Position numbers and translations under genes: made by a program. DNA of 56,571 nucleotides, taken from NCBI RefSeq assembly GCF_900114355.1, contig NZ_FOSS01000002.1, positions 934,345 through 990,915 of the forward strand, read 5' to 3'. Positions 1 to 56,571 of this stretch are shown here, one piece after another. The stretch is from Lysobacter sp. cf310. GTDB taxonomy: Bacteria; Pseudomonadota; Gammaproteobacteria; Xanthomonadales; Xanthomonadaceae. The notes under the pieces were generated by a model that was given only the letters and a program-made list of their open reading frames with translations, searched no databases and had not been told where the DNA came from. How positions within the stretch are numbered: the stretch's first letter is position 1; each line of letters begins with the position of its first letter.

Positions 1-317
1 TTCCAGTTGCGGCCTTCGGTGATGAAGTGGCGACGGAAGTCCAGCGAGACGCCGTACTGGCTCCACGACAGGTCCTGGTCGGCGTCGAACTTCGGGTGCT
101 GATAGTTCAGCTCGCCGTCGATCGACCAGTTCGGGCTGATGAACTTGCCCACGCCCAGGCCCACGAACGGCGCGTTACGCGTGCCGCGATCGTTGTCCTG
201 GATGTTCATGCCCGCCGAACCGGTGATGTACCAGCGGTCGTCGAAATCCTGCGCGCTGGCTGCCTGGGCCAGACTCAGGCCACCCAGCAGGGCGGCGCAG
301 AGGAGTTTCTTATTCAT
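1..317 (-). CDS. OmpA-like outer-membrane beta-barrel protein, N-terminal part (cut by window edge)
   Basis: The reading frame starts at ATG 317 on the minus strand and stays open to base 1, giving about 105 residues with the C-terminus outside the window. It begins with a clear Sec signal peptide (MNKKLLCAALLGGLSLAQA, cleavage probably near ASAQ-DF). Alternating polar and hydrophobic segments follow (WYITGSAGMNIQD, NAPFVGLGVGKFISPNWSID, GELNYQHPKFD), as in the first strands of eight-stranded OmpA/OmpW-type barrels. The AAGGAG ribosome binding site nine bases upstream supports this start. It is probably an outer-membrane porin or structural protein; whether a peptidoglycan-binding OmpA domain follows cannot be seen. 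Confidence 0.8.
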   Translation of the reverse strand, partial: MNKKLLCAALLGGLSLAQAASAQDFDDRWYITGSAGMNIQDNDRGTRNAPFVGLGVGKFISPNWSIDGELNYQHPKFDADQDLSWSQYGVSLDFRRHFITEGRNW

Positions 318-502
318 TTGTTATAGCTCCTTGGTTCAGAAAAATTGGAAACCGCGTCTGCGAGGTTCCTACCAATTCAGGACAGCCGCCTTCCGACGCC
401 ATCCCGCGCAGGTTAGGTTTGCCTATGTGAAAGCCATGTTAACAGGCATCTAACATTCCCGGCGGCATCCGTGTTAAACGCCGGCGCCGTCGCGAACGTG
501 AA
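318..502. other. Intergenic spacer between the prpD 3' end and the OmpA-like gene
   Basis: This 185-base spacer is relatively AT-rich around 330-360 and 410-455, and should hold the promoter of the OmpA-like gene on the minus strand. I could not pick a confident -35/-10 pair. No convincing terminator follows prpD. Confidence 0.4.
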
Positions 503-1951
503 TCAGGGCTGAAACAAGCCCAGGAAGCCGGTGATGGGCTGCGCGTCCAACCGCGCCGGGTCCCGGGCCAGCGCGCACAGTGTATCGGCCTGCGCGGACG
601 GCAGGCGGGCGCGGATCGCAGTCTCGAACTTGTCCATCAGCAGGGGCAGGCCTTCGGCGCGGCGCCGGCGATGGCCGACCGGGTAATCCACCCGCACCGC
701 CTCGGTGGCGCTGCCGTCGTCGAAGAACACCTGCACGGCATTGCCGATGTAGCGCCTGTCGGGGTCGAGATAGTCGCGGGTGAACTCCGGATCCTCGGCG
801 ACGCTCATCTTCGCGCGCAGCGCGTCGATGCGCGGATCGGCGGCGACCGCATCGCCGTAGTCCTCGGCCTGCAGCCGACCGAAGATCAGCGGCACCGCGA
901 CCATGTACTGCAGGCAGTGATCGCGATCGGCGTAGTTGGCCAGCGGCCCGGTCTTGTCGATGATGCGGCGTCCGGCTTCCTGGGTGCGCAGTTCGATGCG
1001 GGCCACGCGATCGAGGCGCCCGCGCACCTGCGGATGCAGGCGCAGCGCGCATTCCACCGCGGTCTGGGCGTGGAACTCGGCCGGGTAGCTGATCTTGAAC
1101 AGCACGTTCTCCATCACATAGCTGCCGAAAGGGCGCTCGAACTCGAACGCGCGACCGCGCATGGCGACGTCGTAGTAGCCCCAGGTCGGCGCGCTCAAGG
1201 CGCTGGGATAGCCGACTTCGCCCTTGACCGCGTTCAGCGCATGCACCACCGCGCGGCGGCAGGCGTCGCCGGCGGCCCAACTCTTGCGCGGGCCGGTGTT
1301 GGGCGCATGCCGATAGGTGCGCAGCGCGCCGTTGTCGATCCAGGCGTGCGAGATCGCGGCGAGGATCGCCTCGCGATCGCCGCCCAGCATGCGCGTGGCC
1401 AGCGCGGTCGAGGCCAGGCGCACCAGGATCACGTGATCCTGGCCGACCCGGTTGAAGGCGTTGCGCAAGGCATAGCAGCCCTGGATTTCGTGGGCCTTGA
1501 TCGCATGCCCAAGCAGCTCGCGCACGCTCGCGCCACGGCCGCCCGCGGCTTCGGCGCGCCGGCCCAGATAGTCGGCCAGCGCGAGCAGCGTGCCCAGGTT
1601 GTCGGAGGGATGCCCCCACTCGGCGGCCAGCCAGGTGTCGTTGAAGTCCAGCCAACGGATCTGGCTGCCGATGTTGTAGGCGGCCTGGGCCGGATCGAGT
1701 TCGTAAGCGGTGTACGGCACGCGCGCGCCGCCGCGCAGCTCCGCGCCCGGCACCAGCGGGCCCAGGTGGGCGACGCAGGCGGGGTGCGCCATCGCCAGGG
1801 CCGCGCAGGCCAGCGAATCCAGCAGCATGGTGCGCGCGGTGGCGTAGGCCTCCTCGGACTCGATGCGGTAATCGAGCACGTAGTCGGCGATCTCGCGCAT
1901 CGGCGAGTCGTAGTCGGGACGTAGGGCGGAACGCGGATCGGCGTGGCTCAT
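503..1951 (-). CDS. prpD: 2-methylcitrate dehydratase PrpD (MmgE/PrpD family)
   Basis: A 482-residue MmgE/PrpD-family protein, almost exactly the length of E. coli PrpD. In the methylcitrate cycle this family dehydrates 2-methylcitrate to 2-methyl-cis-aconitate in the cytoplasm without an iron-sulfur cluster. Family-typical segments include IRWLDFNDTWLAAEWGHPSD near residue 110, GHAIKAHEIQG near 155, and a C-terminal YIGNAVQVFFDDG stretch. The start at 1951 (MSHADPRS) gives the family length; an in-frame upstream start at 2038 would add 29 alanine-rich residues with no family counterpart. The other methylcitrate genes (prpC, prpB, prpE) lie 15-20 kb away, so prpD is isolated here. It is divergent from the dioxygenase-like gene at 2104. 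Confidence 0.93.
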   Translation of the reverse strand: MSHADPRSALRPDYDSPMREIADYVLDYRIESEEAYATARTMLLDSLACAALAMAHPACVAHLGPLVPGAELRGGARVPYTAYELDPAQAAYNIGSQIRWLDFNDTWLAAEWGHPSDNLGTLLALADYLGRRAEAAGGRGASVRELLGHAIKAHEIQGCYALRNAFNRVGQDHVILVRLASTALATRMLGGDREAILAAISHAWIDNGALRTYRHAPNTGPRKSWAAGDACRRAVVHALNAVKGEVGYPSALSAPTWGYYDVAMRGRAFEFERPFGSYVMENVLFKISYPAEFHAQTAVECALRLHPQVRGRLDRVARIELRTQEAGRRIIDKTGPLANYADRDHCLQYMVAVPLIFGRLQAEDYGDAVAADPRIDALRAKMSVAEDPEFTRDYLDPDRRYIGNAVQVFFDDGSATEAVRVDYPVGHRRRRAEGLPLLMDKFETAIRARLPSAQADTLCALARDPARLDAQPITGFLGLFQP

Positions 1952-2103
1952 GGCGGGCGGCGGGCCGTGGACGGAAGCCGCAGTCTGCGACGCCGCGCGT
2001 GCGGCCGGCGCGAACGCGGCGCCCGGCTTTGACGCCAAGGACGGAACGCAGCGAGCGGCGTAGCGCGCTGGTGTTTGCGCCCGGCCGGGATCACCCTTTC
2101 GGC

Positions 2104-2895
2104 ATGGACATCCCGACCCGCCTGCCCACCCTGTTCCTGTCCCACGGTTCGCCGATGCTGGCGATCGAGGATTCCGCCGCCGGCCGCTTCCTGGACGGGC
2201 TGGGCGCGCAGCTGCCGTGGCCGAAGGCGATCGTGGTCGCCTCGGCGCATTTCATGACCGACCGGCCGATGCTGGGCGGGCACGCGCAGCCGCATACCGT
2301 GCACGACTTCGGCGGCTTCCCGGCGCCGCTGTATCAGATCCAATACCCCGCCCCCGGCGATCCGGACCTGGCCAAGGCGATCCGCGCGCGCCTGGACGAA
2401 GCCGGCCTGAATCCCAAGGTGCGCGAATCGCACGGCTTGGACCATGGCATCTGGGTGCCGCTGCGGCGCATGTACCCGCAGGCCGGGATTCCGGTGGTGC
2501 CGTTGTCGGTGATGCCGCACGGCGACGCCGCCGGGCACTACGCGCTAGGTCGCGCGCTGGCGCCGCTGCGCGAGGAAGGCGTGCTGGTGATCGGTTCGGG
2601 CGGCTTCGTGCACAACCTCGGCGATCTCGACTGGCAACACCGCGACGCGCCGCTGGCGCCGTGGGCGCGCGAGTTCGGCGAATGGATGCACGCGCGCCTG
2701 GACGCGCACGACCACGCCGCCCTGCTGGACTGGCAGGCGCAGGCGCCGCACGCGCGGCATGCGCACCCCACCGTCGAGCATCTGATGCCCTTGTTCGTGG
2801 CGCTGGGCGCGGCCGGCGCGCAGGCCTCGGTGCGCACGATCCACCGTTCGCACGAGATGGGCTCGCTGGCCTTGGATGCGTTTGCGTTCGATTGA
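2104..2895 (+). CDS. LigB/YgiD-type extradiol (4,5-DOPA-like) dioxygenase
   Basis: A 263-residue protein of the class III extradiol ring-cleavage dioxygenase family (LigB; DODA/YgiD group). Putative metal-binding histidines sit in LSHGSPM (H14), ASAHFM (H49) and ESHGLDHGIWVPL (about H110-H114). The GSGGFVHNL segment and the C-terminal HRSHEMGSLAL are also typical. Members open catechol-type rings such as L-DOPA; the physiological substrate here is unknown. The start at 2104 (MDIPTRLPTLF) is chosen because family homology begins there; a longer frame from 1999 would add arginine-rich residues. It stands alone between the divergent prpD and the REP array. Confidence 0.88.
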   Translation: MDIPTRLPTLFLSHGSPMLAIEDSAAGRFLDGLGAQLPWPKAIVVASAHFMTDRPMLGGHAQPHTVHDFGGFPAPLYQIQYPAPGDPDLAKAIRARLDEAGLNPKVRESHGLDHGIWVPLRRMYPQAGIPVVPLSVMPHGDAAGHYALGRALAPLREEGVLVIGSGGFVHNLGDLDWQHRDAPLAPWAREFGEWMHARLDAHDHAALLDWQAQAPHARHAHPTVEHLMPLFVALGAAGAQASVRTIHRSHEMGSLALDAFAFD

Positions 2896-2910
2896 GGCGC
2901 TAACAGCAAA

Positions 2911-3262
2911 TCCCCCTTTTTTTTTCAAAGGGGGAAGAGCGGCGCGACGCGGCGCCTTCTGTGGGAGCGGCGTAAGCCGCGATCTCCCCCCATTTTCAAC
3001 GGGGAAGACCGGCGCGACGCAACGCCTTCTGTGGGAGCGGCGTAAGCCGCGATCTCCCCCCCATTTTCAAAGGGGGGAAGACCGGCGCGATGCAGCGCTT
3101 TCTGTGGGAGCGGCGTAAGCCGCGATCTCCCCCCATTTTCAAAGGGGAAGACCGGCGCGATGCAGCGCTTTCTGTGGGAGCGGCGTAAGCCGCGATTGAG
3201 CCACACGCGCGATGCAAGCTTGGCCGACACGCCATCGCCGCTTACGCCGCTCCCACAGACAT
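2911..3262. repeat. Tandem array of composite REP elements, closed by an inverted copy
   Basis: Four copies of GTGGGAGCGGCGTAAGCCGCGA begin at 2961, 3031, 3104 and 3174 (spacing 70, 73 and 70). Each is separated by a second palindromic module (CCCCCATTTTCAAAGGGG-like) plus a conserved GAAGACCGGCGCGAYGC linker. An inverted copy ends the array at about 3236-3260. The stretch fills the whole gap between the dioxygenase and the LysR gene and shows no gene. Both modules recur elsewhere in the window (29417-29521, 33271-33340, 16053-16085), so this is a dispersed repeat family rather than a CRISPR. Confidence 0.9.
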
Positions 3263-3306
3263 CGAAGGCGCGAGCCGGCGGCATCGCTGCGAACTCGACA
3301 CCGCGC

Positions 3307-4233
3307 TCAAGGCACCGACAGCTCGTAGTGCTCCCACGGCGGATGCTCGCCGAAGCGTTCGGCCAGGAAATCGGTGAACGCGCGGACCCGTGGCGGGATC
3401 AGGCGACGCTGCGGCATCACCGCGTAGATGCCGGATTCGGCGACGCCGTAGTCGGGCATCACCGGCACCAGCCGCTTCGCGCGCAGGTCCTCGTTGACGT
3501 GCCAGGTCGAATGCACGGCGATGCCCAGGCCGGCGACCGCGGCGTCGCGCAACAGCTCGCCCAGGTTGCTTTCGAAACGCCCCGACACCCGCACCGCGAC
3601 TTCGCGGCCGGCGCGGTCGTGCAGGCGCCACAGATCCTGGCGGCCCTGGCTGCCGACCAGCATCAGGCACTCGTGGCGCGCGAGCTCCTCTGGCGAATTG
3701 GGCATGCCGTGGCGGCGCACGTAGTCGGGCGAGGCGCAGATCACGCGCCGGTTCGGCGCCAGCTTGCGCGCGACCAGGCTGGAGTCCTCGAGCGCGCCGA
3801 TCCGGATCGCCAGATCGAAACCGGAACTCACCAGGTCCAGCAACTGATCGTTGAGATTGACGCTGACCTTGACCCGCGGATGCAGGGCCAGAAATTCGGG
3901 CAGCAGCGGCGACAGATACTGACGCCCGAACGAGGCCGAGGCGGTCAGGCGCAGGGTGCCGGCGACGTCGGTCGCGGCCTGGCGCAGGCCGCCGGTCAGC
4001 GCCTCCAGGTCCTCGACCAGGGCACGGCCCTGTTCGGCCAAGGCCGCGCCCTCGGGGGTGGCGTGCAGCTGGCGCGTGGTCCGATGCAGCAGGCGCACGC
4101 CCAGGTCGCGCTCCAGCCGCTTCAGGCGCTGGCTGGCCACCGCCACCGATAGGTCCAGGCTGCGCGCGGCGGCGCTGATCGAGCCCAAGTCGAGCACGCG
4201 CAGGAACAAGGCAAGGTCGCCGACTCGGTCCAT
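3307..4233 (-). CDS. LysR-family transcriptional regulator
   Basis: A 308-residue LysR-type regulator. The N-terminal winged helix-turn-helix spans about residues 1-60 (LDLGSISAAARSLDLSVAVASQRLKRLERDLGVRLLHRTTR), followed by the periplasmic-binding-like effector domain (about 90-295). It is transcribed divergently from the exporter and oxidoreductase genes that begin at 4326. The 92-base shared region is strikingly AT-rich and carries an inverted repeat (4243-4257), the usual layout for a LysR protein controlling its neighbours and itself. The effector is unknown; the neighbours suggest an electrophile, quinone or aldehyde. Confidence 0.92.
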   Translation of the reverse strand: MDRVGDLALFLRVLDLGSISAAARSLDLSVAVASQRLKRLERDLGVRLLHRTTRQLHATPEGAALAEQGRALVEDLEALTGGLRQAATDVAGTLRLTASASFGRQYLSPLLPEFLALHPRVKVSVNLNDQLLDLVSSGFDLAIRIGALEDSSLVARKLAPNRRVICASPDYVRRHGMPNSPEELARHECLMLVGSQGRQDLWRLHDRAGREVAVRVSGRFESNLGELLRDAAVAGLGIAVHSTWHVNEDLRAKRLVPVMPDYGVAESGIYAVMPQRRLIPPRVRAFTDFLAERFGEHPPWEHYELSVP

Positions 4234-4242
4234 GGCCTATTC

Positions 4243-4290
4243 TCAATTATTCATTGAAACTGATTAGTCATTTTGGTGGTTTTAGCTAAA
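4243..4290. promoter_or_regulatory. Divergent control region with LysR-type inverted repeat
   Basis: TCAAT-N5-ATTGA (4243-4257) is a perfect five-base inverted repeat in an AT-rich patch between the divergent LysR and MFS genes. It is followed by the ten-base palindrome TTTAGCTAAA at 4281-4290. LysR proteins usually bind partial dyads of T-N11-A type in this position. The location and symmetry are seen; binding is inferred. Confidence 0.5.
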
Positions 4291-4325
4291 GATGCAAGCT
4301 TCCAGACTGCGCGCCTCCCCAGTGG

Positions 4326-5591
4326 ATGCCCGACATGGAATCCCCCGCCCTTCCCCGCTCCGAAACCGGCGCCTCCAAGCCAGGCGCGCCCAAGCAGCGC
4401 ATGCCGTTGGCCCTGTACGCCCTCACCGCCGGCGCCTTCGGCATCGGCACCACCGAATTCGTGATCATGGGTCTGCTGATGCAGGTCGCCGCCGACCTCC
4501 AGGTCACCATCGCCGCGGCCGGCCTGCTGATCTCCGGCTACGCCCTGGGCGTGTTCGTCGGCGCGCCGCTGCTGACCACCGCCACCCGGCGCCTGCCGCG
4601 CAAGACCGTGCTGGTCGCGCTGATGCTGATCTTCACCCTGGGCAACATCGCCTGTGCGATCGCGCCCAACTACACCACCCTGATGATCGCGCGCGTGATC
4701 ACCTCGCTCGCGCACGGCACCTTCTTCGGCGTGGGCGCGGTGGTCGCGACCGGCCTGGTCTCGGAAGACCGCAAGGCCTCGGCGATCTCGATCATGTTCG
4801 TCGGCCTGACCGTGGCCACCCTGCTCGGCGTGCCCGCCGGCGCCTGGCTGGGCCTGCACCTGGGCTGGCGCGCCACCTTCTGGGCGGTGGCCGCGATCGG
4901 CGTGATCGCCACGATCGTGATCGCGGCGCTGGTGCCCAAGGACAACGGCCAGCAGGAGAACGCCGCGCTGCGCGACGAGATCAAGGCGGTGACCCATCCG
5001 CAGGTGCTGCTGGGCCTGGCCATGACCGTGCTCGGCTTCGCCGGCGTGTTCACCGTGTTCACCTACATCCAGCCGATCCTGACCCAGGTCACCGGCTTCG
5101 CCGAAAGCGCCGTGTCGCCGATCCTGCTGGTGTTCGGCGTCGGCCTGATCGCCGGCAACCTGCTCGGCGGCCGCCTCGCCGACCGTCGCCTGGCGCCGGC
5201 CCTGGTCGGCACCCTGGTCGCACTGGCGGTGGTGCTGGGCCTGATGACCTTCGCCCTGCACAGCAAGATCGCGGCGGTGATCTTCGTCGCCCTGCTCGGC
5301 ATCGCCGCGTTCGCCACGGTGTCGCCGATCCAGCTGTGGGTGCTGCAGAAGACCGACAGCGCCGGCCGCAACCTCGCCTCCAGCCTCAACATCGGCGCCT
5401 TCAACCTCGGCAACGCGCTCGGCGCCTGGCTGGGCGGCGCGGTGATCAACCTAGGCCTGGGCTTGGGCGCGGTGACCTGGGTGGCCGCGTTGGTGACGGT
5501 GTCGGGCATCGTGCTGGCGGTGTGGGCGGCGCGCCTGGATGCGCCGCGCAAGCCGGCGCTGCAAGCCGCCGCGGCCTGTCCGGCCGCCTGA
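4326..5591 (+). CDS. MFS transporter, DHA1 family (AraJ/NepI-like exporter)
   Basis: A 421-residue major-facilitator protein with about twelve hydrophobic segments. Diagnostic features are the N-terminal TAGAFGIGTTEFVIMGLL motif of the DHA1 sugar/purine efflux group, the loop between helices 2 and 3 (ATRRLPRKTVLV), and helix 4 (LMIARVITSLAHGTFFGVGAV). It probably exports a small metabolite or drug by proton antiport across the inner membrane. It is the first gene after the LysR divergent region and is followed 65 bases later by the aldo/keto reductase, so export and reduction of the same class of compound is a reasonable inference. Confidence 0.9.
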   Translation: MPDMESPALPRSETGASKPGAPKQRMPLALYALTAGAFGIGTTEFVIMGLLMQVAADLQVTIAAAGLLISGYALGVFVGAPLLTTATRRLPRKTVLVALMLIFTLGNIACAIAPNYTTLMIARVITSLAHGTFFGVGAVVATGLVSEDRKASAISIMFVGLTVATLLGVPAGAWLGLHLGWRATFWAVAAIGVIATIVIAALVPKDNGQQENAALRDEIKAVTHPQVLLGLAMTVLGFAGVFTVFTYIQPILTQVTGFAESAVSPILLVFGVGLIAGNLLGGRLADRRLAPALVGTLVALAVVLGLMTFALHSKIAAVIFVALLGIAAFATVSPIQLWVLQKTDSAGRNLASSLNIGAFNLGNALGAWLGGAVINLGLGLGAVTWVAALVTVSGIVLAVWAARLDAPRKPALQAAAACPAA

Positions 5592-5656
5592 TTTCTTCCT
5601 CCCCATTCCTAGGCGCGGCGTTGGACGCGCGCCCTCACTCTCAAAGGAACTCCCTC

Positions 5657-6688
5657 ATGGACACCCGCTTTCTCGGCAACTCCGGCTTCAAAGTGCCGGT
5701 TCTGGGCTTCGGCGCCGGCACCTTCGGCGGCAAGGGCCCGTTGTTCAGCGCCTGGGGCAACACCGACGTCGCCGAGGCCCGGCGCCTGATCGAGATCTGC
5801 CTGGAGGCCGGCGTGAATCTGTTCGACACCGCCGACGTGTATTCCGACGGCGCCTCCGAATCGATACTCGGCGCCGCCATCCAGGGCCGCCGCGATGAAG
5901 TCATCCTGTCGACCAAGATCAGCTTGCGCGCCGGCGAAGGCGCCAACGACGTCGGCGCCTCGCGCCACCATTTGATCCGCGCCGTCGACCGCGCCCTGCA
6001 GCGCCTGGGCACCGACTACATCGACCTGCTGCAACTGCACCACTTCGACGCGCAGACGCCGGTGGAACAGGTCATGTCCACGCTCGACGACCTGGTCCGC
6101 GCCGGCAAGCTGCGCTACCTGGGCGTGTCCAACTATTCCGGCTGGCAGCTGATGAAGTCGCAGGCGGTCGCCGACCGCTACGGCTATTCGCGCTTCGTCG
6201 CCAACCAGACCTACTACTCGCTGGTCGGCCGCGACTACGAATGGGAGCTGATGCCGCTGGCGCAGGACCAGGGCGTGGGCGCGGTGGTGTGGAGCCCGCT
6301 GGGCTGGGGCCGCCTGACCGGCAAGATCCGCCGCGGCCAGCCGCTGCCCGAGGGCAGCCGGTTGCACGACACCGCCGGCTTCGCGCCGCCGGTGGAAGAG
6401 GAGCGCCTGTATCGCATCGTCGACGCGCTGGACGAAGTCGCCGCCGAAACCGGCAAGAGCGTGCCGCAGATCGCCCTGAACTGGCTGCTGCAGCGCCCGA
6501 CGGTGTCCAGCGTGCTGATCGGCGCGCGCAACGAGGAACAGCTGCGCCAGAACCTGGGCGCGGTCGGCTGGACCCTCAGCGCCGAGCAGGTCGCCAGGCT
6601 CGACCAGGCCAGCCGCGTCACGCCGCCTTATCCCTACTACCCGTATTGGAACGGCATGTTCTCCGAGCGCACCCCCGCGCCGGTCTGA
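5657..6688 (+). CDS. Aldo/keto reductase
   Basis: A 343-residue AKR-superfamily TIM barrel that reduces aldehydes or ketones with NADPH in the cytosol. The catalytic tetrad can be placed at D57 and Y62 (NLFDTADVYSDG), K87 (STKISL) and H128 (LLQLHHFD). The C-terminal cofactor segment SVLIGARNEEQLRQN is present. The start at 5657 is set by AAAGGAAC in the preceding bases and by the family N-terminus (MDTRFLGNSGFKVPVLGFG). It lies within the LysR-linked run; the SDR gene begins 45 bases after its stop. Confidence 0.92.
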   Translation: MDTRFLGNSGFKVPVLGFGAGTFGGKGPLFSAWGNTDVAEARRLIEICLEAGVNLFDTADVYSDGASESILGAAIQGRRDEVILSTKISLRAGEGANDVGASRHHLIRAVDRALQRLGTDYIDLLQLHHFDAQTPVEQVMSTLDDLVRAGKLRYLGVSNYSGWQLMKSQAVADRYGYSRFVANQTYYSLVGRDYEWELMPLAQDQGVGAVVWSPLGWGRLTGKIRRGQPLPEGSRLHDTAGFAPPVEEERLYRIVDALDEVAAETGKSVPQIALNWLLQRPTVSSVLIGARNEEQLRQNLGAVGWTLSAEQVARLDQASRVTPPYPYYPYWNGMFSERTPAPV

Positions 6689-6733
6689 ACCGTCCGATCC
6701 CCGAACACTGACCCCTTCATCGAGAACACCGAT

Positions 6734-7528
6734 ATGAGCGCCCCCCTTTCCGGTTCCACCGCCGTCGTCACCGGTTCCACCGCGGGCATCGGCTACGCCA
6801 TCGCCGAGGAACTTGCGCGCGCCGGCGCCGCCGTGGTCGTCAACGGTCGCAGCCAGGCCCGCGTCGATGCCGCGCTGGCTTCGCTGCGCGCCGCCGTGCC
6901 GGGCGCGCAGCTCAGCGGCGTCGCCGCCGATCTCGCCACCGCGCAAGGCGCGGCCGAGTTCATCGCCGCGGTGCCGCAGACCGACATCCTGATCAACAAC
7001 CTCGGCATCTTCGTGCCCACCGATTTCGCCGACATCGAAGACGGGGAATGGCAGCGCCTGTGGGATGCCAACGTGATGAGCGGCGTGCGCCTGTCGCGCC
7101 ATTACTTCAGCGGCATGCTCGCGCGCGATCGCGGCCGGGTGGTGTTCCTGTCCAGCGAATCGGGATTGCAGATCCCGGCCGAGATGATCCATTACGGCGT
7201 GACCAAGGCCGCGCAGATCGCGCTCGCGCGCGGCATGGCCCAGCTCACCGCCGGCACCCAGGTCACCGTCAACTCGGTGCTGGCCGGCCCCACCCGTTCC
7301 GAGGGCGTGGGCGTGTTCGTCGAACAGCTCGCCGAGCAACAGGGCGTGAGCGCGGCCGAGTTCGAAAAGCAGTTCTTCCAGACCGTGCGCCCGACCTCCC
7401 TGCTGCGCCGCTTCGCCGAACCGTCCGAGATCGCGCGCGTGGTCGCCTTCGTCGCCAGCCCGGCGGCCTCGGTGGTCAACGGCTCGGCGATCCGCGCCGA
7501 AGGCGGCCTGGTGCTGTCCGCGTTCTGA
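6734..7528 (+). CDS. SDR-family NAD(P)-dependent oxidoreductase
   Basis: A 264-residue classical short-chain dehydrogenase/reductase. The Rossmann glycine motif is TGSTAGIG (residues 13-20), the structural NNLG is at 88-91, the catalytic serine lies in LSSESG (about 140-143), and Y154-x3-K158 is in HYGVTKAA. The C-terminus carries the usual cofactor-proximal AGPT segment and a GSAIRAEGG end. The substrate is unknown. It is the third gene of the co-directional run after the LysR control region. Confidence 0.92.
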   Translation: MSAPLSGSTAVVTGSTAGIGYAIAEELARAGAAVVVNGRSQARVDAALASLRAAVPGAQLSGVAADLATAQGAAEFIAAVPQTDILINNLGIFVPTDFADIEDGEWQRLWDANVMSGVRLSRHYFSGMLARDRGRVVFLSSESGLQIPAEMIHYGVTKAAQIALARGMAQLTAGTQVTVNSVLAGPTRSEGVGVFVEQLAEQQGVSAAEFEKQFFQTVRPTSLLRRFAEPSEIARVVAFVASPAASVVNGSAIRAEGGLVLSAF

Positions 7529-7571
7529 TCCCTTCTTTCGTATTCAACGACCGAACCGTTTTGGAGTCCCC

Positions 7572-8591
7572 ATGAAAGCCGTCGCCCTCACCCGCTATCT
7601 GCCCATCGACGATCCCGAATCCCTGCTCGACGTCGAACTGCCCGACCCCGCCGCGCCGCAGGGCCACGACCTGTTGATCCAGGTCGAGGCGATCTCGGTC
7701 AATCCGGTCGACACCAAGGTGCGCGCGCCCAAGCCGACCGTGGAAGCGCAGCCGCGCGTGCTCGGCTACGACGCTGCCGGCACCGTGGTCGCGGTCGGCG
7801 ACGCGGTCACCCGCTTCAAGGTCGGCGACCGCGTCTACTACGCGGGCGACATCACCCGCCCCGGCAGCAACGCGCAATTGCAGCTGGTCGACGAACGCGT
7901 GACGGGCCATGCGCCGCAGTCGCTGGACGCGGCCCAGGCCGCGGCCCTGCCGCTGACCGCGATCACCGCCTGGGAGCTGCTGTTCCAGCGCATGCCCTAC
8001 GACGCCGACAAGGGCGGCGTAGGCAAGACCGTGCTGGTGATCGCCGGCGCCGGCGGCGTCGGTTCGATCGCGATCCAGCTCGCGCGCCGCGCCGGCTTCA
8101 ACGTGATCGCGACCGCCTCGCGCCCGGAAACCATCGCCTGGTGCCGCGCGATGGGCGCGCACGAAGTGATCGACCACCGCCAGCCGCTGCTGCCGCAGTT
8201 GCAGGCGCTGGGCCATGCCCAGGTCGAGGCGGTGCTGAACCTGGCCGACACCGACCGCTACTGGGACGCGATCGGCGAGCTGCTGACCCCGCAGGGCCAT
8301 GTCGGCCTGATCGTGGAGCCCGCCGGCGCCCTGCGCATCGGCGATCCCTACAAGGCCAAGTGCATCGGCATCCACTGGGAAATGATGTTCGCGCGGCCGC
8401 GCTTCCAGACCGCCGACATGGTCGAACAGGCGCGCATCCTGGACCGCGTCGCCAAGCTGATCGACGCCGGCGAACTGCGCGGCACCCACAGCGCGACCCT
8501 GGGCAAGATCGACGCGGCCACCCTGCGCGAAGCGCATCGCCGCCTCGAATCGGGCAGCACCGTCGGCAAGCTGACCCTGGCCGGCTGGTGA
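7572..8591 (+). CDS. Zinc-type/quinone-oxidoreductase-like alcohol dehydrogenase (MDR family)
   Basis: A 339-residue medium-chain dehydrogenase/reductase. It has an N-terminal GroES-like domain (VEAISVNPVDTKVR near residue 45, LGYDAAGTVVAVGDAV near 60) and a Rossmann domain with VLVIAGAGGVGSIAIQLARRAG near 155. The ligands for catalytic zinc are absent from the usual positions, so it resembles the zinc-free quinone or zeta-crystallin-type reductases. It has its own GGAG-type ribosome binding site (TTTTGGAGTCCCC before ATG 7572). With the SDR and AKR it makes three NAD(P)H oxidoreductases of different folds in one run, as expected of a detoxification cluster. Confidence 0.9.
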   Translation: MKAVALTRYLPIDDPESLLDVELPDPAAPQGHDLLIQVEAISVNPVDTKVRAPKPTVEAQPRVLGYDAAGTVVAVGDAVTRFKVGDRVYYAGDITRPGSNAQLQLVDERVTGHAPQSLDAAQAAALPLTAITAWELLFQRMPYDADKGGVGKTVLVIAGAGGVGSIAIQLARRAGFNVIATASRPETIAWCRAMGAHEVIDHRQPLLPQLQALGHAQVEAVLNLADTDRYWDAIGELLTPQGHVGLIVEPAGALRIGDPYKAKCIGIHWEMMFARPRFQTADMVEQARILDRVAKLIDAGELRGTHSATLGKIDAATLREAHRRLESGSTVGKLTLAGW

Positions 8592-8610
8592 TCGCGACGG
8601 GGCCGCGCGC

Positions 8611-9243
8611 ATGAGCGCTACGTCCTGGCTGCTGTTCTGCAGCCTCGCGCTGCTGACCGCGTTCAGCCCCGGGCCGGCGGTGTTGCTGGCGGTGTCCAAC
8701 ACCGCCGCGCACGGCGCGCGCCGCGCCCTGCTGGGCTCGGTCGGCAACGCCCTGGGCGTGTTCCTGGTCTCGGCGACCGCGATGCTGGGCTTGGGCGCCC
8801 TGCTCCAGACCTCGGCCTGGTTGTTCGGCGCGCTCAAGCTGGCAGGCGCGGCCTATCTGATCTGGCTGGGCCTGCGCCAATGGCGCGCTCGCGACGACCT
8901 GTTCGCGCGCGCGCCCTCGCCCGCCCAGGCCGGCGCGCCGCGGCGCATGTTCCTGCAAGGTCTGCTGGTGGCGACCACCAATCCCAAGAGCATCCTGTTC
9001 TTCACCGCCCTGCTGCCGCAGTTCATGCGCGCCGACGCCGCGCTGCTGCCGCAGTTCTTCGCCCTGACCCTGACCTTCGCCGCCTGCACCGTGCTGTCGC
9101 ACCTGTGTTACGTGGTGCTGGCCGGCGCCCTGCGCGGCTGGTTCGCGCAGCCGCGCCGCGCGCGCTGGTTCAACCGTGCGCTGGGCACCGGCTACGCGGC
9201 GATGGGATTGAGTCTGCTGCGTCTGCGGCCGGCGGCGGCTTGA
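8611..9243 (+). CDS. LysE/RhtB-family translocator
   Basis: A 210-residue inner-membrane protein of the LysE superfamily with about six transmembrane helices. Signatures are FSPGPAVLLAVSNTAAHGARRALLGSVGNALG near the N-terminus and LLVATTNPKSILFFTALLPQF in the middle. Family members export amino acids or related small molecules. It begins 19 bases after the MDR gene and ends at a bidirectional terminator, so it is probably the last gene of the LysR-linked transcript. The substrate cannot be deduced. Confidence 0.9.
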   Translation: MSATSWLLFCSLALLTAFSPGPAVLLAVSNTAAHGARRALLGSVGNALGVFLVSATAMLGLGALLQTSAWLFGALKLAGAAYLIWLGLRQWRARDDLFARAPSPAQAGAPRRMFLQGLLVATTNPKSILFFTALLPQFMRADAALLPQFFALTLTFAACTVLSHLCYVVLAGALRGWFAQPRRARWFNRALGTGYAAMGLSLLRLRPAAA

Positions 9244-9247
9244 CGCG

Positions 9248-9285
9248 AAAAAAGAAAAAAGGGGCCGGCAATGCCGGCCCCCTCT
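9248..9285. terminator. Bidirectional intrinsic terminator between lysE-like gene and EF-G paralogue
   Basis: GGGGCCGGCAATGCCGGCCCC (9261-9281) folds into a stem of nine pairs, with an A-rich tract at 9248-9260. On the minus strand this is a hairpin followed by a long T-rich run, ending the EF-G-like gene. On the plus strand TCTCTTTC follows, a weaker terminator for the LysE-type gene. Confidence 0.85.
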
Positions 9286-9306
9286 CTTTCGAACAAGCTT
9301 ACGCAT

Positions 9307-11343
9307 TCAGACGTTGCGCGCGGCCTCGTAGCCGTTGAAGACCAGCGAGGCCGAGGCCCGTCCCTGGGTCAGCGAGCGCAGCGCGGTGGTGTACCCCGAC
9401 AGCTGCGCCAGCGGCGCGCGCGCGGAGACGTCGGCGCGCGTGCCGCGGTCGTCGATCGCCAGCACGCGGCCGGAGCGACGTTGCAGATCGCCGACCACGT
9501 CGCCGACGTTGCCGGCGGGCGTGTCCACGACCAGCGTCATCACCGGCTCCAGCACCGTCGTGCCGCTGAGCGCCAGCGCCGCCTTCAGGGCCTCGCCCGC
9601 CGCGCGTTGGAACGCGAGTTCGGACGAATCCACCGCATGCGTCTCGCCGTCGATCAAGGTCACGGTGAGCCCGACCACCGGATAGCCGCGCGGCCCTTCC
9701 ATGAGCGCGCTGCGCAGTCCCTTTTCCGTCGCAGTGACGAAGTTGCGCGGGACCACGCCGCCGCTGGTGCGGTCGACGAACTCGAAGCGACCGTCCGTGC
9801 GCGGCTCGACGTCGATGACCACACGCGCGAACTGGCCGATGCCGCCGTTCTGCTTGGACAGCTTGCCTTCGACGCCCGCGACCGCGCGGCTCGGGGTTTC
9901 CTGATACGCCACGCGTGGCGAACCGGTGCGCACCTCGACCTTCCACTCCTGACGCAGGCGCTCCACCATCACTTCCAGGTGCAGTTCGCCCATGCCCCAG
10001 ATCAGGGTCTCGCCGGTGTCCTCGTCGCTGCCGACGTGGAACGACGGATCCTCCTGGGCCAGGCTGGCCAAGCCCTGGCCGAGACGGATCAGATCGTTCG
10101 CGTTGGCCGCGCTCAGTCGCCAGGACAGCACCGCCGGCTGGGCCTGGATCGCGTCCAGCACCAGCTTGCGTTCGCCCGCGCTCAGGGTTTCGCCGCTGAC
10201 CGCGTCCTTCCAGCCCTGCACCGCGACGATCTCGCCCGCATACGCGGCCTCGACGTCGCGGCCGCGATCGGCCTGCACCACGACCAGGCGGCCGACCCGC
10301 AGCGCGCGTTCGCGCCGCGAGGCCCACACGGTGTCGCCGACCCGCAGCGTGCCCGAGTACAGGCGCACGAACGACAGCGCGCCGTGCTCCTTGTGCACGA
10401 TCTTGAAGACCAGGCCGGCCAGGGGACCGGACGCGTCCGGCGCCAGCGCCAGCTCGCCCTGTTCGCTCTCGGCGCGCACCCACGGCCGATCCAGCGGCGA
10501 CGGCAGGTAGTCGACGATCGCGTCCAGCAGCGGTTCCACGCCCTTGTTCTTGAACGCGGAACCGGCCAGCACCGGCGTGCCCGCGCCCGCCAGCGTGCCG
10601 CGACGCAGCGCGGCCTTGAGCAGGCCGGGGTCGATCGCGCGCGCTTCCAGGTAGGCCTGGGCGAGTTCGTCGTCGTGATCGGCGACGGCCTCGATCAGGC
10701 GCTGGCGCAGCGGCTCGTAGGCGCGGCTTTCGTCGCCGTCCCAGGGCCGGCGCGCGATGGCGTCGTCGAGGCCCCACAGCACGATCTCGCGCGCCACGTA
10801 GTCGACCCAGCCGCGCAGCTCGCCCTCGGCGCCGATCGCCTGGCCCAGCGGCCACGGCTGCGCATCGAGCTTGTCGCGCATTTGCGCCAGCACGAAGTCC
10901 AGCGAGGCGCCGACCCGGTCCATCTTGTTGACGAACGCGATCATCGGCACGCCGTGCCGGCGCGCCTGGCGCCACACGGTTTCCGATTGCGGCTGCACGC
11001 CGTCGACCGCGCTGAACACGGCGACGGCGCCGTCGAGCACGCGCAGCGAACGCTCGACCTCGATCGCGAAGTCGATGTGGCCGGGCGTGTCGATGATGGT
11101 CAGGCGATGCTCGGCCTGACCTTGCGGCGCCCAATGCGTCTGCACGGCCGCGGCGCCGATGGTGATGCCGCGGTCCTTCTCGATCGGACTGAAGTCGGTG
11201 GTGGCGGCGCCGTCGTGGACTTCGCCGGTGCGATGGATCGCGCCGGTTTTCCACAACAGGCGTTCGGTGAGCGTGGTTTTGCCCGCATCGACGTGGGCGA
11301 TGATGCCGAGATTGCGCCAGCGGGAGACAGTGGTGGTGTTCAT
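9307..11343 (-). CDS. EF-G paralogue (FusA2-like translational GTPase)
   Basis: A 678-residue EF-G-family GTPase, shorter than the roughly 700-residue housekeeping EF-G, which in this family normally lies upstream of tuf, beyond the window end. GTPase motifs are G1 AHVDAGKTT (residues 16-24), G2 region KDRGITIGAAA, G3 DTPGH (85-89) and G4 NKMD (139-142). The domain IV core QNGGIGQFARVVI and the domain V end SGYTTALRSLTQGRASASL are present. Members act on the ribosome; paralogues include back-up EF-Gs and ribosome-protection factors such as TetM. Residues alone do not show which this is. No Shine-Dalgarno sequence precedes ATG 11343. It is the only gene after a structured leader. Confidence 0.88.
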   Translation of the reverse strand: MNTTTVSRWRNLGIIAHVDAGKTTLTERLLWKTGAIHRTGEVHDGAATTDFSPIEKDRGITIGAAAVQTHWAPQGQAEHRLTIIDTPGHIDFAIEVERSLRVLDGAVAVFSAVDGVQPQSETVWRQARRHGVPMIAFVNKMDRVGASLDFVLAQMRDKLDAQPWPLGQAIGAEGELRGWVDYVAREIVLWGLDDAIARRPWDGDESRAYEPLRQRLIEAVADHDDELAQAYLEARAIDPGLLKAALRRGTLAGAGTPVLAGSAFKNKGVEPLLDAIVDYLPSPLDRPWVRAESEQGELALAPDASGPLAGLVFKIVHKEHGALSFVRLYSGTLRVGDTVWASRRERALRVGRLVVVQADRGRDVEAAYAGEIVAVQGWKDAVSGETLSAGERKLVLDAIQAQPAVLSWRLSAANANDLIRLGQGLASLAQEDPSFHVGSDEDTGETLIWGMGELHLEVMVERLRQEWKVEVRTGSPRVAYQETPSRAVAGVEGKLSKQNGGIGQFARVVIDVEPRTDGRFEFVDRTSGGVVPRNFVTATEKGLRSALMEGPRGYPVVGLTVTLIDGETHAVDSSELAFQRAAGEALKAALALSGTTVLEPVMTLVVDTPAGNVGDVVGDLQRRSGRVLAIDDRGTRADVSARAPLAQLSGYTTALRSLTQGRASASLVFNGYEAARNV

Positions 11344-11359
11344 GAGATTTTTCGCTATT

Positions 11360-11399
11360 CGTTGCCAACTCGGGAGGCCGCGCGACCCGGTTGGCGACG
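11360..11399 (-). promoter_or_regulatory. Stem-loop between the upstream ORF and the EF-G-like start codon
   Basis: CGTTGCCAAC (11360-11369) plus CGGG (11371-11374) pair with CCCG (11386-11389) plus GTTGGCGACG (11390-11399), with one wobble and one bulge. The stem begins about 11 bases past the upstream ORF stop and ends about 17 bases before the EF-G-like ATG. It is well placed to influence reinitiation or initiation. Confidence 0.6.
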
Positions 11400-11409
11400 G
11401 GGCGCGCGG

Positions 11410-11439
11410 CTAGGTTTCGGTCTCGGCCGCGGTATTCAC
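11410..11439 (-). CDS. Nine-codon upstream ORF (MNTAAETET), in frame with the EF-G paralogue
   Basis: GTG 11439 is preceded by AAGGAG (11448-11453) at an ideal spacing of eight bases and runs MNTAAETET to TAG 11410-11412. It lies exactly 32 codons upstream of, and in the same frame as, the EF-G-like ATG at 11343, with no other stop between. It has a far better ribosome binding site than the main gene. It could be a regulatory upstream peptide coupled to the GTPase by reinitiation, or the UAG could be read through. Coding is inferred from the start signals only. Confidence 0.45.
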   Translation of the reverse strand: MNTAAETET

Positions 11440-11483
11440 GACACGTTCTCCTTGGGATGCACGGGACTGCGGTGGATGGAAAA

Positions 11484-11543
11484 CCGGCGCCGGAGCGCAG
11501 CGCCGGGCCGAACGACGGGCAAAAAAAAACACCCTTGCGGGTG
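11484..11543 (-). terminator. Intrinsic terminator (possible attenuator) in the EF-G paralogue leader
   Basis: On the minus strand GCACCC-GCAA-GGGTGT (core 11530-11543) is followed immediately by nine T residues (11521-11529), a textbook intrinsic terminator about 180 bases upstream of the EF-G-like gene. Its 5' arm GCACCCG (11538-11544) is exactly complementary to CGGGTGC at 11613-11619, inside the candidate leader peptide, so an antiterminator pairing is possible. A second GC-rich hairpin (CCGGCGC..GCGCCGG, 11484-11506) follows without a T run. Confidence 0.75.
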
Positions 11544-11574
11544 CTCGGTATCGTGTGGCGGCGGCGCGGTCGGA

Positions 11575-11673
11575 TCAGCTCGACACGCACTCGCAGATCA
11601 CAGGAGGCAGGCGCACCCGGCCCGCGCTCTCGCGCTGGGCATGCAGCGATATCAGTAGCGGGAACGACTTCAT
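11575..11673 (-). CDS. Candidate leader peptide upstream of the attenuator
   Basis: A 32-codon reading frame (begins MKSFPLLISLHAQRESAG, ends PPVICECVSS) stops about 30 bases before the terminator hairpin. An in-frame ATG at 11703 would make it 42 residues. There is no convincing Shine-Dalgarno sequence. The candidate promoter at 11705-11732 places the transcript start near 11698, so the 11673 ATG would have a leader of about 25 bases. It is proposed from its position only; it could be non-coding leader RNA. Confidence 0.3.
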   Translation of the reverse strand: MKSFPLLISLHAQRESAGRVRLPPVICECVSS

Positions 11674-11704
11674 GGGCGGCAGGGCCGGGTTCTGGGTGCC
11701 CATA

Positions 11705-11732
11705 AGAGTAGGGGCGGCCGCGCCGGAGTCAA
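11705..11732 (-). promoter_or_regulatory. Candidate sigma-70 promoter of the EF-G paralogue leader
   Basis: TTGACT (11727-11732) and TACTCT (11705-11710) are separated by 16 bases on the minus strand. TCTTAT, overlapping at spacing 19, is an alternative -10. The promoter would produce a leader of about 355 bases before the EF-G-like start. The stretch 11733-11890 between it and fadH shows no gene. Confidence 0.45.
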
Positions 11733-11836
11733 TCGTCCGCGCGATGCGGCGCCTGGGATGCAGCGTTGCGGCGGCGCGTGCTCGTCCAGGCGTCGTCCAG
11801 GAGGCCACGCGGACGCCCGGCGCACGTCCTGGTTGA

Positions 11837-13957
<2,121 letters not shown>

Positions 13958-14332
13958 AGCGTTTTCAGGGGAGCTGAACAGTGGTGGGCGTCACGCTCCC
14001 CGGGGCGTCTCGCGCCTCGGAGATACCCTTCCCTGGCAAGGCCTTAGCGCCTATTCAGAGTAAAAACTTGAGTTTTTTCGCGCACTTAGGTTTTTAGATT
14101 CAGCGGGCGTTTAGTTAGTCGCGGCTACCTTGCGCCAACTTTCACGCCGCCGCTTCAGGTGGCAACCCTCGCCGCCCGCGTCGTCCACGCGGTCCACGGC
14201 ACGGGGCAAAAGCGCGCCGCAGAGCCGCTGCCCTCCCCAGTACGCCATGCCGGTCCACGCCGTGTCGTCCGTCCCCGCTAGGAGGGAACGGAAGCCCCAG
14301 TGCGGTCCGGCGCAACGGAGCAAGGAGTCAAT
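13958..14332. other. Spacer between fadH and the cell-wall hydrolase
   Basis: No gene is supported in these 375 bases. An AT-rich patch at about 14058-14116 contains AAAACT-TG-AGTTTT (about 14064-14077), a small symmetrical hairpin. The rest is GC-rich and ends in the GCAAGGAGTCAAT ribosome binding site of the hydrolase. I do not recognise a known riboswitch or small RNA. Confidence 0.4.
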
Positions 14333-14791
14333 ATGAAACTCGCCTGGATCCTGTGGCTGGCCTCTGTGCTTCCGCCGCAACCCGCCGATTCGCTGTGTCT
14401 GAGCACCACCGTGTACCTGGAAGCCCGCGACCAGTCCATCCGCGGCCAGAAGGCCGTGGCCGAGGTCGCCCTGCGTCGCCGCGACAGCGGCCTGTGGGGC
14501 GATTCGGTCTGCGAGGTGGTCACCGCCCGCAAGCAGTTCGCGCCGACCCTGGTATCGCCGGGCACGCGCCTGAGCAACACCGAGGCCTGGGCCGAGTCGG
14601 TGCAGATCGCCCTGGAAGCCGAGCGGAACTGGGCCCTGCCGGCCGGCCAGCGCAAGGAGATCGTGCCGGGCGCCAGCCACTTCGCCGCCCACGCGATCGC
14701 CAGCCCGAGCTGGCGCAACGCCTACCAGGTCGCGACCATCGGCGATCACACCTTCTATCAGGTGCAGAAGCTCAAGCCGCGCAAGACCTGA
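14333..14791 (+). CDS. Cell-wall hydrolase, SleB-like (Hydrolase_2 family)
   Basis: A 152-residue protein with an N-terminal signal peptide (MKLAWILWLASVLPPQPADS) and a SleB C-terminal-type catalytic domain. Conserved family pattern: TTVYLEAR (the glutamate is the probable catalytic acid), GQKAVAEVALRR, CEVVTARKQFAPT and a late ASHFAAH..SPSW segment. These domains cleave the peptidoglycan glycan strand; in non-sporing Gram-negatives they act in the periplasm in wall remodelling. The start is fixed by AAGGAG seven bases upstream. It is a single-gene unit ending at the terminator at 14820. Confidence 0.85.
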   Translation: MKLAWILWLASVLPPQPADSLCLSTTVYLEARDQSIRGQKAVAEVALRRRDSGLWGDSVCEVVTARKQFAPTLVSPGTRLSNTEAWAESVQIALEAERNWALPAGQRKEIVPGASHFAAHAIASPSWRNAYQVATIGDHTFYQVQKLKPRKT

Positions 14792-14819
14792 GCAAGCGGG
14801 TAACGCGTAATAAGAAAGA

Positions 14820-14855
14820 GGAACGAGTGGATGCGCTCGTTCCTTTTGCTTTTTT
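14820..14855 (+). terminator. Intrinsic terminator after the cell-wall hydrolase
   Basis: GGAACGAG (14820-14827) pairs with CTCGTTCC (14836-14843), and TTTTGCTTTTTT follows. Confidence 0.88.
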
Positions 14856-14956
14856 GGGACATGCGCGGCGACGGCGAAGCAACGGCAAGAGGAAGTAGCG
14901 CTTTTCACTCGCTCCTCTTTACTCTGGACGCTTTCCTCATCCCAAGGAGTCCGCTG

Positions 14957-15568
14957 ATGAAGCTCTACACCAAGCCCGGCGCGTGTTCGACCGCCGACCA
15001 CATCGCCTTGCAGTGGACCGGCCAGCCGTTCGACCTGCAGGTGATGACGCGCGACGCGATGAAAGCGCCCGCGTTCCTCGCGATCAATCCGGCCGGCGCC
15101 GTGCCTGCGATCGAGGACGGCGATTTCGTGCTCACCCAGAACGCCGCGATCATGGGCTACATCGCCGACAGTTATCCCGACGCACAGCTCGCCGGCGACG
15201 GCAGCATCCAACAGCGCGCGACTGCGGCGCGTTGGCTCGCGTTCGTGAACTCCGACCTGCACCCGGCCTTCCTGCCGCTGTTCGCGCCCACCCGCTTCTC
15301 CGAAGACGCGAGCGACCAGCCCGCGCTCAAGGACGCCGCGCACAAACGCCTGCGCGCGCTGTACGAAGCCGCCGACCGTCAGCTCGAAGGCAAGCAATGG
15401 CTGGCCGGTTTCCGCAGCTACGCCGATCCGTATCTGTACATCACCCTGCGCTGGGCCGACGGGCAGAAGATCGACCTCAGCGACCTGAACCATCTGGCTG
15501 CGTTCAAGCAGCGCATGGAAGCCGACGCAGGCGTGCGCGCGGCCTTGCAGGCGGAAGGCCTGACCTAA
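14957..15568 (+). CDS. Glutathione S-transferase
   Basis: A 203-residue GST. The thioredoxin-like N-terminal domain (MKLYTKPGACSTADHIAL, with NPAGAVPAIEDGDFVLTQNAAIMGYI around residues 50-75 carrying the cis-proline and glutathione-gamma-glutamyl site) is followed by an all-helical C-terminal domain. The CSTADHIAL active-site region resembles the beta-class GSTs common in Proteobacteria. AAGGAG nine bases upstream fixes the start; the longer open frame from 14831 overlaps the terminator and is not used. It is a stand-alone gene for conjugation or reduction of electrophiles. Confidence 0.9.
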   Translation: MKLYTKPGACSTADHIALQWTGQPFDLQVMTRDAMKAPAFLAINPAGAVPAIEDGDFVLTQNAAIMGYIADSYPDAQLAGDGSIQQRATAARWLAFVNSDLHPAFLPLFAPTRFSEDASDQPALKDAAHKRLRALYEAADRQLEGKQWLAGFRSYADPYLYITLRWADGQKIDLSDLNHLAAFKQRMEADAGVRAALQAEGLT

Positions 15569-16303
15569 GACGCGAGCGGCGATGCGCGCGGCTTGCGCTG
15601 CGTGCATTGCGACGAAGATTCGTGTGCGGCGGCAACCGCGCTATCGCGGGCCCCCGAAGCCGCGCGACGATGCGGTTCGCCTTCGGCTCACCGCATCCTA
15701 CGAATGCCGCCCTACACGGCAATGCTGTTGCTGTTGCTAAAGCGATTGCTGTAGCGGTTGCCATTGCCGTTGCCATTGCCATTGCCGTTGCATTGAAGTC
15801 CAAAAGCACCGCACTCACACAGACAACCGTAGACCCGAAGGGCGGCGCGCAGGACGCGCGCCGTTTTTTGATAGGACAGGGATGTCCTATCGAAAAATCC
15901 CCGCGCCCGCACCGAACTCGCAAGGGAGGGTTGGTCACGCTAGCCCTTCTCTTTGGTTACTTTCTCTTGGGCTAGCAAGAGAAAGTGACCCGCATGCGCA
16001 GCAGGCGGAAGCCGTTGACCTTCGATCAGAAGAAGCGACAGCAAAGCAAAAGCAAATCCTCCCCAACCCTCCTTTTTCAAAGGAGGGAGCTAAGGGCTAA
16101 AGGCTAAGAGCTAGGAGCAAGCGGCCGGCATTCAGCCGTGCACGAACCCGCAGCTCGTAAGCCGGACGGCTTCACCCTGAGGGAGCTAAAGAAGCGAAGA
16201 CGCAGAGCCCGGAGCTGCGCGACGATGCGACCCGTCTATGCCCGCCACATCCCACGACTCGCTTGTGGCGCGTAGCGATAACGGCCACCGAGCTACCGCG
16301 TCG
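15569..16303. repeat. Repeat-rich intergenic region without genes
   Basis: Reading along: a half-copy of the GATGCGGTTCGC..CTCACCGCATCCTACG repeat (about 15666-15702); a degenerate six-base repeat of (T/G)TTGCC/ATTGCC units (15724-15794); two successive hairpins, GGCGCGC..GCGCGCC plus TTTTTT (15844-15869) and GATAGGAC..GTCCTATC (15870-15891); a 15-base inverted repeat GGTTACTTTCTCTTG / CAAGAGAAAGTGACC (15955-15990); a half-copy of the CCCTCCTTTTTCAAAGGAGGG element (about 16053-16085); and a GGCTAARR-type short repeat (about 16088-16120). No coding sequence is supported. Confidence 0.75.
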
Positions 16304-16837
16304 CTAGAGCTGCGCCGCCGCGCGCAGGCGCCGGTCCAACTCGTCCGCCCAAGCCGCATCGCGCACCTTCGCCACCGCCGCACGCAGATCCGGCAGCAAC
16401 TGCGCCAACTCCGCCAGATCGGCCGAGCGCTCGATCTTGAGCTGCAGAAAATACCCACGCAGACCCAACTGCTCCCGCACCGCATCCGACATCAGCGCGT
16501 ACAGCACCCCATAGCGACTGGACGTATCCCCCGCCGCCAACGCAGGAGCCGCGGCCGCGGGCGCGGCCTGAGCACCATTGACAGCGCTGAGCGCCGCCGT
16601 CACGCGCGCCGCCGCGGACGGCTGCCCGCCGACGCCGATCAGGCCCAGCGCCACCAATTGCTCCAGCGCATCCGCCGGCCCGTGCAGGCCGGCGGCGACC
16701 GTACGCAGCTGCGCCACGTCGCGCTGCCCGTCCACCACCAGCAGCAGCGAGCGCAGCACGGTCGGCAGTTTGCGGGTGCGATGCTCGATCTCCTCGCGCC
16801 CCGCCTCGGTCTTGCTCAGGATGTCCTGGTCGCGCAT
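16304..16837 (-). CDS. Conserved protein of unknown function
   Basis: A 177-residue protein that I do not recognise by name. The start at 16837 (MRDQDILSKTEAGREEIEHR) is set by GGAGGGGG six bases upstream. The N-terminal section (about 1-85) has a conserved-looking TRKLPTVLRSLLLVVDGQRDVAQLR stretch and a GLHGPADALEQLVALGLI helix pair resembling a winged-helix module. An alanine-rich linker follows (about 85-110), then a helical C-terminal section (SRYGVLYALMSDAVREQLGLRGYF..LDRRLRAAAQL). There is no signal peptide or membrane segment, so it is probably cytoplasmic. It stands alone between the repeat region and the prpC terminator. Confidence 0.7.
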   Translation of the reverse strand: MRDQDILSKTEAGREEIEHRTRKLPTVLRSLLLVVDGQRDVAQLRTVAAGLHGPADALEQLVALGLIGVGGQPSAAARVTAALSAVNGAQAAPAAAAPALAAGDTSSRYGVLYALMSDAVREQLGLRGYFLQLKIERSADLAELAQLLPDLRAAVAKVRDAAWADELDRRLRAAAQL

Positions 16838-17009
16838 GGCCCCCTCCGGCACGCATCGGCATGGCCGGCATAGCGGCCGGCCGCAGGGCCGACGCTACGC
16901 CTATCGGCGCGCTCGCGATGCGATGCCGTTCGCGCTTTGCGAGCGCACCGGCCGACTATGCCATGCGCCGACCGCGCCGCCGGCGGCGTTAGACCAAAGA
17001 ACGAGGCAC

Positions 17010-17040
17010 AAAAAAACAGGCCGCGCATCCGCGCGGCCTG
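17010..17040 (-). terminator. Intrinsic terminator of the prp cluster
   Basis: On the minus strand CAGGCCGCGC-GGAT-GCGCGGCCTG (17017-17040) is followed by seven T residues, about 40 bases after the prpC stop. Confidence 0.9.
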
Positions 17041-17077
17041 TCCGGTACTGCGGGCGCGGCGCGAACGCCGGCGCGGT

Positions 17078-18232
17078 TCAGCGCTGCTCGATCGGCACGT
17101 AGGCGCGGTCTTCCGGGCCCGTGTAGTTGGCGCTGGGGCGGATGATCTTGCCGTCCTCGCGCTGCTCGATCACGTGCGCGGCCCAGCCGGTGGTGCGCGC
17201 GATCACGAACAGCGGCGTGAACATCGGGGTCGGGATGCCCATCATGTGATAGGCCGACGCCGAGTACCAATCCAGGTTCGGGAACATCTTCTTCAGGTCC
17301 CACATCAGGGTTTCGATGCGCTCGCTGACGTCGAACAGGGTCTGATTGCCGCCGTCCTTGCACAGCGCGCGCGACAGCTCCTTGATGATGGGATTGCGCG
17401 GGTCGCCGATGGTGTAGACCGGGTGGCCGAAGCCGATGACGATCTCCTTACGCTCCACGCGCGCGCGGATGTCGGCCTCGGCCTCGTCGGCGCTGTTGTA
17501 GCGCGAGATGATGTCCATCGCCACTTCGTTGGCGCCGCCGTGCTTGGGGCCGCGCAGCGCGCCGATCGCGCCGGTGATGCACGAATGCAGGTCCGAACCG
17601 GTGCCGGCGATCACGCGCGCCGTGAAGGTCGAAGCGTTGAACTCGTGCTCGGCGTACAGGATCAGCGACTTGTCCAGCGAGTCGGCGTGCAGCGCGCTGG
17701 GCTCCTCGCCGTGCAGCAGGTGCAGGAAGTGCGCCGCCACGCTGTCGTCGTCGGTCTCGCAGTCGATGCGGCGGCCGTTGCGGGTGAAGTGCCACCAGTA
17801 CAGCAGCATCGAACCGAAGCTGGCGATCAGGCGGTCGGCGATGTCGCGCGCCTCGCTGGCCGGATGGCCTTCGCGCTCGGGCAGCACCGTGCCCAGCACC
17901 GAGCAACCAGTGCGCATCACGTCCATCGGGTGGGCGTTGGCGGGCACCAGTTCCAGCGCTTCGGTCACGATCGCGGGCAGGCCGCGCAGGCGCTTGAGCT
18001 TGAGCTTGTAGGCCTTGAGCTGGGAAGCGGTGGGCAGCACGCCGTGGACCAGCAGGTGGGCGACTTCCTCGAAGGTCGACTGGGTCGCCAGGTCGTGGAT
18101 GTCGTAGCCGCGGTAATGCAGATCGTTGCCGCTGCGGCCGACCGTGCACAGGGCGGTGTTGCCGGCCGCGGTGCCGCTGAGGGCGACCGACTTCTTGGCC
18201 TTGGGCAGTACTTGGGTGGCGTTGTCGCTCAT
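17078..18232 (-). CDS. prpC: 2-methylcitrate synthase
   Basis: A 384-residue citrate-synthase-family protein of the short PrpC type. It condenses propionyl-CoA with oxaloacetate to 2-methylcitrate. Active-site histidines lie in GPKHGGANE (H231) and [13 protein letters not shown] (H270), and AEHEFNAST is at 194-202. The length and the adjacent prpB separate it from the longer, hexameric GltA citrate synthases. It lies 12 bases downstream of prpB with no terminator between, so the two are cotranscribed; a strong terminator follows. Confidence 0.95.
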
Positions 18233-18244
18233 CGGAATTCCTTG

Positions 18245-19126
18245 TTATTTGTCTTGCGCGAAGAGCTGGTCGAGCTTGTCTTCGTAAGCGTGATAGTTGA
18301 GGAAGTCGTACAGCTGCGCGCGCGTCTGCAGGGTGTCGACGATGTTCTTCTGGGTGCCCTCGCGGCGCACGGTCTCGTAGAAGTGCAGCGCGGCCTTGTT
18401 CATGGCGCGATAGGCGCCGCAGCAGTACAGGGCGATGTCGACGCCGGCGTCGCGCAGCTCGTCGGTGGTGAAGAACGGGGTCGAGCCGAACTCGGTCAGG
18501 TTGGCCAGGATCGGCACCTTCACCGCGGCCTTGAAGCGGCGGTAGTCATCGAGGGTGTTCATGGCCTCGGGGAAGATCATGTCGGCGCCGGCCTCGACGT
18601 AGGCCACCGCGCGCTCGATCGCCGAATCGATGCCCTCGACCGCGGCGGCGTCGGTGCGCGCCATGATCACGAACTGCTCGTCGGTGCGCGCGTCGACCGC
18701 GGACTTCACCCGGTCGACCATCTCCTGCTTGCTCACCACTTCCTTGCCCGGACGGTGGCCGCAGCGCTTCTGGCCGACCTGGTCTTCCATGTGCACGGCG
18801 GCGACGCCGACGTTGATGAAGGAGCGGATGGTACGGCCGATGTTGAAGGCGCCGCCCCAGCCGGTGTCGATGTCGACCAGCAGCGGCAGGCCGGTGGCGT
18901 CGACGATGCGGCGCGCATCGGTGAGCACGTCTTCCATGGTGCTGATGCCCAGGTCGGGCACGCCCAGCGAATTGGCGGCGACGCCGCCGCCGGACAGGTA
19001 CAGCGCCTTGTAACCGGTGCGCTTGGCCATCAGGCCGGCATAGGCGGTGATCGCGCCCATCACCTGCAAGGGCGATTCGGCGGCTAGAGCGGCGCGGAAC
19101 TGCGCGCCGGCGGAAGGATGGCTCAT
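18245..19126 (-). CDS. prpB: 2-methylisocitrate lyase
   Basis: A 293-residue isocitrate-lyase-superfamily enzyme that cleaves 2-methylisocitrate to pyruvate and succinate. The active-site signature KRCGH is at residues 120-124 (C122 catalytic). The metal and substrate region VDIDTGWGG (84-92) and the [11 protein letters not shown] segment are also typical. The start at 19126 ([11 protein letters not shown]) is chosen because GGAG lies seven bases upstream; the frame could extend to 19174 without support. It is the first of the prpB-prpC pair. Confidence 0.95.
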
Positions 19127-19259
19127 GCTGGCTCCGTTGTGATCGGCCCCGGGACTCAGGGGCGATCCGGCCATTTTACCCCAGCCGTCCGAGCCGACCG
19201 GCCCCGCCGCCCCGTCCGACCGCGCCGAGTCGGGCGGTTGGGGGCCGCGCGCGGCCGCT

Positions 19260-20336
19260 TCAGCCTATGGTCTGGACCACCCGGCCCTCGGCGTCCTTGA
19301 TCTGGGTCTTGCGCACCACGAAGGACAGCAGATCGTAGCCGCGCACGGGGTACTGGCCCTCGCGCGCCTGCAGGGTCGCGATCAGCTCGCGCAGGGTGTC
19401 GGCGGTCAGGGTCAGGCGCAGGTCGGCGCCGTCGGCCTCGGCGGCGTTGCGCCGGCCCTGCGCGAACTCGATCCGGCACTCCGCGCCGATCAGCGCGAAC
19501 GGCTTGTCGAACGGCAGCCGCAGCGGCAGCAGGGCCAGCAACTCGCCGACCTGGCGCGCGCCCAGCACCACCGTGGTCGACGGCTTGCGCCAGCGCCGCG
19601 CCTGTTGCTGCCAGGACAAGCCGTCGACGAACACGAAGCCGGTATCGGAACCCTCGTTGGCGGTGCCGGCGGCGATCTCGGCGGCGATCTCCGACTCCTG
19701 CATCAGCGAATCCCGTTCCAGGTCGGTGATCCACAGCGGCATGTGCGGCTCGAACGCGTGCAGCACCTTGCGCGTGGACCAGCGCTTGAGGGCCAGTTCC
19801 TCTTCGTTGGTCAGGCCGACCACCTGCAGGAACTCGACCTTGCCGTGCGGGCTGTCGATCTCGCCCAGCTCGGGATCGCGCACGAACGCCACCGAGCGGA
19901 TGCGGGTGTCCACCGCGATCGGACCGTTGGCGTTGAGATAGTGGCCGTCGGCGAAGGCGTTGCCGCTGCTAAACACATAACGCGCGAGGTTCTGCAGGAA
20001 GTTCAGCGCCCACATCGGCGGCTCGCTGGCGTCGCTGTCGTCGCGCAGGCGGAAGGTCAATTCGAAGCCCCAGCCGCTGTGCTCGGCATCCTCGGACTCC
20101 TTGGCGTACAACTCGGACAGGCCGTAGGTGACGAAGTGCCAGTGCGGCACCGGCTGCTCGCGCTTGTAGGCGCTGATGCCGTCGAGCGGATCCGGGCCGC
20201 CCAGCGCGTGCTTGATCAGGGTGCCGTAGTGGCGCGGCTCCTGCTCGCCGTACAACGGCGCCAGCGCGCGATCGATCGCGTCCCAGCCGGCCTGGTCCGC
20301 ACCGCGATCGTCGTTACCGTCCTCGTCCTGTTCCAT
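19260..20336 (-). CDS. Suppressor-of-fused (SUFU) domain protein
   Basis: A protein of about 358 residues with the bacterial SUFU fold. Recognisable segments are [62 protein letters not shown] and [20 protein letters not shown] in the first 210 residues. A less conserved C-terminal half contains [11 protein letters not shown] and [16 protein letters not shown]. Published analyses of polymorphic toxin systems place bacterial SUFU domains among immunity proteins, but no toxin gene is visible here. It sits between prpE and prpB on the same strand with gaps of about 130 bases. ATG 20372 is an alternative start; neither has a strong ribosome binding site. Confidence 0.85.
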
Positions 20337-20462
20337 CGTGTCGGCCGGGTTCCGTGGCAATGAGGGGAGCATGGTAGCGGAGCGCGCCGCAAGGCGGCGT
20401 CAAACGCGGCCGCGGCGGACGCGACCCGCCCGTTTTGCGCAAATGCGATGCCGCGAAGCGAT

Positions 20463-22352
20463 TCAAGCGTCCGCGCCGCGCGCCAAGGCACGTTGTACCT
20501 CGTCCAGGGCGGCCGGATCGTCCAGGGTCGACAGATCGCCGGGATCGCGGCTTTCGGCCAGGGCCTGGATCGAGCGGCGCAGCAGTTTGCCCGAGCGCGT
20601 CTTGGGCAGGGCCGCGACCACGTACACCCGCGCCGGCCGCGCCACCGCGCCCAGCTGATCGACCACGCACTGGCGCATGCCGGCGGCGACGCGCGCGGCG
20701 TCCTGGTCGCCGGCCTGCTTGAGGGTGGCGAACACCACCGGCACCTGGCCCTTGAGTTCGTCGTGCACGCCGATCACCGCCGCCTCGGCCACGGCCGGAT
20801 GCGAGGCCACCGACTCCTCGATCTCGCGCGTGCCCAGGCGGTGCCCGGCGACGTTGATCACGTCGTCGGTACGGCCGAGGATGAAGGTGTAGCCGTCGTC
20901 GTCGCGGATCGCCCAATCCAGCGAGCTGTACAGCAGCTCCTTGAAGTGGCCGAAATAGCTGGACAGGAAGCGCGCGTCGTCGTTCCAGACCGTGCTCATG
21001 CAGCCCGGCGGCAGCGGCGGCACGATCACCAGCACGCCCTTCTCGTTGGCGCCGACATCGCGGCCGGTGGCCTCGTCGATCACGCGCAGGCGATAGCCGG
21101 GCGTGGGCAGGCCGGGCGAGCCGAACTTGATCGGCCGCATGTCCAGGCCCGGCATCAGCGCCAGCACCGGCCAGCCGGTCTCGGTCTGCCAGTAGTTGTC
21201 GATGATGGGCTTGTCGATGCCGTCGGTGATCCAGTGCGCGGTGGGCTCGTCCAGCGGTTCGCCGGCCAGGAACAGCCACTGCAGGCGCGACAGGTCGTGC
21301 GCCTTCAGCCAGGCCGCGTCCTGTTTCTTGAGCACGCGGATGCCGGTCGGCGAGGAGAACATGGTGCGCACGCCGTACTGCTCGCAGATGCGCCACCAGA
21401 TGCCGGGGTCGGGGTGGGTCGGCAAGCCTTCGTACAGCACCGAGGTCGCGCCCGCGATCAGCGGCCCGTAGACGTTGTAGGAATGCCCCACCGCCCAGCC
21501 CACGTCCGAGGTCGAGAACATGACCTGGCCGGCGCGCACGTCGTAGATCGACCACATCGACAGGGCCAGCGCGACCGCATAGCCGCCGACGTCGCGCTGC
21601 ACGCCCTTGGGCTTGCCGGTGGTGCCCGAGGTGTAGAGCAGATAGCTGGGTTCGTTGGATTCCAGCCATTCGACCTCGACCGTCGCCTCGGCGTGTTGCG
21701 CACGCAAGCCGGCGTAGTCGAGGTCGCGTCCGGCGATCAGCCGCAGCGCGGGATCCAGGCCGCGATTCACCACCAGCACCCGCGGCGGCGGCGACGCGGC
21801 TTCGGCGCAGGCGGCGTCGACCAGCGGCTTGTAGGGGATCACTTTGCCGCCGCGCATGCCGGCGTCGGCGCAGATCAGCAGCTTGGGCCTGGCGTCGTCG
21901 ATGCGCAGGGCCAGGTTGTGCGCGGCGAAACCGCCGAACACCACCGAATGCACGGCGCCGATGCGCGCGCAGGCCAGCATCGCGAACACCGCCTCGGCCA
22001 TGTTGGGCATGTAGATCACGACCCGGTCGCCGCGGACTACGTCCAGGGATTTCAGCACCGCGGCGAACGCGTTCACTTCGCGGTGCAGCTCGCGGTAGCT
22101 GAGTTCGCGGGTCTGCCCGGTTTCGCTGGAAATCGCGACCAGTGCGAGTTGATCGCCTCGCGCCTCCAGGTGGCGGTCCAGGGAGTTGTAGCAAAGGTTG
22201 GTTTCGCCGCCGACGAACCAGCGCCGGAACGGCGGCCGGTCGTAGTCGAGGATGCGTTCGGGCGGCTTGTGCCAATGGATCGCGCGCGCCTGCTCGGCCC
22301 AGAACGCCTCGGGCTGCTCGATCGAACGGCGGTAGAACTCCTCGTAGCTCAT
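20463..22352 (-). CDS. prpE: Propionyl-CoA synthetase (acyl-CoA synthetase of the ACS family)
   Basis: A 629-residue AMP-forming acyl-CoA synthetase matching PrpE length (E. coli 628). It has the N-terminal ACAS cap (MSYEEFYRRSIEQPEAFWAE), the P-loop-like YTSGTTGKPKGV near residue 235, the WWRICEQYGVRTMFSSPTGIR and NYWQTETGWPV core motifs, and the C-terminal LPKTRSGKLLRR lysine, which in this family is the acetylation and adenylation site. It activates propionate to propionyl-CoA for PrpC. The start at 22352 matches the family N-terminus. Specificity for propionate over acetate is inferred from length and prpBC linkage. Confidence 0.9.
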   Translation of the reverse strand: MSYEEFYRRSIEQPEAFWAEQARAIHWHKPPERILDYDRPPFRRWFVGGETNLCYNSLDRHLEARGDQLALVAISSETGQTRELSYRELHREVNAFAAVLKSLDVVRGDRVVIYMPNMAEAVFAMLACARIGAVHSVVFGGFAAHNLALRIDDARPKLLICADAGMRGGKVIPYKPLVDAACAEAASPPPRVLVVNRGLDPALRLIAGRDLDYAGLRAQHAEATVEVEWLESNEPSYLLYTSGTTGKPKGVQRDVGGYAVALALSMWSIYDVRAGQVMFSTSDVGWAVGHSYNVYGPLIAGATSVLYEGLPTHPDPGIWWRICEQYGVRTMFSSPTGIRVLKKQDAAWLKAHDLSRLQWLFLAGEPLDEPTAHWITDGIDKPIIDNYWQTETGWPVLALMPGLDMRPIKFGSPGLPTPGYRLRVIDEATGRDVGANEKGVLVIVPPLPPGCMSTVWNDDARFLSSYFGHFKELLYSSLDWAIRDDDGYTFILGRTDDVINVAGHRLGTREIEESVASHPAVAEAAVIGVHDELKGQVPVVFATLKQAGDQDAARVAAGMRQCVVDQLGAVARPARVYVVAALPKTRSGKLLRRSIQALAESRDPGDLSTLDDPAALDEVQRALARGADA

Positions 22353-22700
22353 GCGGCGCCTGTACGGTCCGGGTCTCACGGCAGGCTAGACCAGGGCGTG
22401 CAAGGGCGCGTTACGACCTTGGTCTAGACGGCGGCCCGCCCGTAGGGTGCGGTGACAACCGCACCGTCGCGGGGGCTGGGAATGGCGCTGTGGTGCGGTT
22501 CGCGTTCGCTCACCGCCCCTACGGCCATCGGGGGCGGTTGGGCTCGGCGCTCCGGGATCACACACGCGAGCCCCGCGCCCCCTAAGCCTTTCCGGCTAGC
22601 CTTAAGGTGCTATTGGCCGCCCGCCCCCCCCGCGTCCACCATCGTCCCCGGCGTCGCGATGGGTCCGTCCGTCCCGCCGCCGCAACCGCAGGAGCCGTCC
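22353..22700. repeat. Intergenic REP copy between prpE and the MHS transporter
   Basis: A repeat at about 22441-22524 begins CCCGTAGGGTGCGGTGACAACCG and ends in GGTGCGGTTCGCG..CTCACCGCCCCTACGG. It is one copy of the family that forms a tandem array at 38213-38498. The remaining bases show no gene and should contain the divergent promoters of prpE and the transporter, which I could not place. Confidence 0.7.
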
Positions 22701-24029
22701 TTGAGCGCCAACAGCCCCGCCTCCGCCCTCCCCCAGGCCGCGCCGATCGGAGCCGGGCAGCGTTTGAAGTCGATCTTCAGCGGTTCGATCGGCAACTTGG
22801 TCGAGTACTACGACTGGTACGTCTACACCGCCTTCTCCTTGTACTTCGCCAAGACCTTCTTCCCAGCGGGCGACAGCTTGTCGCAGGCCCTGAATACCGC
22901 GGCGATCTTCGCGGTGGGCTTCCTGATGCGGCCGCTGGGCGGCTGGGTGTTCGGTCGCTACGCCGACCGCCACGGACGCAAGGCGGCGCTGATGCTGTCG
23001 GTGCTGCTGATGTGCGGCGGCTCGCTGATCATCACCTTCACCCCGGGCTACGAGACCATCGGCGTGCTCGCGCCGATCCTGCTGGTGTTCGCGCGTCTGC
23101 TGCAGGGCCTGAGCGTGGGCGGCGAGTACGGCAGCTCGGCGACCTATCTGAGCGAGATGGCCACGCGCGAGAACCGCGGTTTCTGGTCCAGCTTCCTGTA
23201 CGTGACCCTGATCATGGGCCAGCTGCTGGCCCTGCTGGTGCTGATCGTGCTGCAGCAGTTCGTGCTCGACGAAGCCCAGCTCAAGGCCTGGGGTTGGCGC
23301 ATCCCGTTCGCGATCGGCGCGCTGGCCGCGATCATCGCGCTGTACCTGCGCCGCAACATGATGGAGACCGAGTCCTTCACCAAGCTGCAGAGCAACGAAG
23401 CCGCCAAGCCGCGCGAAGGCTCGCTGCGCACCCTGATGCGCCACCCGCGCGCGGTACTGACCGTGATCGGCCTGACCATGGGCGGCACGCTGGCGTTCTA
23501 TACCTACACCAACTACATGCTGAAGTACCTCACCCTCAGCGCCGGCTTCGACAAGGAGACCGCGTCGCTGATCAACGCCGGCAGCCTGTTCGTCTACATG
23601 CTGATGCAGCCGCTGGTCGGCGCGCTCTCGGACCGGATCGGCCGGCGCCCGCTGTTGATCGCGTTCGGCGTGCTCGGCACGGTGCTGACGGTGCCGGTGA
23701 TGCATCTGATCCAGGATGCGCGGACGCCGATGGAAGCGTTCTGGCTGATCATGATCCTGCTCAGCGCGGTCAGCGGCTACACCGCGATCAACGCGGTGGT
23801 GAAGGCCGAGCTGTTCCCGGTGGAGATCCGCGCGCTCGGCGTGGGCCTGCCCTACGCGCTCACCGTGGCCCTGTTCGGCGGCACCGCCGAACCGATCGCG
23901 ATCAAGTTCAAGCAACTGGGCATGGAAAGCGGCTTCTTCTGGTACGTCAGCGCCTGCATCTTCTGCTCGCTGCTGGTCTACGCGCTGATGCCCGACACCC
24001 GCAAGACCTCGCACATCGACCGCGACTGA
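22701..24029 (+). CDS. MHS-family (metabolite:H+ symporter) MFS transporter
   Basis: A 442-residue twelve-helix MFS protein of the MHS family (KgtP/ProP/ShiA relatives), which import organic acids or osmolytes with protons. Diagnostic features: GNLVEYYDWYVYTAFSLYFA near the N-terminus, FLMRPLGGWVFGRYADRHGRKAALM (loop 2-3), and RLLQGLSVGGEYGSSATYL. A TTG start at 22701 is preferred because AGGAG (22690-22694) stands six bases upstream; ATG 22659 would add 14 proline-rich residues with no ribosome binding site. dctA begins 27 bases downstream, so a dicarboxylate or ketoglutarate substrate is likely. Confidence 0.88.
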   Translation: MSANSPASALPQAAPIGAGQRLKSIFSGSIGNLVEYYDWYVYTAFSLYFAKTFFPAGDSLSQALNTAAIFAVGFLMRPLGGWVFGRYADRHGRKAALMLSVLLMCGGSLIITFTPGYETIGVLAPILLVFARLLQGLSVGGEYGSSATYLSEMATRENRGFWSSFLYVTLIMGQLLALLVLIVLQQFVLDEAQLKAWGWRIPFAIGALAAIIALYLRRNMMETESFTKLQSNEAAKPREGSLRTLMRHPRAVLTVIGLTMGGTLAFYTYTNYMLKYLTLSAGFDKETASLINAGSLFVYMLMQPLVGALSDRIGRRPLLIAFGVLGTVLTVPVMHLIQDARTPMEAFWLIMILLSAVSGYTAINAVVKAELFPVEIRALGVGLPYALTVALFGGTAEPIAIKFKQLGMESGFFWYVSACIFCSLLVYALMPDTRKTSHIDRD

Positions 24030-24056
24030 ACCCCCTCACGCCTCGGAACTGACCCC

Positions 24057-25388
24057 ATGAAATCTCCCGGCTCGCGTTTCTATCTCTGGGTGCTCGGCGC
24101 GATCGTGCTGGGTGGCGCCGTCGGCCATTTCTTCCCCGACTTCGGCGTCAAGCTCAAGCCGTTGGGCGACGGTTTCATCGGCCTGATCAAGATGCTGATC
24201 GCGCCCATCATCTTTCTGACCGTGGTGCTGGGCATCGCCGGCGTGGCCGACGTCAAGAAGGTCGGCCGGGTCGGCGCCAAGGCGATTCTCTATTTCGAGG
24301 TGGTATCGACCATCGCGCTGGTGATCGGCCTGGTGGTGGTCAACACGCTCAAGCCCGGCGCCGGCTTCAACGTCAACGTCGCCGACCTCGATCCCAAGAA
24401 GGTCGCCGAGGCGATCGGCTACGCGCACAAGGCCGAGGAACAGAGCACGGTCGATTTCCTGCTCCACATCATCCCCAAGACCTTCACCGACGCCTTCACC
24501 GGCGAAGGCAGCCTGTTGCAGGTGCTGCTGCTGGCGGTGCTGTTCGGCTTCGCCCTGCTGCACATGGGCAAGGCCGGCGAGAAGGTCATGGACCTGTTCG
24601 AGAGCCTGTCGAAAGCCTTCTTCGGCATCATGAGCATGATCATGAAGCTGGCCCCGATCGGCGCCGGCGCGGCGATGGCCTTCACCATCGGCAAGTTCGG
24701 CATCGAGTCGCTGGGGCCGCTGCTCAAGCTGATGGGCAGCTTCTACCTGACCTGCGCGCTGTTCGTGCTGGTGGTGCTGGGCCTGATCGCGCGCCTCACC
24801 GGCTTCAGCGTCCTGCGCTTCATCCGCTACATCCGCGACGAACTGCTGCTGGTGCTGGGCACGTCCTCCTCGGAGTCGGCGCTGGTGCCGCTGATGCGCA
24901 AGCTCGAACGCCTGGGCTGCTCCAAGCCGGTGGTCGGCCTGGTCGTGCCCAGCGGTTACTCGTTCAATCTCGACGGCACCAACATCTACCTGACCATGGC
25001 GGCGATCTTCGTCGCCCAGGCGCTCAACGTCGAACTCACCCTGACCCAGGAACTGACCCTGCTGGCGGTCGCGATGCTGACCTCCAAGGGCGCCTCGGGC
25101 GTGACCGGGGCCGGCTTCATCACCCTGGCCGCGACCCTGACCGTGGTGCCCTCGGTGCCGGTGGCCGGCTTGGCGCTGATCCTGGGCATCGACCGCTTCA
25201 TGAGCGAGGCGCGCGCGCTGACCAACATCATCGGCAACGGCGTGGCCACCATCGTGGTCGCGCGTTGGGAAAACGAGCTCGATCGCGACCGCCTGCAGCA
25301 CGAACTGCTGAATCCGCCCAGCGTCGCCGACCTCGACGCCGACCTGGCCCTGGAACGCGCGCCGCGCGTGCCCGAAACCGGCGGCTGA
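24057..25388 (+). CDS. dctA: C4-dicarboxylate:cation symporter DctA
   Basis: A 443-residue protein of the dicarboxylate/amino acid:cation symporter (DAACS) family, typical in length for DctA. It imports succinate, fumarate and malate across the inner membrane. It shows the serine-rich re-entrant loop [15 protein letters not shown] (about 265-280), the [23 protein letters not shown] motif of helix 7, and the second hairpin [13 protein letters not shown]. It follows the MHS transporter by 27 bases and precedes a porin, so uptake genes for both membranes are adjacent. Confidence 0.93.
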
Positions 25389-25513
25389 TCCGCCCTCGCT
25401 GATCCCCTGCGCGCGGGATCGCCCCGCGCGCCGCATCCCCACCCGCAAGCCCCGGGCGTCGCCACGCCCGTCGGCGGCGCGCGCCTGCGCGTCGCCCATC
25501 GGAGAGACCGACC

Positions 25514-26704
25514 ATGCCTCCTCTGCCCCGTCGCGCCTGTCTGTTCGCCTTCGCCCTGTCTGCCGCTACCGTCGCGCACGCCGGCGACGACTGGCCGACC
25601 AAGTTCGCCCTTGCCGACGGCACCGAGATCTCCGGCACCCTCAACTACGCCTGGGACCTCAACGATTTCTCCGGCGACGACGGCTACGGCACCGCCGCCA
25701 CCACGCTGGAGGACGCGCACACGAACCGGCGCAAGGAGTTCGGCATCGTGGTCAAGAAGAAGGACGTGTACGACTTCACCGCGGTCATGGATTTCCAGTC
25801 CAAGCTCTGGCTGGACGTGGCCTTGCGCGTCGAAACGCGCGCCCTGTTCGACCGCGACTACGGCAAGATCCGCATCGGCTACTTCAAGACCCCGGTCAGC
25901 ATGGAAAGCACGGCGGCCTCGCGCGCGGGCAGCATGCTGGAAGCCTCGGCGGCCTCGCAGGCGATCTACGAAGGGCGTCGCACGGGCGTGGAATGGTCGC
26001 TGGACCGCCCGCGCTACGGCCTGAGCGCGGCCTACTTCTTCGGCACCGACCTGCAGGGCGACAACCCCGGCATCACCGCCGCGGGGCGCGCGATCTGGAC
26101 GCCGGTCAAGGACAAGGACCAGGTCGTGCATCTGGCCCTGTCGGGCTCGGTCGAGAACCCGCACGGCTACCGCGACGGGCGCGGCACCTGGTTCGGTCCC
26201 TCGGCGCGTTTCCGCGCGCGCCCCGAGGCCGGACTGACTGCGGTGCGCCTGGTCGACAGCGGCAGCCTGCGCGGGGTCGACCGCATCGTGCGCAACGGCC
26301 TGGAGGCCCTGTGGATCGAAGGCCCGCTGTCGCTGCAGGCCGAGGTTCTGCGCGCCACCGCGCAACGCGAGGACGGCCTGGAGGACTACACCGCGAATGG
26401 CTATTACGTCACCGGCAGCTGGGTGCTGACCGGCGAGACCCGGCCCTACGCGGCCGGCAACGTCGGCAACGTCAAACCCGCGCACGGCTACGGCGCGGTC
26501 GAGGCGCTGCTGCGCTACGGCGAGCTGGACCTGGATCACGCCGGCATCGCCGGCGGCCATCAGCGCGACCTCACCCTGGGCCTGAACTGGTACCTCAGCA
26601 CGCATTTCAAGTTCCAGGCCAACTATGTGCGGGTGGCCGCCGAGCGCGGCGCGCTGGCCGCGGATCCGCGCGTGCTGGAACTGCGCGCGCAGGTGAATTT
26701 CTGA
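25514..26704 (+). CDS. Outer-membrane porin (OprP/OprO-like)
   Basis: A 396-residue protein with a signal peptide (LFAFALSAATVAHA-GDD) and repeated amphipathic strands typical of a 16-stranded phosphate-selective-porin-type barrel (KIRIGYFKTPVSME, GRRTGVEWSL, PRYGLSAAYFFGTDLQ, HFKFQANYVRVAAERG, ending ELRAQVNF with terminal phenylalanine). The VKKKDVYDFTAVMDFQSKLWLD and KTPVSMESTAAS segments are characteristic of the OprO/P family. GGAGAG precedes the start by about eight bases. Between dctA and its sensor kinase it probably serves as the outer-membrane channel for dicarboxylates rather than phosphate. Confidence 0.85.
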   Translation: MPPLPRRACLFAFALSAATVAHAGDDWPTKFALADGTEISGTLNYAWDLNDFSGDDGYGTAATTLEDAHTNRRKEFGIVVKKKDVYDFTAVMDFQSKLWLDVALRVETRALFDRDYGKIRIGYFKTPVSMESTAASRAGSMLEASAASQAIYEGRRTGVEWSLDRPRYGLSAAYFFGTDLQGDNPGITAAGRAIWTPVKDKDQVVHLALSGSVENPHGYRDGRGTWFGPSARFRARPEAGLTAVRLVDSGSLRGVDRIVRNGLEALWIEGPLSLQAEVLRATAQREDGLEDYTANGYYVTGSWVLTGETRPYAAGNVGNVKPAHGYGAVEALLRYGELDLDHAGIAGGHQRDLTLGLNWYLSTHFKFQANYVRVAAERGALAADPRVLELRAQVNF

Positions 26705-26775
26705 GCGCCGGCCTGGGCGCGCCGCGCGCAGAGTCGCTAGTCTTGGCCTAGGCCCGCCACCCACCGACCCCGACC

Positions 26776-29403
26776 GTGATCCCGCGTCGCCGCCAGTTGC
26801 ATACCGTGCTGTGGATCGCCCTGATCCTGGCCGGCATGCTGCTGTCGATGCTGATCGCCGGCCGCATCGCCTATGCGCGCGCGCTGCGGGCCCAGGCCGG
26901 CGAAGCGCGCGCCGTGCTGGTGCCGCGCGCGCAGGCGCTGGAACAGCACATCGACCGCTACCGCATCATGCCGGCAGTGCTGTCGCTGGATCCGCAGCTC
27001 AAGGCCACCCTGCTGGACCCGCAGGACCAGGTTCAGCGCCAGCGCGCCAACGAGCGCCTGGTCCAGCTCAACTTCGCCAACCGCACCAGCACCCTGACCC
27101 TGATCGATCGCGACGGCATCGGCATCGCGGCCAGCAACTGGACCCTGCCCAGCAGCAACGTCGGCCACTCCTACGCGTTCCGGCCGTATTTCCAGCAGGC
27201 GATGCAGCGCGGCAGCGGCGAGTTCTACGCGATCGGCGTGACCACCCAGCGCCCGGGTCACTTCATCGCGCGCGCGGTGCGCGACCCGCAGGGCCGCGCG
27301 ATCGGCGCGGTCGCGGTGAAAGTGGTGCTGGACGACATCCAGTCCGATTGGAGCGAGCGCGGCGACCTGATCCTGCTCAGCGACGCCAACGGCATCGTGT
27401 TCCTGACCGGCCGGCCGGAGTGGCGCTACCGCATGCTCGCGCCGCTGCTGCCCGCGCAACGCGAACAGCTGCAACGCACCCAGCAGTACCGCGGCCAGTC
27501 GTTGCGACCGGTGTCGATCGCGCAGCAGCGCGCGCTCGACGACGATGCGCGCGTGGTGCGCGTGCGCGAGTTCGGCGGCCGTCGCGATCTGGTCTGGCAA
27601 TCGCTGAGCCTGGCGCGCGAAGGCTGGACGCTGCACCTGCTGCGCGACACCGGCCCCAGCGTGCGCGCGGCCTGGGTAGCGCGCGCGATGGCCGCCGGCG
27701 CCTGGCTGCTGCTGGTGTCGCTGGCGCTGCTGCTGTGGCAGCGCCACCGCATCGCGCGCCTGCGCCTGCGCAGCCGCCTGGAACTGGAGCAGATGGTCGA
27801 GCAGCACGCGCAGGCGCTGCGCACCGCCCAGGACGGCGTGGTCCAGGCCGCGCACCGCGCCAGCACCGGCGAAGGCCAGAGCCTGGAGCATCTGCCGCAG
27901 GGCGTGAGCGTGGTCGACGCGCAACTGCGCCTGGTGGCCTGGAACCAGCGCTACGCCGAGCTGTTCCGCTATCCGCCGGAGCTGCTGCAGGTCGGTCGCC
28001 CGATCGAGGACCTGATCCGCTACAACGCGCGCCGCGGCCTGCTTGGCGACGATCCGGAGGAAGCGATCAAGCGCCGCCTGGATCATCTGCAGCGCGCCCA
28101 GCCCTATCTGCACGAACGCGAGCGCGGCGACGGCACCGTGATCGAGATCCGCGGCAATCCCATGCCCGACGGCGGCTTCGTCACCAGCTACGCCGACATC
28201 ACCGCCTACAAGCAGGCCGCGCGCGATCTGCGCACCCTCGCCGACAGCCTGGAGCGGCGCATCGAGGAACGCACCGGCGATCTGCGCGAGGCCAAGGGCG
28301 AGGCCGAGCGCGCCAACCGTTCCAAGACCCGCTTCGTCGCCGCCGCCGTGCACGATCTGCTGCAACCCTTGAACGCCGCGCGCATGTATCTGTCCACGCT
28401 GCGTCGGCGCGTCGACGGCGAAGGCGTGGATCTGGTCGAACACATCGACGCCGCGCTGTCGGCGCAGGACGACATCCTGGCCAGCCTGCTGGATATCGCG
28501 CGCCTGGAGTCGGGCGCGCTGCAGGTGCGCCGCGGCCCGTTTCCGCTGGCGCGTTTGTTCGCGGCCATCGAGGGGCCGTTCCGGATCCTGGCGCAGGCGC
28601 GCGGCTTGCGTCTGCACGTGATCGCCAGCCGCGCCATCGTCGACAGCGACGAAGCGCTGCTGCGCCGGATCGTGCAGAACTTCGTGTCCAACGCACTGCA
28701 GTTCACGCCGCGTGGCGGCCGCGTCGTGCTCGGCGCGCGCCGCACGTCCACCGGCGTGCGCGTGGAAGTCTGGGACAGCGGCACCGGCATTCCCGAGCAC
28801 AAGCTCGAGGCCATCTTCGAGGAGTTCCAGCGCCTGGACAGCGGCATCGACGCGCCCGCGCGCGGCGCCGGCCTGGGCCTGGCGATCGTGCGCCGGATCG
28901 CGCTGCTGCTGGAGCATCAGGTGCGGGTGCGCTCCTGGCCCGGACGCGGCAGCGTGTTCTCGGTGGAGTTGCCGTACGGCGACGCGTCCGCGTCGATCGC
29001 CGCGAAAGTCGATGCGGCGTCCACGGACGAGGCGCCCTTGAGCGGGCGCCGGGTCTGGGTGATCGACGACGATGCGGCTTCGCGCGACGCCGCCACGCGC
29101 CTGCTCGCCGACTGGGGCTGCGCGACGACCGCCGCCGGCTCGGCCGCCGACGCGGAGATGCAGGCGCGGATAGCGTCGATGCCGGACCTGCTGCTGCTCG
29201 ACTATCGCCTGGGCGAAGACACCGGCCTGGCGCTGGCGCCGCGCCTGCAACGCGCCTGGCAGGGCCTGCCGCCGGTGATCCTGATGTCGGCCGACATCGA
29301 TGCCGCGTTGCGACAGCGCGCGGAGGAACTGGGCTGGAGTTTCCTGCCCAAGCCGCTGCGGCCGGCGGCCTTGCGCGCGCTGATGATGCGCGCGTTGGGG
29401 TGA
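26776..29403 (+). CDS. Hybrid sensor histidine kinase with periplasmic dCache-type sensor
   Basis: An 875-residue inner-membrane hybrid kinase starting at GTG 26776. Domains in order: TM1 (about 12-30); periplasmic double-Cache-like sensor (about 35-300; LTLIDRDGIGIAASNW, SYAFRPYFQQAM, GHFIARAVRDPQGRAIGAVAVKV); TM2 (about 303-320); PAS (about 365-475); coiled coil; dimerisation domain with H526 in HDLLQPLNAARMYL; HATPase (NFVSNALQFTP, WDSGTGIPEHK, GAGLGLAIV); receiver with phospho-acceptor D809 (LLLLDYRLGED). The sensor resembles DctB-type dicarboxylate sensors, whereas the kinase core resembles CrbS/NahK-type hybrids that signal to LuxR-type regulators. The convergent gene at 29537 encodes such a regulator. 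Confidence 0.9.
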   Translation: MIPRRRQLHTVLWIALILAGMLLSMLIAGRIAYARALRAQAGEARAVLVPRAQALEQHIDRYRIMPAVLSLDPQLKATLLDPQDQVQRQRANERLVQLNFANRTSTLTLIDRDGIGIAASNWTLPSSNVGHSYAFRPYFQQAMQRGSGEFYAIGVTTQRPGHFIARAVRDPQGRAIGAVAVKVVLDDIQSDWSERGDLILLSDANGIVFLTGRPEWRYRMLAPLLPAQREQLQRTQQYRGQSLRPVSIAQQRALDDDARVVRVREFGGRRDLVWQSLSLAREGWTLHLLRDTGPSVRAAWVARAMAAGAWLLLVSLALLLWQRHRIARLRLRSRLELEQMVEQHAQALRTAQDGVVQAAHRASTGEGQSLEHLPQGVSVVDAQLRLVAWNQRYAELFRYPPELLQVGRPIEDLIRYNARRGLLGDDPEEAIKRRLDHLQRAQPYLHERERGDGTVIEIRGNPMPDGGFVTSYADITAYKQAARDLRTLADSLERRIEERTGDLREAKGEAERANRSKTRFVAAAVHDLLQPLNAARMYLSTLRRRVDGEGVDLVEHIDAALSAQDDILASLLDIARLESGALQVRRGPFPLARLFAAIEGPFRILAQARGLRLHVIASRAIVDSDEALLRRIVQNFVSNALQFTPRGGRVVLGARRTSTGVRVEVWDSGTGIPEHKLEAIFEEFQRLDSGIDAPARGAGLGLAIVRRIALLLEHQVRVRSWPGRGSVFSVELPYGDASASIAAKVDAASTDEAPLSGRRVWVIDDDAASRDAATRLLADWGCATTAAGSAADAEMQARIASMPDLLLLDYRLGEDTGLALAPRLQRAWQGLPPVILMSADIDAALRQRAEELGWSFLPKPLRPAALRALMMRALG

Positions 29404-29416
29404 GGGAACAGCAAGA

Positions 29417-29521
29417 GCAAATCCCCCTCAATCCCCCTTTGCTGAAGGAGGAAGACCAGCAGCGTTGGTGGCTGGGTATAGAACCTCCCCCTTTGCAAAA
29501 GGGGGAATGAGGGGGATTTGC
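29417..29521. repeat. MITE-like inverted-repeat element between convergent kinase and regulator
   Basis: Arms of about 26 bases (GCAAATCCCCCTCAATCCCC.. at 29417-29442 and its near-perfect complement at 29495-29521) flank about 52 bases of unique sequence with no open frame. The arms match the CCCCC..TTTT module of the array at 2911-3262. It fills the gap between two convergent genes and could act as a bidirectional terminator. Confidence 0.85.
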
Positions 29522-29536
29522 TTCTAGGCGTCCAGA

Positions 29537-30202
29537 TCAGCCGCCAGCCTCGTCCTCGCCCGCATCTTCGCCGTCCAGCGCCAGCGCCTTCACCAGCACC
29601 GCCGCCTGCGTGCGCGAATGGCAGCCGAGTTTGCGCAGCACCGCGGTGACGTGGATCTTGACCGTGTTCTCGGCCAGCGAGAGTTCGTGCGCGATCTGCT
29701 TGTTGAGCAGGCCGTCGGCCATGCGCATCAACACCCGCAGCTGCTGCGGCGTGAGCTGGGCCAGGCGCTGCGCGAGTTGCGCGTCGGCCTCGTTGCGCTC
29801 GGCCTGCTGCGGCGGAAACCACAAGCCGCCGGCGAGTACCGCGCTCACCGCCTCGCCCAAGGCCTCGGCCGGCGCCGACTTGGGCACGAAGCCGGCGGCG
29901 CCGAACTGCTGGGCGCGCCGGATCGTGCGCGGATGGTCGTCGGAGGAGACGATCAGCACCGGCAGTTCGGGACGTTCGCCGCGCAGATAGACCAGCGAGG
30001 AAAACCCCATCGCGCCGGGCATGGTCAGGTCCAGCATCGCCAGGTCGTAGGGCGTGCCGTCGGCGACCGCCGCTTCCAGCGCGCTGCGGCTGGCGACTTC
30101 GCCGATCTGCGCGCCGGGCGCGATCGCGCCCAGGGCATGGCGCAACGCCGCCCGGAACATCGGGTGGTCGTCGGCGATCAACAGGCGCAGGCCCTGGTCC
30201 AT
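29537..30202 (-). CDS. LuxR/NarL-family response regulator
   Basis: A 221-residue response regulator. The receiver domain (about 5-125) has acidic residues D11 and D12, phospho-acceptor D58 (LAMLDLTMPG) and lysine in GFVPKSAPAE. The NarL/FixJ-type helix-turn-helix is at about 148-208 (LTPQQLRVLMRMADGLLNKQIAHELSLAENTVKIHVTAVLRKLG). A short acidic tail (DGEDAGEDEAGG) follows. It is convergent with the hybrid kinase and almost certainly its partner, as in CrbS/CrbR-type pairs. Likely targets are the transport genes upstream of the kinase, by inference from position only. Confidence 0.9.
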   Translation of the reverse strand: MDQGLRLLIADDHPMFRAALRHALGAIAPGAQIGEVASRSALEAAVADGTPYDLAMLDLTMPGAMGFSSLVYLRGERPELPVLIVSSDDHPRTIRRAQQFGAAGFVPKSAPAEALGEAVSAVLAGGLWFPPQQAERNEADAQLAQRLAQLTPQQLRVLMRMADGLLNKQIAHELSLAENTVKIHVTAVLRKLGCHSRTQAAVLVKALALDGEDAGEDEAGG

Positions 30203-30279
30203 CGTGGCGTCGTTCGGCGCGCCCGCTCGGCGCAGCCCGATCCTACACGGCGTGCGCGCGGCCGGACTTTGCGGCGCAC

Positions 30280-30309
30280 AAAAAAACAGGGCGGCCGTGG
30301 CCGCCCTGT
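30280..30309 (-). terminator. Intrinsic terminator after mdh
   Basis: ACAGGGCGGCC (30286-30296) pairs with GGCCGCCCTGT (30299-30309). On the minus strand the stem is followed by about seven T residues. It lies about 26 bases beyond the mdh stop. Confidence 0.9.
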
Positions 30310-30335
30310 TGGTTCCCTTGCGATGAGGCGGCGGC

Positions 30336-31322
30336 TCAGCCCAGCAGGTGGGCGACGCCGGCGCGCTCTTCCTCGAGCTCGGCCAGGGTCTTGTCCATCG
30401 CGGCGCGGCTGAACGCGTCGACTTCCAGGCCCTCGACGCGGGTGTACTCGCCGTTGGCGGTGATCACCGGCACGCCGTACATCACCGTCTCCGGGATGCC
30501 GTAGCTGCCGTCCGACGGCACGCCCATGGTGACCCACTTGCCGTTGCTGCCCAGCACCCAGTCGCGGATGTGGTCGATCGCGGCATTGGCGGCCGAAGCG
30601 GCCGAGGACAGGCCGCGCGCCTCGATGATCGCGGCGCCGCGCTTGCCGACCTGCGGAATGAAGGTGTTGGCGTTCCAGTCGGCGTCGTTGATCTTGTCCT
30701 TCAGCGACTGGCCGTTGACGGTGGCGAAACGGTAGTCCGGGTACATGGTCGGGCTGTGGTTGCCCCACACGATCAGGTTCTCGATGTCGCCCACGGCGAC
30801 GCCGGCCTTGGCGGCGAGCTGGCTCAGCGCGCGGTTGTGATCCAGGCGCAGCATGGCGGTGAAGTTCTTGGCCGGCAGGTCCGGCGCCGACTTCATGGCG
30901 ATGTAGGCGTTGGTGTTGGCCGGGTTGCCGACCACCAGCACCTTGACGTTGCGCGAAGCGACCTTGTTCAGCGCGGCGCCCTGGGCGGTGAAGATCTTGG
31001 CGTTCTCCAGCAGCAGGTCCTTGCGCTCCATGCCCGGGCCGCGCGGACGCGCGCCGACCAGCAGGGCGATGTCGGCGTCCTTGAACGCGACCTCGGCGTC
31101 GTCGGTGCCGACCATGCCGGCCAGCAGCGGGAACGCGCAGTCTTCCAGCTCCATCATCACGCCCTTGAGCGCGGCCTGGGCCTTGTCCAGCGGCAGCTCC
31201 AGCAACTGCAAGATCACGGGCTGGTCCTTGCCCAGCATTTCGCCGGAGGCGATGCGGAACAGCAGCGAGTAGCCGATCTGGCCGGCAGCACCGGTGACGG
31301 CAACGCGGACGGGATTCTTCAT
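30336..31322 (-). CDS. mdh: Malate dehydrogenase
   Basis: A 328-residue NAD-dependent malate dehydrogenase of the type found in Xanthomonadaceae. It interconverts malate and oxaloacetate in the TCA cycle. The NAD motif [18 protein letters not shown] is at 10-27; the substrate-binding arginines lie in [12 protein letters not shown] (about 91-102) and R164 (LDHNRAL); the catalytic pair is D161 and H189 ([12 protein letters not shown]). It follows the glutaredoxin-like gene by 43 bases on the same strand and ends at a strong terminator. Oxaloacetate from this enzyme is the co-substrate of PrpC, encoded in the same window. Confidence 0.96.
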
Positions 31323-31365
31323 GGGGTGGTTCCTTACGCTGGAGTGAGATGCGGGCGGGCCCGCT

Positions 31366-31755
31366 TCAGTAGATGGAGTAACCCAGAGGGGTCAGTTTTT
31401 CCTTGAGCGCGTCGGTCTGGTAGCCGTGGATCACGTTCTGTCCGATCACGGTCACCGGCACGCCGCGCGAGCCGAGCGCGCGCGCCGCGCGCTCGCCTTC
31501 CGGGGTGTCGACATCGAGCACGCGGTAGCGCACGTTCGCCTGCTCGAAATCTTGCTGCTGCTTGCGGCAATAGCCGCACCATTCCGCCGCCAGCATCACG
31601 ATCTTGGTCTCGCCGGTGAGCTGGCGCGGGTCGTCCGGATGCAATTGCTCCGGACCCATGCCGAGCATCGCGCCGACGTCGCCGCCCAGCGTCTTGTAAC
31701 CGACCACGCCGAGCGCGAGCGCTCCGGCGATCCACAGGACGGTGACCACGCGCAT
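31366..31755 (-). CDS. Membrane-anchored glutaredoxin-like protein
   Basis: A 129-residue protein with an N-terminal hydrophobic segment ([18 protein letters not shown], probably an uncleaved anchor) and a glutaredoxin fold from about residue 48. The redox motif is C60-GY-C63 ([13 protein letters not shown]); the cis-proline region is [18 protein letters not shown]. The anchor suggests that the redox domain faces the periplasm, which is unusual for a glutaredoxin, since glutathione reduction occurs in the cytosol. It lies between the aminotransferase and mdh, with gaps of about 45 bases on each side. Confidence 0.85.
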
Positions 31756-31800
31756 GTCGAGATTCCTTCTCCGATCGTCGCTGACGGGTCCGCGCCGGAC

Positions 31801-33006
31801 TCAGACGAGTTCGGCGAAGAACTCCTGGAAGCGCTGCAGGCCCGGCGCCAGCTGCGGCGTCGGACAGGTGTAGCTGATGCGCAACGCGCGCGGCTCGCCG
31901 AACGCCGAGCCCGGCACGCAGGCCACGCCCTTGGTTTCCAGCAGCACGTTGCAGAAGTCCATGTCGTTGCCGATCTTCTGGCCGCTGGGCGCATGGGTCT
32001 TGCCGTAGGCGACGCTGATGTCCGGGAACACGTAGAACGCGCCCTGCGGACGCGGGCAGACCACGCCCGGAATCGCGTCCATCACCGCCATGACCTGGTC
32101 GCGCTTGGCCTGGAACTCGGCGCACTTCTGGGTCGGGATATCCTGCGGACCGTTCAGCGCGGCGACCGCGGCCGCGGTGACCATCTCGGGGATGTTGGTG
32201 ATGTGGTTGGAGTTCATCGTGGCCAGGGCCTGCGCCACCGATTCCGGACCGGCCATGAAGCCCACGCGCCAACCCGGCATGCCGTAGGTCTTGGACAGCG
32301 AGTCCAGGAAGATCACCCGGTCGCGCAGCTCGGGGCGCGCGTGCACGAAGTTGTGATAGCCCAGGCCGTCGAACACCATGCGGTTGTAGATGTCGTCGGT
32401 GATGATCCAGGTGTCCGGATACTTCACCAGCACATCGGCCAGCGCATCGATCTCGTCCTTGCCGTAGACCATGCCGGTCGGGTTGGACGGATTGTTGAAC
32501 AGGAACACCTTAGGCTTGCGCGCCAGCGCGGCGTCGAGCTGGGCGGGCGTGAGCTTGTAGTCCTGCTCGGCCGGGCACGGCAGCAGATCGATCTTGGCGT
32601 TGACGATCTCGGCGATGTCGAGATAGCTGGTCCAGTACGGGGTCGGGAAGACGATGGTGTCGCCTTCGTCCAACAGCGCCTCGGCGATGTTGTAGATCAC
32701 GTGCTTGGCGCCGATACCGGTGGCCACGTTGACGCGGCCGTAGCCGGTCAGGCCGATCTTGCCGATGTGCTCGAGAAAGGCGTCCAGCAGCGCGTCGGCG
32801 CCGCGGTTGCTGCCGTACTGGCCGCTGTCTTTGCTCAGCGCCTCGCGCACCGCGGCGTAGACGTGCTCGCCGGGCAGGAAGTTGGGGACGCCGATGGAGA
32901 AGCTGATGATGTCGCGGCCTTCGGACTTGAGCCGCTTGGCCTTTTCGGCGACTTGCATGATCGCGCTGGGCTTGGCGCGACCGATGCGCCGGGCAAGCTG
33001 GGGCAT
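31801..33006 (-). CDS. Class I pyridoxal-phosphate aminotransferase (AspC-like)
   Basis: A 401-residue aspartate-aminotransferase-family enzyme of the I-gamma/AspB type. The PLP lysine is K239 in SLSKTYGMPGWRVGF. The NNPSNPTGMVY motif (about 171-181), the DDIYNRMVFDG segment and the C-terminal ALRISYTCPTPQL with the carboxylate-binding arginine are present. The start at 33006 (MPQLARRIGRAKPSA) is the family N-terminus and has a CGAGG-type ribosome binding site; the frame extends to 33264 without support. Aspartate/oxaloacetate exchange would fit with mdh downstream, but substrate range is not determined. Confidence 0.9.
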   Translation of the reverse strand: MPQLARRIGRAKPSAIMQVAEKAKRLKSEGRDIISFSIGVPNFLPGEHVYAAVREALSKDSGQYGSNRGADALLDAFLEHIGKIGLTGYGRVNVATGIGAKHVIYNIAEALLDEGDTIVFPTPYWTSYLDIAEIVNAKIDLLPCPAEQDYKLTPAQLDAALARKPKVFLFNNPSNPTGMVYGKDEIDALADVLVKYPDTWIITDDIYNRMVFDGLGYHNFVHARPELRDRVIFLDSLSKTYGMPGWRVGFMAGPESVAQALATMNSNHITNIPEMVTAAAVAALNGPQDIPTQKCAEFQAKRDQVMAVMDAIPGVVCPRPQGAFYVFPDISVAYGKTHAPSGQKIGNDMDFCNVLLETKGVACVPGSAFGEPRALRISYTCPTPQLAPGLQRFQEFFAELV

Positions 33007-33418
33007 CGTGAAACCTCGTGGGGTGGTGTACGACGGATGCGGGGAGGTGTGCGAGCGAACGCGCTGCGTACGGTGTCCGAATGCGTCCGGAACCACCGGA
33101 ATCGAGCCGCAAAATGGTAGCACAGCGGCGTCCTGGCGCCGGCCGGCGCGAACCGCGAAACCCGCGTCCGCGACGTCGGCGCGGGCACGGGCCGGATACG
33201 CACGCGCACGGCGCCGGATCGGCAAAGGCGCCCCGTCGGACCACGCGGGACAGGCACCCGACAAAAACGCTGCGGGAGCGGCGTAAGCCGCGATTCGCAG
33301 CCACCGGGGCGGTCGAATCGCGGCCTACGCCGCTCCCACAGGAAGCCGGCCGCCGCAGGGGCGCCCGGCGGGACCGCCGCGGCGGATCGACCGCGGGGCC
33401 CGGTATTTCAAGGTCCGG
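33007..33418. repeat. Intergenic region with a facing pair of REP elements
   Basis: TGCGGGAGCGGCGTAAGCCGCGATTCG (33271-33297; quoted in part elsewhere) faces its inverse at 33314-33340 (CGAATCGCGGCC..CTCCCACA) across a 16-base spacer, a cruciform-type REP pair. The rest of the gap (33007-33270 and 33341-33418) shows no gene; the promoter of the aminotransferase should lie at its left end. Confidence 0.8.
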
Positions 33419-33913
<495 letters not shown>

Positions 33914-34007
33914 AGCCGTCTCCTGGGAGTGGATGGAGGGGGTGTTCGGGTCCGGAAACCTGCCGCCGACATGGCGACGGCCGGGCCAATCCTCAAGGAT
34001 ACCCCAC

Positions 34008-34051
34008 CCCGTTCAGCTGAACGGGCAGGTGTGGCAATTGACAGGTATAAT
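34008..34051 (+). promoter_or_regulatory. typA promoter with 18-base palindrome at the -35 position
   Basis: A perfect consensus -10 TATAAT (34046-34051) precedes typA by about 50 bases. No good -35 lies 17 bases upstream. That position is instead next to the perfect palindrome CCCGTTCAGCTGAACGGG (34008-34025). A TTGACA at 34038-34043 is only two bases from the -10 and cannot be its partner. The layout suggests a promoter governed by a palindrome-binding activator or repressor. Confidence 0.6.
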
Positions 34052-34101
34052 GATCGGCTTCTCTCCAGGCCTCCACGCTCTTCACCAAGGGCGCTCTCCG
34101 C

Positions 34102-35931
<1,830 letters not shown>

Positions 35932-35965
35932 TCGCGATCCGCGCCGGCGCACGCAAGCGCATCGC

Positions 35966-36436
35966 GTGAGCGACGAGGCTCACTACGATCCACGACCGCA
36001 GGCCCACCCGGGCCTGCACGTGATCGCGCTGGTCGAAGCGGCCAAGGGCCTGCTGGGCCTGCTCGCCGCGAGCGGGCTGGAACTGCTGGGTCCGGCGCCG
36101 CTGCAGCGCTGGATCCACGAACTGATCACGCGCTTCCACCTCAATCCCGAGCACGGCGGACTGGCCAAGTTCGCCGACGCGATCAGCCCGCACTCGGTGC
36201 ACCTGGCCGCGCTCGCGGTGCTGGCCTACGGCGTGCTGCACGTGATCGAAGCCTGGGGCCTGTGGCGCGCCAAGGCCTGGGCCTCGTGGCTGGGCTGCAT
36301 CGGCGCCGCCGCCTATCTGCCCTTCGATCTCTATGCCTTGTTCAAGCACCCGGGCTGGGTCGCGGTGGCGGTGCTGGTGATCAATCTGATCGTGGTCTGG
36401 GTGCTCGGCCGCGACCTGTTCAAACGCCGCCGCTGA
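35966..36436 (+). CDS. DUF2127-type small membrane protein
   Basis: A 156-residue inner-membrane protein with a GTG start at 35966 and about four hydrophobic helices. The opening GLHVIALVEAAKGLLGLLAASGLELL, central HLAALAVLAYGVLHVIEAWGLWRAKAWASWLGCIGAAAYLPFDLYAL and closing VAVAVLVINLIVVWVLGRDLF segments fit the DUF2127 family, whose function is unknown. It starts 34 bases after typA, so it is probably cotranscribed. Confidence 0.75.
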   Translation: MSDEAHYDPRPQAHPGLHVIALVEAAKGLLGLLAASGLELLGPAPLQRWIHELITRFHLNPEHGGLAKFADAISPHSVHLAALAVLAYGVLHVIEAWGLWRAKAWASWLGCIGAAAYLPFDLYALFKHPGWVAVAVLVINLIVVWVLGRDLFKRRR

Positions 36437-36503
36437 GGCGGCAGGCGCGCCGCCACCCGCGGACCCGCGCTGGGGCATACTCCGCCCACACCAGGGCCAG
36501 GGG

Positions 36504-38180
36504 ATGCCGATGCCGTTCACGCCTAGACTCGCCGCGCCCGTGGTGGCGCTGGCACTGAGCGCTTGCGCGATGGCGCCGCAGGCGCGAAGCCCCGCCCCCG
36601 CCCCCGCCCCCGCCCCCGCCACCGGTCCGGCTACCGCCGCCGCGCCGGCCGTCGGCGTCGCCGACCCGCACGGCATCGCCGAAGCCGATCTCGAACGGCT
36701 CGCCGGCCTGCTGGGCGACGGCCGGCTCAGCAGCGTGCAGCTGACCCAGGCCTACCTGGACCGCATCGCCGCGCTCGACGACGCCGGCCCCACCCTCAAT
36801 GCGGTGATCGAGCTCAATCCCGACGCCCTGCTCGAAGCCGAACGCCTCGACGGCGAGCGCAAGGCCGGTACGCTGCGCGGGCCGCTGCACGGCATCCCGG
36901 TGCTGATCAAGGACAACATCGACGCCACGCCCATGGTCAACTCGGCCGGCTCGCTGGCCCTGGCCGCGCACCGGCCCAAGACCGACGCGCCGCTGGTGGC
37001 GGCCCTGCGCGCGGCGGGCGCGGTGATTCTGGGCAAGACCAACCTCAGCGAATGGGCCAACTTCCGTTCCACCCATTCGATTTCGGGGTGGAGCGCGCGC
37101 GGCCGCCTGACCCGCAATCCCTACGCGCTGGACCGCAGCGCCTGCGGCTCCAGCAGCGGCACCGGCGCGGCGATCGCCGCCAGTCTGGCCGCGGTCGGCG
37201 TGGGCACCGAAACCGATGGCAGCATCCTCTGCCCCGCGGCCATGAACGGCCTGGTCGGCCTGAAACCCAGCGTCGGCCTGATCAGCCGCGCCGGCATCAT
37301 CCCGATCTCGGCCAGCCAGGACACGCCCGGCCCCATGACCCGCAGCGTCGCCGATGCCGCGCGCCTGCTCGGCGTGCTGGCCGCGGCCGATGCCGGCGGC
37401 GACCCGGCCGCGCAGGCGGCGGCCCAGCATCGCCTGGCCGACTACACCCGCGCCCTGGATCCGAACGCGCTCAAAGGCGCGCGCATCGGTTTCCTGCACG
37501 AGTCCGGCGTGGGCTATCAGCGCGAACTCAACGCCTCGTTGGAACGCGCGATCGCGACCCTGCGCGAAGCCGGCGCGACCGTGATCGAAGTCGAGATCGC
37601 CACCGCCGGGCAATGGGACGAGGCCGAGTACGAGGTGCTGCTGTACGAATTCAAGGATGGCCTGCAGCGCTATTTGCGCGACAGCGGCGCGCCGCTGCGC
37701 GACCTGGACGAGGTGATCGCCTTCAACCGCGCGCACGCGGACGAGGAGCTCGGCTACTTCGGCCAGGAGCATTTCGAACGCGCGGCCCAGCGCGGTCCGC
37801 TGACCGATGCGCGCTATCGCCAGGCCGCCGCCAAGGCACGCCGGCTGGCCGGCCCGGAGGGCATCGACGCCACGCTCAAGCGCCATAAGCTGGACGCGCT
37901 GGTCGCGCCCACCACCGGCCCCAGTTTCATCGTCGACCCGATCAACGGCGACCACTTCAAGGGCGCCGGCTACGGCGCGGCCGCGGTCGCCGGCTATCCC
38001 AGCCTGACCGTGCCCATGGGCAACGCCCAGGGCCTGCCGCTGGGCCTGGCCTTCCTGGGACCGAAGTGGAGCGAAGCCAAGCTGCTCGGCTATGGCTACG
38101 CCTTCGAGCAGCTCACGCGCGCGCGCATCGCGCCGCGCTACCTGCCCAGCGTATCGATGGAACCGGTTCGGGCGCCGTAG
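36504..38180 (+). CDS. Amidase-signature-family lipoprotein
   Basis: A 558-residue amidase with a lipoprotein signal (VVALALSAC, lipobox cysteine about residue 20), followed by a low-complexity (Ala-Pro)n linker encoded by a CCCCCG hexamer repeat at about 36591-36620. The catalytic triad of amidase-signature enzymes is visible: K136 (VLIKDNID), cis-S217 (GSSSGTG) and nucleophile S240 ([12 protein letters not shown]). The family hydrolyses C-N bonds of amides or peptides. The lipid anchor places this one on a periplasm-facing membrane surface, possibly for scavenging peptides or amides. It begins 67 bases after the DUF2127 gene. Confidence 0.92.
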
Positions 38181-38498
38181 GGCGCGGCGACAAGCGCACC
38201 GGCGTTGGCGATGCCATACGGTGCGGTGATAACGCACCATCGCCGTCTCGTCTCACACGCGTGGCCACGCGACGATGCGGTTCGCTGCGCTCACCACATC
38301 CTACGGTCGGCCTCTCGGACTCGTAGGGTGCGGTGATAACCGCACCATCGCCACCTCGCTACGAGCGGGCGGCTGCGCGAACGATGCGGTTCGCTGCGCT
38401 CACCACACCCACAGACGGCCTCTCGGACTCGTAGGGTGCGGTGATAACCGCACCATCGCCATCTCACTACGAGCGGGCGGCTGCGCGAACGATGTGGT
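38178..38498. repeat. Tandem 108-base repeat array (GTAGGGTGCGGTGATAACCG family)
   Basis: Units begin at about 38216 (degenerate), 38323 and 38431, a period of about 108 bases. Each unit holds GTAGGGTGCGGTGATAACCG, a CACCATCGCC.. segment and the partly complementary GATGCGGTTCGCTGCGCTCA. A decayed start lies at 38178. The last unit runs into the stop codon of the convergent membrane-protein gene. Other copies are at 22441-22524 and, in part, 15666-15702. Confidence 0.88.
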
Positions 38499-38954
38499 TC
38501 ACCGCACTCTGCGACTGGCCGACAGGTGCGCCCAGACCTGGCGCAGGCCGATCAGATGCAACGCGGCCAGGACGAAGCAGATCGCCGAACTCCAGTACCA
38601 GAACGCCGGGCTGCGCTCCGGCAGTTGCGCGACGAACGGCAACGCGACGACACCGCGCAGCAGGTAGACCGCGGTGATCGCGCACAAAGCACTGCGCAAC
38701 AAGGGCAGACGCCGGATCGCACCCGCGCCGGACAGCGCATACAAGGCCCAGATAGCGAGTACGCCGGCGATCAACAGGGTCACGACCGTCGGATACGGAC
38801 TGCCCGCGATCGCCAGCTGCGCCATCCGCTCGCCGGCGCCGAAGAACCGGTACCAGGGCGCGCCGAACGCGATGCAGCCCAGATGCAGTAGCGCCGCCAA
38901 CGCGCTGCCGAGGCCGGCCGCGATCAGCCAGCGGTTGGCGCGCTCGTGCCTCAT
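38499..38954 (-). CDS. Small four-helix membrane protein of unknown function
   Basis: A 151-residue protein with about four transmembrane helices (LIAAGLGSALAALLHLGCIAF; YPTVVTLLIAGVLAIWALYALSG; LLRSALCAITAVYLLRGVVAL; FWYWSSAICFVLAALHLIGLRQVW). It has PWYRFFGAGERMA in the first periplasmic loop. I do not recognise the family. The start at 38954 (MRHERANRW) gives a positive-inside N-terminus; a frame from 38990 would add 12 residues. Its stop codon abuts the REP array, so the original C-terminus may have been altered. Confidence 0.65.
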   Translation of the reverse strand: MRHERANRWLIAAGLGSALAALLHLGCIAFGAPWYRFFGAGERMAQLAIAGSPYPTVVTLLIAGVLAIWALYALSGAGAIRRLPLLRSALCAITAVYLLRGVVALPFVAQLPERSPAFWYWSSAICFVLAALHLIGLRQVWAHLSASRRVR

Positions 38955-39039
38955 TCGAGGTCCCGTGTCGGCAAGCGTCGGGCCAAACAAGACCAGAACC
39001 GGCGGCGTATCGCAGCCGGTGCTGGTCTAGCCGCCGGAC

Positions 39040-40428
39040 TCAGGCCGGCGCGGCGATCTGCGCCTGCTTGCGCACGATCAGCATCGCCACTTCCAGCGCC
39101 TGCTCGTAGTTCAAGCGCGGATCGACCGTGGAGTGGTAAGCGCGTTCCAGATCGCTCTCGGTGAGCTCGCGCGCGCCGCCCAGGCATTCGGTCACGTCCT
39201 CGCCGGTCAGTTCCAGGTGCACGCCGCCCAGGCGGGTGCCGGCCGCGGCGTGCAGTTCGAAGGCCTGCTCGATCTCGCTGCGGATGTTGCGGAAGCGACG
39301 GGTCTTGTAGCCGTTGCTGGTGCTCTCGGTGTTGCCGTGCATGGGATCGCAGACCCACAGCACACGGCGACCGTCGCGGCGCACCGCGTCCAGCAGCGGC
39401 GGCAGCTTGTCGGCGATCGCGCCCGCGCCCATGCGATGGATGAAGCTCAGGCGGCCCGGCTCGTCCTCGGGATTGAGCAGGTCGATCGTGCGCAACAGCT
39501 GGTCCGGCGTGACCGAGGGACCGACCTTGAGCGCGATCGGATTGCGGATGCCGCGGAAGTATTCGGCGTGGGCGCCGTCGGCGGCGGCGGTGCGCATGCC
39601 GATCCACGGGTAATGGGTGCTGAGGTTGAAGTAGCCCCAGTGACGCGGCACCTGCCGGGTCAGCGACTCCTCGTACGGCAGCAGCAGGGCTTCGTGCGAG
39701 GTGTAGAAGTCGACCCGGTTGAGGTTATGCACTTCCGAACCCGACAGCGTCTCCATGAAGCGCACCGCATCGCCGATCGCGTTGACCATGCGCCGGTACT
39801 CGTCGGCCAACGGCGAATGCCCCACCCAGTTCAAGTTCCAGTACTCGGGATGGTGCAGGTCGGCGAAACCGCCGTCGATCAGGGCGCGCACGAAGTTCAT
39901 CGTCATCGCCGAGCGCGCGTGCGCCTTGATCATGCGGCGCGGATCGGGACGGCGCGCGGCCTCGGTGAAGGCCGGCGCGTTGACCATGTCGCCGCGGTAG
40001 CTGGGCAGGGTCACGTCGCCGATAGTCTCGGTGTCGGCCGAACGCGGCTTGGCGTACTGGCCGGCGAAACGCCCGACCCGCACCACCGGCTTGCGCATGC
40101 CGTGCACCAGCACCAGGCTCATCTGCAGCAGCACCTTGAGCCGGTTGGAGATCACGTCCGAGGAGCACTGGTCGAAGCTCTCGGCGCAGTCGCCGCCCTG
40201 GAGCAGGAAGCGCTTGCCCTCCTGGGCCTCGGCCAACTGCTGCTTGAGCGCGAGGATCTCCCAAGACGTCACCAGCGGCGGCAGGTTGCGCAGCTCCTGC
40301 AGGGCGTCGGCCAGCTCGGCCGCGTCCGGATAGGTCGGCAACTGCAGCGCGGTGCGCTCGCGCCAGGACGTGGGCGTCCAGTTGGCTGGCAGGTTGACGG
40401 CTCGGAGGTTGCGGTCGGTGGCGCTCAT
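39040..40428 (-). CDS. Class II 3-deoxy-7-phosphoheptulonate (DAHP) synthase
   Basis: A 462-residue plant-type (class II) DAHP synthase that condenses phosphoenolpyruvate and erythrose 4-phosphate as the first step of aromatic biosynthesis. Typical segments: LLQGGDCAESFDQCSSD (about 75-91; metal-ligand cysteine), KPVVRVGRFAGQYAKPRS, the GDMVNAP loop, NLNWVGHSP, and KVGPSVTPDQLLRTIDLLNP with WVCDPMHGNTE towards the C-terminus. It is unrelated in sequence to E. coli AroF/G/H. It lies alone downstream of dsbB on the minus strand. Confidence 0.95.
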   Translation of the reverse strand: MSATDRNLRAVNLPANWTPTSWRERTALQLPTYPDAAELADALQELRNLPPLVTSWEILALKQQLAEAQEGKRFLLQGGDCAESFDQCSSDVISNRLKVLLQMSLVLVHGMRKPVVRVGRFAGQYAKPRSADTETIGDVTLPSYRGDMVNAPAFTEAARRPDPRRMIKAHARSAMTMNFVRALIDGGFADLHHPEYWNLNWVGHSPLADEYRRMVNAIGDAVRFMETLSGSEVHNLNRVDFYTSHEALLLPYEESLTRQVPRHWGYFNLSTHYPWIGMRTAAADGAHAEYFRGIRNPIALKVGPSVTPDQLLRTIDLLNPEDEPGRLSFIHRMGAGAIADKLPPLLDAVRRDGRRVLWVCDPMHGNTESTSNGYKTRRFRNIRSEIEQAFELHAAAGTRLGGVHLELTGEDVTECLGGARELTESDLERAYHSTVDPRLNYEQALEVAMLIVRKQAQIAAPA

Positions 40429-40489
40429 TTCCTTGGATCCAGTGGTTGCGGAACGAATTGCGAAGGACGCGCGCAGGGCGCGTCGGCGA

Positions 40490-41005
40490 TCAAACGGTAA
40501 CGCGCTTGCGGAACGCGGCGTAGGCGGCCCAGGCGGCCAGCACCAGGAAGCAGATCAGGCTCCAGGCCGGCATGGCTAGGCCCAGGAAGGTCCAATCGAC
40601 CGCGGCGCATTCGCCGGAACCGGTCATGACCTTGCGGATCACGCCGGCGATCGGCATCGCCTCGAGCATGTAATCCAAGCCCGGGCCGCAGGCCGGAACC
40701 TGGTCCGGCGGCAGGTGTTGCAGGCGTACGTGGTTGCCGGCGACCAGGATGCCGCCCAGCGCGGCCAGCAGCGCGAACACGCCATAGGTCTTGCGGCCAC
40801 GCGCACCCTTGGGGCCGTGGATCGCGCCGATCAGGAACACCAGGCCGAGCGCGAAGAAGGCCACGCGCTGGAAGATGCACAGCGGGCACGGCTCCAGGCT
40901 GTCGTGCAATTGCAGATAGAAGGCATAGCCCAGCAGGCCCACGCAGGCCAGGAAGCCGAGCAGGTATTGGACGCGGAACGAGGCGGAAAATGGGCTGGCG
41001 GTCAT
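40490..41005 (-). CDS. dsbB: Disulfide bond formation protein DsbB
   Basis: A 171-residue inner-membrane quinone reductase with four transmembrane helices that reoxidises DsbA. Both redox pairs are present: C40-x-x-C43 (EPCPLCIFQRVAFF) and C106/C133 in the second periplasmic loop (PACGPGLDYMLEAMPI; SGECAAVDWTFLG). It is transcribed towards the DAHP synthase gene, about 60 bases away, and starts downstream of the ribosomal block terminator, so it needs its own promoter. Confidence 0.95.
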   Translation of the reverse strand: MTASPFSASFRVQYLLGFLACVGLLGYAFYLQLHDSLEPCPLCIFQRVAFFALGLVFLIGAIHGPKGARGRKTYGVFALLAALGGILVAGNHVRLQHLPPDQVPACGPGLDYMLEAMPIAGVIRKVMTGSGECAAVDWTFLGLAMPAWSLICFLVLAAWAAYAAFRKRVTV

Positions 41006-41149
41006 GTGGTCACCTTACGTCGTGGGCAGCGCCGTGCCTAGCGGGCAGCGGCGCCGGTTCGGTTATGTCGTCAGAAGACTCCGACAGGCGGCGAAAGTTG
41101 CCTTTCGTTGCCCGCGAAACCGTTGCCGTCGTAACCGTCGCCAGAACGC

Positions 41150-41174
41150 AAAAGCCCCGGCCTGGGCCGGGGCT
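41150..41174 (-). terminator. Intrinsic terminator of the ribosomal protein block
   Basis: AGCCCCGGCC (41153-41162) pairs with GGCCGGGGCT (41165-41174). On the minus strand TTTTGCG follows. It lies about 65 bases after rplQ and ends the long S10-spc-alpha transcript. Confidence 0.85.
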
Positions 41175-41240
41175 CTCGCTCGCATCGCCGCTGGCGCGGC
41201 GTTGCGGGGTATCGCTGCGGATCGATCTCCGCGCCGTCGA

Positions 41241-41612
41241 TTACTCGGCGGCTTCGGGACGGTCGACCAGCTCGACGTAGGCCATCGGCGCATTGTCGCC
41301 AGCGCGGAAACCGCACTTGAGGATGCGCAGATAACCGCCCGGGCGCGACTGGTAGCGCGGGCCCAGGGTCGTGAACAGCGTGCCCACGGCTTCCTTGTCG
41401 CGCAGGCGCGAGAAGGCAAGGCGGCGGTTGGCGACGCCATCGATCTTCGCCAAGGTGATCAGCGGCTCTGCGACGCGGCGCAGTTCCTTGGCCTTGGGCA
41501 GGGTGGTGCGGATGAGGCCGTGCTTGATGAGGGACGCAGCCATGTTGGTGAACATCGCATCGCGGTGCGCACTGGTGCGGCTGAACTTACGTCCGGATTT
41601 CTGGTGGCGCAT
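41241..41612 (-). CDS. rplQ: 50S ribosomal protein L17
   Basis: A 123-residue L17, beginning [21 protein letters not shown] with the conserved [23 protein letters not shown] segment near residue 30. It binds 23S rRNA near the tunnel exit. It is the last gene of the alpha operon, but unusually it is separated from rpoA by 290 bases that contain a hairpin (41792-41821). Confidence 0.97.
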
Positions 41613-41902
41613 GGTCGTATTTCCTAATGAATGGTGTCGCTATTGAGGTTCGCTGTCGCCTTCATGGCGTTGTTGCATGGACTGCGGATGGTCCGAGCCC
41701 GGTCGTCCTGATCGGGCATCGTCGCGGGCCTGGGGCCCGTCGACGTCTGTGTTGCGTGTTGCGGTGTTGCGTAACTGTCGATGGATCAAGAGTCCACGCT
41801 TCGGCTAGCTTCGGCGTGGACCCTTGTCGCTCCCCTGCCCGACGCAGCGCGTCGGGCGTTCGCCCCGGCCGCGCGGCAATGCCGCGCAAGCGAGGCTGGG
41901 GC
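41613..41902 (-). promoter_or_regulatory. Long rpoA-rplQ spacer with hairpins
   Basis: This 290-base spacer has no supported gene. GTCCACGC (41792-41799) pairs with GCGTGGAC (41814-41821), and GCCCGACGC..GCGTCGGGC forms a second hairpin just beyond (about 41838-41858). Neither is followed by a T run, so RNA processing or attenuation seems more likely than simple termination. The spacer is far longer than the usual tens of bases. Confidence 0.55.
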
Positions 41903-42901
41903 TCAGCCCATCATGCCGTGCTGAGCGATCCCGGCCGGCGGCCAGTTTTCCAGCTTCATGCCGAGGGACAGGCCGCGCTGAGCCAGCACTTCCTTGATCT
42001 CGGTGAGCGACTTCTTGCCCAGGTTCGGGGTCTTGAGCAGCTCGACTTCGGTCTTCTGGATCAGATCGCCGACGTAGTAGATGCTCTCGGCCTTGAGGCA
42101 GTTGGCCGAACGAACGGTGAGCTCGAGATCGTCGATCGGACGCAGCAGGATCGGATCGATGCCGCTGGTGGCCGGCTTCGCCGCACCGCGGTCGCGGTGG
42201 GTGAAATCGCCGAACACCGACAGCTGATCGGTGAGGATGTCGGCGGCGGTGCGCACGGCTTCCTCGGCGTCGATCGTGCCGTTGGTTTCGATGTCCAGCA
42301 CCAGCTTGTCGAGGTCGGTACGCTGTTCGACGCGCGCGGCTTCGACGGCATAGGCGACGCGACGGACCGGCGAGAAGCTGGCATCCAGCATCAGGCGGCC
42401 GATGGTGCGGGTTTCTTCGTCCGGACGACGACGCGTGGCGGCCGGCTGGTAGCCGAAACCACGCTCGATCTTCAGACGCATGTTGATCGCCGTGTCCTTG
42501 GTCAGGTGGCAGATCACGTGCTCGGTGTTCAGGATCTCGACGTTGTGGTCGGTCTTGATGTCACCGGCGGTGACGATGCCAGGACCCTGCTTGGCCAGCG
42601 ACAGGGTGGAAGCGTCGCCGGTGTGCATGCGGATGGCGACGTCCTTGAGGTTCAACAGGACTTCGAGCACGTCCTCTTCGAGACCTTCAACGGTGGTGTA
42701 CTCGTGGAGCACGCCATCGATTTCGACTTCGGTGATGGCGAAACCCGGGATCGAAGACAGCAGCACACGGCGCAGCGCATTGCCGAGGGTGTGGCCGTAG
42801 CCGCGTTCCAGCGGCTCGATCACGACCTTGGCGCGATTGCCGGCAAGGCGTTCGATCTGGGGACCGCGCGGACGCAGTACCTGGTTGGCGGTAACCGTCA
42901 T
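41903..42901 (-). CDS. rpoA: DNA-directed RNA polymerase alpha subunit
   Basis: A 332-residue RpoA. The N-terminal assembly domain (about 1-235; [30 protein letters not shown]) is followed by a flexible linker and the C-terminal DNA-binding domain (about 250-320; [51 protein letters not shown]). The C-terminal domain contacts UP elements and activators. It lies 50 bases downstream of rpsD in the alpha operon. Confidence 0.98.
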
Positions 42902-42951
42902 GTTTCGGTGTCTCCTGCGAGGCCCCGGCGAACCGGGGCTTCAAAAGATAA

Positions 42952-43581
42952 TTACTTCGAGTACAGCTCGACGATCAGCGCTTCGTTGATATCGGCCGGC
43001 AGATCGGCACGATCCGGCACAGCCTTGAACACACCGCTGAACTTCTTGCTGTCGACCTCGACCCAGGACGGCGAGAGGTCCATCTGCGAAGCGACGGTCA
43101 GGGATTCCTGCACGCGCAGCTGCTTCTGGGCCCGCTCGGACAACGCGATCGCGTCGCCGGCCTTGACCTGGTAGGACGGCAGGTTGACGGACTTGCCGTT
43201 AACCGTAACGCCGCGGTGCGAGACCAGCTGACGGGCGGCCGGACGGGTAACCGCGAAGCCCATGCGGTAGATCACGTTGTCGAGACGCGTCTCCAGGAGC
43301 TGCAGCAGGTTTTCGCCGGTGTTGCCCTTCTTGGTCGAAGCCTTCTTGTAGTAGTTGCGGAACTGACGTTCCAGCAGACCGTAGATACGCTTGACCTTCT
43401 GCTTCTCGCGAAGCTGGGTGGCGTAGTCGGACAGCTTGCCCTTGCGGGCGGTGGGGCCGTGTTGGCCGGGCTTCTGCTCGAGCTTGCACTTCGAATCGAG
43501 TGCGCGAGCGGACGACTTCAAGCCGAGGTCGGCGCCTTCGCGACGAGCGAGCTTACAGGTGGGACCGATATAACGAGCCAT
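42952..43581 (-). CDS. rpsD: 30S ribosomal protein S4
   Basis: A 209-residue S4, a primary 16S rRNA binder and, in enterobacteria, the autogenous repressor of the alpha operon. It starts [21 protein letters not shown] and carries the S4 RNA-binding domain (about 97-160; [35 protein letters not shown]). The N-terminal zinc-cysteine set is absent. The rpsK stop is 14 bases upstream. Confidence 0.98.
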
Positions 43582-43595
43582 TTTTCTTCAGCTCC

Positions 43596-43988
43596 TCAGA
43601 CGCGACGCTTCTTCGGCGGACGGCACCCGTTGTGCGGGATAGGCGTCACGTCGATGATGTTCATGATCTTGTAACCGACGTTGTTCAAAGAACGAACGGC
43701 GGACTCACGGCCCGGACCCGGACCCTTGATGCGCACTTCCAGCGACTTCACGCCGTAGTCGAGCGCAGCACGGCCTGCCTTTTCGGCGGCGACCTGAGCG
43801 GCGAACGGGGTCGACTTACGCGAGCCGCGGAAACCCGCGCCGCCCGAAGTCGCCCACGAGAGCGCGTTGCCCTGGCGGTCGGTGATCGTGATGATCGTGT
43901 TGTTGAAAGAAGCGTGGACGTGGGCGATGCCGTCGGTGACGACGCGCTTGATCTTCTTCTTGGTTTTTGCAGCTGCCGGCTTAGCCAT
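43596..43988 (-). CDS. rpsK: 30S ribosomal protein S11
   Basis: A 130-residue S11 of the 30S platform. A lysine/alanine-rich N-terminus ([15 protein letters not shown]) is followed by the conserved [46 protein letters not shown] core, and it ends in [18 protein letters not shown]. Ten bases separate it from rpsM. Confidence 0.98.
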
Positions 43989-43998
43989 GGTCTACCCC

Positions 43999-44355
43999 TT
44001 ACTTCCTGATGGCCTTGCGCGGACCCTTACGGGTACGTGCATTGGTACGCGTGCGCTGACCGCGCAGCGGCAAGCCGCGGCGGTGACGCAGGCCGCGGTA
44101 GCAGCCCAGGTCCATCAGACGCTTGATAGCGATACCGACCTCGCGACGCAGGTCGCCTTCGACCACGTACTTGCCGACTTCGGCGCGCAGGCGCTCGACT
44201 TCCGGCTCGGACAGGTCACGGATCTTGGTCGAAGAATTCACGCCTGCGGCATCGCAGACCTTCTTCGAACGGGTACGGCCGATGCCGAAAATGCTTTGCA
44301 AACCGACCCAGACATGCTTCTGGGCAGGCAAATTGACGCCCGCAATACGCGCCAT
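43999..44355 (-). CDS. rpsM: 30S ribosomal protein S13
   Basis: A 118-residue S13 of the 30S head, starting [19 protein letters not shown] and ending [21 protein letters not shown]. The start at 44355 is preceded by TTGGAGATCGCGTT; the frame continues upstream to 44427 without support. It is the first gene of the alpha segment, downstream of a candidate promoter at 44418-44446. Confidence 0.97.
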
Positions 44356-44417
44356 AACGCGATCTCCAACTGAGTTTGGCGGCCGAGACGGATTAATCCC
44401 GGCGGAGTGAACTGGAA

Positions 44418-44446
44418 ATTTTAACAAGGTCTCGGGTTAATAGGAA
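44418..44446 (-). promoter_or_regulatory. Candidate internal promoter upstream of rpsM
   Basis: On the minus strand TAAAAT (44418-44423) stands 17 bases from TTCCTA (44441-44446) in an otherwise GC-rich gap. It would give the rpsM-rpsK-rpsD-rpoA-rplQ segment its own transcript with a leader of about 55 bases. The -35 matches consensus poorly. Confidence 0.4.
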
Positions 44447-44449
44447 GCC

Positions 44450-44473
44450 CCGCGGCACCCAGGGGTGCCACGG
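44450..44473 (-). promoter_or_regulatory. Hairpin in the secY-rpsM spacer
   Basis: CCGTGGCACCC-CT-GGGTGCCGCGG on the minus strand forms a near-perfect stem of ten or eleven pairs just upstream of the candidate promoter. It has no T run. The 232-base spacer shows no rpmJ (L36) gene, which follows secY in many other bacteria. Confidence 0.55.
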
Positions 44474-44587
44474 AACCACGGCATGGGGAGTGTGCCCATG
44501 CTCCGGCGACGAACCAGGACTGGCTGAACAGGGCGATCCCGCCCTGCTCGCCCCGCGCGCTACTCTGGCGCGCGGAATGGCCCTGGC

Positions 44588-45949
44588 TCACCCGCGCGCG
44601 AGACCGCCGCGCGAGCCGCCCTTCAAGTTCGCCTTCTTCAACAGGCTCTCGTACTGATGCGACATCAGATGAGCCTGGACTTGAGCGATGAAATCCATCA
44701 CCACCACCACCACGATCAGCAACGAGGTGCCGCCGAAGTAGAACGAGGTGCCCAGTTGGGTGCGCATGATCTCCGGGAGGAGACAGACGATCACCAGATA
44801 AGCCGCGCCGGCCGCCGTGAGGCGGGTCAGCACGCCGTCGACATAGTCGGCCGTCGCCTTGCCCGGGCGGATACCCGGAATCAGCGCGCCCGACTTCTTC
44901 AGATTGTCGGCCGTTTCCTGCGAGTTGAACACCAGCGCCGTATAGAAGAAGGCGAAACCGATGATCAGGGCCGCATACAGGATCATATGCAGCGGCTCGC
45001 CCGGGTTCAGCCACTGGCTGACCCGCTGCAGCCAGGTGGCCGAGCTGCTCTGGCTGAACCAGGTGGCCGCCGTCGCCGGGAACATCACGATGCTCGAGGC
45101 GAAGATGGCCGGGATCACGCCGGACATGTTGAGCTTCAACGGCAGGAACGACGACTGGTTCATGTAGGCGTTACGGCCGCCCTGACGACGGGCGTAATTG
45201 ACCGTGATCCGCCGCTGGCCGCGCTCGACGAACACCACCAGATAGGTGAACACCACCACGATGGCCACCACCGCGATCGCGGTCATGGGGTTCATGGTGC
45301 CGTCGTTGATCTGGGTGAACATCGTGATCACCGCGGCGGGCAGGCCCGCGACGATGCCGGCGAAGATGATCAACGACACGCCGTTGCCGATGCCGCGCTC
45401 GGTCACCTGCTCGCCGATCCACATCAGGAACATGGTGCCCGCGGTCAACGCGATCACCGCGGTCAGGATGAAGCCCGGACCCGGGTTGTAGACCACCGGA
45501 ATGCCCTGGCTCGCGCCGCCGGCCTGCAAGGCCGTCGCGATACCCCAGGCCTGGAACACGGCCAGGGGGATCGCACCCATGCGCGACCACTGGTTGATCT
45601 TGCGCCGGCCCGACTCGCCTTCCTTCTGGATGGCCTTCAGGCTGGGCACGATCTGCACCAGCAGCTGCACGATGATCGACGCCGAGATGTACGGCATCAC
45701 GTTCAGCGCGAACAGGCTGAAACGGTGAAGGGCGCCGCCCGAGAACATGTTGAACATGTCCACGATCGTGCCCTTCTGCGACTCCATGAGCTTGAGCATC
45801 GCCTCGGGATTGACGCCCGGCACCGGGATGTAGCAACCGATGCGGTAGACGATCAATGCGCCGACTACGAACAGCAGACGTTGGCGGAGCTCGGTGAACT
45901 TACCGAGACCGCCGCCGAGACCGGCCATCGCGTTGCTGCTCCGCGCCAT
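44588..45949 (-). CDS. secY: Protein translocase subunit SecY
   Basis: A 453-residue SecY, the ten-helix channel of the Sec translocon. Typical segments: [32 protein letters not shown] near the N-terminus, the plug-region [30 protein letters not shown], and the cytosolic loop [35 protein letters not shown]. The start at 45949 ([14 protein letters not shown]) lies seven bases after rplO. The longer frame from 46003 overlaps rplO and is not used. Confidence 0.97.
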
Positions 45950-45956
45950 GTATCGC

Positions 45957-46394
45957 TTACTCCTCGACCTTGCCGCCGGCCGCTTCGATAGCGGCCTTAG
46001 CACCGGCCGTGGCCAGCACGCCCTTGAGCACGAACGCCTTGTTCAGCTCGCCCTTCTTCACGATCTTCGCCTGCTTGGCCGTGGTCGGGACCAGCTTGGC
46101 CGCCAGCAGCTTGGCGAAATCGATCTCGCCGGCTTCCAGCTTGTCCAGCTGGTAGGACAGCACTTCGGCGGTGTCCTTGGCGGTCTTGGAGCGGAAGCCG
46201 ATCTTCGGCAGACGACGCTGCATCGGGGTCTGACCGCCTTCGAAGCCGGCCTTGATCTTGCCCTTGCCCGAACGAGCGAACGAACCCTTGTGGCCGCGGC
46301 CGGCGGTCTTGCCGAGGCCGGAACCGATACCGCGACCGACGCGCTTGCGGTCTTCGCGGGCGCCGTCAGCCGGCTTGAGTGTATTGAGACGCAT
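45957..46394 (-). CDS. rplO: 50S ribosomal protein L15
   Basis: A 145-residue L15, starting [37 protein letters not shown], the glycine/arginine-rich extension that penetrates the 50S core, followed by [18 protein letters not shown]. It sits ten bases after rpmD and seven before secY in the spc segment. Confidence 0.98.
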
Positions 46395-46404
46395 GATGTT
46401 CTCC

Positions 46405-46611
46405 TTAGCCCTCGACCTGAACCAGGTAGTGGACCGTGTTGATCAGGCCACGAACCTGCGGGCTGTCCTTCAGCGTCCGCACGTCGTTGAGCTTGTTCAG
46501 GCCCAGCGCCTTCACCGACAGACGGTGACGCGACTGGCAGCCACGCAGACCCTTGACGAGGCGCACCGTGACGGTGCCGCCTTCGACCGGCTTGTTAGCA
46601 GCCTTAGCCAT
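46405..46611 (-). CDS. rpmD: 50S ribosomal protein L30
   Basis: A 68-residue L30 with the core [53 protein letters not shown]. Its start overlaps the rpsE stop by eight bases (ATGGCTAA), a translational-coupling arrangement. Confidence 0.97.
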
Positions 46612-47146
46612 GGTTGAGATCCTCCACCTTCTTGCCGCGCTTGGCCGCGATCTTGGCCGGCGAATGCATGCCGGTGAGACCCTTCAGCGTGGCGCGAACC
46701 AGGTTGATCGGGTTGCGCGAACCGGTGGCCTTGGCCAGCACGTTCTTGACGCCGACCGCTTCCAGCACGGCGCGCATCGCGCCGCCGGCGATCACGCCGG
46801 TACCTTCCGACGCCGGCTGCATGAACACATGCGCCGCGCCGTGGCCCGACTTCACGGCGTGCCACAAGGTGCCGTTGTTCAGATCGACGTTGTTCATCGC
46901 CTTGCGGGCGTATTCCATCGACTTCTGGATCGCGACCGGCACTTCGCGCGCCTTGCCGTAGCCGAAGCCGACCTTGCCGTTGCCGTCGCCCACCACCGTC
47001 AGCGCGGTGAAGGTGAACTGGCGACCGCCCTTGACGGTCTTGCTGACGCGGTTGACCGCGATCAGCTTCTCGATCATGCCGTCGTCGATCTCTTCGCGGT
47101 TACGGTCGCGATCACGACCCCGCGGTGCACGCTGTTCTTCAGCCAT
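46604..47146 (-). CDS. rpsE: 30S ribosomal protein S5
   Basis: A 180-residue S5 with a charged N-terminus ([19 protein letters not shown]), the double-stranded-RNA-binding-like domain ([41 protein letters not shown], about 25-65) and the ribosomal S5 C-domain ([25 protein letters not shown]). S5 contributes to decoding accuracy. The start at 47146 matches the family; the frame to 47206 is an extension into the hairpin-rich spacer. Confidence 0.97.
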
Positions 47147-47220
47147 TTCGATATCTCGTAGGTTTATGGGATTTGCGGCGTCGCCGCTTATGGTTGTGAT
47201 ATGCATCGGGTGCCGCGACC

Positions 47221-47302
47221 AGGACGGGAACCCGTCCTGACGCCCGGCGCAGACCGCGCCGGCAGTTGTCTGGTTCAGGCGTGGGGACGAATCCCCTCGC
47301 CT
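47221..47302 (-). promoter_or_regulatory. Three consecutive hairpins between rplR and rpsE
   Basis: Within the 163-base spacer are AGGACGGG-AA-CCCGTCCT (47221-47238), CCGGCGC-N5-GCGCCGG (47244-47262) and AGGCG-T-GGGGA-CGAA-TCCCC-T-CGCCT (47277-47302). None has a T run. They could be processing sites, stabilisers or targets of a regulatory ribosomal protein. Confidence 0.6.
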
Positions 47303-47309
47303 TCAAGCC

Positions 47310-47663
47310 TTAGAACTTCAGGCCGCCTTCGCGAGCCGCATCGGCCAGAGCCTTGATGCGACCGTGGTAGCGGTAACCCGAACGGTCGAACGCGACCTTC
47401 TCGATGCCGGCGGCCTTGGCCTTGGCGGCGATCGCGTGGCCGACCTTGACGGCGGCCTCGGCGTTCTTGCCGTTCTTCAGACCTTCCTTGACGTCGGCCT
47501 GCACGGTCGAGGCGGCAGCCAGGACCTTGGAGCCGTCGGCGGTGAAGACCTGGGCGTACAGGTGCTGACCGGTGCGCAGCACCGACAGACGCGGCACGCC
47601 GAGTTCGCGGATGTGCGCGCGGGTGGACTTGGCGCGACGCAGGCGGGAAATGTTCTTGTTCAT
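47310..47663 (-). CDS. rplR: 50S ribosomal protein L18
   Basis: A 117-residue L18, the 5S rRNA-binding protein of the central protuberance. It shows [33 protein letters not shown] and the C-terminal [29 protein letters not shown]. It lies 59 bases after rplF and upstream of a hairpin-rich gap before rpsE. Confidence 0.98.
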
Positions 47664-47722
47664 GTTCTGATCTCCGAAAGCTGAAGGGGGGTCGGCACGG
47701 CCCTGCGAGGGCGATGCGTTCC

Positions 47723-48250
47723 TTAGGCCTTCTTGGCTTCCTTGCGGATGATGACTTCGCCGGCGTACTTCACGCCCTTGCCCTTGTAGGGCTCCGGCGG
47801 ACGGAAACCGCGAATCTTGGCGGCGACTTCACCGACGCGCTGCTTGTCCGCGCCCTGGACCACGATCTCGGTCTGGGTGGGGGTAGCGATGGTGATGCCT
47901 TCCGGAGCCTTGAACAGCACCGGGTGCGAGAAACCCAGCGAGAGGTTCAGGTCCTGGCCCTGCATCGAGGCGCGGTAGCCGACGCCGACCAGCTCGAGCT
48001 TGCGCTCGAAGCCTTCGGAGACGCCCTTGACCATGTTCGCGAGGATCGCGCGCAGGGTGCCCGTGAGCGGGATCAGCGCGGCGTCTTCGGTGGTGAACAC
48101 GGCTTCGCCGTTTTCGATCTGCAGGTTGATGGCCGCCGGCTTCGCGATCGACAGGGTGCCCTTCGGGCCCTTGGCGCTGACGTTGTCGGCCTGCACGTTC
48201 AGTTCGACGCCCTTCGGGAGAGCGATCGGCTTCTTGGCAACTCGGGACAT
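47723..48250 (-). CDS. rplF: 50S ribosomal protein L6
   Basis: A 175-residue L6 with two related domains, starting [20 protein letters not shown] and ending [28 protein letters not shown]. The start at 48250 is 13 bases after the rpsH stop; the upstream extension to 48319 overlaps rpsH and is not used. Confidence 0.98.
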
Positions 48251-48263
48251 TTTCGTTCCTCCC

Positions 48264-48662
48264 TTAGGCCACGAAGCACAGGACTTCACCGCCGACGCCC
48301 TGCTGGCGCGCCTGCGCATCGGTCATGATGCCCTTCGAGGTGGAGATGATGGCGATACCCAGGCCGCCGAGGACCTTGGGCAGCGCTTCCTTGCCGCGGT
48401 ACTGACGCAGGCCCGAGCGGGAGTAGCGCTGGAGGCGCTCGATCACCGGCTTGCCTTCGTAGTACTTCAGCGAGATTTCGAGTTCGGCCTTGCCCGGCGT
48501 GGTCTGGACCACGCGCGAGTCCAGGATGTAGCCCTCGTCCTTCAGCACGGCGGCGATGGCCACCTTCACCTTGGACGACGGCATCTTCACCGTCTGCTTC
48601 CGAACAGCCGCCGCATTCTTGATGCGGACCAGCATGTCGGCGATGGGATCAGTCATGCTCAT
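48264..48662 (-). CDS. rpsH: 30S ribosomal protein S8
   Basis: A 132-residue S8, a primary 16S rRNA binder and, in enterobacteria, the translational repressor of the spc operon. It starts [18 protein letters not shown] and ends [28 protein letters not shown] seven bases upstream supports the first ATG (48662) over the in-frame ATG two codons on. Confidence 0.97.
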
Positions 48663-48748
48663 TGAATATCACCTATGAGTAGCACCGATATCCGCGGGAT
48701 TGCGAATTTCAGTAATAAATACAACGGGTTACGACACTTTCAACAGCG

Positions 48749-48774
48749 CCGCCGCGACCCGAGGGCCGCGGCGG
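48749..48774 (-). promoter_or_regulatory. Strong hairpin between rpsN and rpsH
   Basis: CCGCCGCGGCCC-TC-GGGTCGCGGCGG on the minus strand gives 10-12 pairs in the 135-base spacer, about 85 bases before rpsH. There is no T run. An RNA-processing or ribosomal-protein binding role is possible. Confidence 0.55.
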
Positions 48775-48797
48775 TACAGCTGGGACAGCCGACTATC

Positions 48798-49103
48798 TTA
48801 CCAGCTTGCCTTGCGAAGACCAGGCACGTCGCCGCGCATGGTGGCTTCACGCAGCTTGTTGCGGCCCAGGCCGAACTTCTGGTAGACGCCGCGCGAACGG
48901 CCGGTCAGGGCGCAGCGGTTGCGCTGGCGGCTCGGCGAGGAGTCGCGCGGCAGCTTCTGCAGCTTGACGGCGGCTTCCAGCTTCTCCTCGTAGGAGGAGC
49001 TGTCGCTGGAGATGATCTTCTTCAGCGCATCACGCTTGCCGGCGAACTTCTTCACCAGCTTGGTCCGCTTGATGTCGCGGTTGATCATGGAGGTCTTAGC
49101 CAT
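48798..49103 (-). CDS. rpsN: 30S ribosomal protein S14
   Basis: A 101-residue S14 of the long, zinc-free type ([29 protein letters not shown]..; [40 protein letters not shown]). The CxxC pairs of the short zinc form are absent. It lies 15 bases after rplE. Confidence 0.98.
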
Positions 49104-49118
49104 AGTTCAATCCTAGAC

Positions 49119-49661
49119 TCAGTTGCGGAACGGGAAGCGGAAGGCTTCGAGCAGGGCCTTGGCCTCGGCATCGGTCTTCGCGGTCGTGGTGATCGCGATG
49201 TCCATGCCGCGCAGCGCATCGACCTGGTCGAAATCGATTTCCGGGAAGATGATCTGTTCCTTGACGCCCATGTTGTAGTTGCCACGGCCGTCGAACGAAC
49301 GACCCGAGACACCGCGGAAGTCGCGCACGCGCGGCAGCGAGATGTTGATCAGGCGGTCCATGAACTCGTACATCTTGGCGCGGCGCAGGGTGACCTTGGC
49401 GCCGATCGGCCAGCCGTCGCGGATCTTGAACGAAGCCACCGACACGCGGGTCTTCGTCACGATCGGCTTCTGGCCGGAGATCTTGGCCATGTCGGCGACG
49501 GCATTTTCCAGGATCTTCTTGTTGGTCGCAGCCTCGCCCACGCCCATGTTCAGCGTGATCTTGCTCAGGCGCGGCACTTCCATCGGGTTCTTGTAACCGA
49601 ACTTCTCGGTCAGCGCAGGAACCACTTCATTCTTGTAGAACTCTTCGAGCCGGGTGGTCAT
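49119..49661 (-). CDS. rplE: 50S ribosomal protein L5
   Basis: A 180-residue L5, a 5S rRNA-binding protein contacting the P-site tRNA. It contains [54 protein letters not shown] and the [21 protein letters not shown] segment. The gap to rplX is 11 bases. Confidence 0.98.
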
Positions 49662-49672
49662 TTCAGCATTCC

Positions 49673-49987
49673 TCAGGCGTCAACCGCCTCACCGCTGGAG
49701 CGGAACACACGCAGTTTGCGTCCATCCTCCAGCACCTTGAAACCGATGCGTTCGCCCTTGCCGGTGGCCGGGTTGAACAGCATGACGTTGGAAATGTGGA
49801 TCGGCGCTTCGCGCTCGATCACGCCGCCCGGCTGGTTGGCCTGCGGATTCGGCTTGGTGTGGCGCTTGACGATGTTGATGTTCGCCACGACGACCTTGTC
49901 GCCGAGAACGCGCACGACGTCGCCCTTCTTGCCCTTGTCCTTGCCGGCGGTGACGATCACCTGATCGCCCTTCTTGATACGGTTCAT
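49673..49987 (-). CDS. rplX: 50S ribosomal protein L24
   Basis: A 104-residue L24, an assembly initiator protein with a KOW motif at the N-terminus ([42 protein letters not shown]). It is 16 bases downstream of rplN. Confidence 0.98.
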
Positions 49988-50003
49988 GGTCTAGTTCCTC
50001 CGC

Positions 50004-50372
50004 TCAGAGCACTTCAGGCGCGAGCGAGACGATCTTCATGAACTTCTCCGAGCGCAGCTCGCGAGTCACGGGCCCGAAGATACGGGTGCCGATCGGCTCA
50101 TGCTTGTTGTTGAGCAACACCGCAGCGTTGCCATCGAAGCGGATCAGCGAACCGTCGGGGCGACGAACGCCCTTGCGGGTACGGACCACGACGGCGTCGT
50201 AGACGTCGCCCTTCTTGACCTTGCCGCGCGGGATCGCGTCCTTGACGGTGACCTTGATGATGTCGCCAATGTGCGCGTAACGGCGCTTGGAGCCGCCGAG
50301 CACCTTGATGCACATCACTTCTTTAGCACCGGAGTTGTCGGCCACGGCGAGGTAGCTTTGCATCTGGATCAT
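50004..50372 (-). CDS. rplN: 50S ribosomal protein L14
   Basis: A 122-residue L14, starting [33 protein letters not shown] and ending [24 protein letters not shown], exactly the usual length. It is the first gene of the classical spc segment. No promoter is evident in the 14-base gap to rpsQ, so it is read through from S10. Confidence 0.98.
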
Positions 50373-50386
50373 GGTTCAGCCTCCTC

Positions 50387-50656
50387 TTATTCGGCCACGC
50401 GGCTGACGATCTCAACCACGCTCCAGTTCTTGGTCTTCGACATCGGCGCAATTTCCTTCACTCGCACGATATCGCCTTCTTTGCAGGCGTTCTCGGCGTC
50501 GTGGGCGTGGAGCTTGGTCGAGCGACGGATGTACTTGCCGTACAGCGCGTGCTTGACCTGACGCTCGACGAGCACGGTGACGGTCTTGTCCATCTTGTTG
50601 CTGACGACCCGGCCTTCAACCGTGCGCAGCGCCTTCTCTGTGTTGTTGTCGGTCAT
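50387..50656 (-). CDS. rpsQ: 30S ribosomal protein S17
   Basis: An 89-residue S17 with an OB fold ([47 protein letters not shown]). It is 11 bases after rpmC and is the last gene of the S10 segment. Confidence 0.98.
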
Positions 50657-50667
50657 GGCGTGGGTCC

Positions 50668-50853
50668 TTACTTCTTCTGACCCAGCAGCATGTTCACGCG
50701 AGCGATCTCGCGGCGAACACGGCGGGCCTCATGAGTCTTAGCGAGCTGACCGGTGGCCTTCTGCATGCGGAGGGCGAAGCTCTCCTTGTGCAGGTCGACC
50801 AGATGAGCCTTGAGCTCGTCAGCCGACTTCTCGCGCAGTTGCTTGAGTTCCAT
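50668..50853 (-). CDS. rpmC: 50S ribosomal protein L29
   Basis: A 61-residue L29 ([31 protein letters not shown]..). Its ATG overlaps the rplP stop as TAATG, so the two are translationally coupled. It sits at the tunnel exit, where signal recognition particle and trigger factor dock. Confidence 0.97.
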
Positions 50854-51266
50854 TAGCGCACCGTCCGGGTAACGAAAGTGGTGGTCACCGAGAGCTTGGC
50901 GGCCGCCAGACGGAACGCTTCACGCGCGACGTCCTCAGCGACACCTTCGATCTCGTAAATCATGCGACCGGGCTGGATCTGAGCGACCCAGTACTCGACG
51001 TTGCCCTTACCGGAGCCCATTCGGACCTCGATCGGCTTCTTGGTGATCGGCTTGTCCGGGAACACGCGGATCCACATCTTGCCGCCGCGCTTGACGTAGC
51101 GGCTGATCGAGCGGCGAGCCGCTTCGATCTGACGCGCGGTCAGCTGGCCGTGTGCGGTCGCCTTGAGGCCGTATTCGCCGAAGCTGACGGCATTGCCGTT
51201 CCAGCTCAGGCCCTCATTGCGGCCCTTGTGTACCTTGCGGTACTTGGTTCGCTTGGGTTGCAACAT
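50853..51266 (-). CDS. rplP: 50S ribosomal protein L16
   Basis: A 137-residue L16 near the peptidyl-transferase centre and A-site tRNA. It starts [21 protein letters not shown] and contains [47 protein letters not shown]. It is six bases after rpsC. Confidence 0.98.
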
Positions 51267-51272
51267 GGCGGA

Positions 51273-52016
51273 TTACCTCTGTTCGCGGGCAGGACGGCCC
51301 GGGCGGTCGTTACGGTCGCCGCGGTCGCCGCGGTCACCACGATCGCTGCGCGGCGAATCGTCCTGCTTTTCCTGGCCGACCTGCGAGAAATCGAAGATTT
51401 CGCCGCGGTAAACCCAGACTTTGATGCCGATGATGCCGTACGTCGTCTTGGCTTCAGCGAAGCCGTAGTCGATGTCGGCGCGCAGGGTGTGCAGAGGCAC
51501 GCGGCCTTCGCGGTACCACTCCGAACGCGCGATCTCGGCGCCGTTGAGACGGCCGGCCACGTTGACCTTGATGCCCAGGGCACCCAGGCGCATCGCGTTG
51601 CCCACGGCGCGCTTCATCGCGCGACGGAACATGATGCGGCGCTCGAGCTGCTGAGCGATCGACTCGGCGACCAGCTGCGCGTCGAGTTCCGGCTTGCGGA
51701 CCTCGGTCACGTTGATGTGCGCCGGAACGCCCATCAGCGCGCTGACTTCCTTACGCAGCTTCTCGATGTCCTCGCCGCGCTTGCCGATCACCACGCCCGG
51801 ACGGGCGGTGTGGATCGTGACGCGGGCGTTGTTGGCCGGACGCTCGATGAAGATCTTCGAGATGCCGGCCTGCGCGAGCTTCTTGCGAAGCATCTCGCGG
51901 ACCTTGAGGTCGGCAGCCAGGTACTCGGCGTACTGCTTCTTGCCGGCGAACCACTTGGAGTTCCAGTCCTTGGAGATACCAAGGCGGATACCGGTCGGAT
52001 GAACTTTATGACCCAT
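51273..52016 (-). CDS. rpsC: 30S ribosomal protein S3 with Arg/Asp/Gly-repeat tail
   Basis: A 247-residue S3, a component of the mRNA entry channel. It starts [27 protein letters not shown]; the KH domain is near 40-110 and includes [18 protein letters not shown]. The C-terminus extends about 14 residues beyond E. coli S3 and ends in a low-complexity tail of (G)DR repeats ([18 protein letters not shown]). The tail is encoded by a CGGTCGCCG-type repeat at about 51300-51350. Confidence 0.98.
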
Positions 52017-52030
52017 TGTCTGACTCCGCC

Positions 52031-52366
52031 TTACTTGCCCGCGCCCACAACCACAGTAATGTGGCTGGTGCGCTTGAGGATGCGGGTGCCGCGGCCCTTC
52101 GCACGCGCCATGAAGCGCTTAAGTGCGGGACCCTCGTCCACCATGATGGTCTTGACCTTGAGCTCGTCGACGTCGGCGCCCTGGTTGTTCTCGGCGTTGG
52201 CGATGGCGGACTCCACGACCTTGCGGATCAGTGCAGCTGCCTTCTTATCCGAGAACTTCAGCAGGTTGACGGCGCGTTCGGCGGACAGACCGCGCACCTG
52301 GTCGGCGACCAGGCGGGCCTTCTGCGGGGAGATGCGCGCGGTGCGCAGGATGGCTTTCGCTTCCAT
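52031..52366 (-). CDS. rplV: 50S ribosomal protein L22
   Basis: A 111-residue L22 that lines the exit tunnel with its long beta hairpin ([42 protein letters not shown]). The start is ATG 52366 ([19 protein letters not shown]), because AAGGAG lies six bases before it; the in-frame ATG at 52372 directly abuts that AAGGAG and cannot use it. It is ten bases after rpsS. Confidence 0.97.
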
Positions 52367-52376
52367 GGTCATCTCC

Positions 52377-52646
52377 TTACTTGCCCGACTTCTTGTCGCC
52401 GCCGTGACCCTTAAACGTACGGGTCAGGGCGAATTCGCCAAGCTTGTGGCCAACCATATTTTCGTTGACCAACACCGGGATGTGGTTCTTGCCGTTGTGC
52501 ACCGCGATGGTGAAACCCACCATCTCCGGCAGCACCATCGAGCGACGCGACCAGGTCTTGATCGGCTTCTTGTTGTTGCCCGCGACTTCCACCTTCTTCA
52601 TCAGATGGTGGTCGACGAACGGACCTTTCTTGAGTGAACGTGCCAT
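52377..52646 (-). CDS. rpsS: 30S ribosomal protein S19
   Basis: An 89-residue S19 of the 30S head, starting [20 protein letters not shown], with [49 protein letters not shown]. It is six bases after rplB. Confidence 0.98.
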
Positions 52647-52652
52647 GGCCGA

Positions 52653-53480
52653 TTAGCTCCTGCGATCGCGAACGATGAACTGCTGCGTACGCTTGTTCTT
52701 ACGCGTCTTGTAACCCTTGGTCGGCACACCCCACGGGGTGACCGGATGCGGGTTGCCCTGGCCAGCCTTGGCCTCACCACCGCCGTGCGGATGGTCGACC
52801 GGGTTCATGGCCGCACCGCGGACGGTCGGCTTGATACCGCGCCAGCGCTTGGCGCCGGCCTTGCCGAGCTTCTCGAGGCTGTGTTCGTCGTTGCCGACTT
52901 CGCCGATCGTGGCGCCGCACTCGACGGGCACCTTGCGCATTTCGCCGGAGCGAAGACGCAGCGTGGCGTAGCCCTGCTCGCGAGCCACCAGGTAGGCGCT
53001 GGCGCCGGCCGCACGGGCCAGCTGGGCGCCCTTGCCCGGCTTCATCTCGACGCAGCACACGGTGGTGCCGACCGGGATGTTGCTCAGCGGCAGCGTGTTG
53101 CCGACGCGGATCGGGGCGTCGCGGCCCGCGATCACCTGGTCGCCGTCCTTCAGGCCCTTGGGGGCGATGATGTAACGGCGCTCGCCATCGACGTAGCACA
53201 GCAGCGCGATGTGCGCGGTGCGGTTCGGATCGTATTCGATCCGCTCGACGCGGGCGGGGATGCCGACCTTGTCGCGCTTGAAGTCGATGATGCGGTAATG
53301 CTGCTTGTGGCCACCGCCGATGTGACGGGTGGTGATGCGACCGTGGTGGTTACGGCCGCCGCTCTTGCTCTGCTTCTCGACCAACGCCGCGTGCGGCGCG
53401 CCCTTATGCAGGCCCGGCGTCACCACGCGGACCGCGCTGCGGCGGCCGGGGGAAGTGGGCTTGAAAGTCATCAATGCCAT
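52653..53480 (-). CDS. rplB: 50S ribosomal protein L2
   Basis: A 275-residue L2, required for subunit joining and peptidyl transfer. It shows [48 protein letters not shown], and the essential histidine region [15 protein letters not shown] near the C-terminus. The start at 53480 gives the family length; the frame to 53504 overlaps rplW. Confidence 0.98.
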
Positions 53481-53490
53481 GGGTCTTTCC

Positions 53491-53787
53491 TCAGGGCTTG
53501 GCAATCACGTCGATCGACTGGCCAGCGGCCAGCTTCACGTACGCCTTACGCCAGTCGGCGCGACGGCCCATGCGGAACTTGAAGGCCTTGTTCTTGCCCT
53601 TCACGTTGACCACATTCACCGCCTCGACCTTCACGTCGAACAGCTTTTCCACGGCGACCTTGATGTCGGCCTTGGTAGCGTCCGTCGCGACTTCGAAGAC
53701 GTATTGGTTGGAAACTTCCTGCAGACGCGCGGTCTTTTCGGACACGCGCGGCGCACGGATGATGCTGTAGAGCTTGGCGTCGTTCAT
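53491..53787 (-). CDS. rplW: 50S ribosomal protein L23
   Basis: A 98-residue L23 at the tunnel exit, the trigger-factor and SRP docking site. It contains [53 protein letters not shown] 53787 overlaps the rplD stop (ATGA) and has GAGGAG upstream; a GTG three codons earlier is possible but less likely. Confidence 0.97.
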
Positions 53788-54389
53788 GCCAGCCACTCCT
53801 CGATCTTCTTGACCGCATCGGTCGTGAACACGATCGAATCGGCGCCGACGAGGGCGACCGGATCGAGTCCCTGCACGTCGCGGACTTCAACGTAGGGCAG
53901 GTTGCGCGCCGAGAGGTACAGATTCTCGGAGGCTTCCTCGGTGACGAGCAGCGGACGACGGCCCATTTCGAGCGACTTCAGCTTGGCGACCATGCCCGAG
54001 GTCTTCGGCGAGTCGATGTCCAGCGTCTCGACGACGGTGATGCGGCCCTGACGGTTCAACTCCGACAGGATCGCAGCCATCGCTGCGCGGTACATCTTGC
54101 GGTTGACCTTCTGCGCGAAGCTGCGCGGCTTGGCCGCGAAGGTCACGCCGCCGCCGACGAAGATCGGAGCCGTCAGCGCGCCGTGACGCGCACCGCCGCC
54201 CTTCTGCTTCTTCGACTTCTTGGTGGTGCCGTTGACTTCCGAACGCGTCTTCTGCGCCTTGGTGCCGGCGCGGCCCGCGTTGCGGTAGGCCACAACGACC
54301 TGGTGGACCAGGTCTTCGCTGAATTCGCGATCGAAGATGGCGTCGGAAACCGACAGCTTCTTGTCGCTACCGTTGATGGCAAGTTCCAT
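53784..54389 (-). CDS. rplD: 50S ribosomal protein L4
   Basis: A 201-residue L4. Besides its structural role in the tunnel, L4 is the autogenous regulator of the S10 operon in E. coli. It has the conserved extended loop ([46 protein letters not shown]). It lies two bases after rplC and overlaps rplW by four. Whether L4 acts on the terminator-like leader hairpin at 55483-55518 is unknown. Confidence 0.98.
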
Positions 54390-54391
54390 CG

Positions 54392-55048
54392 TTATGCTCC
54401 CTTGCTCGTCGGACGGACGATCACGTCGCCGCCCGGCGCGCCCGGCACGGCGCCCTTGATGGCGATCAGGCCGCGCTCGGCGTCGACCTTGACCACTTCC
54501 AGGCCCTGCGTGCTCTGCTGGACGGCGCCCATGTGACCGGACATCTTCTTGCCCGGGAAAACGCGACCCGGCGTCTGGCGCTGGCCGATCGAACCCGGCG
54601 AGCGGTGCGACAGCGAGTTACCGTGCGTCGCGTCGCCCATGCGGAAATTCCAGCGCTTGATCGTGCCCTGGAAGCCCTTGCCCTTGGTGATGCCCTGGAC
54701 GTCGACGATCTGGCCTTCGGAGAAGATGTCGGCCTTGATCTCGCCGCCCACTTCGAAAGCGCCGATCTGGTCGGCTTCCACGCGCAGCTCCCACAGGCCG
54801 CGACCGGCTTCGACCTTCGCCTTGGCGAGGTGACCGGCTTCCGGCTTGTTGACGAGCGCAGCGCGGCGCACGCCGACCGTCACCTGCACGGCGCTGTAGC
54901 CGTCGGTGTCGGTGGTCTTGATCTGGGTGATACGGTTCGGAGTGGCTTCGATCAGCGTCACCGGCACCGACTTACCGTCGGCGAGGAAGACGCGGCTCAT
55001 GCCGGCCTTACGGCCGACGATGCCCAACGAATATTTCTTCGCGGTCAT
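54392..55048 (-). CDS. rplC: 50S ribosomal protein L3
   Basis: A 218-residue L3, an early 50S assembly protein reaching the peptidyl-transferase centre. It shows [16 protein letters not shown] near the start, [52 protein letters not shown] (the central extension) and a C-terminal [18 protein letters not shown]. It follows rpsJ by 11 bases. Confidence 0.98.
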
Positions 55049-55059
55049 GGTGGCTTGCC

Positions 55060-55371
55060 TCAGGTCAGCTTGATCTGCACGTCGACGCCAGCCGCGAGTT
55101 CGAGCTTCATCAGCGCGTCCACGGTCTTGTCGTTGGGGTCGACGATGTCGAGCACGCGCTTGTGCGTGCGGGTCTCGTACTGGTCACGCGCGTCCTTATC
55201 GACGTGCGGGGAAACCAGAACGGTGTAACGCTCGATCTTGGTCGGCAGCGGGATCGGGCCGCGCACTTGCGCGCCGGTCCGCTTAGCCGTCTCGACGATC
55301 TCGCTGGCCGAGCGGTCGATCAAACGATGATCGTACGCCTTCAGCCGAATCCGGATCTTTTGGTCCGCCAT
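55060..55371 (-). CDS. rpsJ: 30S ribosomal protein S10 (NusE)
   Basis: A 103-residue S10, also the NusE transcription antitermination factor. It starts [26 protein letters not shown] and contains [49 protein letters not shown] lies upstream of ATG 55371. It is the first gene of the S10 segment, behind a leader of about 320 bases. Confidence 0.98.
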
Positions 55372-55482
55372 GACGGAATTCCTTGGTTGAAAGAGCGACG
55401 GGCCGGCTTCTGGGTGTGCCGAACCCCACGAAAACGCAAACACTCCAGAGCAGCACCCTCGCCCCGGAGCTTCCTTGCCTGG

Positions 55483-55518
55483 AAAAAAACTAAGGCAGAC
55501 CGGTTTCCCGATCCGCCC
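55483..55518 (-). terminator. Terminator-like hairpin (possible attenuator) in the S10 leader
   Basis: On the minus strand GGGCGGATCGG-GAAA-CCGGTCTGCCT (55493-55518) forms an 11-pair stem including three G-U pairs, capped by a GNRA tetraloop. It is followed by TAG and seven T residues (55483-55489). It lies about 110 bases before rpsJ and downstream of the operon promoter. Confidence 0.7.
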
Positions 55519-55528
55519 AGACTGAGCA

Positions 55529-55556
55529 GAACGCACGAAGGGCCCCGTGTGCGTTC
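55529..55556 (-). promoter_or_regulatory. Second S10-leader hairpin
   Basis: GAACGCAC (55549-55556 read on the minus strand) pairs with GTGCGTTC (55529-55536) across a 12-base loop, just upstream of the terminator-like hairpin. Confidence 0.55.
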
Positions 55557-55696
55557 CTTGGAAGCCTCAAGGGCCCGGAACGTACGGAGCGCTGCCGTGC
55601 GACATATCCCTGTCTGGCGAATACGAGGTGCGTCCTGCTCCTCATTTCGCTGGTCGTGCCGGGCCTGAATTCACAGACCTGGCGCGGTGGTCGAGC

Positions 55697-55726
55697 ATTC
55701 TAACCGTATTGCCGGGAAGGACGCAA
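55697..55726 (-). promoter_or_regulatory. Promoter of the S10 ribosomal operon
   Basis: TTGCGT (55721-55726) and TAGAAT (55697-55702) are separated by 18 bases on the minus strand, a good sigma-70 match in the tuf-rpsJ gap. Transcription would start near 55690, giving a leader of about 320 bases. The stretch 55727-55925 shows no gene. Confidence 0.72.
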
Positions 55727-55925
55727 GCGCCCCGCCCGATCGGCGGCGGATGCCCGGGTCGGCGCCCCGAAAGGGCCGGCCCGGAGGACCCGGAACCCGG
55801 GCGCGAACCCTGGCTCCTGTGTTGCATGAAGCGGTGAGACTGGATCTTGAGGCCCCATCGCCGCTCGCTGCATGCGCAAGCGGTGTCGCCTCGTCCCCGC
55901 CTACGCGGGAAGGACCTTCGACCAA

Positions 55926-55948
55926 GCCGGGCGCCAGGGGCGCCCGGC
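55926..55948 (-). terminator. Hairpin just after tuf
   Basis: GCCGGGCGCC and GGCGCCCGGC pair perfectly over ten bases with a three-base loop, about ten bases after the tuf stop. No T run follows on the minus strand, so it may be a weak terminator or a 3'-end stabiliser rather than a full stop. Confidence 0.5.
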
Positions 55949-55956
55949 CCGAAAGA

Positions 55957-56571
55957 TCACTTGATGATCTTCGCCACCACGCCGGCGCCGACCGTACGAC
56001 CGCCTTCGCGGATCGCGAAGCGCAGGCCGTCGTCCATCGCCACCGGGTTGATCAGCGACACGACCATCTTGATGTTGTCGCCCGGCATGACCATCTCGAC
56101 GCCGTCCGGCAGCGTCACCGCGCCGGTGATGTCGGTCGTGCGGAAGTAGAACTGCGGACGGTAACCCTTGAAGAACGGGGTGTGACGGCCGCCTTCGTCC
56201 TTCGACAGCACGTAGACTTCGGCTTCGAACTCGGTGTGCGGGGTGATCGAACCCGGCTTGGCCAGCACCTGGCCGCGCTCGACGTCGTCACGCTTGGTGC
56301 CGCGCAGCAGCAGACCGGCGTTGTCGCCCGCCTGACCCTGGTCCAGCAGCTTGCGGAACATCTCGACGCCCGTGACCGTGGTCTTCTGCGTCGGACGGAT
56401 ACCGACGATTTCGATTTCGTCGCCCACCTTGATGATGCCGCGCTCGATACGGCCGGTCACCACGGTGCCGCGGCCCGAAATCGAGAACACGTCTTCCACC
56501 GGCATCAGGAACGGCTTGTCGATCGCGCGCTCCGGCTGCGGAATGAACGTGTCCAGCGCGTCCACCAGCTT
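55957..56571 (-). CDS. tuf: Elongation factor Tu, C-terminal part (cut by window edge)
   Basis: About 204 C-terminal residues of EF-Tu, the factor that delivers aminoacyl-tRNA to the ribosome. The visible part covers the end of the GTPase domain ([41 protein letters not shown]) and the two beta-barrel domains, ending [23 protein letters not shown]. The frame is open to the window end. It lies upstream of the S10 segment, the standard position of the tuf copy in the str-S10 arrangement. Confidence 0.98.

Follow-up and report, generated by a model that had tools for sequence, protein, structure and literature searches.

In leader-peptide attenuators of the trp and tet(M) types, the position of a translating ribosome chooses between mutually exclusive antiterminator and terminator folds, and in erm-like inducible resistance genes a drug-bound ribosome stalls at a sequence within the leader. 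A leader frame is also part of the RepY-RepZ system of plasmid ColIb-P9, in which copy number is controlled by an antisense RNA and the loop of a stem-loop base-pairs with sequence lying close ahead of the next start. Many bacteria carry a second copy of EF-G, often without an evident function. The leader of Salmonella mgtCBR contains two short frames, the translation of which is expected to affect stem-loops located before the genes (PMC3641672). The PA5471.1/armZ leader of Pseudomonas aeruginosa contains a short frame and terminators before the gene, and read-through has been proposed to occur on impaired or stalled ribosomes (PMC12057347). Resistance of Stenotrophomonas maltophilia to the EF-G inhibitor argyrin arises through inactivation of fusA1 together with overexpression of FusA2 (PMC6902895). 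The locus of Lysobacter sp. cf310 described below adds to these systems a compound leader, in which a predicted transcription switch (layer 1) is followed by a second short frame and crossing stems (layer 2) before a spare EF-G gene.

The Locus and Its EF-G Paralogue

The window, that is, the whole analyzed stretch of 56,571 nucleotides, contained on its minus strand a gene for a FusA2-like EF-G paralogue of 678 aa (9307..11343; frame and family scores), with a leader of ~360 nt upstream of it on the same strand. A sequence-only reading of this DNA had proposed an attenuator in front of an EF-G paralogue and had compared it with tet(M)-type ribosome-protection genes. The EF-G assignment held, as the protein scored 716.1 bits against the NCBIfam EF-G model TIGR00484 and exceeded its cut-off of 659.4. 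In contrast, the scores against tet_protect (368 bits, cut-off 775) and the tet(M)-type M_W model (243.6 bits, cut-off 1100) were below the NCBIfam cut-offs, which ruled out a tet(M)-type ribosome-protection product. The window paralogue is EF-G proper. A second EF-G in the same genome (C9:14265-16343) is 45% identical to the paralogue. It matched EF-G chains of known structure at up to 1109.5 bits and is regarded as the housekeeping copy.

Distribution of the Paralogue and Its Leader

Among 60 genomes, an orthologue at 61–100% identity was present in the 20 genomes of the same genus (that of the window included) and in three others. At E ≤ 1e-195, a protein search of 397 genomes from the order identified the paralogue in 56, distributed over 8 of 98 genera, and a class-wide search at the same threshold found it in 3 of 369 genomes, all within the order. 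The named carriers were Lysobacter, Xanthomonas, Tahibacter, and Luteibacter. A further genus (g37) is probably Stenotrophomonas, because four of its genomes encode a subclass B3 lactamase above the family cut-off; one of these enzymes was compared with solved structures and closely matched L1. This genus is hence called Stenotrophomonas-like.

The 56 paralogue genomes of the order (397 genomes) constitute a protein-led and unbiased set, and layer 1 was found beside the paralogue in 56 of 56. A layer-1 covariance model built from 23 aligned leaders had a match adjoining the paralogue in 53 of them; in the other three (G080, G229, and G321) the leader was present by reading and with laxer filters, under which 65 of 65 chosen loci matched. 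At E ≤ 0.05 the model matched 101 of the 397 genomes. Fifty matches were read: all 39 at E ≤ 1.3e-5 preceded the paralogue, and all 11 at E ≥ 2e-4 were without a paralogue downstream. Fourteen further matches (E 1.2e-7 to 3.1e-3) adjoined the paralogue by coordinates, among them five at E 2e-4 to 3.1e-3 (G127, G349, G314, G224, and G316). By E-value alone, the weakest Luteibacter copies cannot be told apart from chance, and true and chance matches mix above ~2e-4.

A pattern scan of genome_contigs returned 35 stretches. The paralogue lay downstream in 25 of the 29 that came from the order, the remaining four having ≤280 nt of downstream DNA each, and no EF-G was found downstream of the six from other groups. 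A class-level leader search matched 6 of 340 genomes outside the order (E 4.7e-5 to 9.4e-4). Four of these were represented by loci: two terminator-type matches (L151 and L152) had no EF-G-like frame downstream, no downstream frame was listed for a third (L154), and L153 consisted of a short stretch only. Within the genomes searched, strong matches of the leader occurred only before the paralogue gene. The leader matched no Rfam family, its two matches at E ≤ 5 both being far under the gathering scores, and a description of it was not found in the open PubMed Central literature, a scope outside which most subscription papers lie.

A Putative Transcription Attenuator

All features of layer 1 lie on the minus strand, and the coordinates of the two complementary segments in the sequence-only reading, together with its nine T residues, were exact. 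The promoter-like pair (11705..11732) consists of TTGACT (11727-11732) and TACTCT (11705-11710) with a 16-nt spacer. In the leader alignment, TTGACT was present in every one of the 20 rows from the same genus; a strict sigma-70 scan of the window leader listed no promoter, the pair being only consensus-like. Further downstream, a hairpin (P2, 11620..11640; 97.6% of cells paired, two-sided changes in 2 of 8 pairs) directly precedes segment 2, the antiterminator strand CGGGTGC (11613..11619), which was identified by its pairing with the terminator arm and is perfectly complementary to GCACCCG at 11538-11544. The P3 stem (11555..11601; 11592-11601 with 11555-11563) carries the stop of the leader frame in its loop and showed two-sided changes in 6 of 8 pairs. 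It is followed by an intrinsic terminator (11521..11546; terminator scan and conservation), which comprises segments 3 and 4 in a hairpin within 11527-11546 and a U tract encoded by nine T at 11521-11529. The terminator scan of 651 bases found two terminator-like sites (0.3 expected), one of which is this terminator, and the window leader by itself folded only modestly better than shuffled versions, 8 of 200 of which did equally well (z -1.97). Another terminator-like hairpin (CCGGCGCTGCGCTCCGGCGCCGG followed by TTTT) occupies 11484-11506, between the terminator and ORF2, and is poorly conserved in the alignment.

The leader was compared across 69 distinct upstream regions, which were required to contain the N-terminal motif of the paralogue and at least 450 nt before it, and many of which were found through the leader itself. 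An intrinsic terminator was located between the promoter-like site and the gene in all 69, and a frame of the 32-codon type, the inner segment, and the complementary terminator recurred in every one. The proposed attenuator, against which a lack of conservation of the terminator and the complementary segment in relatives was to count, therefore came through the comparative tests. Segments 2 and 3 paired at 6 of 6 positions in 68 regions and at 5 of 6 in L049; in every region, segment 2 had been taken as the candidate that paired best within 45-95 nt upstream of the terminator, a choice that favors pairing. Segments 3 and 4 paired at 6 of 6 positions in 68 regions and at 5 of 6 in L023.

The triplet of segments 2, 3, and 4 was GGGTGC/GCACCC/GGGTGC in 50 regions and GGGCGT or GGGCGC/GCGCCC/GGGCGC in 14. 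It was intermediate, with a G-U pair, in L051 and differed by single letters in L001, L023, L041, and L049. The inner segment and both terminator arms had changed jointly in 14 of the 15 Stenotrophomonas-like regions, and the two exclusive folds that had been read from one genome thus covary across relatives. This covariation of the antiterminator was zero among the first 23 leaders and arises from the wider set. The whole terminated fold contained 25 double-change cells, vs. 7.2 in shuffles, which ignore relatedness. The layer-1 pattern is far beyond chance.

The Leader Frame and the Predicted Effect of Ribosome Position

ORF1 (MKSFPLLISLHAQRESAGRVRLPPVICECVSS, 11575..11673, minus strand) is a 32-codon frame, and an ATG-initiated frame ran across segment 2 in each of the 69 regions. 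The leader frame had been described as having either 32 or 42 codons, the longer version starting at 11703. The 32-codon start is the conserved one, as its ATG lay 55-61 nt before segment 2 in all 69 regions; the 42-codon ATG is only 1 nt past the -10 hexamer and probably lies upstream of the transcription start. ORF1 was 29-34 codons long in these regions, with its stop 28-39 nt before segment 3. The distance from the ATG to segment 2 was 55 nt in 46 regions, 58 in 5, 61 in 3, 57 in L053 (shifted register), and 60 in 14 Luteibacter regions, so that the frame-keeping spacings of 55, 58, and 61 nt accounted for 54 of the 55 non-Luteibacter regions. The stop was in the same columns across the 20 genus rows, being TGA, TAA, or TAG. 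In Luteibacter, segment 2 was in another codon phase and the frame was still kept; therefore, the frame cannot be explained as a side effect of the segment.

The synonymous constraint that had been suggested as a check of ORF1 was not observed on the peptide: codons 2-18 had 5 synonymous vs. 16 non-synonymous codon variants among 20 genus genomes, and the variable columns by codon position numbered 4, 8, and 5 of 17 each. A conserved peptide of the arrest type (erm or SecM) was not found across the 69 regions, and an NCBIfam search with the 42-aa leader peptide returned no family. The ORF1 peptides of Luteibacter were wholly different and those of the Stenotrophomonas-like genus partly so, and the frames of Lysobacter, Xanthomonas, and Tahibacter shared PLLI-like and GRVR-like stretches. 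Because no peptide constraint is visible, ribosome position, not an arrest peptide, is the likely input, and pairing and ribosome position, not the peptide, appear to be what is conserved. An amino-acid-specific attenuator was rejected because the ORF1 codons differ between genera. AUA occurred within the first 13 ORF1 codons in 41 of 69 frames (11647-11655 in the window) but was rare elsewhere, accounting for 3 of 15410 codons across 23 paralogue genes and for none of the 2286 codons of neighboring genes of the window. A universal AUA stall codon was likewise rejected, as AUA was absent from 28 of 69 frames, including all 15 Stenotrophomonas-like and most Luteibacter frames, and it is at most a lineage feature. 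In four Stenotrophomonas-like leaders (L054, L055, L059, and L134), a -10-like TAGAAT was located a few bases before the ORF1 ATG (7 in L134), and ORF1 may be translated there from a leaderless transcript.

Eleven representatives were folded up to segment 3, with only the RNA downstream of a masked ribosome retained. When the P site was no further along than codon 12, most of the 11 species gave a probability near 1 for pairing between segments 2 and 3, the exceptions being several positions in L023 and codon 10 in L065. The pairing was 0 from codon 14 (codon 16 in L021, L065, and L066), which is partly by construction since upstream RNA was omitted. By calculation only, the placement of the frame lets ribosome position decide the fold, with the switch predicted at about codons 12-16. 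The proposal that a ribosome in the frame covers the antiterminator segment, and that a stalled one leaves it free, was borne out to this extent. When the complete terminator was present, it won at most ribosome positions (exceptions in L022, L023, and L060); therefore, antitermination must be kinetic. In truncated RNA without a ribosome, the antiterminator formed in several species, including that of the window (1.00), and its values were 0.08 in L021, 0.00 in L023, 0.01 in L065, and 0.23 in L066. Taken from comparative sequence data, layer 1 is very probably a ribosome-controlled transcription attenuator.

A Second Frame and Crossing Stems before the EF-G Start

The sequence-only reading was supported for layer 1 and missed ORF2, its Shine-Dalgarno sequence, and the crossing stems. 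Between the terminator and the EF-G start, the leaders contained AGGAGAACGTG, a frame of 9-10 codons, and two crossing stems. On the minus strand of the window, the ORF2 Shine-Dalgarno sequence and spacer (AGGAGAACG, 11444..11452; leader alignment) precede ORF2 (11410..11439), which was found by reading of the leaders and has nine codons (MNTAAETET), a GTG start, and a TAG stop. The 5′ strand of stem S1 (11398..11409) directly follows this stop, the 5′ strand of stem S2 (GCCAAC, 11390..11395) lies in the S1 loop, and the 3′ strands of S1 (11378..11389) and S2 (GTTGGC, 11364..11369) follow, S2 ending 20 nt before the EF-G start. The loop of one stem could thus base-pair with sequence shortly ahead of the following start. 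ACGTG, located between the Shine-Dalgarno sequence and the start codon of ORF2 (~11441-11448), was kept in most leaders, including most Luteibacter rows, and its conservation exceeds what a spacer needs. In L052, L056, L057, L131, and L133, the usual ORF2 stop was TGG and the frame continued into the stems (14 codons; 22 in L056).

Covariation was examined in 54 copies (52 distinct) aligned to an S1 model, an alignment that leans towards S1. Two-sided changes were present in 7 of 11 S1 pairs among the 52 distinct rows. S1 and an extended S2 together contained 53 double-change cells (45 in S1), vs. 23.4 (sd 3.6) in shuffles that ignore relatedness and at most 11 when the stems were slid; a free alignment of 22 copies gave 6 vs. 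2.4 in shuffles. The six core pairs of S2 were invariant in 52 of 52 rows and are thus without covariation there, and three possible extension pairs were unpaired in 14, 23, and 44 of 52 cells. S2 was GCCAGGGGC with GCCCCTGGC in most Luteibacter rows, several of which were judged by eye because the automatic search missed or mis-chose the stem, and GCCAACCGG with CCGGTTGGC in L023. By reading, S1 used the last ORF2 codons in several Luteibacter rows. A layer-2 model with S1 matched 39 of the 397 genomes of the order at E ≤ 0.05; the 35 at E ≤ 1.5e-12 coincided with the full set of 56 paralogue genomes once 20 Luteibacter and G037 were left out, and the other four had E 0.03 or worse. One Luteibacter leader (L069, G251) was without layer 2, having only 64 nt from the terminator to the EF-G motif. 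Both stems are very likely real. It is likely, judging from their arrangement, that they form together as an H-type pseudoknot, and they might instead be alternative to each other.

Proposed Regulation and Alternative Explanations

These results suggest that the two-layer leader probably keeps the spare EF-G off during normal translocation. A fast ribosome moving through ORF1 would cover or pass segment 2, and segments 3 and 4 would form the terminator. Slow movement of a ribosome over roughly the first 13 ORF1 codons would leave segment 2 exposed, so that it could take up segment 3 ahead of the synthesis of segment 4, and RNA polymerase would continue into the EF-G gene. On the read-through mRNA, ribosomes would load at the strong ORF2 site and reach the stop beside S1, where they may open or refold the crossing stems and thereby control translation of EF-G or couple it to that of ORF2. 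The signal is more likely than not a general slowing of translation, which would include cases in which the housekeeping EF-G is scarce or inhibited. A 2017 study by Jones et al. is said to have reported strong upregulation of fusA2 upon loss of fusA1, and the overexpression of FusA2 upon FusA1 loss in S. maltophilia fits an EF-G homeostat. Against this two-layer reading, the lack of amino-acid constraint in ORF1 is as expected of an untranslated element too. A more speculative and rather unlikely extension is that the leader acts as a meter of EF-G activity, with layer 1 sensing translocation and layer 2 sensing recycling through ribosomes left at the ORF2 stop; if true, a lack of working EF-G for one task or the other would turn on the spare copy, and a core translation factor would be under a homeostatic loop.

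Layer 1 has the same anatomy as leader-peptide attenuators, and Lysobacter makes and meets antibiotics. A drug-bound ribosome could accordingly stall at a particular ORF1 sequence, with EF-G as the resistance factor, and the PLLI-like and GRVR-like stretches common to three genera would suit an arrest peptide; however, the divergence of the Luteibacter and Stenotrophomonas-like peptides and the excess of non-synonymous variants within the genus make such an antibiotic-specific device improbable. The stronger conservation of nucleotides than of amino acids points in another direction, namely to a ligand or protein (for example, EF-G or a ribosomal protein) that binds the leader, with translation of ORF1 incidental or absent. 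A GATAT stretch that was largely conserved in the first 23 leaders, yet unpaired in the consensus fold, and the ability of the antiterminator to form without a ribosome in several species are consistent with this explanation. On the other hand, all 69 regions retain the ATG and the stop, the stop takes three different forms at one place in the genus alignment, the spacing keeps the frame outside Luteibacter and has an other-phase counterpart within it, and no Rfam family matches; these points argue against it, and it is given slightly less credence still than the arrest peptide. The single-genome data, in which the leader folds only slightly better than shuffles, would permit an ordinary terminator with a chance complement, EF-G being expressed from another promoter; conservation, joint covariation, and association with one gene leave this explanation next to no plausibility. 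A ribosome-controlled attenuator remains the preferred reading of layer 1.

For layer 2, coupling and blocking are close to even. As a plain translational repressor, the stems would keep the ribosome-binding site of EF-G closed until ORF2 carries a stalled ribosome. The end of S2 so near the EF-G start, and the placement of the S1 5′ strand, on which a ribosome that has reached the end of ORF2 would sit, fit a repressor, as do the AGGA-type bases at the EF-G starts of many Stenotrophomonas-like and Luteibacter rows; such Shine-Dalgarno-like bases could be blocked, and they weaken the idea of coupling. However, the EF-G starts of the window and several Lysobacter have no obvious Shine-Dalgarno sequence to hide, although that of ORF2 is strong, and this combination suits coupling; the starts in L008-L012 have a weak AAGG. 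Blocking is therefore a serious possibility that falls short of an even chance, and a coupler, which may be marginally preferred, comes only a little nearer to one.

Comparison with Known Systems

As in trp- and tet(M)-type attenuators, the exclusive folds of the present leader would be chosen by ribosome position; unlike in these, ORF1 has no run of codons for one amino acid, and the product is EF-G proper. The nearest analogue of layer 2 is, by analogy of its parts, the RepY-RepZ pseudoknot, which shares with it a leader frame and a loop that pairs just before the start of the next gene, whereas the frame of the present leader stops short of the stem-loop and has a putative transcription attenuator upstream of it. 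The mgtCBR leader also contains two short frames and, unlike the present one, belongs to an operon for Mg2+ transport and virulence. Among ribosome-stall attenuators, the armZ leader is the nearest described, with a short leader frame, terminators before the gene, and a proposed ribosome-dependent read-through. It controls an anti-repressor of an efflux pump, whereas the present leader precedes a translation factor, and a second frame and a pseudoknot layer are absent from the accessible description in PMC12057347. In S. maltophilia, a second EF-G is overexpressed on fusA1 inactivation; the Stenotrophomonas-like genus carries the present paralogue and leader, and FusA2 is presumably this paralogue. 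A whole group of bacteria keeps a spare EF-G under a leader that seems to gauge how fast ribosomes move, which, if true, would explain how the spare EF-G is called up when the main EF-G fails or is inhibited.
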